NCBI GenBank assembly: GCA_020436225.1
Contig: JAGQYE010000034.1
Span: 1 to 55,009, forward strand
DNA from: Bacteroidota bacterium
Lineage (GTDB): Bacteria > Bacteroidota > Bacteroidia > Chitinophagales > JADIYW01
Length of the DNA: 55,009 nt
Direction: 5' to 3'
In this document: piece after piece, positions 1-55,009 of the stretch
Layout: each line of letters opens with the position of its first letter
Numbering within the stretch: position 1 is the stretch's first letter
The notes under the pieces: generated by a model
What the model was told of the DNA's origin: nothing
What the model saw: the letters and a program-made list of their open reading frames with translations, nothing else
The model's database searches: none
Translations under genes and position numbers: made by a program

Positions 1-847
1 GTGGATACGGAAAAATCAACATCTTAATATGATAAGCCAATACATTAAATACCATTCCTGCATATAACCAAATATCTTTCGTTTGCGACAATGGATTCTC
101 AAAATTTAATGTTGGCCGCACTTGCCCTATTAATATCGAACGAATGGCTCTGAAGGCTAAAAAGATGGCCAATATTATCAATAAATAATTGGTAATTTTC
201 TTTTTAAAGGAACGATTAAAAATACAAACCAAAATAAGTATTCCAATGAAAAATACACTTGTAATCTTACTTAATAATGCTAAAGAAATAAACAAAAGGC
301 TTAGAAATGCATGGAGAAATCTTCTTTTATCTGAAGTATAAAAATCATAAGCATAGGATAAAAACTGCGTTCCAAAAACCATCACCAAAAGCTCATCTCT
401 GTTTTTTAAAGAAGCCACTACTTCTGTATGAATTGGATGAACAGCATATAAAAGGATGACCAAATAGGGAAGTAGAACATGAACTTCATTTAGTCGGAAT
501 ACTTTATTCAATAATCTAAATAGTAAAATAAGATAAATACCATATAGAAGAACATTGATAAAATGACTGATGTGTGGGTTGTTTCCAAAAAATTGGTGCT
601 CAATGGCAAAAGTGCTGACCGCAATAGGTCGTCTATCAAAAGTTAGCTCTTTTGTTTCTACATAATGATTGTTGAAAATATCATATAGACCATTAAAACC
701 TTGCTGTACTGCGCTGTTCTCTGTAATTACAATTCTATCATCTAAACTATAATTATTGAAAATTGTATTTCCATATAAAACAAATGACAGTAAGAGTAAT
801 AAGCAGTAAAATAATCTATCAGAATCTTGAATCTTGGTCTTAAACAT
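1..847 (-). CDS. TMTC/DUF1736-like multi-pass membrane protein, C-terminus cut off by the window edge
   Basis: The reverse strand is open from an ATG at 847 to the window edge, giving 282 residues without a stop. The protein is hydrophobic with several predicted membrane helices. It carries features I recognise from TMTC-type proteins (eukaryotic O-mannosyltransferase relatives also found in bacteria): an early SLDDR after the first helix, an RRPIAVSTFAIEHQFFG stretch, and AVHPIHTEVVASLKNRDELL around residues 136-155. Near the edge come ENPLSQT and then IKMLIFPYP, as in the DUF1736 loop. Family members usually continue into TPR repeats, which would lie outside the window. Function is therefore only a guess: a membrane glycosyltransferase-like protein acting on the periplasmic face. 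The catalytic residues were not assigned, and the next gene is divergent. Confidence 0.75.
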   Translation of the reverse strand, partial: MFKTKIQDSDRLFYCLLLLLSFVLYGNTIFNNYSLDDRIVITENSAVQQGFNGLYDIFNNHYVETKELTFDRRPIAVSTFAIEHQFFGNNPHISHFINVLLYGIYLILLFRLLNKVFRLNEVHVLLPYLVILLYAVHPIHTEVVASLKNRDELLVMVFGTQFLSYAYDFYTSDKRRFLHAFLSLLFISLALLSKITSVFFIGILILVCIFNRSFKKKITNYLLIILAIFLAFRAIRSILIGQVRPTLNFENPLSQTKDIWLYAGMVFNVLAYHIKMLIFPYP

Positions 848-946
848 AATTTTTTTGGTAGTATATTCAAATATACAATTCTTAAATTAGATAGTTATAA
901 AATGAAAAAAAAACTTACTTTTATCTCATTCGGAAAATGAACAAAA

Positions 947-1435
947 ATGAACACAAAACACAGAGAACAATATAGAAAACTGGCACTTTCTCCATTTTTT
1001 AAAGCAGGCATGTTGAAGGTAATGCCCATGGGAACGATTGCCGGATTAAAAATTATTGAATTAGACGACCAACATTGCAAAGTTACGGTTCCATATAAAT
1101 ACGTCAACAAAAATCCGTTCAATACTACGTATTGGGCAGTTTTAGGTATGGCAGCTGAAATGGCAAGCGGCGCTATGGTACAGATGTACACGCACAAAAC
1201 AACACCATCTGTTTCAATGTTTGTTACAGGTTGCAAAGCCAAATTTATTAAACGCGCTTTAGGAACAACCACATTTATTTGCGATGAAGGACATATAGTT
1301 GCAGAAAATGTTCAAAAAACTATTGAAACAAAAGAACCGCTAACTTTTGTTAATCAAGTAAAAGGCTATGACGACCAAAATAATGTATTAGTCGAATTTG
1401 AATTTGAATGGAGCATCAAAGCACGCAGTAAATAA
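947..1435 (+). CDS. DUF4442 hotdog-fold protein (PaaI/thioesterase-like)
   Basis: This 162-residue protein resembles the DUF4442 family, single-domain hotdog proteins related to acyl-CoA thioesterases. Typical features are the short N-terminal helix (FFKAGMLKVMPMG), the conserved YVNKNPFNTTYWAVLGMAAEMASG segment that forms the hotdog helix (about residues 51-75) and the C-terminal strand VEFEFEWSIK. It has no signal peptide or membrane helix, so it is probably cytoplasmic. The substrate is unknown; the catalytic residue is variable in this family and I do not assign one. The gene stands alone: the partial membrane protein upstream is divergent and the tRNA gene downstream is on the opposite strand, sharing the hairpin just after the stop codon. 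The ATG at 947 is the first in this frame. Confidence 0.75.
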   Translation: MNTKHREQYRKLALSPFFKAGMLKVMPMGTIAGLKIIELDDQHCKVTVPYKYVNKNPFNTTYWAVLGMAAEMASGAMVQMYTHKTTPSVSMFVTGCKAKFIKRALGTTTFICDEGHIVAENVQKTIETKEPLTFVNQVKGYDDQNNVLVEFEFEWSIKARSK

Positions 1436-1458
1436 AAAAAGCCACCTTGCGGTGGCTT
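1434..1458 (-). terminator. Intrinsic terminator of tRNA-Arg
   Basis: Read on the minus strand this is an 8-bp perfect stem with core GCCACC/GGTGGC, a GCAA tetraloop and a run of seven T directly after it, 3 nt downstream of the tRNA. It is a convincing rho-independent terminator. The hairpin can also form in transcripts of the convergent DUF4442 gene, but there is no T-run on that side. Confidence 0.85.
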
Positions 1459-1460
1459 CG

Positions 1461-1533
1461 TGATCGCGGCACGAATCGAACGTGCGACCGACTGCTTAGA
1501 AGGCAGTTGCTCTATCCCCTGAGCTACGCGACC
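1461..1533 (-). tRNA. tRNA-Arg, anticodon TCT
   Basis: The minus strand folds into a complete cloverleaf of 73 nt. The acceptor stem is GGTCGCG/CGCGATC with one G-T pair, the D-arm holds TAGCTCAGGGGATAGAGCA, the anticodon stem is CTGCC/AGCAG-like around the loop CTTCTAA (anticodon TCT, reading AGA/AGG), and the T-loop is TTCGATT. The discriminator base is A. The 3' CCA is not encoded. It is transcribed alone from the promoter element at 1567-1574. Confidence 0.95.
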
Positions 1534-1566
1534 AAAAAAAATCTATACAGATTTCTTAACGGTGTG

Positions 1567-1574
1567 CAAAGATA
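1567..1574 (-). promoter_or_regulatory. -7 element for tRNA-Arg
   Basis: The minus strand reads TATCTTTG, an exact match to the Bacteroidota -7 consensus TAnnTTTG, 33 nt before the 5' end of the tRNA. No clear -33 TTTG was found at standard spacing. Confidence 0.6.
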
Positions 1575-1617
1575 GGTGCAAATTGATTAATTTCCCAAAA
1601 AATTACTTTAAAAAATT

Positions 1618-2301
1618 ATGTCAAACGCAAACGTGCAGATAGAAGAAAGTTGGAAACAAGCATTGCAAGCCGAGTTTGATAAACCTTACTTTAAAGAATT
1701 GAGCGCATTTTTACATGCAGAAAAACAAACCGGGAAAATTATTTATCCTAAAGGTCAACATATTTTTAATGCATATAACACCACGCCATTTCACAAAGTA
1801 AAAGTCGTAATCATCGGACAAGATCCTTACCATGGCGAAGGACAAGCGCACGGTTTGTGTTTCTCTGTTCAAAAAGGCATAAAGTCGCCGCCGAGTTTAG
1901 TTAATATTTTTAAAGAATTAAAAAACTCTATTCCTAATTACGAAATTCCAACGCATGGCTGTCTGCAAAAATGGGCAGAGCAAGGTGTTTTCTTGTTAAA
2001 TGCTATCTTAACAGTCGAAGCAAATAAAGCAGCTTCTCATCAGAAAAAAGGTTGGGAAGAATTTACGAATGCGACCATTCAAGCTTTATCTCAACAAAGA
2101 GAAAAGCTTATTTTTTTACTTTGGGGAAATTTCGCCCAACAAAAATCCAACTTAATAGACGAACGCAAACATATTATCTTGAAAGCTGCGCATCCTTCGC
2201 CACTTTCGGCATATAACGGTTTTTTCGGTTGCAATCACTTCGCCAAAACCAACGAAATTTTAATTCAAAACGGAAACGAACCAATTGAATGGCAAATCTG
2301 A
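1618..2301 (+). CDS. ung: Uracil-DNA glycosylase, family 1
   Basis: This enzyme removes uracil from DNA as the first step of base-excision repair. The 227-residue length is normal for bacterial Ung. The water-activating loop [13 protein letters not shown] lies at residues 67-79 with catalytic Asp69. The Leu-intercalation loop [13 protein letters not shown] lies at 192-204 with catalytic His192. LLWG before it is also typical. There is no signal peptide, so it is cytoplasmic. The ATG at 1618 gives the expected short N-terminus. The gene is monocistronic in appearance: pyrR follows after 88 nt with its own promoter element. Confidence 0.97.
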
Positions 2302-2376
2302 TTATTCTTGTTTGATGAAAGTGTAATAATAAATCAGCTTCAACATAATAAAACCAAAAGAATTTACTTTTTTTTG

Positions 2377-2384
2377 TAATTTTG
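2377..2384 (+). promoter_or_regulatory. -7 element of the pyrR operon, directly before the start codon
   Basis: TAATTTTG matches TAnnTTTG exactly and ends 5 nt before the pyrR ATG at 2390. Transcription from it would begin at or within a few bases of the start codon, giving a leaderless mRNA. It also argues against the in-frame GTG at 2384, which overlaps the element. Confidence 0.6.
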
Positions 2385-2389
2385 TGTCG

Positions 2390-2929
2390 ATGTCGGAAGC
2401 AATTATTCTCAACGGCAAACAAATTCAACTAATCATCGAGCGGTTGAGTAGAGAAGTTATCGAATCCATTCATTTTGAAAATACCGTAATTATTGGCGTT
2501 CAGCCAAGAGGCGTTTTGTTGGCAGAAAAAATAAAAAAGCGCATTCAGGAATTAACTAACAATAATATTCCATTCGGAAAAATAGATACAACTTTCCATA
2601 GAGATGATTTTCGTAGAGGAAAATCATTGAATGCAAAAACCACCGAAATCGAATTTCAAATCGAAAATAAAAATGTGTTGTTGGTCGATGATGTTTTGTT
2701 TACAGGCAGAACCATCAGAGCAGCAATGGATGCACTGCTTTCTTTTGGAAGACCAATGAAGATAGAATTATTAGTGTTGATGGATAGGCGCTTCAATAGA
2801 GAGTTGCCTATTCAACCTGATTTTGTAGGTAGCGTAGTAGATACAATCGAAAATGTAGATGTGGAAGTTCGTTGGGAAAGCGAAGAAAATAAAGTAAACG
2901 AAGTGGTTTTTGTAAAATTAAATGAATAA
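2390..2929 (+). CDS. pyrR: PyrR, pyrimidine regulator / uracil phosphoribosyltransferase
   Basis: This 179-residue PRTase-fold protein converts uracil and PRPP to UMP. In Firmicutes it also binds pyr mRNA leaders to cause attenuation. The PRPP-binding loop NVLLVDDVLFTGRTIRAA is at about residues 95-112 with the acidic pair Asp100-Asp101. VQPRGVLLA near residue 38 and the basic DTTFHRDDFRRG segment near residue 66 are typical of PyrR. I chose the ATG at 2390 over the GTG at 2384 because the GTG lies in the promoter element. It is followed 25 nt later by pyrB, so the two form an operon. No attenuator-like hairpin is visible before pyrR or between pyrR and pyrB, so the RNA-regulatory role is open here. 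Confidence 0.93.
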   Translation: MSEAIILNGKQIQLIIERLSREVIESIHFENTVIIGVQPRGVLLAEKIKKRIQELTNNNIPFGKIDTTFHRDDFRRGKSLNAKTTEIEFQIENKNVLLVDDVLFTGRTIRAAMDALLSFGRPMKIELLVLMDRRFNRELPIQPDFVGSVVDTIENVDVEVRWESEENKVNEVVFVKLNE

Positions 2930-2954
2930 GCATTAAGAAAATTTTTAATAGGAT

Positions 2955-3881
2955 ATGAGTCAACTCAGCACAAAACATCTTATCGGCATTGAACATTTAT
3001 CAGTTCAAGATGTTCAGCTGATTTTAGAAACCGCCACTCAGTTTAAAGAAATTATCAATCGACCAATAAAGAAAGTTCCAACACTTCGAGATATTACAAT
3101 TGCCAATTTATTTTTTGAAAACTCTACCAGAACAAGAATATCATTTGAGTTGGCACAAAAAAGACTTTCGGCAGATGTCATCAACTTTACTTCATCGTCT
3201 TCATCTGTAAAAAAAGGAGAAACATTATTGGATACAGTCAACAATATTTTATCGATGAAAGTTGATATGATAGTAATGCGTCATTCCAGCCCGGGCGCAG
3301 CACATTATTTGGCAGAGCGAGTTCAAGCACAAATAGTAAACGCCGGCGATGGTACGCACGAACATCCAACACAAGCATTGTTAGATGCGTATTCTATGCA
3401 AGAAAAAATCGGCGATTTAACAGGAAAGAAAATTGCAATTATTGGAGATATTATGCATTCGCGTGTAGCATTGTCTAATATTTTTTGCTTGCAAAAATTA
3501 GGTGCGGAAGTAACTTTGTGTGGTCCTCCAACTTTAATTCCGAAAGACATACATCGTTTAGATGTTCAAGTTTCTTATAATATTGATGAAGCTTTGAAAT
3601 GGTGCGATGTTGCCAATGTTTTGCGTATCCAATTAGAAAGACAAAACACTAAATATTTCCCATCGCTTCGCGAATATGCATTGTATTATGGTGTCAACAA
3701 ACAACGCTTGGATAAGTTGCAAAAAGAAATTGTCATCATGCATCCCGGACCAATAAACAGAGGCGTGGAGTTAACGTCAGATGTTGCCGATAGCGAACAT
3801 TCCATTATTTTAGAGCAAGTAGAAAATGGCGTTGCCGTGCGCATGGCGGTTATGTATTTGCTTGCCAATAAACAAGATTAA
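2955..3881 (+). CDS. pyrB: Aspartate carbamoyltransferase catalytic subunit
   Basis: PyrB condenses carbamoyl phosphate with aspartate, the committed step of UMP synthesis. The protein is 308 residues, the standard catalytic-chain length. The carbamoyl-phosphate site FFENSTRTRISFE is at residues 53-65 (Ser-Thr-Arg-Thr-Arg at 57-61). GDGTHEHPTQALLD is the second conserved block and HPGPINRGVE, near residue 262, contributes to the aspartate/phosphate site. No pyrI regulatory-chain gene is adjacent, so this is likely an unregulated catalytic trimer, although pyrI could be elsewhere. It lies between pyrR and the phnA-like gene with gaps of 25 and 10 nt. Confidence 0.96.
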   Translation: MSQLSTKHLIGIEHLSVQDVQLILETATQFKEIINRPIKKVPTLRDITIANLFFENSTRTRISFELAQKRLSADVINFTSSSSSVKKGETLLDTVNNILSMKVDMIVMRHSSPGAAHYLAERVQAQIVNAGDGTHEHPTQALLDAYSMQEKIGDLTGKKIAIIGDIMHSRVALSNIFCLQKLGAEVTLCGPPTLIPKDIHRLDVQVSYNIDEALKWCDVANVLRIQLERQNTKYFPSLREYALYYGVNKQRLDKLQKEIVIMHPGPINRGVELTSDVADSEHSIILEQVENGVAVRMAVMYLLANKQD

Positions 3882-3891
3882 AATTTACGAA

Positions 3892-4446
3892 ATGAATTCA
3901 ACATTAATTGCTCGTTGCGAGAATTTGTGCGAGTTATGCAGTAGTCATGAACCAACTATAGAATATACAGTTTCTCCGAAAGACGACTTAACTATTGATA
4001 ACCAAGTTGCCATTTGTGTTACATGTTTAGAGAAAATGCAAACAGAAGAAAATGGAAATTATTGGACTTTTTTAGAAGGAAGTATTTGGAATCCGGAGCC
4101 AAGCGTACAAGCCTTAAGTTATCGAATTATGTATCAGCATAAAGATGAAAATTGGGCAAGTGAATTATTGAATGCGGTTGAAATAGATGACAATATTATA
4201 CAATGGGCATTGAGTGCATTTGAGCAAGCCGACGTACATAAAGATGCTTATGGAAATGTATTGGAAAATGGCGACACTGTTGTGCTTACGCAGGCACTCA
4301 ACGTGAAAGGAACTAACTTTTCTGCAGCCAAAGGTACAATTGTAAAACGCATAAAATTAGTCCACGATAATACCGAACAAATTGAAGGAAAAATAAACAG
4401 CCAAACGATTATTATTCTAACCAAGTTTGTGAAAAAATCTTCTTAA
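3892..4446 (+). CDS. phnA: PhnA/YjdM-family zinc-ribbon protein
   Basis: The protein has 184 residues from the ATG at 3892, 10 nt after pyrB. The longer reading frame that starts inside pyrB is rejected because the family starts with the zinc ribbon. That ribbon is C13-x2-C16 followed by CVTC near residues 42-45. The C-terminal half is the PhnA SH3-like domain with DAYGNVLENGDTVVL, KGTNFSAAKGTIVKRI and a final QTIIILTKFVKK. Despite the name, PhnA proteins have no proven role in phosphonate breakdown, and the molecular function is not known. It is probably co-transcribed with pyrR-pyrB. The 121-nt gap after it holds only short AGTAGTAAG-type microrepeats and T-rich DNA, with no clear terminator. 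Confidence 0.85.
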   Translation: MNSTLIARCENLCELCSSHEPTIEYTVSPKDDLTIDNQVAICVTCLEKMQTEENGNYWTFLEGSIWNPEPSVQALSYRIMYQHKDENWASELLNAVEIDDNIIQWALSAFEQADVHKDAYGNVLENGDTVVLTQALNVKGTNFSAAKGTIVKRIKLVHDNTEQIEGKINSQTIIILTKFVKKSS

Positions 4447-4567
4447 TCGTAGTAAGATTAGAGTAGTAAGTAGTAAGTTTTTTTGCGTGTTGTCTTTTTT
4501 TATGTCTTTTATTTTTTATTAAAGTGATAGTCATTAAAAATAGTAGAGAACGATATATGGAATTATT

Positions 4568-6118
4568 TTATTCCTTTACTATCTGTACTGTTTCTGTGCC
4601 TTTTTCTGTTTGAACTTGTATATGATAAATACCTGCTGGTAAATGTACTATAGAAAAAATATTTTGAGATTCGGTTTGCACTAATGCACCGATTGAATTA
4701 TAAATGTTTATCTTTTTGATAGTTTCTTTAGTGCTGATATTCAATATTGAATTTACCGGATTAGGGTAAACCGATATGTCAAAATTTTTCGTAGTGGTGT
4801 TTTTTATTCCTGTAGGTGTTCCAGCAATTTTATAGAGTTTGTTGTCTTTTTGTGTAAAGAAAAGCGAACCTTGGAATTCAATCATGTCAGTTCGAGAAGT
4901 ATAAACATTTACCGTATCACCATTTGTATGTTTGATGAGCTTTGTATTGGCAGTTGTGCCGTCTGTAATCCATAAGTCATTATCCAAATAATTTGCTCCA
5001 CCTCCAGGACCGTCATAATTACAGAGGAAGTAGAGTTTCCCGCCTACTTCAGTATAACTACTTGGCGATTCCTTACTTTTGCCAATCAGGTCATTTATTT
5101 TTACCGCTCCATTTGGTGTTCCATCTGTTTTCCATAGCGCATACTTATAATTTGGTGCTACATAACCTGATATTTTACCAAAATAAAGCTGTCCTTTGTA
5201 CACATAGCTACCTAAAGTGCTGTCTTCATAAATTACAGTTCCACCAGAAGTGCCATCAGATTGCCACATATTATAAGGCTCACTAAAATTAAAGCTGGCT
5301 GAAACGTTGAAATACAATTTGCCGTTGTATTCAATTAAGTTACTTAGATATGAACTTCCTGCGCCCGGATTAATATCTTTCACCAGTACAGTTCCTGCTC
5401 CTGTGCCATCAGTTACCCATAATTCTTTGCCACTTGTGTTGTCGGATGCACGAAAGTATAGTTTATTGTTTAAAATACCAAAATTACTCGGACTCGATGA
5501 GCCTGAAGGATTGATATCTTTTACCATAACCGTACCAGATGTGGTGCCGTCAGTTGCCCATAATTCTTTGTCATTTACTCCATTGTTGGCTGAGAAATAT
5601 AATTTGCCATTATAGATTTTACTTTGAGAGCCATCCAATCCATTGCCGCTACCGGGGTTAATATCTTTCAACATCACTGTACCTGCATTAGTGCCATCAG
5701 TAACCCACAATTCCTGACCATTCACGCCATCATCACCAAGAAAATACAATTTATTATTAAATATAGAAATTATTTCAATGTATCCTTCGCCAGTTGGATT
5801 AATATCCTTTACCAAAGATGTTCCTGGTGTTGTACCGTTTGTAATCCATAGTTCATATTCATTATTATCATCTAAGGCTGTGAAAATAGTTTTTCCATTG
5901 AACTCGGTAAAATCAGAACCTTTAATTTTATAAAGTAGTTGTGTGCCGGAAATAGTACCATTAGAAACAAACACAGAGTCCTTATAGGTAAAAAATATTT
6001 TACCATTTGATGAAGACAAGTAACTTGCAGTACGATTAAACACCAGTTCAGGTGTTTGGCTGTTTGTGTTGTTAATCAAGAATAAAACAACTAGTAGAGT
6101 TGAAAATAATTTTTTCAT
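4568..6118 (-). CDS. Secreted ELWxxDGT-repeat protein with T9SS type A sorting domain
   Basis: The 516-residue protein starts with a Sec signal peptide (MKKLFSTLLVVLFLINNTNSQ). From about residue 50 to 430 it contains around eight tandem units of roughly 47 residues, each with a core such as ELWVTDGTNAGTVMLKDINP. This is the ELWxxDGT (hyalin-like) repeat, predicted to form a beta-propeller-like fold. The later copies (NMWQSDGT, ALWKTDGT) are more diverged. The C-terminal 70 residues (ISVYPNPVNSILNIS through VQIVKE) are a type A sorting domain, so the protein should cross the outer membrane by the type IX system and be surface-attached or released. No catalytic domain is visible; an adhesion or binding role is possible but unproven. 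It is flanked by a convergent phnA gene and a 463-nt gap. Confidence 0.88.
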   Translation of the reverse strand: MKKLFSTLLVVLFLINNTNSQTPELVFNRTASYLSSSNGKIFFTYKDSVFVSNGTISGTQLLYKIKGSDFTEFNGKTIFTALDDNNEYELWITNGTTPGTSLVKDINPTGEGYIEIISIFNNKLYFLGDDGVNGQELWVTDGTNAGTVMLKDINPGSGNGLDGSQSKIYNGKLYFSANNGVNDKELWATDGTTSGTVMVKDINPSGSSSPSNFGILNNKLYFRASDNTSGKELWVTDGTGAGTVLVKDINPGAGSSYLSNLIEYNGKLYFNVSASFNFSEPYNMWQSDGTSGGTVIYEDSTLGSYVYKGQLYFGKISGYVAPNYKYALWKTDGTPNGAVKINDLIGKSKESPSSYTEVGGKLYFLCNYDGPGGGANYLDNDLWITDGTTANTKLIKHTNGDTVNVYTSRTDMIEFQGSLFFTQKDNKLYKIAGTPTGIKNTTTKNFDISVYPNPVNSILNISTKETIKKINIYNSIGALVQTESQNIFSIVHLPAGIYHIQVQTEKGTETVQIVKE

Positions 6119-6284
6119 GTTTATGGTTTTATAATTAAATATAATCTAAATTGTTTGATTTAGCAAGTAATATGACAGATATTTATTTCGATTGTTAGAT
6201 ATTGAATTTGTTAATTGAACTTTAGTCAATAGCCATTACTGCCTCGCGTAAAAAAACTTAAATCATTTTTGCAGCTAAAAATGT

Positions 6285-6306
6285 CATTTCCTTGCAAAAG
6301 GAAATG
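6285..6306. repeat. Perfect 9-bp inverted repeat with GCAA loop
   Basis: CATTTCCTT and AAGGAAATG flank a GCAA tetraloop, a perfect hairpin. It has no T-run on either strand, so it is not an ordinary intrinsic terminator. It lies in the gene-free stretch 6119-6581 between two minus-strand genes, about 280 nt after the end of the Rieske gene, and could be a processing site or a decayed repeat element. Confidence 0.6.
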
Positions 6307-6320
6307 TAGATGAAATCAAA

Positions 6321-6432
6321 TGCGCATAAGTAAATAAAATTGAAATAATTTTGATTTTAAAGACACTAATAGATACTAATAGTTTTGGTTGTCAAAACAT
6401 AAATGCACATAAATAAATAAAAATGAAAATAA
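6321..6432. repeat. Imperfect direct repeats in gene-free stretch 6119-6581
   Basis: A unit beginning TGCGCATAAGTAAATAAAA (6321) recurs as TGCACATAAATAAATAAAA (6404) with a similar continuation. Between them is a short tandem ACTAATAGAT/ACTAATAGTT. I see no gene, tRNA or promoter I can defend in the rest of 6119-6581, which is A+T-rich. Confidence 0.45.
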
Positions 6433-6581
6433 ATGAGCCTGAAAAAATGATTATAAATCAGTGATTAGTTATTAAAATTTTAAGTTAGTAGCAGGAATTT
6501 TGTTCGTAGTCAATAGACATTCGTCCATCGTAGATAGACTCCATTATTACATTACTAAATTATTTCATTTCACAAAATGCA

Positions 6582-7619
6582 TCAAACTATCTCTTGCGGA
6601 ACATAGTTCGGTTGCATCGAATCATCATAGTAGAATTGCTGTGCCCACATTCTGTATTGAGCTACCGGTCCGTCGCCTTTAGCTAAAATTGGTGGATCGA
6701 TATAAATTTTGTTTTTCCAAATTTCAAAATCCATGCTTACATCATGACAATAGCCTTTGTATGCACCATTTAAAACAAGTTTATGTGCGTAGCTATTCGG
6801 CAATAAATTCAATAACTTAGAAACTTTACTAAAGCTCTTCATCTTCTTGATGCTAACGCCAATCGTCAACTTTAATTTGCCAATATCAGTTGGTGTAGGC
6901 AATACAAAATGTCGAGTTTCCATGCCTAACTCAGGAATTTCTGTTTGTACGAATGAATAACCTAAGCCATGTACATTTACATTGAATTCTGTTCTGATTA
7001 ATCTTTTCTTGCCTACAAAATCAGCTAAGCGATGCATCGCATATTTGGCATATAAATAATGTTCATGCGATTCCATTTCATAGAGCGTTTCAACACCTGA
7101 ATAACCATGAACGATTTCGAAATGACCAACATCTACACTGTTTTCTGACGTTTCTTGTGGATGAGAATTAAAATTATATTCAGCAAACTTTACTTCCGTC
7201 CAATCGCTCCAATCTTCTTGTGGAACAAACCAAGTTGGTGCAGCATTTTTTTCGTCAAACCAAGCTAAAATCAAATCGTTTTTCTCTTCAAAATGATATA
7301 AAGGTAATTTTAATCTGGAAGAAGGTTTTGTGCCGTAGCCGGTTGCCGTACAATCGCCGTGGTCGTTAAAACAAAAATGATGGAACGGACATTTAATGCT
7401 GTCACCTTTTATTTCGCCACCATAACCTAAATGTGCGCCCATGTGTGGACAATATGGTTCGCTCACCGATAATTTTCCGGTTTCAGTTCTGAAAATAAGG
7501 ACATCTTTTCCGGCTAAACGTCTGGTTATTACTTCTCCATTTTTTACTTCATGAGAATGTGCAACCATGTACCAGCCATTCGGAAAAGGTTTTAAAGGAA
7601 TTTTTTTATAGCTTGCCAT
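6582..7619 (-). CDS. Rieske non-heme iron oxygenase, KshA/Neverland-like
   Basis: The 345-residue protein has an N-terminal Rieske [2Fe-2S] domain with C57-P-H59 and C77-x2-H80. The C-terminal catalytic domain contains ENSVDVGHFEIVHG (N160, D163, H166, H171), matching the NxxDxxHxxxxH mononuclear iron site. Near the end, SMDFEIWKNKIYIDPP and DGPVAQYRMWAQQFY match the C-terminal block that supplies the third iron ligand in 3-ketosteroid 9-alpha-hydroxylase and the cholesterol 7-desaturase (DAF-36/Neverland) group. It should therefore be an oxygenase or desaturase of a hydrophobic, perhaps sterol-like, substrate, needing a separate reductase that is not encoded nearby. There is no membrane helix or signal peptide. 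It is divergent from the acyl-CoA dehydrogenase gene. Confidence 0.82.
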   Translation of the reverse strand: MASYKKIPLKPFPNGWYMVAHSHEVKNGEVITRRLAGKDVLIFRTETGKLSVSEPYCPHMGAHLGYGGEIKGDSIKCPFHHFCFNDHGDCTATGYGTKPSSRLKLPLYHFEEKNDLILAWFDEKNAAPTWFVPQEDWSDWTEVKFAEYNFNSHPQETSENSVDVGHFEIVHGYSGVETLYEMESHEHYLYAKYAMHRLADFVGKKRLIRTEFNVNVHGLGYSFVQTEIPELGMETRHFVLPTPTDIGKLKLTIGVSIKKMKSFSKVSKLLNLLPNSYAHKLVLNGAYKGYCHDVSMDFEIWKNKIYIDPPILAKGDGPVAQYRMWAQQFYYDDSMQPNYVPQEIV

Positions 7620-7651
7620 AAATAGATTTCAAAAAGTATTAGAAATTTAAG

Positions 7652-7668
7652 CAAAATTAACAAAATTA
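7652..7668 (-). promoter_or_regulatory. Two tandem -7 elements for the Rieske oxygenase gene
   Basis: The minus strand reads TAATTTTG twice (7659-7652 and 7668-7661), separated by one base. Both match TAnnTTTG exactly and lie about 32-48 nt before the ATG at 7619. Confidence 0.5.
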
Positions 7669-7748
7669 AATACATCTAATTTTAAGTGTTTGCTGGTAAA
7701 TTGATAACAAATAATTAATGATATTCAGGCTTCGATTTATTGTTTTTT

Positions 7749-7762
7749 CAATGCATGCATTG
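7749..7762. promoter_or_regulatory. Perfect 14-bp palindrome, candidate operator
   Basis: CAATGCATGCATTG is a perfect palindrome in the divergent region between the Rieske oxygenase and acyl-CoA dehydrogenase genes. Its centre is 34.5 bp from the centre of the second palindrome at 7779-7801, a little over three helical turns. Confidence 0.4.
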
Positions 7763-7778
7763 TAAATTTATTGTCTAT

Positions 7779-7801
7779 TTCAATTGCAAATTGCAGTTGA
7801 A
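7779..7801. promoter_or_regulatory. 23-bp near-perfect palindrome, candidate operator of the acyl-CoA dehydrogenase gene
   Basis: The arms are TTCAA-x-TGCAA and TTGCA-x-TTGAA around a single central A at 7790. Only the bases at 7784 and 7796 break the symmetry. It ends 33 nt before the ATG at 7835 and just upstream of TAGTTTTA (7805-7812), a one-mismatch -7 element, which is where a repressor would block RNA polymerase. A TetR- or FadR-type fatty-acid regulator would fit but is an inference. Confidence 0.5.
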
Positions 7802-7834
7802 CAATAGTTTTAAATTATAAATTAAAATAATACA

Positions 7835-9634
7835 ATGAGCGAAACACAAACTGAAGTAAAAAACTTACTGAAAGGTGGTGAGTTTTTAGTGAAGACATCG
7901 AATTACATCGATACGTTTACACCGGAAGACTTAAACGAAGAACAACAAATGATTATTGATACGGTTGTTTCTTTTGTAGAAAATGAAATTGTTCCAATTT
8001 ACGACAAAATTGAAACACAAGAACCTGGCGTTGCTGTTAGTCTTTTAGAAAAAGCCGGCGAATTAGGCTTGTTAGGTTTAGCGATTCCAGAACAATATGG
8101 TGGAATGGGAAAAGATTTTAACACGAATTCACTCTTAGTTGAATACATGGCAAGAGCGCGTTCTTTTTCTTTGTCTGTTGGTGCACACATCGGAATCGGA
8201 ACTTTGCCTATCGTTTATTTCGGCAACGATCAACAAAAAGAATATTATTTACCAAAATTGGCAACCGGCGAATTAAAAGCTTGTTATTGCTTAACGGAGC
8301 CAAGTTCAGGTTCGGATGCATTAGGTGCAAAAACAACAGCAATCCTAAATGAAGAAGGTACACATTATATTGTTAACGGACAAAAAATGTGGATTACCAA
8401 CTCCGGTTTTGCTGATGTATTTATTGTTTTCTGTCAGATAGATGGTAATAAATTTTCTTGCTTGATTTTAGAAAAAGATATGGAAGGCTTGACGCTTGGT
8501 GCAGAAGAAAAGAAAATGGGCATCAAAGGTTCTTCAACTCGACAAGTATTCTTGGAAAATGTGAAAGTGCCAAAAGAAAATTTATTAGGCGAAATAGGAA
8601 AAGGTCATTTAATCGCTTTCAATATTTTAAATATCGGAAGATACAAATTAGCAGCCGGCGTTTTAGGTGCTTCTAAAATGGCATTGGAACAATCAGCAAC
8701 CTATGCAAATGAGCGTTTCCAATTTAAAGTGCCAATCGCAAGTTTCGGAGCTATTCAATATAAGATTGCAGAAATGGCAACGCGCATTTATGCATTACAA
8801 AGTGCATGCTACAGAGCTTCTGATATGATTGACAATAAAGAAAAAGAATTGGTAGCAGAAGGTAAAAATTACCAAGAAGCAATCATGTTGGCTGCAGAAG
8901 AATACGCTATCGAATGTTCCTTATTGAAATTTTTTGGTTCAGAAGTGTTGGATTATTGCGTAGATGAAAACGTTCAAATCCACGGTGGAATGGGCTATTC
9001 AGAAGAATTGGCTGCAGCTGCATCTTATCGCGATGCTCGTATAAACAGAATTTTTGAAGGTACGAACGAAATCAATCGTTTGTTGTCAGTAGATATGTTG
9101 GTAAAACGTGCGATGGGCAAAAAAATAGACATCTTCACGCCGGCAATGGCTGTTCAAAAAGAATTGATGAGTGTTCCTGATTTTTCAACCGAAGAAAATA
9201 ACGAACCATTAAGTGCAGAAATGAAAGCCGTTCAAAATGCTAAAAAAGCCATTTTAATGACTGCCGGATATGCTGCTCAAAAATTGATGAAAGAATTGAA
9301 AAACGAGCAAGAAATTTTAATGAATGTTGCCGATATGTTGGCAGAAGTTTTTGCAATGGAATCTACTATTTTGCGTACGCAAAAATTAATTTCCATCAAA
9401 GGCGAGCCGGCTTACGAAACACAAATAGATATGACAAAAGTGTTTGTTTCTGATGCAATGGAACGTTTGAATTTACACGGCAAACACGCATTGCAATCTT
9501 TCGTGGAAGGCGACGAATTGCGCATTATGTTGATGGGCTTAAAACGCTTTACGAAATTCGAAATTTTTAATACCAAAAATGCACGCAGAAGAATTGCGGC
9601 TAAAGTTTTGGAAGAAGGAAAATATTCGTTTTAA
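7835..9634 (+). CDS. Acyl-CoA dehydrogenase with C-terminal extension (VLCAD/ACAD9-like)
   Basis: This FAD enzyme catalyses the first step of fatty-acid beta-oxidation. At 599 residues it is about 200 longer than a minimal acyl-CoA dehydrogenase, because of a C-terminal helical extension (roughly 430-599) as in the very-long-chain type. CYCLTEPSSGSDALGAKTTA and KMWITNSGFADVF are the FAD-binding blocks of the middle domain. QIHGGMGYSEELAAAASYRDARI precedes RIFEGTNEINRLL, in which Glu408 of FEGT is the likely catalytic base. The protein is cytoplasmic or peripheral. It sits alone between two candidate operator palindromes and a strong terminator, so regulation by fatty-acid availability is plausible. 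Chain-length preference cannot be read from the sequence. Confidence 0.92.
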   Translation: MSETQTEVKNLLKGGEFLVKTSNYIDTFTPEDLNEEQQMIIDTVVSFVENEIVPIYDKIETQEPGVAVSLLEKAGELGLLGLAIPEQYGGMGKDFNTNSLLVEYMARARSFSLSVGAHIGIGTLPIVYFGNDQQKEYYLPKLATGELKACYCLTEPSSGSDALGAKTTAILNEEGTHYIVNGQKMWITNSGFADVFIVFCQIDGNKFSCLILEKDMEGLTLGAEEKKMGIKGSSTRQVFLENVKVPKENLLGEIGKGHLIAFNILNIGRYKLAAGVLGASKMALEQSATYANERFQFKVPIASFGAIQYKIAEMATRIYALQSACYRASDMIDNKEKELVAEGKNYQEAIMLAAEEYAIECSLLKFFGSEVLDYCVDENVQIHGGMGYSEELAAAASYRDARINRIFEGTNEINRLLSVDMLVKRAMGKKIDIFTPAMAVQKELMSVPDFSTEENNEPLSAEMKAVQNAKKAILMTAGYAAQKLMKELKNEQEILMNVADMLAEVFAMESTILRTQKLISIKGEPAYETQIDMTKVFVSDAMERLNLHGKHALQSFVEGDELRIMLMGLKRFTKFEIFNTKNARRRIAAKVLEEGKYSF

Positions 9635-9654
9635 TTTTTTAGGTTAATAATAGG

Positions 9655-9683
9655 AAAGGTCTTGAGCAATCAAGGCCTTTTTT
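9655..9683 (+). terminator. Intrinsic terminator after the acyl-CoA dehydrogenase gene
   Basis: AAAGGTCTTGA pairs with TCAAGGCCTTT (one T-G pair) around a GCAA tetraloop, followed directly by a T-run. It begins 21 nt after the stop codon. Confidence 0.88.
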
Positions 9684-9778
9684 ATTTAGGCTCAACAAAT
9701 CCAAGCAAAATTCTTCACAAAAACAAAAGATGTTTAAAACAAAAGTCAACTTCATTCGCTTATACTTTTCAATTTTTG

Positions 9779-9786
9779 TACTTTTG
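9779..9786 (+). promoter_or_regulatory. -7 element of dnaX, directly before the start codon
   Basis: TACTTTTG matches TAnnTTTG exactly and ends 5 nt before the ATG at 9792, the same geometry as at pyrR. It implies a leaderless or nearly leaderless dnaX mRNA. Confidence 0.6.
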
Positions 9787-9791
9787 ACTTG

Positions 9792-10931
9792 ATGGAAAAT
9801 TACATTGTTTCTGCCCGAAAGTACAGACCTGCAACATTTACAGATGTAGTAGGACAGGAGCAAGTTTCCGAAACTTTGAAGAATGCTTTAGCTTCCGGTA
9901 AATTGGCGCAATCGTTCTTGTTTTGCGGTCCGCGTGGCGTTGGAAAAACAACTTGTGCTAGGATTTTAGCTAAAGCCATCAACTGCGAAAATCCAACTTC
10001 AGATTTTGAGCCTTGCAACGAATGTAATTCTTGTAAATCGTTTATCGCCAACACGTCTTTCAATATTTTTGAGTTAGATGCGGCTTCCAATAACAGCGTG
10101 GATGATATCAGAAATTTGGTTGACCAAGTGCGCTTTGCTCCGCAAGCCGGAAAGTATAAAATCTATATTTTAGATGAGGTACACATGTTGGGTTCTGCGG
10201 CTTTTAATGCTTTCTTAAAAACCTTAGAAGAACCGCCAAGTTATGCCATTTTCATTTTGGCTACGACAGAAAAACACAAGATAATTCCTACGATTTTATC
10301 GCGTTGTCAGATTTTTGATTTCAAGCGAATTGCAGATAAAGATATCGTCAAACAACTTAATAGAATTTGTGAAAGTGAAGGCATTACTGCCGAACCTTCG
10401 GCATTGCATGTAATTGCTCAAAAAGCAGATGGCGGTTTGCGCGATGCACTTTCTTTGTTTGATAAAATCGTAAGTTTTGCCGGAAAAAATATCACTTATC
10501 AAGATGTTATTGGCAACTTGAATATTTTAGACTATGAATATTATTTCAAAATAACGGATTTCTTTATGGTCGAAGATGCTTCGTCGGTATTGAATGCGTT
10601 TAATGAAATTATCAATAACGGTTTTGATGGCGAAATGTTTTTGTTAGGATTGGCGGAACATTTCAGAAATTTGCTCATCAGCAAAGATGAAAAAACAGTT
10701 GCTTTATTGGAAGTTGCCGATGATGTGAAAGAACGCTATCATAAACAAGCAACATTGGTGAACGAAACGTTTTTGTTGAATGCACTCAACATCATCAATC
10801 AATGCGATATCGACTATAAAACCTCCAAAAATAAACGCTTACACGTTGAGTTGGCTTTGTTGAAAATTTGTTTCTTAAATACACAAATAGAAAGTGCGCT
10901 TTCTGTGATTTTAGGTGAAAAAAAAAACTAA
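9792..10931 (+). CDS. dnaX: DNA polymerase III subunit gamma (DnaX, in-frame product)
   Basis: DnaX is the ATPase of the clamp-loader complex. The in-frame product has 379 residues and corresponds to gamma: domains I-III with Walker A GPRGVGKTT (about residues 45-53), a zinc module formed by CEN..EPCNECNSC, Walker B ILDEVHML, and the SRC motif in LSRCQIF. It ends with GEKKN because TAA at 10929-10931 follows directly after a run of ten A (10918-10927). The tau-specific C-terminal part continues in the -1 frame without any stop up to 11617. I chose the ATG at 9792 over the adjacent in-frame TTG at 9789. The next gene is 38 nt after the tau stop. Two products, gamma and tau, are likely; a homopolymer sequencing error is the alternative. 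Confidence 0.93.
   Translation: MENYIVSARKYRPATFTDVVGQEQVSETLKNALASGKLAQSFLFCGPRGVGKTTCARILAKAINCENPTSDFEPCNECNSCKSFIANTSFNIFELDAASNNSVDDIRNLVDQVRFAPQAGKYKIYILDEVHMLGSAAFNAFLKTLEEPPSYAIFILATTEKHKIIPTILSRCQIFDFKRIADKDIVKQLNRICESEGITAEPSALHVIAQKADGGLRDALSLFDKIVSFAGKNITYQDVIGNLNILDYEYYFKITDFFMVEDASSVLNAFNEIINNGFDGEMFLLGLAEHFRNLLISKDEKTVALLEVADDVKERYHKQATLVNETFLLNALNIINQCDIDYKTSKNKRLHVELALLKICFLNTQIESALSVILGEKKN
10918..10927 (+). other. dnaX: A10 slippery run in dnaX (programmed frameshift or transcriptional slippage site)
   Basis: Ten consecutive A follow GGTG and precede CTAA. Frame 0 reads GAA AAA AAA AAC TAA and stops. The -1 frame, reached by a one-base translational slip back or by one extra A in the mRNA, reads on through AAA CTA AAA TCG into 230 sense codons. 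Thermus dnaX uses transcriptional slippage on an A9 run and E. coli uses -1 ribosomal frameshifting on A-AAA-AAG, so the site has close precedents. I saw no strong downstream stem-loop or upstream Shine-Dalgarno-like stimulator, which favours transcriptional slippage. Confidence 0.7.
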
Positions 10932-11617
10932 AATCGCTTCTTCAATTTTATAAGGACAAAAAACATCAACAACAAGGCATTCAATTAGAGAATGAAGATT
11001 TATATTTTTCGGTTTTAGAAACTCAAGAAAAGATTCCGGAAAAACAAGAAGAAATCCAAGCAAAAAAACAAGAAAATTTTTATCCTTCAGTTCAAGAAGA
11101 TGTTACACAATTAGCAGAAAATTTAAAAGCTAATGTTGAGCAAGATTCGACTATAAAAAAATCAAAAAGAGAATTGCCTAAAACTTCTTCGTTAGGTTCA
11201 ATGTTTAAAGATATTCATAAAGATATCAGCACATCTGAAAAAGAGAAAAAAATTGAACTTACATCAGAAAACATAAAAGAAATTTGGGATAATTTTTTGA
11301 ATGATAATAAAGAAAAACTGCAACCAACTTTTGTTAACCTTGCACAATTACATATTCCGGAACTTTTTGATGATAAATTGAGATTTACACTGCCAAATAA
11401 TATATCATCCGAAATTTTGCAATTGCATAAAATGGATATTACGGCATATTTTAGAAAATGCACTACGTCGGAAAAAATAGCTCCTGAATTTATAGTTCTG
11501 AAGTCGGCAGAAGCAGATTATACCATAAAATCATCAAAAGATAGATTGAAGGATATGGTTGAAAAAAATCCTGCAGTTTTAATGCTGATTAAAAAATTTG
11601 AATTAATGGAAAATTGA
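10928..11617 (+). CDS. dnaX: DnaX tau-specific C-terminal part, read in the -1 frame
   Basis: This segment is open in the -1 frame from the A10 run to TGA at 11615-11617. It begins LKSLLQFYKDKKHQQQGIQL and continues with a charged, Gln/Glu/Lys-rich linker and a C-terminal folded part (LTSENIKEIWDNFL, then LRFTLPNNISSEILQLHK, ending in LMLIKKFELMEN). This layout matches tau domains IV-V, which bind the replicative helicase and the polymerase alpha subunit. Joined to the gamma part it makes a 608-residue tau, a normal DnaX size. The shorter frame starting internally at 11174 has no recognisable initiation context and would encode only the end of this domain, so I treat it as part of tau and not as a separate gene. 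Confidence 0.8.
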   Translation, partial: LKSLLQFYKDKKHQQQGIQLENEDLYFSVLETQEKIPEKQEEIQAKKQENFYPSVQEDVTQLAENLKANVEQDSTIKKSKRELPKTSSLGSMFKDIHKDISTSEKEKKIELTSENIKEIWDNFLNDNKEKLQPTFVNLAQLHIPELFDDKLRFTLPNNISSEILQLHKMDITAYFRKCTTSEKIAPEFIVLKSAEADYTIKSSKDRLKDMVEKNPAVLMLIKKFELMEN

Positions 11618-11655
11618 GAATCCAAACATTAACGCTTGAAAATTGTTGATGCAAT

Positions 11656-12018
11656 ATGAACAAGAAAACAGTAGTAATTGGTGCAAGTCCAAAAGAAGAT
11701 AGATACAGCAATAAAGCAGTGAAAATGTTACAAGTCAACAAACATGATGTTGTTGCTTTAGGTTTTGTTGATGCTTTGATTAATGATATTCCAATCGAAA
11801 TAAATTGGAAAAATTATGACAACATAAATACTGTTACTTTATATTTAAATCCACAGCGACAAAAAGAATATTACAATTATATTCTGAGTTTAAAACCTAA
11901 ACGAATTATTTTTAATCCGGGAACCGAAAACGAAGAGCTAAAACTCCTTGCAAAGAAAAATGACATTTCAACTTTAGAAGCTTGCACGCTTGTATTGCTG
12001 ACAACCGGACAATATTAA
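11656..12018 (+). CDS. CoA-binding domain protein (CoA_binding_2, YccU-like)
   Basis: The 120-residue protein is a single Rossmann-type CoA-binding domain. It opens with KKTVVIGASPKEDRYSNKAV, the nucleotide-binding loop. It continues with a segment near residues 54-68 (DNINTVTLYLNPQRQ), RIIFNPGTENEELKLLAKK, and a final EACTLVLLTTGQY containing the conserved Glu-Ala-Cys. The family resembles the CoA-binding domain of succinyl-CoA synthetase but lacks the ligase parts, and its physiological role is unknown. The gene follows dnaX by 38 nt on the same strand and may be co-transcribed. Confidence 0.82.
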   Translation: MNKKTVVIGASPKEDRYSNKAVKMLQVNKHDVVALGFVDALINDIPIEINWKNYDNINTVTLYLNPQRQKEYYNYILSLKPKRIIFNPGTENEELKLLAKKNDISTLEACTLVLLTTGQY

Positions 12019-12063
12019 CTTTTCTTTCTAAATTTTTAGCTTATTTTTAATACAAAACTAAGT

Positions 12064-12633
12064 ATGAAAATAGGTTGGTATGGCATACTGATTTTTATTT
12101 TATTTTTTCAATGTGAGAAATCATCAAATGAAAAATCAAAAAATGATTTTGTTTTATATACCATAAAAGCCGGTGAACAATATTCGGATAATAATTCGAT
12201 TAAAATTTTAGATACGATTACAGAAATGAAATTCGTAGTAAAGTTTGACAGTTCAGCAATCTATTCAACGATAAATCCAATCAACCAATACGATGTCAAT
12301 AAATTGTATGGTTTTTCGGATAATAATACTTTTCATCACATTAATAGTGCAAGAATAGGTTGGTGTTGGCTACATAATGAACTGCAATTGTATGGCTACA
12401 TTTATAATGATTCTATTAGAACCTTTCAATACATTACATCTATTCCAATCAATGCTGAAATTTCTTGCTCTATAAAAATTGATGGCAATGCTTATTTGTT
12501 TCGTGTTCAAGATACTTCGATTGTAATGCCGAGGACATCAACCATTGCAAAAGGCTATCAATTATTTCCATATTTTGGCGGAGATGAAGTGGCACCACAT
12601 GATATCCGAATCTGGATTAAAAATATTCTGTAA
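12064..12633 (+). CDS. Hypothetical lipoprotein
   Basis: The 189-residue protein has a lipoprotein signal peptide ending FFQCEKSS, with Cys17 as the likely lipidated residue. The mature part is rich in beta-strand. It holds a distinctive block with ARIGWCWLHNELQLYGYIYN in the middle and YFGGDEVAPHDIRIWIK at the C-terminus. I associate this general pattern with conserved uncharacterised Bacteroidota lipoproteins but cannot name a function. It lies 45 nt after the CoA-binding protein and 93 nt before the DUF1800 gene, so any operon link is uncertain. Confidence 0.7.
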   Translation: MKIGWYGILIFILFFQCEKSSNEKSKNDFVLYTIKAGEQYSDNNSIKILDTITEMKFVVKFDSSAIYSTINPINQYDVNKLYGFSDNNTFHHINSARIGWCWLHNELQLYGYIYNDSIRTFQYITSIPINAEISCSIKIDGNAYLFRVQDTSIVMPRTSTIAKGYQLFPYFGGDEVAPHDIRIWIKNIL

Positions 12634-12726
12634 TAGATTTTTTTTGATTAAACTTTTCGAAATTTTTTTAGTCAAATGTGATAAACACAATATTGTTTTT
12701 TTTGATAAATATAAAAAGTAAGAACT

Positions 12727-14154
12727 ATGTTATCAGAAAATGAAAAAATAAAACATCTCTACAATCGTGCGACATTTGGAGTGCCCATTACAGGTTTGCC
12801 ATTTTCTAATTCGTATCAAGAAGTGTTAAACCATATTTTAGAGAAAAAAAATTTAAAAACTCTTACAGTAATTTCGCAAGAAGAAGTAAATGAAATAAAG
12901 GAAAAAGCAAAGTCGGAGGGAAAAAAATCTCAAGTTGATGCTCGAAAAATGTTGAAAAAAAATATTGCAGATTTGAGTAATATGTGGTTTCAAGAAATTA
13001 TCAAAAGCGATGCACAATTGCAAGAAAAAATGGCTGTTTTTTGGCATGGTCATTTCGCATGTCGCGCAGCAAATCCATATTTCGATCAGCAATATTTAGA
13101 TATTATTCGAAAGAATGCTTTAGGGAATTTTAAAACTTTATTGTTTGAAGTTTCCAAAACACCTTCAATGCTTCAGTTTCTCAATAATCAACAAAATAAG
13201 AAAGATCATCCTAACGAAAATTTTGCTCGCGAAGTAATGGAATTATTTACGTTGGGTAGAGGAAATTATACAGAAGAAGATATCAAAGAATCTGCAAGAG
13301 CTTTTACCGGTTATAGTTATGATAAAATCGGCGAATTCAAATTTAGAAAATCTATACACGATTTTGGCAGTAAAACATTTCTTGGAAAAACAGGCAATTT
13401 TACCGGCGATGATATACTTAATATCATTTTAGAAAAAAGAGAATGTGCTTATTTTATTACGAAAAAAATCTATCGTTTTTTTGTAAATGATGAAAATATA
13501 GATGAATCAATCATAAAAAATTTAGGCGATGAATTTTATCAATCCGGATATGATATTAAAACATTAATGCATTCAATCTTTTCGTCTGATTGGTTTTATG
13601 ATGAAAAAAATGTGGGTAATAAAATTAAATCACCGGTAGAATTATTAGCAAGTATGTTTCGTATTATACCAACAACTTTTGAAAATTCAATTGGACTGTT
13701 ATATATACAACGTGTATTAGGACAAGTATTGCTCAATCCACCAAATGTTGCAGGATGGAAAGGAGGAAGAAATTGGATAGACAGTTCTTCTCTTTTATTT
13801 AGAATGCGACTTCCTCAAATTATTTTTTATGATGCTGATTTAGATATAACACCAAAAAATGAAATTCCTGAAATGAATTCTTATGATTTTAATGCACTTA
13901 AAATGCAAGACGCATTTATAAAAAAATTAGCCCAAAAAAAATTAGCAGCGAATTCAAATTGGACAAATGTTTTAAAACAATTTTCTTACTGCCCAGATGT
14001 TTGGAATGATGTATCAAACAAACTGCTGTCAAGCAGAGTAGATGCAAATACGGCAAAAATAGTAAAGACAAATGCTGATACATCAACTAAAGAAAATGAA
14101 ATAAAAAGTGTGGTAATTAATATGATGTCTTTACCTGAATTCCAACTTTGTTAA
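12727..14154 (+). CDS. DUF1800 family protein
   Basis: The 475-residue protein matches the DUF1800 family. Conserved blocks include KHLYNRATFGVP at the start, MAVFWHGHFACR (about residues 100-111), NENFAREVMELFTLGRGNYTEEDIKESARAFTGY (about 160-200) and the C-terminal half with FDC-free NPPNVAGWKGGRNWID. There is no clear signal peptide in this reading, although many homologues carry one. The biochemical role is unknown. DUF1800 genes are almost always next to DUF1501 genes, as here (15 nt gap), which implies that the two proteins act together. Confidence 0.88.
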   Translation: MLSENEKIKHLYNRATFGVPITGLPFSNSYQEVLNHILEKKNLKTLTVISQEEVNEIKEKAKSEGKKSQVDARKMLKKNIADLSNMWFQEIIKSDAQLQEKMAVFWHGHFACRAANPYFDQQYLDIIRKNALGNFKTLLFEVSKTPSMLQFLNNQQNKKDHPNENFAREVMELFTLGRGNYTEEDIKESARAFTGYSYDKIGEFKFRKSIHDFGSKTFLGKTGNFTGDDILNIILEKRECAYFITKKIYRFFVNDENIDESIIKNLGDEFYQSGYDIKTLMHSIFSSDWFYDEKNVGNKIKSPVELLASMFRIIPTTFENSIGLLYIQRVLGQVLLNPPNVAGWKGGRNWIDSSSLLFRMRLPQIIFYDADLDITPKNEIPEMNSYDFNALKMQDAFIKKLAQKKLAANSNWTNVLKQFSYCPDVWNDVSNKLLSSRVDANTAKIVKTNADTSTKENEIKSVVINMMSLPEFQLC

Positions 14155-14169
14155 TTAAAAAAGAAAGAA

Positions 14170-15363
14170 ATGAAAAGAAGAACTTTTATACAAACTACAG
14201 GATTAGCATCGGCAGCCATGATGATGCCAAAATTCTTGAAAGCACATCAACAAAATACAACAGCAAATAGCGGAAAAATTTTAGTCGTCATTCAACTGAC
14301 AGGAGGTAACGATGGTTTAAATACAGTTGTTCCTTTTGAAAATGATTTATATTATAATGCTCGTCCAACAATTGCTATTCAAAAAAATACAACATTAAAA
14401 TTAGATAGCCAATTAGGTTTGCATCCTGCCTTGCAAGGCATAAAAAAGTTGTATGATGATGGCAATGTTTGTTTGATAAACAATGTCGGTTACCCGGAGC
14501 CGGATAGGTCGCATTTTCGCTCTATGGATATTTGGCAAACAGCAAGCAAAAGCAATGAATATAAATCAACAGGCTGGCTCGGCAGATACTTAGACGAGCA
14601 ATGTAATGATTGCAAACAGCCAACACAACTTATAGAAATAGATGATACATTGAGTTTAGCTATGAAAGGAGAAAACAAAAAAGGATTAGCAGTAAAAGAT
14701 GTTAAACGACTATATTCTACAACTACTTCGCCTTTTATACATACCTTGTCCAATCAACATCAACTCGGCGATCATTCTCATGAAAATGCTGAATATTTAT
14801 ATAAAACTTTAGTAGATACAGTTGCTTCTGCTGAATATATTTATAAAACATCCAAAATTTATCAATCGGCTGCCAGTTATCCGAATCATGAATTTGGAAA
14901 AAGCATGAAAACAATATCAGAATTAATTGTTTCAGGCGTAGATACTAAAGTATATTACGTTTCTTTAGGCACCTTCGATACACATTATAATCAACTTGTG
15001 CGTCAAGAAAGTTTATTGAAACAATTAGCAGAAACAGTTGAAGTATTTATGAACGATATGAAAAAAAATGGAAAAGCTGATGATGTATTACTAATGACAT
15101 TTTCTGAATTTGGTAGAAGAGTGGAAGAAAATGCCAGCAAAGGCACTGACCATGGAACAGCAAATCAAATTTTTATTTTTGGAAATCAATTGAAAAAAAA
15201 CGGCGTTTATAATGAAGCACCTAACTTATCCAATTTAGATGAAGGTGATTTAAAATTTTCCGTCGATTTTAAGAATATATATGCAACGCTTTTGAATAAA
15301 TGGATGAATACAGACGAACAATCAATCTTGGGTGCGAAATATCAAACTTTAGATTTTATTTAA
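14170..15363 (+). CDS. DUF1501 family protein with Tat-like signal
   Basis: The 397-residue protein starts MKRRTFIQTTGLASAAMMMP, a twin-arginine-like signal with an RRTF motif, so export in a folded state is likely. DUF1501 proteins are related to the alkaline phosphatase/sulfatase superfamily. Here the first block is KILVVIQLTGGNDGLNTVVP, followed by GLHPALQGIKKLYDDG, YPEPDRSHFRSMDIWQ and, near the C-terminus, MTFSEFGRRVEENASKGTDH, where the acidic and His residues would bind metal. The substrate is unknown. It is the second gene of the DUF1800-DUF1501 operon and is followed by a terminator. Confidence 0.9.
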   Translation: MKRRTFIQTTGLASAAMMMPKFLKAHQQNTTANSGKILVVIQLTGGNDGLNTVVPFENDLYYNARPTIAIQKNTTLKLDSQLGLHPALQGIKKLYDDGNVCLINNVGYPEPDRSHFRSMDIWQTASKSNEYKSTGWLGRYLDEQCNDCKQPTQLIEIDDTLSLAMKGENKKGLAVKDVKRLYSTTTSPFIHTLSNQHQLGDHSHENAEYLYKTLVDTVASAEYIYKTSKIYQSAASYPNHEFGKSMKTISELIVSGVDTKVYYVSLGTFDTHYNQLVRQESLLKQLAETVEVFMNDMKKNGKADDVLLMTFSEFGRRVEENASKGTDHGTANQIFIFGNQLKKNGVYNEAPNLSNLDEGDLKFSVDFKNIYATLLNKWMNTDEQSILGAKYQTLDFI

Positions 15364-15387
15364 TACTTCAATATTTTTATTTTTTAG

Positions 15388-15414
15388 GGAAGATAAATAT
15401 GTCTTCCTTTTTTT
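15388..15414 (+). terminator. Intrinsic terminator of the DUF1800-DUF1501 operon
   Basis: GGAAGA (15388-15393) pairs with TCTTCC (15402-15407) and is followed by seven T, 24 nt after the DUF1501 stop codon. Confidence 0.75.
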
Positions 15415-15484
15415 ATTGCAGATTTTACACACTTGTTGATTCTATGATGAAAAAGAAAAGAAGCAAACCCTTTACTTTTATTCA

Positions 15485-16192
15485 ATGAAAAATAAATTAA
15501 CCTCTTTCTTGCTTGTATGTTTTTGTTTGTTGTTTTCAACAACAATTCTTGCACAATCTATTATTGATATCGTTGATCCTTATGAAATGCGTGTTTCTCG
15601 TTCTAAAGAAGCAGATACCTTTTTTTTTACACCGGATACTATCCAACAATCATTAAATCCTCTTCAGAAAATAGATACACTGCGTTCTTATAATGTATTT
15701 TTAGAAGAACGTATAACTCCATTTGGAATTGCTTATATGTGCAACGGGAATGAGATTACAAAAAAACAATATACTGAATATAAGAAGTTTTGGAACGCTC
15801 TGGATGCATGTACTCCATGTTTGCTCAATACCTATAATGATAAAAATGAAATGATGTATAGTGCATTTCAATATAAGAATTGTTTTTGCGGAAGTTATAA
15901 AGAATATTATGCTCAGAATAAATTAAAAGTAGAAGGACAGTTTAAACAAAACACTTCAGGAAATTGGGATAACCTGAAAAGTAGAAATTTATGTAGCATT
16001 CGAGATGGTGTTTGGACCTATTATAATGAAGATGGCTTACAACTGAAAACTGAAATCTATAAAAATGGGAAATTGATAGAAACTCGTATGTCTAATTCTA
16101 ATCCTACGACTACAAACGAGCAACAACAAGAATCAAATTCTAATACAGAAAAGAATAAAAAATCTATCTTCCAACGTTTCAAGAAAGATTAA
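15485..16192 (+). CDS. Hypothetical secreted protein with a YwqK/MORN-like C-terminal part
   Basis: The 235-residue protein has a Sec signal peptide (KLTSFLLVCFCLLFSTTILAQ). The central part holds several cysteines (C75, then ACTPC and NCFCG) that could form disulfides or bind metal. Residues about 140-200 contain short repeated strands such as YYAQNKLKVEGQFK and GVWTYYNEDGLQLKTEIYKNGKLIETR. These resemble MORN/YwqK repeats found in many secreted Bacteroidota proteins. The tail is Asn/Gln/Ser-rich and ends KKSIFQRFKKD. Function is unknown. It is preceded by a terminator and followed after 127 nt by a TonB receptor gene. Confidence 0.7.
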   Translation: MKNKLTSFLLVCFCLLFSTTILAQSIIDIVDPYEMRVSRSKEADTFFFTPDTIQQSLNPLQKIDTLRSYNVFLEERITPFGIAYMCNGNEITKKQYTEYKKFWNALDACTPCLLNTYNDKNEMMYSAFQYKNCFCGSYKEYYAQNKLKVEGQFKQNTSGNWDNLKSRNLCSIRDGVWTYYNEDGLQLKTEIYKNGKLIETRMSNSNPTTTNEQQQESNSNTEKNKKSIFQRFKKD

Positions 16193-16319
16193 TAAATCCT
16201 CACTTTTAATTTTCCTCAAATACCCATTTTAGTGTATTGTTAATTATAATAAACAATTGTTAAGAAAATTGTTATTTAATGTTACGATTATTTACTATTT
16301 TGGTTCAAAATAATCTTCT

Positions 16320-19300
16320 ATGAAATTCGTAAACAAATCTTTTATGCTGGTATTACTACTATTGTTAAGTAGTTTTACTATTATCGCAAAAACAGACCTG
16401 AAAGGTAAAGTAACAGACGGGAAAGAACCGGTAATCGGAGCAAACATCACTATCAAAGGAACTACTGAAGGTACAGTTACTGATATTGATGGTGCTTTTG
16501 AATTATCTACCGAGCAACCCACTCCTTTTACTTTAGTTATTTCAATGGTTGGTATGACAACTTCTGAAGTTCAAGTGGACGGAAGCAAAGACGATATCGT
16601 CGTAACCATGTCAGAAGAATCCAGCTTGTTAAATGGTGTTGTTGTTGCCGCTTCCCGTGTGGAGGAAAAAATCCTTGAATCGCCGGTAACAATTGAAAAG
16701 ATGGACAGTAAAATGATAAAAACTGCCGCCGCTTCAGATTATTACGACGACTTATCAAAATTAAAAGGTGTTCAAACAATTAATGGCTCCATGACCTTAA
16801 CTTCAGTAAATACTAGAGGTTTTGGAGGTATTTCAAACACTCGTTTCGTTCAATTAATGGATGGAATGGATAACGCAGCACCTTTATTAAATTTCCCAAC
16901 AGGAAATATGGTAGGAATTGGAGAATTAGATATTAATAGTGTGGAATTGGTTCCGGGTGCAGCATCTGCCTTATATGGACCAAATGCATTCAATGGTATT
17001 TTATTAATGAATTCTAAAAATCCTTTTGAACATCCAGGTTTAAGCTTACAAGTAAAAGGTGGATTTGCTCAAGCAAGCAATGGATATGGAGTGAAACCAT
17101 TAGGAAGTGCCGCTTTAAGAATTGCTCATATCTTCAAATCTAAAAAAACAAATGAAGATTTTGCAGCAATAAAAGCAAATTTCAGTATTTTCCAAGGTAC
17201 TGATTGGTATGCGAATGATTATACAACTGATAGAAATTTAGGAACTACAACTAACGTAGGAAATCCAAATTTTGATGGGTTAAATTTATATGGAGATGAA
17301 ACCAGAATTTTTGTTCCGTATGGTGCAGTAAGAGGTACATTAATTTCTAATACATCAGCTTCTATCTTACCACAAGTTACTGCTGGAGTTTATGCTCAAG
17401 CTTATCCGGTAGTTTGGCAACAAATTTACGACCAAGTTTATGCAACACAAATAAGTGGAGGTGCTTCTCAATCTGATGCAGCGGCGGCGGCAACTGCATA
17501 TGCAAATGCAAATGCTCCGGCACAAACACAAGCTTATGCTGATGCACATGCTCCTGGAATTGCTGACTCAAAGGCAACATCTGCTTTAGATTCAATCAGT
17601 TCTCTCTTAAATTTAGATATTAGAAGAACAGGCTTGTCTGAAGATAGATTATTGGAAAGCCACAAAGCTCAATCTGTAAAAGGAGACTTTGGAGTTTATT
17701 TCAGACCTTTTAAAGATAAATCTTATGAGTTTTCTTATAATTATAGAATAGGATTTGGTAACAGTGTGTATCAAGGAAGTGAACGTTATGCATTGAGAAA
17801 CTTCATCCAACAATTCCAAAAAGCAGAAATAAAAGGAAAAGATTTCTTTATTCGTTCTTATATGTCTCAAACTAAAGATGGCGACTCTTATAACTTATCA
17901 GCTTTAGGTGCTTATACAAATGAATCTGTTTCTCCTTCTTCTTCACAATGGGTACCAACTTATTTAAGCACTTATGCAGGTCCGCTAATTCAAACAGCAT
18001 TACAAACATCAGCTGCCAATGTATTAGCTAATGCTGCAGCTTTAACTGCTGTTGCTAATGATTCAGCGCGTTCAATGGCAGATCGTCCTTGGAATAATTT
18101 ATCTCCGGAACAACAACAAGCTATTATAGAAAGTGTAAGAACTGGTTTATTCCAAAGAGGTGGTGCCGGTTTTATTGATAATTCTCGTATGTTCCATACA
18201 GAAGCAATGATTGATTTATCTCGTTGGACAGGAAAATGGATTGACATTCAAATTGGAGGTAACCATAGGTTATATAGTTTATCAACACAAGGAACAGTGT
18301 TTAATGAAGATCCGGATGGAACCGGACAATATAAACGTATTAAAATTAATGAATATGGTGCGTTTGTTCAATTACAACGCAAATTCTATAAAGATATGTT
18401 TAAAATCCAAGCATCTGTTCGTATAGATAAAAATGAGAATTTTAAAGTTATCGTTTCTCCGCGTGCAGCATTTGTGGCTACATTAGGAAAAGATAGAAAC
18501 CACAATATCCGCTTATCCTACCAAACAGGTTTCAGAAACCCGGATTCACAAGCTCAATTTATTTATTTCCCAACATCTAATATTTTATTAGGTGGTACTA
18601 AGAAAAATGCAGAACGTTATCATTTGTATAATGGTGGTGCTTACACTATTGATTCTTATAATGCATTTGTTGCTTCAGCATTGGCTGGCGCAGCAGATCC
18701 AACATTATTGGTAGAGTCTAATTTCGATTATGTAAAACCGGAACAATTGCAAGTGGTAGAGTTAGGATATAAAACTGTTTTATTTAAGAAATTAATGATA
18801 GATGTAAACGGATATTTCAATATCTACAAAGACTTCATAACACAAATTACAGTTGTAAGTAAAGATAGCACAAGACATCAAGGTCAACTTTTACCTGGCG
18901 TAAGCCAAGTTATCCAAGGTACATCTCGTTCTGCTACAACTTGGAGACCTTATGTAAATATTCCGGGTAAAACCTATTCTTATGGTGCCGGTATTGGTTT
19001 AGCGTATGCATTACCAAAAAATATTATGGTAAAAGCAAGCTATAATTATATGGATTATAAAATCAAAGGAGGAAATCCTTCAATTGGTAGCGAAAAAGAC
19101 TTAGGATTCAATGCTTCTAACCATCAATTTTATGTTGGCGTTTCCGGAAATAATGTTTGGAAAGGTTTGAGTTTTGGTATTGACTACAGATGGCAATCTG
19201 CTATTGATTGGAGTTCTGACTTTGCTGATGGAACAGTCAAAGCACGTGGTATATTAGATGCAAACATTGGTTACTTCGTAGAAAAAGCAATGACAACTTT

Positions 19301-19454
19301 CAAAATTGGGGCAACTAATATTGCCGGACCTGAATACATTACAAACGTTGGTGGTCCATCAATTGGAAGAACATTCTATGCTTCTATAACTTTTGACCAA
19401 GGAAAAGATTGGAAGAAAATCCATAGTGAAAAATCAACACCTAAAGAATTCTAA
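16320..19454 (+). CDS. TonB-dependent receptor 1, with alanine-rich extracellular insertions
   Basis: This 1044-residue outer-membrane transporter has a signal peptide (1-23) and a carboxypeptidase-regulatory-like domain (about 25-100, with GKVTDGKEPVIGANITIKGT). The plug domain (about 110-235) contains NTRGFGG, VQLMDGMDN and VELVPGAASALYGPNAFNG. A 22-strand barrel follows and ends ...GRTFYASITFDQGKDWKK. Two unusual Ala/Gln-rich stretches interrupt the barrel at about 353-425 (AAAAATAYANANAPAQTQAY) and 550-605 (SAANVLANAAALTAVANDSA), probably helical extracellular loops. No SusD-like partner lies next to it. The ligand cannot be predicted. It is a single-gene unit with its own terminator. Confidence 0.92.
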   Translation: MKFVNKSFMLVLLLLLSSFTIIAKTDLKGKVTDGKEPVIGANITIKGTTEGTVTDIDGAFELSTEQPTPFTLVISMVGMTTSEVQVDGSKDDIVVTMSEESSLLNGVVVAASRVEEKILESPVTIEKMDSKMIKTAAASDYYDDLSKLKGVQTINGSMTLTSVNTRGFGGISNTRFVQLMDGMDNAAPLLNFPTGNMVGIGELDINSVELVPGAASALYGPNAFNGILLMNSKNPFEHPGLSLQVKGGFAQASNGYGVKPLGSAALRIAHIFKSKKTNEDFAAIKANFSIFQGTDWYANDYTTDRNLGTTTNVGNPNFDGLNLYGDETRIFVPYGAVRGTLISNTSASILPQVTAGVYAQAYPVVWQQIYDQVYATQISGGASQSDAAAAATAYANANAPAQTQAYADAHAPGIADSKATSALDSISSLLNLDIRRTGLSEDRLLESHKAQSVKGDFGVYFRPFKDKSYEFSYNYRIGFGNSVYQGSERYALRNFIQQFQKAEIKGKDFFIRSYMSQTKDGDSYNLSALGAYTNESVSPSSSQWVPTYLSTYAGPLIQTALQTSAANVLANAAALTAVANDSARSMADRPWNNLSPEQQQAIIESVRTGLFQRGGAGFIDNSRMFHTEAMIDLSRWTGKWIDIQIGGNHRLYSLSTQGTVFNEDPDGTGQYKRIKINEYGAFVQLQRKFYKDMFKIQASVRIDKNENFKVIVSPRAAFVATLGKDRNHNIRLSYQTGFRNPDSQAQFIYFPTSNILLGGTKKNAERYHLYNGGAYTIDSYNAFVASALAGAADPTLLVESNFDYVKPEQLQVVELGYKTVLFKKLMIDVNGYFNIYKDFITQITVVSKDSTRHQGQLLPGVSQVIQGTSRSATTWRPYVNIPGKTYSYGAGIGLAYALPKNIMVKASYNYMDYKIKGGNPSIGSEKDLGFNASNHQFYVGVSGNNVWKGLSFGIDYRWQSAIDWSSDFADGTVKARGILDANIGYFVEKAMTTFKIGATNIAGPEYITNVGGPSIGRTFYASITFDQGKDWKKIHSEKSTPKEF

Positions 19455-19481
19455 GATAATTATTAACTAAATAAAATTAGT

Positions 19482-19510
19482 AGAGCCATCAGATAATGAT
19501 GGCTCTTTTT
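19482..19510 (+). terminator. Intrinsic terminator of TonB receptor 1
   Basis: AGAGCCATCA and TGATGGCTCT form a perfect 10-bp stem around a GATAA loop, followed by T5, 28 nt after the stop codon. Confidence 0.9.
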
Positions 19511-19553
19511 ATTTCAATGATATCTATATTCTTATTGAATATGCATATCTAAT

Positions 19554-21134
19554 CTAAAAAGAAGTTGCTGTACTTTTACTCAATTCATTTCGGATAGCTT
19601 GTGGTAACTCATCTTGTAAATAAGAACCAGCTTGAATATATGGATAAATATCTTCGTAGGTAACGGTTTTAATAGTGGATATTCTTCGATGAATATGAGC
19701 CCTATTTAATTGAGAAAAATGTTGTAAACCAGCTGCTCCTAATAATTCAATCGCATTATCAATAGTGAGGTGATGAAAATTTTTTACTCTATATTTCTTT
19801 TCTTCAACAACTAAACCTTTCTCTAAACTTTTATCTTGCGTCGCAACTCCAGTTGGACAAGTATTTTTATTACATTCTAATGCTTGGATACAACCCAAAG
19901 CAAACATCATTCCTCTTGCAGAATTACATAAATCTGCACCTAAAGCAATATTTTTTACGATGTCAAAACCGGATATTATTTTTCCGGAGGCTATAATTTT
20001 TATCTCCTGTTTGATATTGAAACCACAAAGCGTATCATATACAAATGCTAAACCATCTCTTAATGGCATTCCAACGGAATTAGAGAACTCTTGAGGTGCA
20101 GCACCTGTTCCGCCTTCGCCACCATCAACAGTAATAAAATCAGGGTAAATGCCCGTTTGTACAATGGCTTTGCAAATGGCGTAAAATTCTCTTTTTTGAC
20201 CAACGCACAATTTAAAACCAATTGGTTTTCCGCCCGATAATGTTCGTAATTTTTGTATGAATTGTACCAATTCTATTGGAGTAGAGAATGCTGAATGACA
20301 CGAAGGTGAAATTACATCTTTGCCGGTTTCCACTAGTCGGATTTTAGCTATTTCCTCTGTTACTTTCTTTGCCGGTAAAATGCCACCATGTCCGGGTTTT
20401 GCACCTTGTGAAAGTTTAATTTCTATCATTTTTACTTGCTCCAATTGTGCTTTTTGTGCAAATATTTCTTCATTAAATGTGCCATCCGAATTTCTACAAC
20501 CAAAATATCCTGTTCCCAATTGCCAGATTATATCACCTCCTGGTGCTTTATGGTAATCACTAAGTCCGCCTTCTCCGGTATTATGTGCGAAATTGCCCAA
20601 TTTTGCTCCTGAATTTAATGCTAAGACTGCATGTGAGCTTAATGAGCCAAAACTCATTGCAGAAATATTTAAGATACTTGCATTATAAGGTTTTGCGCAC
20701 TGAGAACTGCCGATTAAAACTCTTGGATTTTTTTCTATTTTATGATAATCAATAGCGACAATGCTGTGTCCTAACCATTCGTAATTATTAGCATAAACAT
20801 TGTATTGCGTACCAAAAGGCATGGTGTCGTTTACATTTTTTGCTCGTTGATAAACTAAAGAACGATTTAATCGATTGAATGGGGCACCATTTATATCACT
20901 TTCTATAAAATATTGAAATATCTTAGGTCGTAAATCTTCCATTAGGTAGCGAAGTCTGCCAAAAAGAGGATAGTTTCGAACAATACTTTTTCTTGGTTGA
21001 ACTAAATCATAAATACCTAAGAGTACAATTGGGCCTGTAAAAAGAAATAACCACCAGAAATAAGAATTATACGAGCCTAACAGAATTGTGAAGGCAACTA
21101 AAAATATGGCGAAATAGATAAATGCTTTTCTCAT
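19554..21134 (-). CDS. Membrane-anchored FMN-binding glutamate synthase-like protein
   Basis: The 526-residue protein corresponds to the FMN-binding synthase domain of the GltB large subunit, without the glutaminase domain. Two N-terminal hydrophobic segments (about 4-20 and 25-45) should anchor it in the inner membrane. Key blocks are ISAMSFGSLSSHAVLAL, NTGEGGLSDYH, KLSQGAKPGHGGILPAKKVT and VDGGEGGTGAAP (337-347). The cysteines C415-x5-C421-x4-C426 match the 3Fe-4S cluster motif of GltB, so electron transfer is possible. Without an amidotransferase half it may use ammonia or act on another substrate; the true reaction is unknown. No GltD-like partner is adjacent. Confidence 0.87.
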   Translation of the reverse strand: MRKAFIYFAIFLVAFTILLGSYNSYFWWLFLFTGPIVLLGIYDLVQPRKSIVRNYPLFGRLRYLMEDLRPKIFQYFIESDINGAPFNRLNRSLVYQRAKNVNDTMPFGTQYNVYANNYEWLGHSIVAIDYHKIEKNPRVLIGSSQCAKPYNASILNISAMSFGSLSSHAVLALNSGAKLGNFAHNTGEGGLSDYHKAPGGDIIWQLGTGYFGCRNSDGTFNEEIFAQKAQLEQVKMIEIKLSQGAKPGHGGILPAKKVTEEIAKIRLVETGKDVISPSCHSAFSTPIELVQFIQKLRTLSGGKPIGFKLCVGQKREFYAICKAIVQTGIYPDFITVDGGEGGTGAAPQEFSNSVGMPLRDGLAFVYDTLCGFNIKQEIKIIASGKIISGFDIVKNIALGADLCNSARGMMFALGCIQALECNKNTCPTGVATQDKSLEKGLVVEEKKYRVKNFHHLTIDNAIELLGAAGLQHFSQLNRAHIHRRISTIKTVTYEDIYPYIQAGSYLQDELPQAIRNELSKSTATSF

Positions 21135-21243
21135 AACACAATTGTTTATAATTATAGGAACTATCTAAATTAATAATAAAAGAAGAGGAATGGAAATTGG
21201 ACTCCTATCTTGAATATGTTTTAATATCAATTAACATACATAA

Positions 21244-21270
21244 ACAAAAACCCCGAAGAATACTTCGGGG
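21244..21270 (-). terminator. Intrinsic terminator of the TonB receptor 2 / lipoprotein operon
   Basis: On the minus strand CCCCGAAG and CTTCGGGG form a perfect 8-bp stem with a TATT loop, followed by TTTTTG. It is 58 nt after the lipoprotein stop codon. Confidence 0.88.
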
Positions 21271-21327
21271 CACACACAGTTGAAAGCTATTACCTTATTT
21301 TCTTATACAAAGTAATAGGTGCTGTTA

Positions 21328-22749
21328 TTAATTTTTGACATATTCAATGTTTGCCGGATTAAATTCAGCCCAACCTATTGTCCAATTGTTTGTTGCATTA
21401 AATGCACCAATATAATTAACGTTATTAAAGCCGGATAATCCTGTAAAATCTGCGCCGGATAATAGTGAAGAACTTGCAGGTAACAAAAAATTTGGTGCTG
21501 TTGTATTGTATAAATCTGCTATTGAATAACCAACAGAAGTAATACTTGTTACTGTGCTATTATTTCTATTAGCATCTTTAAACCATTGCTCTACGTCAAA
21601 TCCTTCTTGGTCTGAAGTAAAAGGGTCGAATGAACTCCAATTGTTTATCAAAGAAATTACAGAATTTTTTATAGTCAATTCATCATTTTCTGCGTGCGTT
21701 TTTGTCAACCCGCCATCTATCTTTATGCCGGTAGGAAAGCCTGTAATAAATGAATTATAAATTTGAGCTTTGTTGCTTCTTCTTAAATGTAAAGCACGTT
21801 TAAAGTTGGCATCTATAGCGGTCATTTCATCTTGTTTGGGTCCAAATATAGAAACGTTTGAAAAAATTGGAGCTGTAAATGGAGTATTTGAAGAACCACT
21901 TCCATCGTTGTCAATTTCAAAGCAATTAGAACCGCTAATATCTGCTAAATTCGGACTTCTGAAAGCAACAGCAAATTGAACTTTTCCTCTGTATCCAAAA
22001 TCACAATCGAAATCATCATCTGTTGTTTTGAATGCAATTAAATGATCGCAATTAACTGTGCCACCAAACCATTCGAAAGCATCATCTAAACCATAAGTAG
22101 ATTGAATGTAACTAATGGTTGTGCCAGAACCAACAGAAGCCAACGTTAAGCTATTAATTTCTTTATCTGTTAAGATTGGATAGCCGGCATATTCTAAGCG
22201 AACATATTTTAAGATGCCGGAATTATCTGCATCATTATTGCCACCATGATGAGCGCCGTAGCTTCCTTCAAGCGTGCCAAATCCGCCGGGCAAATTGTTT
22301 GTTGCATTTCCGCAAATCACCAAGCCGCCCCAATCTCCTGGCGTTTTCGTGCTTTCAGCAGAAGTGAATACGATAGGATTGTAAGCAGTACCTTCAGCAA
22401 AAATTTTGCTACCTCTATGGATAACTAAAGTGCCCGGATTTTCACCTGTTGTTCCTTTTTTTCCTATAATAACAGTTCCTGCTTCAATGTTCAACGTTCC
22501 GATAGCTTGTGGTGCTGTTCCATTTTGAATAGAATCTATTCCGACATTTACAATTCCATTCAATCGATAAACTGTGTCTTTGTGCCAAGTGATATTACCG
22601 ATTAAATTTCCGGATACATCTTTTACTGCTCGGTCTGATGGCGGAATAATTTCTTTAGTTTCTTCTTCTGTACATCCTATGAGCATTGCAAAACATGCAA
22701 AAGCAAGTAAGGATGCTGATTTTTTTAAAAAATTTGTCTTTGTTTTCAT
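21328..22749 (-). CDS. Hypothetical lipoprotein, probable right-handed beta-helix
   Basis: The 473-residue protein has a lipoprotein signal with MLIGCTEEE, lipidated at Cys26. The mature part is Gly/Asn/Thr-rich. Short strand-turn units (LNIEAGTVIIGKKG, LVIHRGSKIFAEGTAYNPIVFTS, WGGLVICGNA, LKYVRLEYAG, TISYIQSTYGLDDAFEWFGG) fit a parallel beta-helix. Conserved acidic clusters (DDAFEWFGG, TTDDDFDCDFGYRG) could bind metal or ligand. Its gene follows TonB receptor 2 by 23 nt, so it is likely a surface-exposed or periplasmic partner of that receptor, comparable in position to SusD but unrelated in sequence. I cannot name the ligand. Confidence 0.78.
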   Translation of the reverse strand: MKTKTNFLKKSASLLAFACFAMLIGCTEEETKEIIPPSDRAVKDVSGNLIGNITWHKDTVYRLNGIVNVGIDSIQNGTAPQAIGTLNIEAGTVIIGKKGTTGENPGTLVIHRGSKIFAEGTAYNPIVFTSAESTKTPGDWGGLVICGNATNNLPGGFGTLEGSYGAHHGGNNDADNSGILKYVRLEYAGYPILTDKEINSLTLASVGSGTTISYIQSTYGLDDAFEWFGGTVNCDHLIAFKTTDDDFDCDFGYRGKVQFAVAFRSPNLADISGSNCFEIDNDGSGSSNTPFTAPIFSNVSIFGPKQDEMTAIDANFKRALHLRRSNKAQIYNSFITGFPTGIKIDGGLTKTHAENDELTIKNSVISLINNWSSFDPFTSDQEGFDVEQWFKDANRNNSTVTSITSVGYSIADLYNTTAPNFLLPASSSLLSGADFTGLSGFNNVNYIGAFNATNNWTIGWAEFNPANIEYVKN

Positions 22750-22772
22750 AATAAAAAATATTAGTGTTTATG

Positions 22773-25559
22773 TTAGAAATTATATTTAATACCTAATGAA
22801 ATAGTTTGTCCTTTTTTATATTGTTGGAAAATTTGATCGTTTGTTCTACTCCATTTTTTATCTCTATTTCCGTCTTGTATAAGTAATATTGATTGATTGA
22901 TTAAATCGTGTGCAGCAAAACTCAACTCCACATTTTTCTTAAAGCGATATTGAATATTAAAATCTAAAATATGACGTGGCATTTCGTAGATATCCGGATT
23001 GTCGTCTGTACCAACAAATACAATTCGTTTTCCAATAACATTGTATAAGATATTTGCTTGCAAGCCTAACTCACTATCTTCGAAGAAAATACCGGCATTT
23101 ACAGAAAACGGCGATTGACCTTGTAATGGTCTGTTGTTGCTTTGCCCAATTTTTTCATCTCCTAAATTAACTTTACTATAGATATAGGAAGCATTAGCCA
23201 TTAAACCAAAATGTTTAAAGAAATAATTTTTTGCATGCTCAAATTTCTTTTTCACTTCTATCTCTACTCCGGCAACATCTGCTTGATGTGCATTGGCATA
23301 AGAGAAAGTACTGCCACTTGTGCCAACAACAGCTTTAGCTTCAATTGGATTTAAGAATTTTTTGTAAAAGGCTGAGATGCTAATAATTTCTCCGTTAGAA
23401 GGATAATACTCAAATTTTATATCGGTGTTATGTATGCTAGCATTTTTTAAATCAGGATTACCTTCTATTGTATATCGAGTATAAAAATCATCATAAGCAA
23501 ATGGTGCAATTTCTCGGAATTCAGGTCTGTTTACACTCATTCCATAAGCAGCTCGAACTACGATTTTTGATGTAATGTTGTAATTGATATTTAATGAAGG
23601 AAGATAAACGTGTTTTCTGTTGTTGACTTGTACTAAATTAGTACTAGTACCGGAAGTTAATTGCTGATTGGAAAATTCGTAGCGTAAACCGGCAATAATG
23701 TTTACTTTATTTTTTATAGAAAATTCGGTATTTACATAAGCGGCATTAACGATGTTGCTTGCTTTGTAAGAGTCGAATGCACGCGTATGTTCACCTAATT
23801 TTATTCCGTCAGTTGTATTGATATGCTGCATTAGAACATCAATTCCCATGATAGATAAGTTGTTGTCAAATCCATCAAAAGTGGAACGTTGATAGCCTAA
23901 TATTCGGGCATTAAAATTTCTGTTTTTATATTCTGTATAAACGCCGCCACTTACTGTTGCAATAAAACCTTTATCTGCAATTTTTGTGAATTTATGCGAA
24001 GCATTTATTGCGGCAGTTACAATATTTTCTTGCATCTTAGAAAAGAATCTTCCCAAATTGTTTGGATTTACATATGTAGGCAATACATTAATTTCGTATT
24101 GATTAGTTGTAGTATTTAATGTTGAAGTATAACGTTTAAAATCAGGCTCTTTGTTGTAGGCTCTACTATATCCGACAACCCAATCTATATTGGTATATTC
24201 TGATTTTATTGCATGTTTTCCTAATAATTGGCTGGCATAAATTCCTCTATATGCATTATATAATGCATGATTATCCATAGTTAAATCGTTTGCAAAATCT
24301 TTTCCTGTACGATGTGTATATTGCGATAATGCATTCGAATTAAAAATATTCTTAAACTCTATGGTGTTGCTTTTAAACTTAAATGCCCAGTTGTGCAGGA
24401 TGCCTAAGTTTACTGTATTATTGTATTGTTCATCTTTGAAATTATATTTTGGATTTTGTTTGTCGTTTGCAAAATCATAGATATCATAATCGGCTCTAAA
24501 GATGGAATAATGTTGTTTGGAAATAGAATAATTTAGGGAAGTAATCATACCAATTAATAATTTATCAGTTGATATTCTTCGGCCAAAACTTATCCCAATT
24601 TTTTGGTCAGGAATGGAAGCAATTTTTTGTGCTGTCCAATTTTTATTGAGTTGATTGCCGGCGTCAACTCTTTCTTGAAGACTTAACCCGTTAATGTTCT
24701 TTGGAAAATTAGATGGTAAATTATTTTTGTTGTCGTTGGCTAAATAAAATAACGCACCATTCTTTTGATTATAAAAAGGCTTAAAAGTTGTGCCAATTCG
24801 AAAAGTAGTACCATAAGATACATCTACAAAATTATTATCCGGAAAACTCTTGGTAAATATTTTTACAATGCCGCCGGCAAACTCGCCAACTGTATTAGCT
24901 GAAGGACTTTTCAAAACAATAATTCTATCTAACTGTGCTGATGGAATGATATCAAAAGAGAACGATTTTACATCTGTTTCCATGGATGGCGCAATGGCAT
25001 TGTGTAGCAACACATTGTTGTATCTCGGATTTAAACCTCTAATATTGATGAAATTACTTTGTATGCTAATACCCGGAATTCTTTTTACTACTTGCGCCGC
25101 ATTTCCGTCTGCTGTTTTCTTTATTTGTTGCGCAGAGATGCCACTTGTAATTTGTGCTGCATTTTTCATTTCTAATAAAACTGCAGCTTCGGAATTTGTT
25201 TTTCTCACATCAACAATTTGAACTTCTGTCAACTCGTTTTGGGCAACATCTAAGTCAACATTTATTTGTGTCGTTGTATTAGCTATTACAACCACATTTT
25301 CTACAGTCTTACTTGCATATCCGATATAGGAAAAGTTTATTTTATAAATTCCCGGAACAATGTCGCTTATTTCATAATTGCCTTCTAAATCTGTAATTGC
25401 TCCTGCAGTAGAACTGTCGATGGAAATGTTGACACCAATCAAAGTTTCGATTGTTGTTTTGTCGATAATTGTGCCTGAAATTTTTCCATTTTGTGCTATT
25501 CCGCAAATAGGCAGTAAGAGCAAAAACATTGTTTTAATTCGAACTAAAATTTTTTTCAT
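22773..25559 (-). CDS. TonB-dependent receptor 2
   Basis: The protein has 928 residues from the ATG at 25559. The longer in-frame start at 25610 adds 17 residues ahead of a perfectly normal signal peptide (MKKILVRIKTMFLLLLPICGIAQ), so I reject it. A carboxypeptidase-regulatory-like domain follows (GKISGTIIDKTTIETLIGVNI). The plug domain contains INIRGLNPRYNNVLLH and IDRIIV-type LDRIIVLKSPSANTVGEFAGG, and the beta-barrel ends GQTISLGIKYNF. It imports an unknown ligand across the outer membrane with energy from TonB. It is the first gene of a two-gene operon with the beta-helix lipoprotein and is divergent from the atypical response regulator. Confidence 0.92.
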   Translation of the reverse strand: MKKILVRIKTMFLLLLPICGIAQNGKISGTIIDKTTIETLIGVNISIDSSTAGAITDLEGNYEISDIVPGIYKINFSYIGYASKTVENVVVIANTTTQINVDLDVAQNELTEVQIVDVRKTNSEAAVLLEMKNAAQITSGISAQQIKKTADGNAAQVVKRIPGISIQSNFINIRGLNPRYNNVLLHNAIAPSMETDVKSFSFDIIPSAQLDRIIVLKSPSANTVGEFAGGIVKIFTKSFPDNNFVDVSYGTTFRIGTTFKPFYNQKNGALFYLANDNKNNLPSNFPKNINGLSLQERVDAGNQLNKNWTAQKIASIPDQKIGISFGRRISTDKLLIGMITSLNYSISKQHYSIFRADYDIYDFANDKQNPKYNFKDEQYNNTVNLGILHNWAFKFKSNTIEFKNIFNSNALSQYTHRTGKDFANDLTMDNHALYNAYRGIYASQLLGKHAIKSEYTNIDWVVGYSRAYNKEPDFKRYTSTLNTTTNQYEINVLPTYVNPNNLGRFFSKMQENIVTAAINASHKFTKIADKGFIATVSGGVYTEYKNRNFNARILGYQRSTFDGFDNNLSIMGIDVLMQHINTTDGIKLGEHTRAFDSYKASNIVNAAYVNTEFSIKNKVNIIAGLRYEFSNQQLTSGTSTNLVQVNNRKHVYLPSLNINYNITSKIVVRAAYGMSVNRPEFREIAPFAYDDFYTRYTIEGNPDLKNASIHNTDIKFEYYPSNGEIISISAFYKKFLNPIEAKAVVGTSGSTFSYANAHQADVAGVEIEVKKKFEHAKNYFFKHFGLMANASYIYSKVNLGDEKIGQSNNRPLQGQSPFSVNAGIFFEDSELGLQANILYNVIGKRIVFVGTDDNPDIYEMPRHILDFNIQYRFKKNVELSFAAHDLINQSILLIQDGNRDKKWSRTNDQIFQQYKKGQTISLGIKYNF

Positions 25560-25725
25560 TTGTGTGTAATTATTTATGTTGCAAAATAAAAACGCACAGT
25601 TCACCTGCAAGTAAAGGCTGATTGAATGTTTCGTGGAGAATTAAGGATGAATTAGAACAAAATATGATTGGTGTTGTTTTTTATAAGATTTATATGTGTT
25701 TTTAAAGTGAACAATGATAGCTAAC

Positions 25726-25738
25726 TCATTAATAATGA
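25726..25738. promoter_or_regulatory. 13-bp palindrome in the divergent region between TonB receptor 2 and the response regulator
   Basis: TCATTA and TAATGA flank a central A, a perfect inverted repeat. It lies in the 337-nt gene-free region 25560-25896, 88 nt before the -7 element of the regulator gene. A+T-rich palindromes arise by chance, so operator function is only a suggestion. Apart from this and the -7 element I see nothing else in the gap. Confidence 0.3.
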
Positions 25739-25813
25739 ATAGATTTTTAAGTATAGGTTAGGCTGTTTTTTTATGAATGAATTTTGAATTAGAAATGAAG
25801 ATAATATTTGAGG

Positions 25814-25821
25814 TATCTTTG
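25814..25821 (+). promoter_or_regulatory. -7 element of the response regulator gene
   Basis: TATCTTTG matches TAnnTTTG exactly, 75 nt before the ATG at 25897, leaving a leader of about 70 nt. Confidence 0.5.
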
Positions 25822-25896
25822 TATTACATGCAGGTTGTATTTAAACCATTTAGTTTATTCCAATTTCTCCCAATGTATTTATATTAAAATTATTCT

Positions 25897-26628
25897 ATGG
25901 AAATTAACACAGAAGAAAAAGAGATAATAGAAAGCAATAGCATAGATGCTCGTAGATATACCATTTACATTATCGATAAGGATAAAGTTAACTTAGAAAA
26001 ATCCATTAAATGTTTTAAATCTGAAAATTTTATTTTCAAAGAATTTACTAAAACAAAAAATCTATTAGATAAGATTAAAGACGAAAAACCCGATTTAATT
26101 CTTCTAGAAGTGAACTTGAATGAAACTGACGGAATCGATATGTGTTGGGAAATTCGTTCCGACTCAACAAATGGAAATGTTCCAATTATTTTTCTTTCTA
26201 ATAACTCAGATGACTTTACTCAATTAGCTGCTTACGAAGCCGGAGCCGATGATTTTATTGATAAATCGACACGACCTCGACTTATAGCAACTAAAATAAA
26301 AGCATTCTTGAATCGTTGCTATGCAAAAAATGATTCGAAAAAAGAAGTAAGAATTTTTGGCAATTTAGAAATAGATGAAGAACAAGTTGTCGTCTTTAAA
26401 AAAGGAGAACCTTTGAAATTGTCTAAAAAAGAATTTGAATTAGTTGTGTTGTTGAGTTCTAAACCAAAGAAAGTGTTTAAACGCAATTATATACTGCTAA
26501 AAGTTTGGGGCGATAATATCATCGTCGGTGATAGAAATATTGACACACATATCAAAAAAATAAGAAAAAAATTAGGTAAAAGTCATATCGAAACGGTGCG
26601 CGGAATTGGCTATAAGTTTATTCCGTAA
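25897..26628 (+). CDS. OmpR/PhoB-type response regulator with Glu at the phospho-acceptor position
   Basis: The 243-residue protein has a receiver domain (about 20-137) and a C-terminal winged-helix DNA-binding domain (about 145-243, with LKLSKKEFELVVLLSSKP, VGDRNIDTHIKKIRKKLG and IETVRGIGYKFIP). The helix and fold landmarks of the receiver are present: Asp27 and Asp29 in the acidic region, Ser101 in PIIFLSNN and Lys123 in DDFIDKS. The position of the phosphorylated Asp, normally in PDLILLDV, is Glu71 in PDLILLEVNLN. The protein probably cannot be phosphorylated in the usual way and may be constitutively active. No histidine kinase gene is adjacent. It is divergent from TonB receptor 2, a plausible target. 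Confidence 0.9.
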   Translation: MEINTEEKEIIESNSIDARRYTIYIIDKDKVNLEKSIKCFKSENFIFKEFTKTKNLLDKIKDEKPDLILLEVNLNETDGIDMCWEIRSDSTNGNVPIIFLSNNSDDFTQLAAYEAGADDFIDKSTRPRLIATKIKAFLNRCYAKNDSKKEVRIFGNLEIDEEQVVVFKKGEPLKLSKKEFELVVLLSSKPKKVFKRNYILLKVWGDNIIVGDRNIDTHIKKIRKKLGKSHIETVRGIGYKFIP

Positions 26629-26636
26629 GAAATAAT

Positions 26637-27638
26637 TTATTCGGCAAGTTTCAGTAATTCTACTTCATTTTCTGAAAAATCAGGACTATTTATTTTATAA
26701 ATTTTTTGTAAGATTTCGCTCGCAATTTCCAAGTTTTTCAATGCGTCCATAACACTCACACGAGGTTCGGTATTAAAAATCAAACACTCGGCAAAGCTGT
26801 TTAATTCTTCTTTCAGTGCATCGTATTCTTCTAAAATCAAATTCTCTGTTTTTATTTGTTTCTCTTTCTCATCTTTCAAAGAATGAGGTTGATTTTCCTT
26901 TTCGGATAGTTTTAAAACAGTCGTTTCTCTATTCAAGAAATCAATTGTAATTTGATTGTCTTTTTGAAAGAGTTGCATCTTTCTCATTTTTTGAACTGCG
27001 GTTCTGCTTGCTGTTAAGTTGGCAACACAGCCATTGTCGAACTCAATCCTTGCGTTGGCAACATCTATTTGGTTGCTTACCACCGAAACGCCACTTGCAC
27101 TAATGCTTTTTATATTTGCTTTTACAATTGAAAGCACAATGTCAATATCATGCAACATCTCATCTAAAACTACTGATTCTGATGTTCGTTTAACATGGAA
27201 ATTATTCCAGCGTTGCGACTCAATAAACATAGGTTGCACCTCAAGTTGTTGCAATGCCAAAAATGCAGGATTAAATCGTTCAATATGTCCAACCTGAAGT
27301 TTTACGCCAGATTCTCGAACTAATTCCACCAATTTCTTGGCATCTTCTAAATTATTAGATAAAGGTTGATTTAAGAAAACATGTTTACTTTGTTTTATTG
27401 CTTTTTCTGCATAAAAATAATGCGCATTTGCCGGCGTCAAAATGTCCACCGCATCACATTTACTGATGAGTTCATCTACATCGTCAAAGCAATGTACTGT
27501 GTAATCTTCTTCTAAACGTTGGAGTTTTTCCGGCTCAATATCATAGCAACCTACCACTTCAAAATAGGGAGATTCCATTAATTTCTCGAAGTGGCGAATG
27601 CCCATTCTTCCTAATCCTATGATACCAATTTTTATCAT
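26637..27638 (-). CDS. Gfo/Idh/MocA family NAD(P)-dependent oxidoreductase with altered EKP motif
   Basis: The protein has 333 residues from the ATG at 27638 (an ATG at 27650 would add MITS). The N-terminal Rossmann fold carries IGIIGLGRMGIRH and VDILTPANAHYFYAEKAI. The C-terminal half is the usual alpha/beta dehydrogenase-like domain (VVLDEMLHDIDIVLSIVKANI includes the conserved His-Asp block). The normal Glu-Lys-Pro motif, whose Lys binds cofactor and substrate, is replaced by Asn90-Gln91-Pro92 in HVFLNQPLSNNLEDAK. Catalysis may therefore be altered. The substrate, probably a sugar derivative, is unknown. The gene is convergent with the response regulator (8-nt gap). Confidence 0.85.
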   Translation of the reverse strand: MIKIGIIGLGRMGIRHFEKLMESPYFEVVGCYDIEPEKLQRLEEDYTVHCFDDVDELISKCDAVDILTPANAHYFYAEKAIKQSKHVFLNQPLSNNLEDAKKLVELVRESGVKLQVGHIERFNPAFLALQQLEVQPMFIESQRWNNFHVKRTSESVVLDEMLHDIDIVLSIVKANIKSISASGVSVVSNQIDVANARIEFDNGCVANLTASRTAVQKMRKMQLFQKDNQITIDFLNRETTVLKLSEKENQPHSLKDEKEKQIKTENLILEEYDALKEELNSFAECLIFNTEPRVSVMDALKNLEIASEILQKIYKINSPDFSENEVELLKLAE

Positions 27639-27775
27639 TGATGTTATCAAAAATAATATCCTATTCTATTGTATTACAATTTATTAATCCACGAATTGTG
27701 CATTATTCCATATTTATTTAAAAAATGCATGCCTTTTAAAGCTCGTTTTTAATGTTTTCTTTATGATAGAAACCG

Positions 27776-27783
27776 TATTTTTG
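27776..27783 (+). promoter_or_regulatory. -7 element of mtaB, directly before the start codon
   Basis: TATTTTTG matches TAnnTTTG exactly and ends 4 nt before the GTG start at 27788, again implying a leaderless transcript. Confidence 0.55.
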
Positions 27784-27787
27784 TATC

Positions 27788-29110
27788 GTGATTTCCAATC
27801 AAAAAGTAGCATATCATACCTTGGGTTGTAAACTCAATTTTTCCGAAACATCTGCCATTGCGCGTAAGATGCAGGAAAAAGGTTTTCATACTGTAGATTT
27901 TGATGAAGTTGCTGATGTGTATGTTATCAATACTTGCTCCGTTACCGACCAAGCCGACGCCAAATGCAGAAATATCGTGCGAAAGGTAATGAAGCAAAAC
28001 TCGAACGCTTATGTTGTAGTAATTGGTTGTTATGCGCAATTAAAACCTAATGAAATTGCAAGCATTAAAGGCGTGGATTTGGTGTTAGGCGCAGCCGAAA
28101 AATTTAAGTTGCCGGAAATTATTACCGACTTAACTAAAAATCCTTGCGGTCAAGTTTTAGCTTCTGAAGTGTCGAATGCCAATTTCTTTGTAGATGCTTA
28201 TTCTTTGGGCGATAGAACGCGCTCTTTCTTGAAAATTCAAGATGGTTGCGATTATAAATGCTCGTTTTGCACCATTCCATTGGCAAGAGGAAAAAGCCGA
28301 AGCGATACACCGGAAAACATTAGAAAAAATGCGGAAGAATTAGCAGCAAGCGGTGTGAAAGAAATTGTATTGACAGGCGTAAATACAGGAGATTATGGGA
28401 AAGGAATTGATGATGAAATAGAATTCTTCGACATCGTAAAAATGCTGGATACTATCGAAGGCATTGAGCGTTTCCGGATTTCTTCAATCGAGCCGAATTT
28501 ATTGACTGATGAGATTATCGACTTTGTTGCCAACAGTCAGCGTTTTATGCCGCATTTCCATATTCCGTTGCAAAGTGGCAGCAATAAAATGTTGGGATTG
28601 ATGCAACGAAGATACAAACGCGAACTCTATCAAAGCAGAGTAGAAAAAATAAAAAAAGCAATGCCACATGCTTGCATTGGCGTTGATGTTATTGTTGGTT
28701 TTCCTTCTGAAAGTGATGCCGATTTTTTAGAAACGTATAATTTCGTCAGAGATTTAGATGTTTCGTATTTGCATGTGTTTACTTATTCAGAACGACAAAA
28801 CACGAAAGCATTAGAAATTAAACCGGTTGTGCCGATGCCTGTTCGCAACCAACGCAATTTGAGTTTGCGTAATTTAAGTGAGAAGAAAAAACAAGCATTT
28901 TATCGTCAGTTTTTAAATACCAATCGCACAGCCTTGATGGAACAAGAACAACACGGCGATGTGATGCATGGATTTACAGATAATTACATCAAAGTTTCTA
29001 TGCCTTTTAATGCTGACTTTGTAAATCAATTAGTAGAAGTTCAACTAAGCGACATAGACGCAGATGGCAATGTTTCAGCTACTCCAGTACACAAAGCGGA
29101 ATTGATATAA
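27788..29110 (+). CDS. mtaB: tRNA (ms2t6A37) methylthiotransferase MtaB
   Basis: MtaB is a radical-SAM enzyme that adds a methylthio group to t6A at position 37 of ANN-decoding tRNAs. The 440-residue protein has the N-terminal MTTase domain with three cluster cysteines (C14 in TLGCKLN, C50 in INTCSV, C81 in GCYAQ). The radical-SAM motif is C154-x3-C158-x2-C161 within DGCDYKCSFCTIPLARGKSRS, and a TRAM-like C-terminus follows. The sequence around TLGCKLNFSE and CTIPLARG identifies the MtaB branch and not MiaB or RimO. It uses GTG; no ATG exists near this position and the first residues align with the domain start. It is convergent with the beta-lactamase gene, with 7 nt between the stops. Confidence 0.92.
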   Translation: MISNQKVAYHTLGCKLNFSETSAIARKMQEKGFHTVDFDEVADVYVINTCSVTDQADAKCRNIVRKVMKQNSNAYVVVIGCYAQLKPNEIASIKGVDLVLGAAEKFKLPEIITDLTKNPCGQVLASEVSNANFFVDAYSLGDRTRSFLKIQDGCDYKCSFCTIPLARGKSRSDTPENIRKNAEELAASGVKEIVLTGVNTGDYGKGIDDEIEFFDIVKMLDTIEGIERFRISSIEPNLLTDEIIDFVANSQRFMPHFHIPLQSGSNKMLGLMQRRYKRELYQSRVEKIKKAMPHACIGVDVIVGFPSESDADFLETYNFVRDLDVSYLHVFTYSERQNTKALEIKPVVPMPVRNQRNLSLRNLSEKKKQAFYRQFLNTNRTALMEQEQHGDVMHGFTDNYIKVSMPFNADFVNQLVEVQLSDIDADGNVSATPVHKAELI

Positions 29111-29117
29111 TCAGAAT

Positions 29118-30014
29118 TTATTGCTTGGAATATGTATCGTAAATTGCTTTGGCAATTTTTGCTGTCGTTTCTTCCAAAATTTCAAAATCAGCATAAGCAT
29201 CATTTACAAAAATAGCAATTGCTAAATGTTTGCCGTTTGGTAAAGTAATAATGCCAGCATCATTCACGGCACTATACATGTTCGAATTATTTTTTCCAGA
29301 AGAGCCCGTTTTGTGCGCTACTTCAGTATTCGGTGGCAATAATTTTACAATTCTATTTTTACCAGTCCATGTAGAAACCATCACATCATACAAGAATTTA
29401 GTGTTGATGTCAGAAATAATTTTTCCGTTATAAAAATCAGTCAGCAATTGTACCATTGCATTTGGCGAGCAAACATTTCTATATTGATTTTTCCATTTCT
29501 TATGCATGCCGGCTTCGTTATATTTCATATAAAAATCTTCGATGCCTTTTTTGTTGATATACTTTTGAACAACTTTTGGTTTTCCGAGATGATGCAGCAA
29601 AACATCACAAGCAATATTGTCGCTTTCGGCTACCATATATTTTAGTAAATTTTCAAACGTGATATTGACATTTCCATTTGGGAAAGAATCGCGCATCGGA
29701 CTCCAAGTATCTTTTATCATCTCTTTTGGTGTGATATGAATTTTGTGTTGTAACGAAAATTCGTGTTTGTCAATTCTATCTAAAATGGCAAGTGCTATCG
29801 GAAATTTAAATACACTTTGCATCACACATAGCTCATCGCCATAAAAGGAGAAATGCGAAGAATCTTCTATGACTGCTGCTGCCACGCTTACTTTTCCTTT
29901 TGCTGCTTTTCCAATTTCTTGTATTTTTTGGATTAAGATTTCATCTTGTGCTCGAAGTTGAAAAGGAGCAATCAGTAAACAAAAAATGAAAATGTATGAA
30001 AAATTTTTCGGCAT
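29118..30014 (-). CDS. Class A beta-lactamase, subclass A2 (CfxA/PER-like)
   Basis: This 298-residue serine hydrolase has a Sec signal peptide (to about residue 22, LRAQ). The catalytic motifs are S67-V-F-K70 (SxxK), S131-D-N133 (SDN), Glu167 in YNEAGMHKKW (the deacylation Glu in the ExxMH form typical of subclass A2) and K235-T-G237 (KTG). All active-site residues are present, so it should be an active periplasmic beta-lactamase. Enzymes of this group often hydrolyse cephalosporins, but the spectrum cannot be read from the sequence. Base composition matches the neighbours and no mobile element is near, so it looks like a resident chromosomal gene. Confidence 0.92.
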   Translation of the reverse strand: MPKNFSYIFIFCLLIAPFQLRAQDEILIQKIQEIGKAAKGKVSVAAAVIEDSSHFSFYGDELCVMQSVFKFPIALAILDRIDKHEFSLQHKIHITPKEMIKDTWSPMRDSFPNGNVNITFENLLKYMVAESDNIACDVLLHHLGKPKVVQKYINKKGIEDFYMKYNEAGMHKKWKNQYRNVCSPNAMVQLLTDFYNGKIISDINTKFLYDVMVSTWTGKNRIVKLLPPNTEVAHKTGSSGKNNSNMYSAVNDAGIITLPNGKHLAIAIFVNDAYADFEILEETTAKIAKAIYDTYSKQ

Positions 30015-30031
30015 TCTTTTTGATTTATTTC

Positions 30032-30039
30032 CAAAGTTA
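30032..30039 (-). promoter_or_regulatory. -7 element of the beta-lactamase gene
   Basis: The minus strand reads TAACTTTG, an exact TAnnTTTG match ending 17 nt before the ATG at 30014, giving a very short leader. Confidence 0.55.
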
Positions 30040-30086
30040 AATCAATTGTTTATCTTGTAGTAAGATTAATATTTAAATTTCTAGGA

Positions 30087-30785
30087 ATGAAAAAAATTAC
30101 CTTAACCTTTAGCTTATTTTTTATGTTGATTTATTTGCCATTCATCGCAAATGCAGATAAAGGAAATAAAAATAAACAAGCAACAACTGCTCCAGTAGTA
30201 GATAAATTAGCACAAAAAAATGCAGAAGATTCAATTGTGTATGCCAACTTTATGGTGAATAGCAATAATCATACATTCCAAAATACACCAAATGAAATTT
30301 TATTGAGCAATGGAATGAAAATTAAATTTATAAAGTTGAATCGATTTCCAATTCCGCGAGGTGTTACTGTCCAAATTCCGGATGCCATTTCTCAGCGATT
30401 TAATTATGAATTAGCCGAAGTGGAAATGCAGGCAACAAATACGAATTCTACAGAAGTAAAATTAGGACAAACAGCATCAGAAGCTTTATTTGTTTCGTTT
30501 AAAATGTTCAGCGCAGAAACAGGTTCTAAAACGTTTACTTCACAATATCCATTGTCGTATGGTGCTATTTATGCCAAAACAGAACCGGCACAAACAGAAA
30601 AAGTAACACCAATTTATAAACAAACAACTGCTTTTGTAAATAATAACTACAAACCTGGCGAAACAAAAACGAGCATAGGTTACATTATTTGCTTATCCAA
30701 ACAAGCCAAAACGATAGATAAAATCATTTTGCAAACACAAGAATTCGGGACAAACAAAACGTACGCTTGTCCGGCGAAATTATAA
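30087..30785 (+). CDS. Hypothetical secreted protein
   Basis: The 232-residue protein has a Sec signal peptide (MKKITLTFSLFFMLIYLPFIANA). The mature part starts with a Lys/Asn/Gln-rich linker, then a strand-rich domain (EILLSNGMKIKFIKLNRFPI, LAEVEMQATNTNSTEVKLGQ, ALFVSFKMFSAETGSKTFTSQYPLSYGAIYA). Two cysteines occur near the C-terminus (YIICLSKQ and TYACPAKL) and could pair. I recognise no domain. The gene is divergent from the beta-lactamase gene and 173 nt before mdh, which has its own promoter. Confidence 0.65.
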   Translation: MKKITLTFSLFFMLIYLPFIANADKGNKNKQATTAPVVDKLAQKNAEDSIVYANFMVNSNNHTFQNTPNEILLSNGMKIKFIKLNRFPIPRGVTVQIPDAISQRFNYELAEVEMQATNTNSTEVKLGQTASEALFVSFKMFSAETGSKTFTSQYPLSYGAIYAKTEPAQTEKVTPIYKQTTAFVNNNYKPGETKTSIGYIICLSKQAKTIDKIILQTQEFGTNKTYACPAKL

Positions 30786-30911
30786 CCTTGCGTTTTAAAA
30801 TTGAATTTAGATAATTCAGCAGAAGCTATTTGTAACTTTTTTTGGAATAGATACACCGTTAATATAACCTAAATTTCGCATATTATCTTACTATTCCTTG
30901 CTACTTATCCT

Positions 30912-30919
30912 TATCTTTG
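30912..30919 (+). promoter_or_regulatory. -7 element of mdh
   Basis: TATCTTTG matches TAnnTTTG exactly and lies 39 nt before the ATG at 30959. Confidence 0.55.
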
Positions 30920-30958
30920 CACCGATTTCTAAACATTTTTAATTAAATATTATATAAT

Positions 30959-31894
30959 ATGAAAGTAACCGTAGTAGGTGCAGGCGCAGTTGGCTCAGCA
31001 GTTGCCGACAATATTGCACGTAAAGAACTTTGCCACGAAGTGGTTTTATTAGACATCAAAGAAGGTGTTGCAGAAGGAAAATCTATCGATATGATGCAAA
31101 CGGCAGCTATCTTAGATTTTGACACAAAAATTACAGGATCAACAAATGATTATAGCAAAACCGCAAACAGCGATGTAGTTGTAATTACATCGGGTTTACC
31201 AAGAAAACCGGGCATGACGCGCGAAGAATTAATTGGTGTAAATGCCGGCATCGTGAAAGGTGTTTCTGAAAATATATTGAAATATTCTCCAAATACAATT
31301 TTCGTTATCATTTCCAATCCAATGGATACGATGACGTATTTAGCATTGAAAGCAACAGGCATTCCTAAAAATAGAATTATTGGTATGGGTGGCGCTTTAG
31401 ATAGCTCTCGTTTTAGATATTATTTATCTCAAGCATTAGGTTGCTCTCCATCTCAAATAAATGCTGATGTAATTGGAGGTCATGGCGATACTACGATGAT
31501 TCCTTTAACACGCTTAGCTACATTAGGTTCTACGCCGGTTTCAGAATTATTAGATGCTGAAACATTAAACAAAGTAGCTGCAGATACTATGGTTGGTGGT
31601 GCAACACTTACAAAATTAATTGGTACTTCAGCTTGGTTTGCTCCGGGTGCTGCAGCAATGTCAATTGTTGAATCTATTTTACGTGATGAAAAACGTGTGA
31701 TTACTTGCAGTGTTTTCTTAGAAGGCGAATACGGTCAATCTGATATTTGTATGGGCGTTCCGGTTGTTATTGGCAAAAATGGTTGGGAAAAAATCATCGA
31801 CTATAAATTGAACGACGAAGAAAAAGCAGCATTTAGCAAAAGTGCCGATGCAGTACGCAACATGAATAATGTTTTAAGCACGCTTTCTATCTAA
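30959..31894 (+). CDS. mdh: Malate dehydrogenase (LDH-like, NAD-dependent)
   Basis: This TCA-cycle enzyme interconverts malate and oxaloacetate. The 311-residue chain is of the LDH-like type (MDH group III). The NAD-binding loop VGAGAVGSAVADNIA starts at residue 5. The substrate-binding loop is SGLPRKPGMTREEL. NPMDTMTYLALKATG is typical of bacterial Mdh, and IGGHGDTTMIPLTR holds the catalytic His. The protein is cytoplasmic. The gene is transcribed alone, with its own -7 element and a strong terminator. Confidence 0.96.
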   Translation: MKVTVVGAGAVGSAVADNIARKELCHEVVLLDIKEGVAEGKSIDMMQTAAILDFDTKITGSTNDYSKTANSDVVVITSGLPRKPGMTREELIGVNAGIVKGVSENILKYSPNTIFVIISNPMDTMTYLALKATGIPKNRIIGMGGALDSSRFRYYLSQALGCSPSQINADVIGGHGDTTMIPLTRLATLGSTPVSELLDAETLNKVAADTMVGGATLTKLIGTSAWFAPGAAAMSIVESILRDEKRVITCSVFLEGEYGQSDICMGVPVVIGKNGWEKIIDYKLNDEEKAAFSKSADAVRNMNNVLSTLSI

Positions 31895-31914
31895 TTTTAA
31901 ATAGTATTTTTTAT

Positions 31915-31946
31915 AAAAGCAGTCATTTTTTTGACTGCTTTTTTTT
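31915..31946 (+). terminator. Intrinsic terminator of mdh
   Basis: AAAAGCAGTCA and TGACTGCTTTT form a perfect 11-bp stem around a T6 loop, with further T after it, 20 nt past the stop codon. Confidence 0.9.
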
Positions 31947-31993
31947 ATGTTAATTCGTTTCAAACTTACAAAGTTTACAGCTACATTTATTCC

Positions 31994-32698
31994 ATGAAAT
32001 TATCCAAATGGTGCTTGTTTTTATGCTTGTTAATGCTTGTTTTTTCTTCCTGTGAAAAGAGCGAAAATAATAGAGCTACGATTTCTTTTCAATTAATCTC
32101 TACAAATAAAACACCAATCGGAAGAAATTATTCCATCGACAACGACAAAACTAAACTCTTGTTTTCTAATTTCTTATTAACCGATGTTTCCGGAAATAAA
32201 ACACTATTGAAAGATGTGTTCTTATACAAAAAAAACAATACTGATTTTGAAGTGAAAATTCCGGAAGGTAATTATACAACGTTTCAATTTTCTTTTGGAT
32301 TAGATGCCATAACGAATAATGCTAATCCAATTAATTTTCCGGCATCACATCCGTTAAGTGTCGAGGAAGGTTTGTATTGGGATATGCTGAAATATCGTTT
32401 TGCCATCATAGAAGCAATGGTAGATAATTCGCCAGCAAAAAATCAAACGCCAAACACACCTATTTCTATGCATTTAGGCTCGGATACTTTATATACAGTC
32501 ATTTCATCTACAACGATTCCTAAAAATGGAATGAACTTGCAAATACAATTTAATTTAGATAGCCTTTTTGTGTTAGATGCTGAGCCTTTCCAAATTAGCA
32601 ATTTTAGCAACCATTCCGAAAGCGCTGAAATTGCTCGCACAATTACTATAAAAAACAGTTTTATAAATAGTCGAAAAATTTCCTTGATTTCTAATTGA
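31994..32698 (+). CDS. MbnP-like lipoprotein (possible copper-binding partner of the di-heme enzyme)
   Basis: The protein has 234 residues from the ATG at 31994. A longer frame from 31931 is rejected because it starts in the mdh terminator and precedes an intact lipoprotein signal (VFSSCEKS, lipid on Cys20). The mature domain resembles the MbnP-like family: IPEGNYTTFQFSFGLD followed by the hallmark SVEEGLYWDMLKYRFAIIEA. In methanotrophs, MbnP and the related CorA/MopE have a Trp converted to kynurenine that helps bind copper. Here Trp129, in the hallmark block, is the only Trp of the mature protein. The next gene encodes a MauG/MbnH-like di-heme enzyme and overlaps by one base, so the two are translationally coupled. 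Function is inferred from this pairing. Confidence 0.78.
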   Translation: MKLSKWCLFLCLLMLVFSSCEKSENNRATISFQLISTNKTPIGRNYSIDNDKTKLLFSNFLLTDVSGNKTLLKDVFLYKKNNTDFEVKIPEGNYTTFQFSFGLDAITNNANPINFPASHPLSVEEGLYWDMLKYRFAIIEAMVDNSPAKNQTPNTPISMHLGSDTLYTVISSTTIPKNGMNLQIQFNLDSLFVLDAEPFQISNFSNHSESAEIARTITIKNSFINSRKISLISN

Positions 32699-33780
32699 TG
32701 AACAAAAAAAATGCAATAATAGCTTTGGCAACAACTCTGTTTTTGTTGAGCATAATTCATGCATGTAAGAAAGAAGAAAATCCGCCGACAACAACACCAT
32801 ACACATTTCCTGAAATCCCCAATTTTAGAGCCATTCCAACAGATATTTCCAATCCAATAACAATAGAAGGCGTTGCACTCGGCAAAAAACTTTTCTTCGA
32901 CCCAATTCTTTCTTTAGATTCTTCCATTTCTTGTTCGAGTTGTCATCAGCCTCAATTTTCTTTCGCTGATAATAAAATAAAAAGCGAAGGAGTACATCAA
33001 GTATTGGGAAAACGAAATGCCATGGCATTGGTAAACTTAGCTTGGCAAAAAGATCGTTTTTTCTGGGATGGAAGAACAACCACATTACACGAACAAATTA
33101 CATTTCCGATTCAAGATCCGTTGGAAATGCAAAATACGTTGGATGAAGTAGAAAATCGTTTGCAAAAAAATCCGACTTATGTAGATTTATTTTGGAAAGC
33201 ATTTGGCACAAAAAACATTTCTATTGATTTAGTTGGTAAAGCCATCGAGCAATATGAAAAAACTTTGATTTCATATAATTCCAAGTTTGATAAATTTTCT
33301 CGTGGTGAGTTAATGTTGACTGATTCCGAACTTCGAGGATTAGAGATTTTCAAAACGGAAAAAGGCGATTGCTTTCACTGCCATAGCAGCACAGCGCCGG
33401 AAGTGTTTATTTCGCCGGATAGAACTTTCGCTAATAACGGAATGGATACAATTACGAATGTAATAGATTTTGCAGATTTTGGATTAGGAGATTTTACAAA
33501 CAATCTTTCCGATTACGGCCGTTTTAAAATTCCGACATTGCGCAACTTGGCTTTCACTGCTCCTTACATGCACGACGGGCGATTTGCCACCTTAGATGAA
33601 GTAATCGATTTTTATAATCAAGGACCAAAAGGCTCGCCAACCTTAGAGCCAATTATGCGCGAAAAAGCCGAAAAACGCTTGGAAACACTCGGTCATTGGG
33701 GCTTGAATCTTTCAGCCCAAGACAAAGCCGACTTAAAAGCATTTTTACTCACACTTTCCGATTCCAGTTTTGTTCAATAA
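32698..33780 (+). CDS. Di-heme cytochrome c peroxidase / MbnH-MauG family lipoprotein
   Basis: The 360-residue protein has a lipoprotein signal (IIHACKKE, Cys23) and two covalent heme sites, C79-S-S-C82-H83 and C225-F-H-C228-H229. The surrounding blocks (LGKKLFFDPILSLDSSISCSSCHQP, KRNAMALVNLAW, FWDGR, KIPTLRNLAFTAPYMHDGRFATLDEVIDFYN) are those of the bacterial cytochrome c peroxidase/MauG family. MbnH, a member, uses a bis-Fe(IV) state to oxidise a Trp of MbnP. Simple H2O2 reduction is the alternative. The ATG at 32698 shares its A with the TGA of the MbnP-like gene; the TTG at 32695 is less likely. Confidence 0.9.
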   Translation: MNKKNAIIALATTLFLLSIIHACKKEENPPTTTPYTFPEIPNFRAIPTDISNPITIEGVALGKKLFFDPILSLDSSISCSSCHQPQFSFADNKIKSEGVHQVLGKRNAMALVNLAWQKDRFFWDGRTTTLHEQITFPIQDPLEMQNTLDEVENRLQKNPTYVDLFWKAFGTKNISIDLVGKAIEQYEKTLISYNSKFDKFSRGELMLTDSELRGLEIFKTEKGDCFHCHSSTAPEVFISPDRTFANNGMDTITNVIDFADFGLGDFTNNLSDYGRFKIPTLRNLAFTAPYMHDGRFATLDEVIDFYNQGPKGSPTLEPIMREKAEKRLETLGHWGLNLSAQDKADLKAFLLTLSDSSFVQ

Positions 33781-33786
33781 TCAATA

Positions 33787-33820
33787 ATCCGCTAAAATCC
33801 GTCAAATCCGTGTTTTCCGT
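33787..33820. repeat. Four short ATCCGT-type units at 9-10 nt spacing
   Basis: ATCCGC (33787), ATCCGT (33797), ATCCGT (33806) and TTCCGT (33815) follow each other at regular spacing between the ends of two convergent genes. Similar ATCCGT strings occur as dispersed intergenic repeats in Bacteroidota genomes, as far as I recall. No terminator is visible here. Confidence 0.5.
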
Positions 33821-33844
33821 GTTCTAATATTATTTATAAAAAAG

Positions 33845-34366
33845 TTAAACCAAACTTTGTATCGTTTTAAAATGATGTCGATTATGATAAAGCGTAAAAA
33901 ACAACATTTCTCGCACACTTAAAACACCAAGAATTGGATGCGGCATACAAAATTTATCTAAGTCTTCTTCTTTCCATTTGTCTATCGTTTTTATCAACGA
34001 CTCAAACGATTTTTTCCAAGTAGAATTAATCAATTTACGCGTAGGAAAATTACTTAATCTCGGTTGAAATGGTAGTGGCGCTTTGGCACCGGTATTTAAT
34101 TTTAATTGATATTTCCAAACCACTTCTTCATAATTCCAAGTCTTGCGTTTCGGTGCTTTATACACTTGCTTCAAAACAATTTTAGGCGTATTTAATCCGA
34201 GTGTGGTAATACTGTTTGAGATAGACAGGTGTTCAATATTTTGTGCAATACTCCATTTGCCGTTTTTACGTTGTTTATATTTCTGATTCTCCACTTGTTT
34301 TAAATAAGAATTGACTTCTTCAAAAAGTTGAATTAATGCTTGTTTGATTTCTTCTTTTGTGTTCAT
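33845..34366 (-). CDS. DinB-like (DinB_2) four-helix protein
   Basis: The 173-residue protein fits the DinB/YfiT-like superfamily of four-helix-bundle metal proteins. Expected metal ligands are His46 in NIEHLSIS and the C-terminal pair in LYHNRHHFKTI. The N-terminal helix KEEIKQALIQLFEEVNSYLKQV and RKNGKWSIAQNIEHL are typical of the DinB_2 type. Family members include thiol-dependent transferases, but most, including this one, have no known substrate. No signal peptide is seen. It is convergent with the MbnH-like gene. Confidence 0.78.
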   Translation of the reverse strand: MNTKEEIKQALIQLFEEVNSYLKQVENQKYKQRKNGKWSIAQNIEHLSISNSITTLGLNTPKIVLKQVYKAPKRKTWNYEEVVWKYQLKLNTGAKAPLPFQPRLSNFPTRKLINSTWKKSFESLIKTIDKWKEEDLDKFCMPHPILGVLSVREMLFFTLYHNRHHFKTIQSLV

Positions 34367-34418
34367 TTTTAGTATTATTGTAAAGCATTCTAAAGATAAA
34401 AATTAATTCACGCTTTTA

Positions 34419-36884
34419 TTGGAAATTCTAAAAAAATATAACGCTTTTGTTGAAGTGGTGTTGCCATTGAGTTTACCCAAACTCTATACGTACGCCATTC
34501 CTGAAGTATTGGAAAATGAAATACAAATAGGCAAAAGAGTAGAAGTGCAATTCGGAAAACAAAAGCTTTATGCCGCACTGGTTTATGCCATTCATCAACA
34601 GCCACCGACAGAATATATACCAAAAGAAATTTTAAATGTAATAGATGAGTTGCCTATCGTTACGCCAACTCAATTGAAATTATGGAATTGGATAGCCAAC
34701 TATTATATATGTACATTAGGCGACGTGATGCAAGCCGCTTTGCCTGCCTATTTTAAATTAGATTCTGAAACTTTTTTTGTAAAAAATCCAAATACGGAAA
34801 TTGATATTTTGCAATTGCCGGACGATGAATACTTAATTGCAGAAGCCTTAAATCATCAAGAAGAATTGAGTTTAAAAGATATTATTTCTATTCTTCAGAA
34901 AAAATCGATAAGTAAATCAATCAGGAATTTATTGTCAAATAAAGTTATCTATGTAAAAGAAACCTTACAAGAAAAATATACACCAAAGTTTGAAACTTTT
35001 GTGGAGTTGCATCCGCAATTTTCTATCGAAAAAAATCAACTAAAACAAGCATTTGAGTTGGTATCTAATTCACTTAAACAAGAAGCTATTTTATTAGCAT
35101 TTATAGATTTATATCAGCAAAACAAAACTATTACTCGCAAAGATTTATTGAAGAAATCCAATGCTGCTTCAAGAGTTTTAAATGCGATGTTAAAGAAAGA
35201 TATTTTTCTGTTGGAAGATAAAATTGTCAACAGAATTTCCGATGCAGAGATTGATTCAATCAGCCAATACAACTTATCATCCAATCAATCAAAGGCTAAA
35301 GAAGAAATTAGAAAATATTTTAGTGAGAAAGAGGTTGTCTTATTGCATGGTATTACATCAAGTGGAAAAACTTTAGTTTATATCGACTTAATCAAAGAAC
35401 AAATTGCTCAAGGCAAACAGGTCTTATTTCTATTGCCGGAAATTTCTTTAACTGTACAATTAGTGCAGCGATTAGAAAAAATGCTGGGAAAAATTGCAGT
35501 GTATCATTCAAAATTCAACAATGCCGAACGCATAGAAATTTGGAATGATGTATTACAAAATAAGGTTCAAGTTATAGTTGGCGCACGTTCTTCCGTTTTT
35601 CTACCTTTTCAAAATTTAGGCTTAGTAGTGGTGGATGAAGAACACGACAGCTCATACAAACAACAAGAGCCTGCTCCGCGCTATCATGCACGCGATACTG
35701 CAATTTATTTGGCATTGCAACATCAAGCAAAAGTAGTTTTAGGCTCAGCAACTCCAAGTATCGAAAGTTATGCTAATGCACAAATCAATAAATATGGATT
35801 GGTAAAATTGATGTCGAGATTTGGAGACGTTCATCCACCGGAAATTCAATTTATCAGCTTATCAGAAGCCAATAAAAAAAAGGAAATTGTAACTGGAATT
35901 TCTTTCTTGTTGCGCGATGAAATTCAACATACATTACAAGCAAAAAAGCAAGTTATTTTATTTCAAAATAGGCGCGGTTATGCGCCGTATATTGCTTGCT
36001 CGGATTGCAATTGGATTCCGCAATGTAAAAATTGCGACGTCAGTTTAACCTATCACAAATACACCAACGATTTGCGTTGTCATTATTGTGGTAGCACACA
36101 AACTTTAGTAACCACTTGCGTTGCGTGTGGCTCGCATCATTTGCAACAAAAAGGAATTGGTACGGAAAGAATTGAAGAAGATTTGAAAATTATTTTTCCG
36201 ACTGCACGAATTGGAAGGATGGATTATGATACTGTAAAAACTAAACATGGACATCATAAAATTATTGAAGCGTTTGAAGCAGGCGAATATGATATTTTAG
36301 TCGGCACGCAAATGGTAACGAAAGGCTTGGATTTTTCTAATGTGAGTTTAGTTGGTGTATTAAATGCTGATGCCTTGTTGGCTTATCCTGATTTTAGAGC
36401 GATAGAACGCGCGTATCAATTGTTGATGCAAGTAAGTGGACGTGCCGGCAGGCGAGATACTCGCGGAAAAGTGCTGATACAAATGGGAAATGTTCAACAT
36501 CCTTTAGTTGATTTTGTGTTGAATGAAAATTATGATGAATTTTTTAAAGTACAATGGAACGAGCGAAAGCAGTTTCATTATCCGCCGTTTTCGCGTTTAA
36601 TACGATTGACTGTAAAACACAAAGAGATAAAAACGTGTATAGAAGCTGCTACTAAAGTTGGTGATTATTTACATACTAAATATGTAGGTTGGATTGTTGG
36701 ACCCAATGTGCCTATAATTCAAAAAATCAATAACTATTATCTGCGAGATTTGCTGATAAAAATTCCAAGAAATTTTACTGAATTAAATAAAGTAAAAGGT
36801 GAAATTCAACAAGCCGTAAACGGCCTTTATCAATTTCAATCTTTTAAGCAAGTGCGTGTAATTATTGATGTAGATTGCTATTAA
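34419..36884 (+). CDS. priA: Primosomal protein N' (PriA helicase)
   Basis: PriA is the superfamily 2 helicase that reloads DnaB at stalled or recombined replication forks. The 821-residue chain has the 3'-DNA-binding N-terminus (FVEVVLPLSLPKLYTYAIP) and Walker A GITSSGKT. The DEEH box is VVDEEHDSSYKQQEPAPRYHARD, and LGSATPS and QVSGRAGRRDTRGKV are motifs III and VI. The zinc-binding insert has paired cysteines (CSDCNWIPQCKNCD and CHYCG...CVACG). The start is TTG at 34419: an in-frame stop lies 15 nt upstream and no ATG occurs until well inside the conserved N-terminal domain. It is convergent with the sugar transferase gene (4-nt gap). Confidence 0.94.
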   Translation: MEILKKYNAFVEVVLPLSLPKLYTYAIPEVLENEIQIGKRVEVQFGKQKLYAALVYAIHQQPPTEYIPKEILNVIDELPIVTPTQLKLWNWIANYYICTLGDVMQAALPAYFKLDSETFFVKNPNTEIDILQLPDDEYLIAEALNHQEELSLKDIISILQKKSISKSIRNLLSNKVIYVKETLQEKYTPKFETFVELHPQFSIEKNQLKQAFELVSNSLKQEAILLAFIDLYQQNKTITRKDLLKKSNAASRVLNAMLKKDIFLLEDKIVNRISDAEIDSISQYNLSSNQSKAKEEIRKYFSEKEVVLLHGITSSGKTLVYIDLIKEQIAQGKQVLFLLPEISLTVQLVQRLEKMLGKIAVYHSKFNNAERIEIWNDVLQNKVQVIVGARSSVFLPFQNLGLVVVDEEHDSSYKQQEPAPRYHARDTAIYLALQHQAKVVLGSATPSIESYANAQINKYGLVKLMSRFGDVHPPEIQFISLSEANKKKEIVTGISFLLRDEIQHTLQAKKQVILFQNRRGYAPYIACSDCNWIPQCKNCDVSLTYHKYTNDLRCHYCGSTQTLVTTCVACGSHHLQQKGIGTERIEEDLKIIFPTARIGRMDYDTVKTKHGHHKIIEAFEAGEYDILVGTQMVTKGLDFSNVSLVGVLNADALLAYPDFRAIERAYQLLMQVSGRAGRRDTRGKVLIQMGNVQHPLVDFVLNENYDEFFKVQWNERKQFHYPPFSRLIRLTVKHKEIKTCIEAATKVGDYLHTKYVGWIVGPNVPIIQKINNYYLRDLLIKIPRNFTELNKVKGEIQQAVNGLYQFQSFKQVRVIIDVDCY

Positions 36885-36888
36885 TCTT

Positions 36889-38250
36889 TTATTTTCCTTT
36901 TCCTTTCCATAGGATAATAACTGTATAAATCAAGATTTTGATATCTAATAAAATGGAAATATTTTCTATATAAAGAATGTCATAACGCATACGTTGAAGC
37001 ATTTCTTCGATAGTTGATGCATAGCCGAATTTTACCATTCCTAAAGAAGTAATGCCGGGTTTTACGCGATGTAAAAGCTGATATTGTGGTGCAACTTTCA
37101 CGAGTTGGTCGATATAATATTGTCGTTCCGGACGAGGCCCAACCAAACTCATATCACCTTTAACAACATTCCAAAGTTGAGGTAACTCATCAATTCTATA
37201 TTTGCGCATAAATCGCCCGAAAGTGGTAATGCGTTTATCATTTTCTGATGATAACATTGGTGTGTCATGCTCCGCATTTTCTATCATAGAACGAAATTTG
37301 ATAATGGAAAATTTATTGCCATTTAAACCAATGCGATTTTGTAGAAAGAAGATAGAACCTTTAGATGATACTTTTACTTTTATGGCGATAAGAAACAAAA
37401 TCGGTGAAAGAAAAATCAAACCTAAAACAGATACAATCACATCAACACAGCGCTTGGAAATTTTCTTCCAAGGTGTCAATAATTCATTCGGTATTTCAAA
37501 AAAGGTAGAACCAAAAATCGCTTGTGTTTTAAACTTTCCAGAAATGATATCTACTTCATTCGGTAAGATTTGTATCGTTTTATTCTTGTTTAGAAAATAG
37601 AAAATATATTTTTCAAGTTCAAGAGCATCTATTTTATCAATAGCTAAAATAACTTCATCGTATTCTTTTATTGAAGATGATATTGCTTGTAAAGTCGATT
37701 CTTGTGAATGTGATTCTGTATCAACAAGAATTTGATGAACAATTTTATAAGGTAATTTTACTTTCGATTGTTGTATGTCCGTTTCTATCTTTTTAATATT
37801 TTCTGAAGAAGCGATTAATAAAGTAGCGATGTATTGTTTGCCGGCAATAATTTGTGCTTTGGTGTAATATAAAACACACATTCTAAAAAAAATAGTACAG
37901 CAAAAATGGATAATCAGAAAAATAAAAAATAGTTGATAGTAATCTTTATAATGATGAATGATGTCATTCAACATTAAACTAAAGAATAAAATTATTCCAC
38001 CAAAAAATGTTTGCAAAATACTTCTATTTAGCTCAATTAATCTCGACTTCTTTAATAGATTGGTGTAGGTATTGTCCATGAAATAATACAATAACCAAGC
38101 CAATGGAATAATTAAAATTCCTAATAAAAAATTATTGTCAGAAAAAACAATGGAAAAATGAATCGGATTTTGTTCAATGCTAAATTTCCGAAATGTAAAA
38201 AAACAAAACCAAGATAAAATTGCTGATATATAATCAGCAATTACATACAT
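36889..38250 (-). CDS. Polyprenyl glycosylphosphotransferase (undecaprenyl-phosphate sugar transferase)
   Basis: The enzyme transfers a sugar-1-phosphate to undecaprenyl phosphate to start exopolysaccharide or O-antigen units. From the ATG at 38250 it has 453 residues. There are about four N-terminal membrane helices, a CoA-binding-like middle part, one more helix (VDVIVSVLGLIFLSPILFLI) and the C-terminal Bac_transf domain with FSIIKFRSM, DELPQLWNVVKGDMSLVGPRPE and HRVKPGITSLGM. The in-frame ATG at 38295 overlaps the -7 element (38285-38292) and would precede the transcription start, so I prefer 38250. No other polysaccharide genes lie beside it. Confidence 0.9.
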   Translation of the reverse strand: MYVIADYISAILSWFCFFTFRKFSIEQNPIHFSIVFSDNNFLLGILIIPLAWLLYYFMDNTYTNLLKKSRLIELNRSILQTFFGGIILFFSLMLNDIIHHYKDYYQLFFIFLIIHFCCTIFFRMCVLYYTKAQIIAGKQYIATLLIASSENIKKIETDIQQSKVKLPYKIVHQILVDTESHSQESTLQAISSSIKEYDEVILAIDKIDALELEKYIFYFLNKNKTIQILPNEVDIISGKFKTQAIFGSTFFEIPNELLTPWKKISKRCVDVIVSVLGLIFLSPILFLIAIKVKVSSKGSIFFLQNRIGLNGNKFSIIKFRSMIENAEHDTPMLSSENDKRITTFGRFMRKYRIDELPQLWNVVKGDMSLVGPRPERQYYIDQLVKVAPQYQLLHRVKPGITSLGMVKFGYASTIEEMLQRMRYDILYIENISILLDIKILIYTVIILWKGKGK

Positions 38251-38284
38251 TAAAATACCTTTATTTGCACTTTTATACACTAAA

Positions 38285-38292
38285 CAAAAATA
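38285..38292 (-). promoter_or_regulatory. -7 element of the sugar transferase gene
   Basis: The minus strand reads TATTTTTG, an exact TAnnTTTG match ending 34 nt before the ATG at 38250. It overlaps the alternative ATG at 38295 and so decides the start. Confidence 0.55.
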
Positions 38293-38349
38293 CAAATTAA
38301 TCGCACTTTTTATGGTTACTACTGTTAAATGTATCGGAGAGTTGCTAAG

Positions 38350-38976
38350 TTAGCCGATTGTGTACCAAATACCAAAGAAATGTAAAACGCTACCGGCTAA
38401 AACAAATAAGTGCCAAACTGCATGATGATAAGTATAGCGTTTCCAAGCATAAAAAATAACGCCCAATAAATAACTTAGTCCACCCAATAGAATAAATAGT
38501 AAAACTTTGTCTGAAGTGTAGTGCATTATTGTATTAATCTCTGTTAATCCTATACAACCCATTACAACATAAGCAATAGTTGAAATGGTGTCGTATTTTC
38601 CGGTAAGGAAAAGCTTATTAATAGTTCCAATCAAAACCATACTCCAAATGACAATCAATAGCCACATAATTTCTTGGAATGGAATCGTCTGCATTAACAA
38701 CGCTGTATAAGTGCCGGCAATTAAATAATAAATGCTGATATGGTCGGCAATGCGTAAAATTCCTTTCGCTTTTGTATGAGTGATAGCATGATAAAATGTG
38801 GAACTTAAATAAACGGCTGATAAACCAATTGAGAAAAATATCAAACCTACTAATTTATAATTAACTTCGTAGTGAGAAACTTTGACGAATAAAATAGGAA
38901 TTAAAGTGGCAAATGTTATAAAACCAATACCATGCGTAACGGCATTTGCGATTTCTTTTTTAATTTCTATTTTCAT
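38350..38976 (-). CDS. Hemolysin III / PAQR family membrane protein
   Basis: The 208-residue protein has seven predicted membrane helices, the PAQR family topology. Conserved residues are in EIANAVTHGIGF (His near residue 15), LSSTFYHAITHTKAKGILRIADHISIYYLIAGTYT (Ser, His and Asp metal-site residues, about 58-92) and the C-terminal HHAVWHLFVLAGSVLHFFG with further His ligands. PAQR proteins bind zinc and may be hydrolases or receptors. The haemolysin name comes from one Bacillus member and should not be taken as function. It is divergent from the sulfatase gene. Confidence 0.92.
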   Translation of the reverse strand: MKIEIKKEIANAVTHGIGFITFATLIPILFVKVSHYEVNYKLVGLIFFSIGLSAVYLSSTFYHAITHTKAKGILRIADHISIYYLIAGTYTALLMQTIPFQEIMWLLIVIWSMVLIGTINKLFLTGKYDTISTIAYVVMGCIGLTEINTIMHYTSDKVLLFILLGGLSYLLGVIFYAWKRYTYHHAVWHLFVLAGSVLHFFGIWYTIG

Positions 38977-39009
38977 TTTTAATTTTAGAAAGAATAAAGA
39001 TACAGATTA

Positions 39010-40650
39010 ATGTCAAAAAAAATAGTTAAAAGAATTGCATGTTGTATTATGATTCCTTTAATGGTTTGTGTTTTTTTTGTTGCATGCTATCCATTGTCCA
39101 CCGGAGCAACACGTTGGCGCATAAAATTTGATAAAGATGTAATTAAAGAGAAGAAAGAATTTTTAAGTGAGCCTTTTCTGGTAAATGAGAAATTACCCAA
39201 CATCATCTTAATTGTTGCTGATGATTTAGGCATGAATGATGTTAGCTGTTACGGCAACTCTATTGTTGAAACACCTAATATAGATAGTTTGGCAGCAGAA
39301 GGCATTAGATGTACAGAAGCTTATGTGTCTTCAGCAGTTTGTGCACCTTCACGTTGTGGTATACTTACCGGAAGATATCAGCAACGTTGCGGTTTCGAAA
39401 CACAACAAATGGAATATTATCCAACTAACTTGATTGAATTTCTTACCGGAAAATATATCTCTCAGAAAGATACCAATTGGGTGGTTGCCACCAAACCGCG
39501 TTATCCGTATGAATGGCAAATTGCCAAGCAAGGCGTGCCACCAACAGAAATTACACTCGCAGAATTTTTGAAGAAAGCAGATTATGCAACAGGCATCATT
39601 GGGAAATGGCACTTGGGTAAAAATCCGAAATTAAATATTCCGAATGTACGTGGATTCGATTACCAGTTTGGTTGTTATGGTGCATTTACTTTATATGCCG
39701 AAAATGCTGTTCAAGAAGATATAGTCAACTATAAACGTCAGTCGTTTTCTGCCAAATATCAATGGGATATGGCTCGACGCGACGACGCCATGATTTATGA
39801 AAACAATCATAAAATAAAACACGAAAGCCAATATCTAACAGATGCCATCCGAGACCGTTCTCTTCGATTCATTGAGCAAAATAAAGATAAACCCTTCTTT
39901 TTATATATTCCTTTTACGGCTGTACATGAGCCTTATCAAGCTAAGTTGGACAAATATGTAAAAGAATATTACAAAGTAAAAGACAAGAAAAAAGCGGTTT
40001 ATAATGCCATTATTCGTTCTATGGATGATGCTATTGGCGTAATACAACAAGAAATAAAAACCTTAGGCTTGGAAGAAAATACACTGTTTATTTTCTTGAG
40101 TGATAATGGCTCTGCATCTTATACAGGCGTTACCAGCAATAAGCCTTTAAAAGGTGGAAAGTTGACGTTATTCGAAGGTGGAATTAATATTCCTTTTATT
40201 ATAAAATGGAAAAATCATCTACCGGAAAATAAAGTATATGAACAACCCATCAGTTCTTTAGATATTTTTTCTACAGTAGCAGCAATTACTCATTTACCAT
40301 TGCCAACCGACCGAGTTTATGACGGCGTTAATTTGATTCCTTATCTTTTAAATGAAAATACTTCTGCTCCACACGAAGAATTATTTTGGAGAATAGATCA
40401 TGTGCATGCTATCCGTAAAGGTGATTATAAATTGATTTATAGTACACGAGATAAATGGAGAGAATTATACAATTTAAAAACCGACAAAGGTGAACAAGAT
40501 AACTTGATTCAGGAAATGCCCGAAAAAGCAAATGAATTAGATAGTGTGCTTAAAAATTGGGAAAATGATTTGCCTGCAAAACCTATGTGGCCTCGAATTA
40601 TGGATTATAAATTTATTATTGATGGGAAGACTTATTTGTTTCCGGCTTAA
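39010..40650 (+). CDS. Cys-type sulfatase, predicted lipoprotein
   Basis: The 546-residue protein hydrolyses sulfate esters of an unknown substrate. The motif C111-A-P-S-R115, within SAVCAPSRCGILTGRY, is the Cys-type sulfatase signature; Cys111 must become formylglycine. Metal ligands include Asp71-Asp72 in NIILIVADDLGMNDVSCYG, and later FLSDNGSASYTG carries the conserved Asp-Asn. A signal region with FFVACYPLS suggests a lipoprotein anchored at Cys26, so it acts in the periplasm or at the surface. The FGE gene follows after 11 nt and is its likely maturase. Confidence 0.93.
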   Translation: MSKKIVKRIACCIMIPLMVCVFFVACYPLSTGATRWRIKFDKDVIKEKKEFLSEPFLVNEKLPNIILIVADDLGMNDVSCYGNSIVETPNIDSLAAEGIRCTEAYVSSAVCAPSRCGILTGRYQQRCGFETQQMEYYPTNLIEFLTGKYISQKDTNWVVATKPRYPYEWQIAKQGVPPTEITLAEFLKKADYATGIIGKWHLGKNPKLNIPNVRGFDYQFGCYGAFTLYAENAVQEDIVNYKRQSFSAKYQWDMARRDDAMIYENNHKIKHESQYLTDAIRDRSLRFIEQNKDKPFFLYIPFTAVHEPYQAKLDKYVKEYYKVKDKKKAVYNAIIRSMDDAIGVIQQEIKTLGLEENTLFIFLSDNGSASYTGVTSNKPLKGGKLTLFEGGINIPFIIKWKNHLPENKVYEQPISSLDIFSTVAAITHLPLPTDRVYDGVNLIPYLLNENTSAPHEELFWRIDHVHAIRKGDYKLIYSTRDKWRELYNLKTDKGEQDNLIQEMPEKANELDSVLKNWENDLPAKPMWPRIMDYKFIIDGKTYLFPA

Positions 40651-40661
40651 TTGCTTATGTC

Positions 40662-41654
40662 TTGAATAAATTAATCAACATAAAAGAAAAATTCTCTATA
40701 TATATATTGGTGATATTTTGCCAGATGATGCTTGTTGCTTGTCAACAAAAAATTGCAGAAATAGAAGGAATGGTTTATATAAAATCAGCAACTTTTGAAA
40801 TGGGTGGAGATAATAATCAAGCACGTCAAGATGAATTGCCTAAACATCAAGTTAAATTACATGCCTATTATATAGATGCTACAGAAGTAACCAATGCTCA
40901 ATTTAAAAAATTTGTAGAAGCAACACATTACGTAACAACAGCAGAAAAAGATTTTGAGTATATCGATGAGCATGGAATTAAACAAACACAAAAAGCAGGT
41001 TCTTTGGTATTTAACCAACTGAAAAAAGGAGAGGTGGCTAATCCAAACACTTGGTGGACTTTTGTTGAAGGCGCCAATTGGAAACATCCACAAGGTCCAA
41101 ATTCTTCTATTGAAGGGAAAGATAATTATCCGGTTGTACAAGTTTCTTGGCTCGATGCACAAGCATATTGTAAATGGAGTGGAAAGCGTTTGCCAACAGA
41201 AGCCGAATGGGAATATGCTGCTCGAGGTGGATTAGTCAATAAAATTTATCCTTGGGGAAATGCAAGCGTAAATTATGGAAAACCAAAATGCAATAGCTGG
41301 GATGGCGATTTCCCATTTCAAAATACAAAGTATGATAATTACGTTTCTATAGCGCCGGTTCGTTCATTTACTCCAAATGCTTATGGTTTATATGATGTTG
41401 CCGGAAATGTTTGGGAATGGTGCAACGATTGGTATGATGCTAATTTTTATGCAACTTGCAATGCAAAGGGAATAGTAGAAAATCCGGAGAATACAATACA
41501 AAATCCGGAAAATGAAAAAGTAATTAGAGGTGGCTCTTTTTTGTGTAACGATAGCTATTGTTCAGGTTTTCGAGTAGCATCAAGAATGAAAACAACTATG
41601 GAAACAAGTTTAGAACACACAGGTTTTAGGTGTGTTAAAGATGTAGAGAAATGA
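40662..41654 (+). CDS. Formylglycine-generating enzyme (SUMF1/FGE family), predicted lipoprotein
   Basis: FGE oxidises the Cys of CxPSR in sulfatases to formylglycine. The 330-residue protein has the family blocks MVYIKSATFEMGGD, YYIDATEVTNAQFKKFVEAT, YPVVQVSWLDAQAYCKWSGK, RLPTEAEWEYAARGG, NAYGLYDVAGNVWEW and VIRGGSFLCNDSYCSGFR. Both catalytic cysteines of true FGEs are present (Cys295 and Cys300), whereas structural relatives such as GldJ/GldK lack them. The N-terminus has a signal ending LVACQQK, so it should be an exported lipoprotein that modifies the sulfatase after export. The start is TTG at 40662; no ATG is available before the signal. Its TGA overlaps the next ATG. Confidence 0.88.
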   Translation: MNKLINIKEKFSIYILVIFCQMMLVACQQKIAEIEGMVYIKSATFEMGGDNNQARQDELPKHQVKLHAYYIDATEVTNAQFKKFVEATHYVTTAEKDFEYIDEHGIKQTQKAGSLVFNQLKKGEVANPNTWWTFVEGANWKHPQGPNSSIEGKDNYPVVQVSWLDAQAYCKWSGKRLPTEAEWEYAARGGLVNKIYPWGNASVNYGKPKCNSWDGDFPFQNTKYDNYVSIAPVRSFTPNAYGLYDVAGNVWEWCNDWYDANFYATCNAKGIVENPENTIQNPENEKVIRGGSFLCNDSYCSGFRVASRMKTTMETSLEHTGFRCVKDVEK

Positions 41655-42361
41655 AAAGTTTAAGGATTATAATTACGCTTATTTTGTTGACTAATGCTCA
41701 TTTCTTATGGGCACAAGAGGATAGTTCAGGTGTTGAATTTGATATTTATAAAAAAGAACGTAAACCACTTTTTTTCAAAACAGGCAGCAGATTGCATTTG
41801 CAGATTGGTGGCCAAGTGGGCGCTCACTTAAATTATTTTCGATATAAAAATGGAATTCAGAGTGATGAATCTGCCGGTTATCAAGGTGGTTTCTTTTTTC
41901 GTGTTAGCAGACAAAGAGCTTTTGTTCAATTTGAATTGAACTTCTTGCGCTCAAGAGTATTTTTAAAGAATGGTATTTTTAATAGCGAAATCAACCATAA
42001 TATTCCGTTCGACCAATTAAATTTAAAATATCATACAGTTGGAATGCCGGTTATTTTTGGCGCTTATGCCGTGAAAAATCCTTTATATAAATTGAGATTT
42101 TACACAGGAATTGAAGCTGAATTTTTGACTAAAGTAAATGCAACAATAGTACAGAATAACAACGAAGTCTATCGTTTGGAACGAAAGGAAAAAAGACAGA
42201 TTTTCAGAAATACACAGTTTAGCTATCAAGTAGGAATGGGCATGGATATTGCCTTGTTTATCTTTGATGTGAAATATAGCTTAGGAATGCGCAGTTTGTT
42301 TAAAGAAGATTATCGTACTCAAACACACTTATTTCAATTCACTGTTGGAGCCATCTTTTAA
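41651..42361 (+). CDS. Outer-membrane beta-barrel protein (PorT-like)
   Basis: The 236-residue protein has a Sec signal peptide (LILLTNAHFLWAQ) and a chain of amphipathic strands with alternating hydrophobic residues (LHLQIGGQVGAHLNYF, GGFFFRVSRQRAFVQFELNF, LRFYTGIEAEFLTKV, SYQVGMGMDIALFIFDVKYSLGM). It ends in an aromatic-type C-terminus (FQFTVGAIF), as expected for an 8- to 10-strand outer-membrane barrel of the PorT-like group. Its ATG overlaps the FGE stop codon by 4 nt, so sulfatase, FGE and barrel are one operon. The barrel may carry the sulfated ligand or be an assembly partner; its role is unknown. Confidence 0.78.
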   Translation: MKSLRIIITLILLTNAHFLWAQEDSSGVEFDIYKKERKPLFFKTGSRLHLQIGGQVGAHLNYFRYKNGIQSDESAGYQGGFFFRVSRQRAFVQFELNFLRSRVFLKNGIFNSEINHNIPFDQLNLKYHTVGMPVIFGAYAVKNPLYKLRFYTGIEAEFLTKVNATIVQNNNEVYRLERKEKRQIFRNTQFSYQVGMGMDIALFIFDVKYSLGMRSLFKEDYRTQTHLFQFTVGAIF

Positions 42362-42424
42362 ATTTTAACGATTTATTTTTATTTTTAGTATTACATATTT
42401 CAATCTACTTGCTACTTTAGCGTT

Positions 42425-42817
42425 ATGTCAGAATATTTATTTACTTATGGCACACTTCGGATAAATCAAAATCACCCAATGGCTACTTTCTTGGAAGAGA
42501 ATGCAAAGTTAGTCGGCTTAGCATTAATTTCTAATGCAAAATTGTATAGAATAGATTGGTTTCCGGCAATGATTTCTTCGGCGATTGAAACCGACCAAGT
42601 AGTTGGCGATTTATTCGAAATAAATGAAAATATTAATTGGAAATTAATAGACGAATATGAAGGAATAGGAATTGGTGAGCCACCTTATGAGTATAAACGT
42701 GTTAAGGTACAAGTAACAACTGAAACTCGAGTGATTGAAAGTTGGGCATATTTTTATAACTTACCATTACCTGCCGATGCAGAACTCATCGAGTCCGGTG
42801 ATTTTTTGAATCCTTAA
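42425..42817 (+). CDS. Gamma-glutamylcyclotransferase-like protein (GGCT/AIG2 fold)
   Basis: The 130-residue protein has the family start LFTYGTLRINQNHPM, which binds the substrate carboxylate, then GDLFEINENINWKLIDEYEGIG with the catalytic-type Glu, and YEYKRVKVQVTTETRVIESWAYFYN. Members hydrolyse gamma-glutamyl amines or peptides to 5-oxoproline; the exact substrate is not known. TACTTTAG (42413-42420), a one-mismatch -7 element, ends 4 nt before the ATG. The next small gene follows after 17 nt. Confidence 0.85.
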   Translation: MSEYLFTYGTLRINQNHPMATFLEENAKLVGLALISNAKLYRIDWFPAMISSAIETDQVVGDLFEINENINWKLIDEYEGIGIGEPPYEYKRVKVQVTTETRVIESWAYFYNLPLPADAELIESGDFLNP

Positions 42818-42834
42818 AAACATTTCAAAATGAA

Positions 42835-43107
42835 ATGCGTTTGATAAGTATGAGAAGATACATGTTTTTATTGCTGACTATATTTGGGCTTACAATGTTT
42901 TCTTATGCACAAGATACGTTAGTACAAAAATTGCCTAACCAACTTATGGCAATCTCATTTAAACAATCTTTCCAACAAGCTACTACAATCGATTCTTTAA
43001 AAATGAAAATCCCTAAATATAAACAAGGTATTATTTGTGATTTTGAAGATAAGTTAAATAGGAAAAAAATCCCGTTAGATTTCTCTTTAGGAAAAAATCA
43101 ATATTAA
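42835..43107 (+). CDS. Small hypothetical secreted protein
   Basis: The frame encodes 90 residues with a good Sec signal peptide (RRYMFLLLTIFGLTMFSYAQ) and a short mature part of about 60 residues without recognisable domains (LVQKLPNQLMAISFKQSF, then CDFEDKLNRKKIPLDFSLG). A second ATG at 42850 (MRRYMF) makes a more usual signal length and may be the true start. The signal peptide supports a real gene; the function is unknown. It may be co-transcribed with the GGCT-like gene. Confidence 0.6.
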   Translation: MRLISMRRYMFLLLTIFGLTMFSYAQDTLVQKLPNQLMAISFKQSFQQATTIDSLKMKIPKYKQGIICDFEDKLNRKKIPLDFSLGKNQY

Positions 43108-43206
43108 TTGCCAAAAATACCTTCTACTACATTAAAAAATTCTTTAGCTAAAAAAATAACTTACTACCTGAATACACAACTCACATCGATTACTTAATTT
43201 CGCCTT

Positions 43207-44463
43207 ATGACAAAATCTCTGCCTACAACGAAAGGCATCCTACAAGCCAAAAATCATTTAGAAGGAATCAGCGAAATAACGCCTTTAAAATTAAACCAAT
43301 CTTTATCTGATGCGATTGATGCCAATGTTTATTTGAAAAGAGAAGATTTACAAATCGTGCGCTCGTATAAAATCAGAGGTGCATATAATTTTATTTCTCA
43401 ACTTACAGCTTCAGAAAAAAAGAAAGGTGTTGTATGTGCTTCAGCAGGAAACCACGCACAAGGCTTTGCCTATTCTTGTCATTTATTAAAAATAAAAGGC
43501 ACAGTGTTTATGCCGGCACCAACGCCACGACAAAAGGTTGAAGCCGTTCATCGGGTTGGTAAAGAATATGTCAATATTGTTTTGTCCGGCGATACGTATG
43601 ACGATGCTAAAAGTGCAGCACTGCGCTATATCGAACAACATAATAAAATATTTGTTCCGCCATTCGACCATAAACTGATTATCGAAGGGCAAGGTACAGT
43701 TGGTATCGAAATCTTAAACCAAATCGGGAAAAAGAAAATCGACTATTTATTTGTGCCTATTGGAGGAGGTGGACTTTGTGCCGGGTTAATAACCTATTTC
43801 AAAGAATTTTCTCCACAAACAAAAATTATTGGTGTCGAGCCAATGGGTGCTCCATCTATGAAAGAATCTATTGCAAAAAATAAAATTACCACTCTTCAAA
43901 AAATCGACAACTTTGTAGATGGCGCTGCCGTAAAACAAGTGGGTCATCTTCCGTTTGAAGTTTGTAAATCCTATTTGGAAGATATTGTGTTGATTCCTGA
44001 AGGAAGAGTTTGCACTAAAATTATGCAGATGTATAATTCTGATGCAATTGTTTTAGAACCGGCTGGCGCATTAAGTATTGCCGCTTTAGATTATTACAAA
44101 GAAAAAATAAAAGGCAAAAACGTAGTTTGTGTAATAAGTGGAGGAAATAACGACATAGAACGAATGCCGGATATTAAAGAACGTTCGCTTATTTTTGAAG
44201 GATTAAAACACTTCTTTATAATCAAATTTCCTCAACGTGCAGGTGCTTTAAAACAATTTGTATCTAAAGTATTATCAGCCAACGAAGATATAACCTTGTT
44301 TGAATACACCAAGAAAAATAGTAAAGAAAGCGGACCGGCATTGGTTGGAATCGAATTAAAGCAAAAAGAAGATTACGAATTGCTTATCAAACGAATGAAA
44401 AAATATAAAGTAGATTATGTGCCTTTGAATGATAATCCTATGCTATTCAATTTCTTGATTTGA
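43207..44463 (+). CDS. ilvA: Threonine dehydratase (threonine ammonia-lyase)
   Basis: The PLP enzyme converts threonine to 2-oxobutanoate, the first step of isoleucine synthesis. The 418-residue length is that of IlvA with one ACT-like regulatory domain. The Schiff-base Lys is K55 in VRSYKIRGAYNF. CASAGNHAQGFA and VPIGGGGLCAG are the serine/threonine dehydratase loops that hold PLP. The last 90 residues (FIIKFPQRAGALKQFVSKVLS and onward) form the ACT-like domain, so isoleucine feedback is possible. TAATTTCG (43195-43202), one mismatch from the -7 consensus, ends 4 nt before the ATG. No other ilv/leu genes are adjacent. Confidence 0.93.
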   Translation: MTKSLPTTKGILQAKNHLEGISEITPLKLNQSLSDAIDANVYLKREDLQIVRSYKIRGAYNFISQLTASEKKKGVVCASAGNHAQGFAYSCHLLKIKGTVFMPAPTPRQKVEAVHRVGKEYVNIVLSGDTYDDAKSAALRYIEQHNKIFVPPFDHKLIIEGQGTVGIEILNQIGKKKIDYLFVPIGGGGLCAGLITYFKEFSPQTKIIGVEPMGAPSMKESIAKNKITTLQKIDNFVDGAAVKQVGHLPFEVCKSYLEDIVLIPEGRVCTKIMQMYNSDAIVLEPAGALSIAALDYYKEKIKGKNVVCVISGGNNDIERMPDIKERSLIFEGLKHFFIIKFPQRAGALKQFVSKVLSANEDITLFEYTKKNSKESGPALVGIELKQKEDYELLIKRMKKYKVDYVPLNDNPMLFNFLI

Positions 44464-44492
44464 TTTTAGTTGCCTTTCTATAAATTATTAAT

Positions 44493-44555
44493 ATGTATTT
44501 TCAATTTTGATGTTTATTTTTAGGTATGTATTTTGATATGATTTCTAAAATACAT
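44493..44555. repeat. Three copies of ATGTATTTT, two direct and one inverted
   Basis: ATGTATTTT occurs at 44493-44501 and 44526-44534, and its exact complement AAAATACAT at 44547-44555. The last two form a perfect 9-bp hairpin with a 12-nt loop. The array ends 22 nt before a secreted-protein gene and could be an operator or an RNA structure. Confidence 0.45.
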
Positions 44556-44575
44556 GCAACTTTAATCCAGATACC

Positions 44576-45451
44576 ATGAAGCAAAACATATTAGTAGTTT
44601 TATTTTTTTGTATTCCATTTCGCATTTTTGCAACCGAATTCAACGTAATTTCTTCCATTGGAGTGCAAACGGATTATCTCCTTGAAGGCACTAAAGGAAT
44701 TCAAATAAGTTACCAATATAATTTCTCTGACTTTAGTAATAAAAGCAATAATGACACCATCTTAAAAGATTGTTCGTTTACTATCCGCACCATGTTGTAT
44801 GTAGATTCAGAACCAATAAAAATAGCAGAAGGTTATCAGGCAGTAGGCAATGAATCAAATGAAATTACATATAATTTAAAGTTGAGTAGTGTCGATATTG
44901 AACCTTTAGGTTCAAATCAAACTGTAACTCAATTTATTCCGTATGCAGCACTACAATTACCCAAAGGAAAACATACTATCAAAATAAAATCTGAATTGAG
45001 TGGAAAAGATGCTTTAGGCGTTTTTCATCAACAAAAAGAAGAAAAAGACAACATTATATTTGAAAAACCGGAAACATATTTATTCACTTTAAATATTGAT
45101 TATATCGAGGTGAATGAATTAAATACAGCTGGTCAAGCTTGGGATTTTGCCATTTTCAATACATCGGCGCCCGACGTAACGGTTAATGTAGAAGTAGGAA
45201 ATACAAGTGTTTTTAAAGCAAATGTCAACGACACTTATATGTTTTCTGTAGGTCCAAAATCCAGAAATATCCAATTCGTAATTTCTAAAAATGATAAAGT
45301 AGTTTTCCGAATTTACGACGCCGATATTATGTTTAATGATTTTATTGCAAAATGGATTTTTTCCACCAATAAAATGCCTGGTGTTGTGTACACCTACAAA
45401 AAACCAAGCGGTAATATAAAATCATGTTTCTTGTCGTTTAAGTATGAATAG
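44576..45451 (+). CDS. Hypothetical secreted protein
   Basis: The 291-residue protein has a Sec signal peptide (QNILVVLFFCIPFRIFATEF). The mature part is mainly beta: an N-terminal domain (SYQYNFSDFSNKS through KHTIKIKSELSGKD) and a C-terminal domain from about 185 (LNTAGQAWDFAIFNTSAPDVTVNVEVGNTSVFKANV, then KNDKVVFRIYDADIMFNDFIAKWIF). The latter resembles a C2-like strand pattern, with Asp residues (YDADIMFND) that might bind calcium. That is a guess. I recognise no family. Neighbouring genes are metabolic and unrelated. Confidence 0.68.
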   Translation: MKQNILVVLFFCIPFRIFATEFNVISSIGVQTDYLLEGTKGIQISYQYNFSDFSNKSNNDTILKDCSFTIRTMLYVDSEPIKIAEGYQAVGNESNEITYNLKLSSVDIEPLGSNQTVTQFIPYAALQLPKGKHTIKIKSELSGKDALGVFHQQKEEKDNIIFEKPETYLFTLNIDYIEVNELNTAGQAWDFAIFNTSAPDVTVNVEVGNTSVFKANVNDTYMFSVGPKSRNIQFVISKNDKVVFRIYDADIMFNDFIAKWIFSTNKMPGVVYTYKKPSGNIKSCFLSFKYE

Positions 45452-45606
45452 CCCAGCATTTCTGTCGTATAAATGAATCTCAATTAAATATTGGTTTAAT
45501 TTTTTATTAAACATCTCTTCTTCCACCACTTCTGACAAACTTTGTGTAGTATAATATAGTATCTTTAGTCGCTTCAATCTTACCATTTCAAGTTTAATAT
45601 TTATAG

Positions 45607-46815
45607 ATGAAAGACTATTCTGCAGAATCCTTGGCGTTACACGAGAAATTGAGAGGCAAAATCGAAGTTACTTTAAAAACGCCATTAGAGTCAAAAAATG
45701 ATTTGACCTTGTGTTACTCACCAGGTGTTGCAGAACCGGTGCGTCAAATAGCCAACGATGAAGAGAAAGTTTGGGATTTAACTATAAAAGGAAGTACAGT
45801 TGCTGTAGTTACCGATGGTTCGGCCATTCTTGGATTGGGTAATCTCGGACCGGAAGCAGCCATTCCTGTAATGGAAGGCAAAGCCATGTTATTCAAGAAA
45901 TTTGCTAATGTCGATGCATTTCCTATTTGCTTAAACACTCAAAATACAGAAGAAATTATTCAAACTATCCGAAATATTGCGCCGGTTTTCGGTGGTATTA
46001 ATTTGGAAGATATTTCATCGCCAAGATGTTTTGAAATTGAAGAACGCTTACAAACATTGGGCATTCCGGTTTTCCACGATGACCAACATGGAACGGCAAT
46101 TGTAGTATTGGCAGGCATAGTAAATGCTTGTAAATTGCTCGGCAAAAAAATTGAAGAATTAAACGTTGTCATAAATGGCGCCGGAGCTGCAGGATTGGCA
46201 ATTACCAAATTGCTCATATGCAATGAAGTGGACGCTGAGGTTTGTACGCCGGTAAAACAAATTATCATGTGCGATTCAAAAGGAATTATTCACAGAGATA
46301 GATCGGATTTGAATGATTTTAAACGAGAGATATTAAAATATACCAACCCAAATAATACAAAAGGAACCTTAAAAACGGCTTTGAAAGGTGCAGATGTATT
46401 TATTGGCGTGAGTCAAGCTAACCAGCTTACAACGGAAGATGTGATGACGATGAATAGTCAACCCATCATCTTCCCGTTAGCCAACCCAATTCCTGAAATT
46501 GCACCTGAAAATGCTTATAAAGGTGGTGCTGGTGTGGTTGGAACAGGCAGAAGCGATATCCCAAATCAAATCAATAATGTATTAGCATTTCCGGGCATTT
46601 TTAAAGGTGCATTAGCCATTCGTGCCAGAAAAATTACACCACGAATGAAGGTTGCTGCAGCTTATGCTATTGCAAATTGTGTTACTGATTTACATCGCGA
46701 TAATATCATTCCTTCAACCTTAGATTTAGAAGTGGCCAATAAAGTTGCCGAAGCTGTAAAGGTAGCTTATCAAGAAGATATGCGTAAAATGGAAACACCC
46801 AAACACGCACTCTAA
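45607..46815 (+). CDS. NAD(P)-dependent malic enzyme, short form
   Basis: The enzyme oxidatively decarboxylates malate to pyruvate. The 402-residue chain is the short bacterial type, without the phosphotransacetylase domain of MaeB fusions. [65 protein letters not shown] and [13 protein letters not shown] are the catalytic and metal-binding blocks. [17 protein letters not shown] is the dinucleotide-binding loop. NAD versus NADP preference is not obvious. TATCTTTA, about 40 nt upstream, is a one-mismatch -7 element. It stands alone. Confidence 0.94.
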
Positions 46816-46922
46816 TTCCGATAATAATTTAAAAATGTCAACTTTCATTTTTTAATAATAATCTTTCCACAAGATTTGCCGTTGCTTAATATTCTAAATT
46901 TCGTTCAGTCAAAAACAAAGCG

Positions 46923-46930
46923 TATTTTTG
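46923..46930 (+). promoter_or_regulatory. -7 element of the PurF-like gene
   Basis: TATTTTTG matches TAnnTTTG exactly and ends 26 nt before the ATG at 46957. Confidence 0.55.
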
Positions 46931-46956
46931 CACATACCAATTTTCCCGAATAGGAA

Positions 46957-48852
46957 ATGAGCGATCAAATTAAACATGAATGTGGAATTGCCTTAATAAG
47001 GTTGCTCCAACCTCTGTCATACTACCAAGAAAAATACGGCGACTTGTTTTATGGTCTTAATAAGATGTATCTGCTGATGGAAAAGCAGCATAACAGAGGA
47101 CAAGATGGCGCAGGATTAGCCACCATAAAATTCGATACCAAACCCGGAAATGCTTATTTCGATAGACAAAGAAGTGTAGATAAACAAGCAATTCCTGATA
47201 TTTTTGGAAATATTTTTAGTACAATAAATCAGATTTCTGAACAAAAGAAAAATTTAATTCAAACTGCTGATGATGCAAAAAATCATTTCCCGTTTTTAGG
47301 CGAATTATTGTTAGGTCATCTTCGATATGGCACACACGGTGGAAATGATATGAGTAATTGTCATCCACGTGTTCGTTCTAATAATTGGAAAACCAGAACC
47401 TTAATAGTTGCAGGCAACTTCAATATGACAAATGTTGATGAGTTGTTTGATAGATTAGTAAGTTTAGGTCAGTTTCCACGCGAAATGTCGGATACCATAA
47501 CTGTTTTGGAAAAAATTGGACATTTTTTGGATGTAGAAAATCAACGTCTATTTAAAAAGTACAAAAATTCAGGTTTATCTAACGAAGAAATTACACCTTT
47601 AATTGCAAAAGAATTAGATGTAGCCGGCGTAATAAGAAATGCAGCTGATGATTTTGATGGAGGCTACGTGATGGCAGGTTTGATGGGGCATGGCGATGCT
47701 TTTGTAATGCGAGACCCAAACGGCATTCGTCCTGCCTATTTTTATAAAGATGATGAAGTTGTGGTGGTAGCTTCAGAGCGCCCTGCAATTCAAACAGCAT
47801 TTAATGTACATCGCGAAAAAATACAAGAATTAAAACCCGGAAATGCGATAATTATAAAAAAAGATGGAAGTGTTGGTGAAGTAGAATGTGTAAAACCTTT
47901 AGAGCGAAAAGCATGTAGCTTTGAGCGCATTTATTTTTCAAGAGGCAGCGATTTTGAAATCTATCAAGAAAGAAAAATGTTGGGGAAATTGCTTGTTCCC
48001 AAAGTGTTAGATGCCATTAATTACGATTTAGAAAATACAGTATTTTCCTATATTCCGAATACTGCCGAAGTGGCTTTTTTAGGATTGACTGAGGAAATTC
48101 AAAAAAATCACATCCAACATAATTTACAACTTTTTCATGAAGGAAAATTAGCTTCTGTGGAGGAATTGGAAACGCAACTTTCGATAATGCCTCGCATAGA
48201 AAAAATGGCTATCAAAGATGTAAAAATGCGCACGTTTATTACGGAAGATAAATCCAGAAATGATTTGGTGCACCATGTTTATGATGTTACGTATGGTATT
48301 GTCAGAAATCATGAAGATACTGTTGTTGTTTTAGATGATTCAATTGTAAGAGGAACGACATTGAAAGAAAGTATTTTAACTATGTTGGATAGGTTATTGC
48401 CTAAAAAAATAATTGTTGTTTCTTCAGCACCTCAGATTCGTTATCCGGATTGTTATGGAATTGACATGAGCAAAATGGGTAGCTTTGTGGCTTTTCAGGC
48501 AGCCGTCCGATTATGGAAAATTAGAGATACTAATTTCTTGAATAATTTGTATTCCAGATGTAAGGAAGAACTTCTAAAGCCTGCAGCAGAAATGCAAAAC
48601 TTGGTAAAAGAAGTTTATGCACCATTTACTGACGTTGAAATATCAAATGAGATTGCCAATATTGTAAAACCCAATCATATTTTTTCTAATGTGCAAGTAA
48701 TATATCAAACTATTGAGAACCTGCATCAGGCTTGTCCAAAGAATTTAGGTGATTGGTATTTTACAGGAAATTATCCAACACCGGGCGGCAACAGAGTGGC
48801 ATTAAAAGCATTTGTCAATTTTATGGAAGGAAAAAATGTTAGAGCATATTAA
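46957..48852 (+). CDS. Long PurF-like amidophosphoribosyltransferase family protein
   Basis: The 631-residue protein joins an N-terminal class II glutamine amidotransferase domain to a C-terminal phosphoribosyltransferase domain, the PurF layout that makes phosphoribosylamine from PRPP and glutamine. The likely nucleophile is Cys9 in HECGIALIRL, exposed after removal of an 8-residue propeptide. HNRGQDGAGLA, HLRYGTHGG and DPNGIRPAYFYKDDEVVVASE-like segments are glutaminase blocks. VVVLDDSIVRGTT, about residues 455-467, is the PRPP motif. It is about 150 residues longer than ordinary PurF, with inserts after the nucleophile region and at the C-terminus. Bacteroidota often encode both forms, so this could be a paralogue with a different role. 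Confidence 0.82.
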   Translation: MSDQIKHECGIALIRLLQPLSYYQEKYGDLFYGLNKMYLLMEKQHNRGQDGAGLATIKFDTKPGNAYFDRQRSVDKQAIPDIFGNIFSTINQISEQKKNLIQTADDAKNHFPFLGELLLGHLRYGTHGGNDMSNCHPRVRSNNWKTRTLIVAGNFNMTNVDELFDRLVSLGQFPREMSDTITVLEKIGHFLDVENQRLFKKYKNSGLSNEEITPLIAKELDVAGVIRNAADDFDGGYVMAGLMGHGDAFVMRDPNGIRPAYFYKDDEVVVVASERPAIQTAFNVHREKIQELKPGNAIIIKKDGSVGEVECVKPLERKACSFERIYFSRGSDFEIYQERKMLGKLLVPKVLDAINYDLENTVFSYIPNTAEVAFLGLTEEIQKNHIQHNLQLFHEGKLASVEELETQLSIMPRIEKMAIKDVKMRTFITEDKSRNDLVHHVYDVTYGIVRNHEDTVVVLDDSIVRGTTLKESILTMLDRLLPKKIIVVSSAPQIRYPDCYGIDMSKMGSFVAFQAAVRLWKIRDTNFLNNLYSRCKEELLKPAAEMQNLVKEVYAPFTDVEISNEIANIVKPNHIFSNVQVIYQTIENLHQACPKNLGDWYFTGNYPTPGGNRVALKAFVNFMEGKNVRAY

Positions 48853-48949
48853 TTAACTTGTGCTACTAATTTTTTTAGTATATATTTGTAGTGAAGTCGT
48901 AAACAAAAGCCATTTTATTTCAATATTTAATTAGAAAATAAAAACCTAA

Positions 48950-49396
48950 ATGAAGTTATTTCTTTCGATTTTCTTGTCGGTTTTGTTTGGCTCAAAACTA
49001 CAAGCAGCAGCCTTATATCATAAAGATGGTATTATATTATCACATATATTAATACAAGAAAAAAAAGTGAATGTGCCTTCACTAAACGAAGATGTTATAA
49101 TTTGGAAGAGCACTTTTGAATTGATGAATAACAGCAACAAATCAATTGCAATTCGGATTCCATGTTATTTATATTATGCGTATGCCTACTTAAATCCGAT
49201 GGAAATATCTATTGTTCAGAAATATGTATCTGATTATAAGTTATCTTCTATTTATAAAAATTATGTGGTAGAGAAACCTCAAATGCTTGCTGCCAAAAAA
49301 AGTATTATCAGTGAAAAATACTTCGCAACATTAGATAATGTTGATTTGAATTCTGCCATTATGAATTGGAATTTCCAATTTTCCTTTTGGCATTAA
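48950..49396 (+). CDS. Hypothetical secreted protein
   Basis: The 148-residue protein has a Sec signal peptide (MKLFLSIFLSVLFGSKLQA). The mature part has strand-rich stretches (VIIWKSTFELMNNSNKSIAIRIPCYLYYAY) and one cysteine, with no recognisable domain. TATATTTG, an exact TAnnTTTG match at about 48880, lies some 60 nt upstream and supports independent expression. It ends 2 nt before the convergent panB stop. Confidence 0.6.
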   Translation: MKLFLSIFLSVLFGSKLQAAALYHKDGIILSHILIQEKKVNVPSLNEDVIIWKSTFELMNNSNKSIAIRIPCYLYYAYAYLNPMEISIVQKYVSDYKLSSIYKNYVVEKPQMLAAKKSIISEKYFATLDNVDLNSAIMNWNFQFSFWH

Positions 49397-49398
49397 AT

Positions 49399-50217
49399 TT
49401 AATATTGCTCTTTTTCGTTTGGAAAATCTTTGTTTTTAATATCAGCAATATATTGTTGCGTTGCATTTTTTATATCATCGTATAAATTCAAATAACGACG
49501 CAAAAATCTTGGTTTAAATTCGTATGTAAGCCCAAGCATATCGTGCATAACCAATACTTGACCATCTACGTGCATACCTGCGCCAATGCCAATAACAGGA
49601 ATAGATAAGTTTTCAGCAACTTGTTTGGCTAATGCAGCCGGAATTTTTTCCAACACTAAAGCAAAACAACCAATGCTTTCTAAATATTTGGCATCTTGAA
49701 TTAAACGTTCTGCTTCTTCATCTTCTTTCGCACGCACAGTATAAGTTCCGAATTTATAAATGGATTGTGGTGTTAATCCTAAATGTCCCATAACCGGAAT
49801 GCCAGCTGTTAAAATTCTGATAATTGATTCGCCGACTTCTTGTCCACCTTCCAACTTTACACCATGTCCGCCCGTTTCTTTCATTACACGAATGGCTGCA
49901 TTTAATGCTTCTCTCGAATTTCCTTGATAAGAACCAAAAGGTAAATCAACCACTACAAAACAACGCTTGATGGCTCGAACTACACATTGAGCATGATAAA
50001 TCATTTGGTCTAATGTAATCGGCAAAGTTGTTTCGTGTCCTGCCATCACATTCGATGCCGAATCACCAACCAACAAAATATCAATGCCGGCATCATCTAA
50101 AATTTTAGCCATCGAAAAATCGTACGCCGTTAGCATAGAAATTTTCTCACCGCGATCTTTCATTTCGCGCAACTTTTGTGTTGTTACTCTTTTTATTTCA
50201 GCTTGTGCACTCGACAT
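49399..50217 (-). CDS. panB: 3-methyl-2-oxobutanoate hydroxymethyltransferase
   Basis: PanB makes ketopantoate from 2-oxoisovalerate and methylene-tetrahydrofolate, the first committed step of pantothenate (coenzyme A) synthesis. The 272-residue length is standard. [69 protein letters not shown] and [21 protein letters not shown] are the conserved blocks. The metal ligands are Asp in LLVGDS and Asp in VVDLPFG, and the catalytic Glu is in LVLEKIP. No panC or panD is adjacent. It is divergent from the 2OG oxygenase gene. Confidence 0.96.
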
Positions 50218-50317
50218 ATTCTTAATTTTAAATGAAAAAATTGCAAGATTTGATGCTTGGTAAAATTACAGCTTTTTCACATAATTCAGAATTAATAATA
50301 AATAAAGCACTTTTGTG

Positions 50318-50325
50318 TACTTTTG
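50318..50325 (+). promoter_or_regulatory. -7 element of the 2OG-Fe(II) oxygenase gene
   Basis: TACTTTTG matches TAnnTTTG exactly and ends 19 nt before the ATG at 50345. Confidence 0.55.
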
Positions 50326-50344
50326 CTGGAAATACTTTTAGAGT

Positions 50345-51181
50345 ATGAATTTTCTGAATAATAAAACAATAGAAGAATTGATTGCGTTTGGAAAAGCCAA
50401 CAATGCTGCATATATGCAAGCTCAACCTTTTCCTAATGCTTATTTTGATGATTTCTTTAATCCCGAAATGTTGCGAGAAGTGTTGGCAGAATTTCCTGAA
50501 ATAGGAAAAGATAAATCCGATATAAAATACGAAAATCCCAACGAAATGAAGCTGGCAACCAAAGGCGAATATCGTTTTGGCGAGAAGACAAAAGCTTTTG
50601 TACATTTTTTAAACTCTCAACCATTTTTAGAATTTTTACAACAGCTTACCGGCATCAAAGAAACTTTAATTCCGGATCCTTATTTTGAAGGTGGCGGTTT
50701 TCACGAAATTAAACCCGGCGGTTATTTGAAAATGCATGTCGATTTTCATAAACAAAAACTGACTAATCTCGACAGACGATTAAATATTCTTATTTATTTG
50801 AATGAAGATTGGAAAGAAGAATATGGCGGAAATTTTGAGCTGTGGGAACGTGATATGAGTAAACCGGTCAAGAAAATTTTGCCGATTTTTAATCGCTTGG
50901 CGATGTTTAGTACCACCGATTATTCTTGGCACGGACATCCGGATCCATTAACTTGTCCACCCGACAGAAGTCGCCGTTCTATTGCCTTGTATTATTATAC
51001 CAACGGGCGACCTGACGAAGAAGTAAAAAGCGGTGATGGCAATAAAATTGTAACCACTTTTGCTGCAAGAAAAGGTCAAGATTCGGCGAAGATGAAATAC
51101 TTTAATGGTTTTGTAAATTTTGTTGTTGATTTTTGCCCGCCGATTTTAATTAAACTACTCAAGAAATTTAGAAATACTTAA
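50345..51181 (+). CDS. 2-oxoglutarate/Fe(II)-dependent oxygenase
   Basis: The 278-residue protein has the double-stranded beta-helix iron site of the prolyl-hydroxylase-like 2OG-FeII_Oxy family: His131-x-Asp133 in YLKMHVDFHKQ, a distal His (His196 in YSWHGHP) and an Arg for 2-oxoglutarate in DRSRRSIALYYYTNGRP. NILIYLNEDWKEEYGGNFELW is the typical central strand block. There is no signal peptide. The hydroxylated substrate is unknown. The methyltransferase gene follows after 29 nt, suggesting joint modification of a common product, perhaps a glycan or small molecule. Confidence 0.87.
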   Translation: MNFLNNKTIEELIAFGKANNAAYMQAQPFPNAYFDDFFNPEMLREVLAEFPEIGKDKSDIKYENPNEMKLATKGEYRFGEKTKAFVHFLNSQPFLEFLQQLTGIKETLIPDPYFEGGGFHEIKPGGYLKMHVDFHKQKLTNLDRRLNILIYLNEDWKEEYGGNFELWERDMSKPVKKILPIFNRLAMFSTTDYSWHGHPDPLTCPPDRSRRSIALYYYTNGRPDEEVKSGDGNKIVTTFAARKGQDSAKMKYFNGFVNFVVDFCPPILIKLLKKFRNT

Positions 51182-51210
51182 TTTTCTAATTCAACAACTT
51201 CCTTCAAAAA

Positions 51211-52104
51211 ATGGAAAAAATAGAACATTGTTATTGTTGCCAACATACTGATTTTAACAGTTATCTTGATGTGATAGATAATTATTCAAAAGAAAAATTC
51301 TCTATTCAACAATGTAAAAATTGTCATTTTGTTTTTACCAATCCTCGTCCGGATAGCCGAGAAATTGGCAAATATTATACAGCACCGGATTATTTGTCGC
51401 ATCAAAGTCATACCAAAGGATTAATACAATCTATCTATCGTTATGCTCGAAATTATATGAAGTCGAAGAAGTTGCAACTCATCCAAAAAGCAATGGGTAA
51501 GGAAAATGAATTTTCGTTGTTGGATTATGGTTGCGGCACCGGTGATTTTTTGAGCTATGTGCAACAAAATAAAATAAACGCTTTTGGAGTTGAACCTGAT
51601 GCGCATGCAAGAACTGTGGCTAAGCGAATTAATCAAGTTGAAACCTATTCTGTTGAACAATCTTCAACTATAGAAAACGGAAAATTTGATGTCATTACAC
51701 TTTGGCATGTTTTGGAACATATCCACGATTTGCATCAGCAAATTGGGCAATTTAATGCTTGGCTAAAACCGAAAGGAAAATTGGTAATTGCCGTTCCGAA
51801 CATTGAAAGTTATGATGCTCGATATTATGGAAAATTTTGGGATGCTTTAGATGTGCCGCGCCATATTTATCATTTTTCGCCAGCATGTATTACCAAAATT
51901 ATGGAGCAATATCAATTCAAATTGACCAATACACATCCACTTTTTTTAGATGCTTATTATATTTCGATGCGTAGCGAATGGCATAAAGGAACATCCAAGT
52001 TTTGGGCTTATTTCAAGGCAATTTGGCGTGGATTTTTAAGTAACCAATCAGCAAAAAAATCAGGAAATTATTCCAGCTTGATTTACATTTTTGAGAAGCA
52101 ATAA
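51211..52104 (+). CDS. Class I SAM-dependent methyltransferase with N-terminal zinc ribbon
   Basis: The 297-residue protein starts with a zinc ribbon, C7-x2-C10 and C35-x2-C38, followed by VFTNPRPDSREIGKYY, a combination common in methyltransferases linked to sugar or envelope modification. SAM motif I is LLDYGCGTGDFLSYV (about residues 95-109), then FGVEPD and the post-motif FDVITLWHVLEHIHD. The acceptor is unknown. It probably forms an operon with the 2OG oxygenase gene. A bidirectional terminator shared with tRNA-Gln follows. Confidence 0.87.
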   Translation: MEKIEHCYCCQHTDFNSYLDVIDNYSKEKFSIQQCKNCHFVFTNPRPDSREIGKYYTAPDYLSHQSHTKGLIQSIYRYARNYMKSKKLQLIQKAMGKENEFSLLDYGCGTGDFLSYVQQNKINAFGVEPDAHARTVAKRINQVETYSVEQSSTIENGKFDVITLWHVLEHIHDLHQQIGQFNAWLKPKGKLVIAVPNIESYDARYYGKFWDALDVPRHIYHFSPACITKIMEQYQFKLTNTHPLFLDAYYISMRSEWHKGTSKFWAYFKAIWRGFLSNQSAKKSGNYSSLIYIFEKQ

Positions 52105-52116
52105 AACTTAGGCTTA

Positions 52117-52151
52117 AAAACAAAAAGTCCTGAAAATACATCAGGACTTTT
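52117..52151. terminator. Bidirectional intrinsic terminator (methyltransferase and tRNA-Gln)
   Basis: AAAAGTCCTGA (52123-52133) and TCAGGACTTTT (52141-52151) form a perfect 11-bp stem. T-runs occur on both sides: T4 on the plus strand and a longer T-run on the minus strand after the tRNA, 2 nt from its 3' end. Confidence 0.88.
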
Positions 52152-52152
52152 G

Positions 52153-52223
52153 TTGACCGACAAGGATTCGAACCTCAACTAAAAGCACCAAAAACTTCTG
52201 TGCTACCGTTACACCATCGGTCA
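52153..52223 (-). tRNA. tRNA-Gln, anticodon TTG
   Basis: The minus strand gives a 71-nt cloverleaf. The acceptor stem TGACCGA/TCGGTCA is perfect, the D-arm is GTGTAACGGTAGCAC, and the anticodon stem GAAGT/GCTTT has G-T pairs at both ends around the loop TTTTGGT (anticodon TTG, reading CAA/CAG). The T-loop is TTCGAAT. U1-A72 fits glutamine tRNA identity, but the discriminator is A where E. coli tRNA-Gln has G. CCA is not encoded. Confidence 0.92.
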
Positions 52224-52234
52224 TTTTCGGAGTG

Positions 52235-52242
52235 CAAATTTA
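52235..52242 (-). promoter_or_regulatory. -7 element of tRNA-Gln
   Basis: The minus strand reads TAAATTTG, an exact TAnnTTTG match ending 11 nt before the 5' end of the tRNA. Confidence 0.6.
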
Positions 52243-52343
52243 TGATTTCTTTTTACAATTACGAAACTTTTTTTCTCGAAAATTATTAAAAAAACTTTAT
52301 CTGTAATTTTAAGTTGAACTTGATTTCATTTAATATTGAAAAC

Positions 52344-53582
52344 TTATTTCTTCTTCTTTTTCTTGGATTGTTCAAACATTTCCACTTCTTTCAATAAATC
52401 TTTTAAATTTTCATTTGCCATCGTTTCTTTAGAAAATGAAATAGTTTCCATATAATCTTCTTTTTCTAAATCTAAAATAGTAACCGGTTGATGTAAAAAC
52501 GTTTCTATTTTTTTCAACGTTGCTTGTTCTTCCTTACTACAAAATGAAATCGCTTGCCCTTTCTTTGTACCGCGTCCGGTTCTACCAACACGATGTACAT
52601 AATTTTCTGCTTCGTCGGGCAAATCATAATTGATTACCATATCGACATTCGGAATATCGATACCGCGCGCATTGATGTCGGTTGCAATCAGCACTTTGGT
52701 TTTTCCTTGTTTAAATTGTTCCAACACATTAATACGTTCTTGATGAACTTTGTCGCTGTGCATGGTAAGCGTATCGATGTCGGCGCGTTCCATTGCCTTG
52801 GCAACACGTTCTGCGCGCACTTTAGTACGAACAAAAACAAGCATTTTTTTGTCTTTATGCGTGTTGATGATGCGTTCTAAAAAAAAACGTTTGTCGTCCA
52901 TTTCTATAAATGCAACTGCATGTTGCACATTTTTAGAAACCGGATCTTTCGGCGAAATTTGAATGCGTATGGCATTACTAACTAATGAATAGGCCAACTT
53001 TTTTATTTTTTCATCAATGGTTGCTGAGAAAAAAAGTGTTTGTCGTTTCTTAGGTAAGAAACGTTGCATATCGCGAATATCTTTGATGAAACCAACATCG
53101 AGCATGTGGTCGGCTTCATCTAAAACTAAAATTTCAATTCTTGTCAAATCCAACACACCTTGATGTTGCAAATCGAACATTCGTCCCGGCGTGGCGATGA
53201 CAATATCAACACCTTTATACAGCGATTTGATTTGCTCAGTTTGCTCTACACCACCGAAAATACACAAGGTTTTTACTCTTGTTTTTTGAGCAATTTTTTC
53301 AAATACTTCATTTACTTGTAATGCCAATTCGTGCGTTGGTACCATCACGATACATTTAATAAAATCGGTACGTTTGGAAGCTTTGTCTTGATGAATTTTA
53401 TGAATAATTGGAATCGCAAAAGCTGCCGTTTTTCCGGTGCCGGTTTGTGCGATTGCCAACACATCTTCGCCACGTAAAATAGGTGGAATAGATTTGTACT
53501 GAATATCAGTCGGTTTTTTAAATCCTAATTTTTCTAAGTTGAATTTTATATCGGCATTAAACGGATAATCGGAAAATTTCAT
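52344..53582 (-). CDS. DEAD-box RNA helicase (RhlE-like)
   Basis: The 412-residue ATP-dependent RNA helicase has all core motifs: Q motif KKPTDIQYKSIP, motif I AQTGTGKT, Ia VPTHELALQV, II DEAD in LVLDEADHMLD, III SAT, V ATDINARGIDIPNVDMVINYD and VI HRVGRTGR. After the second RecA domain comes a short tail ending in a Lys-rich stretch (EQSKKKKKK), which may bind RNA. Likely roles are ribosome assembly or mRNA decay. No partner is adjacent. Confidence 0.93.
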   Translation of the reverse strand: MKFSDYPFNADIKFNLEKLGFKKPTDIQYKSIPPILRGEDVLAIAQTGTGKTAAFAIPIIHKIHQDKASKRTDFIKCIVMVPTHELALQVNEVFEKIAQKTRVKTLCIFGGVEQTEQIKSLYKGVDIVIATPGRMFDLQHQGVLDLTRIEILVLDEADHMLDVGFIKDIRDMQRFLPKKRQTLFFSATIDEKIKKLAYSLVSNAIRIQISPKDPVSKNVQHAVAFIEMDDKRFFLERIINTHKDKKMLVFVRTKVRAERVAKAMERADIDTLTMHSDKVHQERINVLEQFKQGKTKVLIATDINARGIDIPNVDMVINYDLPDEAENYVHRVGRTGRGTKKGQAISFCSKEEQATLKKIETFLHQPVTILDLEKEDYMETISFSKETMANENLKDLLKEVEMFEQSKKKKKK

Positions 53583-53599
53583 TTTGTTGTTTGTAGAAC

Positions 53600-53607
53600 A
53601 AAGGTAA
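53600..53607 (-). promoter_or_regulatory. -7 element of the DEAD-box helicase gene
   Basis: The minus strand reads TACCTTTG, an exact TAnnTTTG match ending 17 nt before the ATG at 53582. Confidence 0.55.
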
Positions 53608-53672
53608 GTAGAAAAATAATGAAATGCCGATGCTAATTTATGCTTAGATTTTCTCAGTAGAAATAAGAAAAA

Positions 53673-54428
53673 TCAATCTTTTAGCGCCACTTTATTGCCA
53701 ATTTTTTCTAAGATTTCTTGTGCATTTTTTTGATAAAAATTTTCTGAGTTTGCTAATTTTTGCAAATCCATTTCTGCCGCAGAAATATCTTTATTTTTAA
53801 TATTGGCTAATGCGCGATACCAATAAATGTCTGTTTGATATGTTTCGGCATTAGTAATAGAATTGAAAACTTCGATAGCTTTCGTTTCTTGATTGGTGGC
53901 TAATAAAGATATGCCGAGAAATAGTTTGTTTTTTGCATTTTCAGGATTATTGGAAACCAAGCTTTGATATAAATTTACGGCAGCAAAATAATCTTCTTTT
54001 TCGTAGGCTTCTATGGCTTTTTGTTCGTCAGAAATATCATTTTCGCCACGCACCGTTCCATCCGGATGTGTGAGTGGTTTATAATACGTTGCAAAAATTT
54101 TATCAGTATTTAGTGTATTAGCATTTTTATATATAGCATTTCCCAACAAAACAACAATACCGACAATGCAAGCTGCCACACAGAATTTTAGAAAATTATT
54201 GAAATTGCCATTTTTTGTTTTTTGTTGTGACGTTTTTTTATCTATTAATTGATGTAGTTCTTGCTCTAATTTTTCAATCTCATCGACAGTAAATTCATTT
54301 TGTATGGCTTTAAAACCATCCATACTTTCTTGAAGAAAAAAATCATTTTCCATTTCTTTTTCAAACGCTATTCGTTCTTCTTGAGAAAGTTGATTACTTA
54401 GATATTGTTTTATTTTATTATTATCCAT
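53673..54428 (-). CDS. Single-pass membrane protein with TPR-like C-terminus, possible anti-sigma factor
   Basis: The 251-residue protein has a cytoplasmic N-terminal part (about 1-78) of charged helices starting MDNNKIKQYLSNQLSQEERIAFEKEM, a layout like membrane anti-sigma factors. One membrane helix follows (about 79-100, KFCVAACIVGIVVLLGNAIY), then a periplasmic part with TPR-like helical pairs (KAIEAYEKEDYFAAVNLYQSLV, KNKLFLGISLLATNQETKAIEVF). No zinc-binding HxxxCxxC is present. Its start overlaps the sigma gene by 8 nt on the same strand, a typical sigma/anti-sigma arrangement. The regulatory role is inferred from this context. Confidence 0.72.
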   Translation of the reverse strand: MDNNKIKQYLSNQLSQEERIAFEKEMENDFFLQESMDGFKAIQNEFTVDEIEKLEQELHQLIDKKTSQQKTKNGNFNNFLKFCVAACIVGIVVLLGNAIYKNANTLNTDKIFATYYKPLTHPDGTVRGENDISDEQKAIEAYEKEDYFAAVNLYQSLVSNNPENAKNKLFLGISLLATNQETKAIEVFNSITNAETYQTDIYWYRALANIKNKDISAAEMDLQKLANSENFYQKNAQEILEKIGNKVALKD

Positions 54429-54990
54429 TTTGATTTTTGTTTTCTTCCATAAATAATTTTAGATTTCTTTTTCCATTCTGAATAGCACTTTTTACTTTAT
54501 TCAGATCGTAACCGGTTATGGAAGCAACTTCTTGATAGGATTTCTGCTTGTAATAGAACAATTCAATACACGTACGCTGCACGTCAGTTAAGTTGCTTAA
54601 TGCTTGTTGAAGTAAGTCTAAATTCTTCTCTTTATTATAGAGAGACCTATCATCTTCATTTTCCATAAATATTTCTGAAAAAAATTCAGTTTCGACATTT
54701 TCTATAGGCTTTTGTCGTTCTAATTTACGTAGCAAATAATTGCGGCTAACCGTATAAATCCAAGCTTTGAAGAATGTAATTTCTTGAGTTTGTGCCTTTT
54801 TTATAACCAATTCAAAAATTTCCGTCAAACAATCTTTCGCATCTTCCGCATTTTTAAAATATTTATAGCATAAACCATAAATTAATAATGAATAGCGTTT
54901 GTATAGCTCACCGATATATTTTGTATCAGTATGCTTTTTATAAAGCTGAATTAAAGATTCGTCAGAAAAGGTTTTTAAATCTTCAGGCAT
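54421..54990 (-). CDS. ECF-type RNA polymerase sigma factor
   Basis: The 189-residue protein has sigma region 2 (about 20-90: YKRYSLLIYGLCYKYFKNAEDAKDCLTEIFELVI and FFKAWIYTVSRNYLLRKLER) and region 4 (about 125-180: LSNLTDVQRTCIELFYYKQKSYQEVASITGYDLNKVKSAIQNGKRNLK), the domain set of extracytoplasmic-function sigma factors. The helix-turn-helix for the -35 element is SYQEVASITGYDLNKVKSA. The target genes are not known. Only 19 nt of upstream sequence remain in the window, so its promoter is not visible. It is co-transcribed with the overlapping membrane TPR protein. Confidence 0.9.
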   Translation of the reverse strand: MPEDLKTFSDESLIQLYKKHTDTKYIGELYKRYSLLIYGLCYKYFKNAEDAKDCLTEIFELVIKKAQTQEITFFKAWIYTVSRNYLLRKLERQKPIENVETEFFSEIFMENEDDRSLYNKEKNLDLLQQALSNLTDVQRTCIELFYYKQKSYQEVASITGYDLNKVKSAIQNGKRNLKLFMEENKNQNG

Positions 54991-55009
54991 AAAGTAAATA
55001 TAAATAAAC

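Follow-up and report, generated by a model that had tools for sequence, protein, structure and literature searches.

A WxM-type MbnP-MbnH lipoprotein pair in a Bacteroidota bacterium as a likely tryptophan-to-kynurenine copper system

Two overlapping genes on a 55,009-nucleotide stretch of Bacteroidota DNA, referred to here as the window, raise the question of whether a lipoprotein and a neighboring di-heme enzyme form a copper-handling pair in which a tryptophan is converted to kynurenine. The upstream ORF (31994..32698, +; ATG at 31994, TGA stop at 32696-32698) encodes a 234-aa MbnP-family lipoprotein with a WxM variant of the family motif, and the downstream ORF (32698..33780, +; ATG at 32698, stop ending at 33780) encodes a 360-aa di-heme lipoprotein of the MbnH/MauG type. 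The two share one strand and overlap by one base, in agreement with the positions and overlap given in an initial annotation of this DNA. The family assignment and pairing proposed there are likewise supported by matches to PF20243 and PF03150, by a predicted fold resembling 7L6G, and by the adjacency of an MbnH gene. The two genes are an MbnP-MbnH unit, ordinary as a pair.

The MbnP-like protein scored above the Pfam cut-off for MbnP (PF20243, E=3.7e-13, 50.2 bits where 27 are required) and below that of the NCBIfam equivalog model TIGR04052, MbnP_like_WxW (21.5 bits against 140). The WxW motif required by the latter is replaced in the window protein by W129-D-M131. These comparisons place the protein in the broad MbnP family rather than in the WxW equivalog. 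An AlphaFold2 model built with 62 relatives had a mean pLDDT of 93.2, and a Foldseek search with this model returned six significant matches, all of them chains of 7L6G, the MbnP of Methylosinus trichosporium. VIA-align matched the model to 7L6G with a Z score of 15.3 over 189 residues at 2.9 Å and 21% identity, the next entry having a Z score of 7.1. PDB sequence searches with the window protein alone or with a WxM profile gave no match, while searches with the canonical and with the combined MbnP profiles found 7L6G. MopE and CorA were absent from the profile and fold matches, an absence that does not exclude kinship.

The window protein shares with the MbnP of M. trichosporium OB3b (7L6G) the fold, the first motif Trp, a conserved His and an MbnH partner. 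It differs in having Met in place of the second motif Trp, in being shorter, in being a lipoprotein and in lacking methanobactin genes. With the canonical Bacteroidota MbnP, which carries G-M-[FY]-W-x-W-N-[ST]-G-Y-I-F and is the majority form in the order, it shares family, gene order, Trp129 and His160, and differs in being WxM where the canonical protein is WxW.

The partner matched Pfam CCP_MauG (PF03150) with 187 bits (E=3.5e-55). Its top NCBIfam model was TIGR04039 (MbnH), with 251.8 bits against a cut-off of 362.85, and it also remained below the cut-off of TIGR03791, the tryptophan tryptophylquinone enzyme MauG (176.5 against 443.85 bits). Its best PDB sequence match was OB3b MbnH, 6E1C (E=3.8e-49). 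As in that enzyme, it has two CxxCH sites, a Tyr at EVIDxY and an MbnP neighbor; unlike it, the partner is a lipoprotein and lies under the TIGR04039 cut-off. The organism's own genome holds one MbnP gene and three CCP_MauG genes. The two further MauG-type di-heme genes lie on contigs C125 and C100 (loci L076 and L077) and have no MbnP gene; one encodes a protein of 615 aa, and the other a protein of 386 aa, adjoining a small cytochrome c.

Conservation was counted over 171 MbnP-family ORFs taken from the hits of whole-genome searches for relatives, so the counts are not population frequencies; 139 of these ORFs are paired, defined as having an MbnH within ~400 bases downstream. The two CxxCH sites named in the initial annotation are present as C79SSCH83 (32932..32946, +), found in 139/139 partners, and C225FHCH229 (33370..33384, +), found in 137/139. 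Trp123 of FWDG (33064..33066, +) is kept in 109/139 partners, including 12/16 of those paired with WxM proteins; from its 20-residue spacing to Glu143 and the known features of the family, we take it to be the inter-heme Trp of MauG and bCcP. Tyr306 (33613..33615, +) aligns in profile alignments to 6E1C and 1IQC with the Tyr of the MbnH segment EVIDIY, where the classical bCcP 1IQC has Met, and it is Tyr in 132/139 partners. At the second heme, the axial position holds Tyr in place of Met, as is characteristic of the MbnH/MauG branch.

Both proteins begin with lipoprotein signals. The signal peptide and lipobox of the MbnP-like protein (LVFSSC20; 31994..32053, +) were assigned from sequence, with the Cys aligned in 122/139 pairs, and the partner's lipobox ends at C23. 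The mature N-terminus of the partner, CKKEE (32764-32778), resembles the signal by which some Bacteroidota export lipoproteins to the surface, and for this reason the MbnH-like enzyme may face outward.

The central residue is Trp129 (32378..32380, +), the predicted kynurenine precursor, which the initial annotation had singled out as the target and as the sole mature-chain Trp, within GLYWDMLKYRF. Both points hold, the other Trp being residue 6 of the signal peptide. In profile alignments Trp129 stands opposite the first Trp of GMAWNW in 7L6G, that is, the first W of its WxW motif. It is kept in 167/171 family ORFs and in 139/139 paired ones, so that the variation among paired homologues which might have spoken against the proposal was not seen. 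The four ORFs without Trp129 are unpaired or are one gene further upstream or tandem copies, and all of them lack His160 as well. They lie at L141 715-1557, L134 4-831, L145 2531-3331 and L174 1508-2191; in two cases the distance to an MbnH is one gene, and the stretches holding the other two contain no MbnH. These diverged copies look as if freed from MbnH action.

Two further positions are candidate copper-site residues, their roles being inferred from conservation. His160 (32471..32473, +), a predicted copper ligand, is His in 136/139 paired MbnPs. His207 (32612..32614, +), a candidate second ligand, lies where the alignment is poor; 66 of the 139 proteins have His and 42 have Met at this position, together 108/139. 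In OB3b MbnP, the first Trp of WxW is reportedly converted to kynurenine through MbnH (Manesis, 2021), and the copper site is said to consist of His, Met, solvent and kynurenine. The conservation of Trp, His, and His or Met would fit such a site. Met127, two residues before the Trp, was considered as the missing Met ligand; 99/139 proteins have Met there, whereas the window protein has Leu, so a Met at this position is not a required ligand.

A single mature Trp is not peculiar to the window protein: 7/16 paired WxM proteins have it, and none of the 110 WxW proteins does, since WxW needs two. The loss of the second WxW Trp had been overlooked in the initial annotation. Among the pairs, position 131 is Trp in 110 and Met in 16, a set that includes L002, the same contig as L064; some of the residues counted as neither are not true replacements and stem from the insertion of one residue (WxxW). 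Such a WxxW form, in which the second Trp is displaced by one position, occurs in a branch of family f18 (L143, L144, L145, L156 and L161). In the window, Met131 (32384..32386, +) takes the place of the second Trp and does not vary within the window's clade.

A tree of concatenated MbnP and MbnH sequences, a quick one with SH-aLRT support only and with the motif columns left out, requires at least four changes between WxW and WxM, four being forced by the starred branches. The separate WxM occurrences are in family f1, in family f4, in f19 and f22 jointly, and in the f8 protein L089, which has a WxW sister, L106. A long branch leads to the f4 pair, and the change counts are blind to gain versus loss. 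WxW is the majority form and is also present in the MbnPs of Deinococcus and Ideonella, and on these grounds the sequence distribution is most simply read as Trp having been replaced by Met repeatedly.

Substitution of Met131 for the second Trp could alter the metal site. In MopE, the Cu(I) site consists of Kyn130, His132 and His203 (PMC3423442), and in CorA of Kyn62, His64 and His114 (PMC3912023). The residue two positions after kynurenine is thus a copper-ligand His in both, which makes a kynurenine/His/His/Met site possible in a WxM protein, and by this analogy Met131 is a reasonable candidate ligand. The predicted likeness of the window pair to MopE and CorA with SACCP and CorB covers a Trp-derived kynurenine, Cu(I), a di-heme partner and a third side chain at Kyn+2. 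The difference is Met rather than His at that position, and the resemblance would be one of mechanism rather than of shown homology. We regard it as a tentative and somewhat doubtful proposition that WxM marks a distinct kynurenine copper site, built from Kyn129, His160, His207 and the Met131 thioether, that arose several times from WxW and converged on the Kyn-x-His layout of MopE and CorA. If it did, MbnH would be able to reach its target without the second WxW Trp. Possible roles of that Trp include electron relay, packing of the site and tuning of the copper. The WxM proteins are natural substitutions at this position with the remaining system intact, and sisters differing by one motif residue (WSMLKYQF and WSWLKYQF) permit a direct test. 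The WxM set would escape the annotation model TIGR04052. The recurrent WxM change is a candidate for a new, if modest, element.

Taken as a whole, the pair is best explained as a Trp-to-kynurenine copper system, a reading we consider likely, with the chemistry and the copper binding inferred. It is supported by the MbnP fold, by Trp129 in 139/139 and His160 in 136/139 pairs, by the adjacent MbnH with Tyr306, by the kynurenine copper sites of MopE and CorA, and by copper-gene contexts outside methanotrophs. Both proteins would be exported as lipoproteins, and MbnH, activated by peroxide or oxygen, would oxidize Trp129 to kynurenine via long-range electron removal. A single Cu(I) would then be held beside the kynurenine by His160 and probably by His207 of the modified MbnP, which could store copper or pass it on, either in the periplasm or on the cell surface. 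The Met131 thioether, two residues from the kynurenine, may join or tune this site. Against the copper pair count the lack of an adjacent copper gene, the 21.5 of 140 bits with TIGR04052, the lost second Trp, which could mean altered chemistry, and a position 207 that is poorly aligned and His or Met in only part of the pairs.

Some of these points would suit other explanations. The partner may be a plain di-heme cytochrome c peroxidase removing H2O2, with the lipoprotein serving only as electron donor or scaffold and Trp129 as a structural or electron-relay residue that is never modified. PF03150 is common to true peroxidases and no copper gene adjoins the pair, but Tyr306 occupies the position of the bCcP Met ligand, Trp129 and His160 are kept together and lost together, and the predicted fold matches 7L6G specifically, all of which make this explanation rather unlikely. 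MauG-type enzymes make other Trp products, such as tryptophan tryptophylquinone. With Met131 standing for the motif Trp, the product of MbnH action on Trp129 might differ here, for example N-formylkynurenine, hydroxy-Trp, a Trp-Met product or Met sulfoxide. Such an outcome has no precedent in the MbnP family, and the conservation of His160 and, for the most part, of His207 is what a metal site would lead one to expect; we judge it improbable.

It is also conceivable that the chemistry is the same and that the metal is not copper, or that no metal is bound in the cell. The family f1 WxM pairs, which have no copper genes beside them, would allow this; the characterized kynurenine sites of MopE and CorA bind Cu(I) (PMC3423442, PMC3912023), however, and MbnPH occurs with CopC and CopD in Deinococcus, and we consider it very unlikely.

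With respect to genomic context, most loci show the same gene order, MbnP lying directly upstream of MbnH, including every f1 locus uncut by a contig end. Of the genomes sampled, PF20243 was found in 334/396 from the window's order and in 97/395 from across the phylum. The pair, whose co-occurrence the initial annotation had proposed to survey, is already known to be widespread. Its description of the pair as lying outside the best-known setting is correct for the window, since a search across the genome found no MbnB homologue, and does not hold as a novelty: the family is common in the order, and conservation of the MbnP-MbnH pair far beyond methanobactin producers was stated in 2013 (PMC3621798). 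No copper gene was found beside the pair in the window, in close relatives or beside the f1 WxM pairs. The genome does encode candidates for copper use, namely two heme-copper oxidase subunits of the COX1 type.

Copper-linked contexts are found elsewhere. On a D. radiodurans plasmid (L186, 2878-6391), MbnP, a cytochrome-c peroxidase, a hypothetical gene, CopC and CopD lie in a row, a cluster that is a copper-linked MbnPH outside methanotrophs. MbnPH-like genes also occur in operons with ScoC, PcuAC and CopC (PMC9426467). The survey lends support to the idea that copper sites of the kynurenine type are frequent among Bacteroidota, in a setting remote from methane oxidation.

In seven members of the genus, the gene immediately before the pair is malate dehydrogenase (30959-31894 in the window), followed here by an intrinsic terminator (31915..31942, +). 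An operon with malate dehydrogenase was rejected because a terminator-like hairpin intervenes in 7/7 of these members. An AT-rich TAnnTTTA-like box precedes the mbnP ATG by a few bases in at least five of the seven and, given this box and the upstream hairpin, the two genes are probably transcribed on their own, with almost no leader. In family f21, MbnP genes occur in tandem arrays of two or three (L130 in G071, L131 in G082 and L132 in G035).
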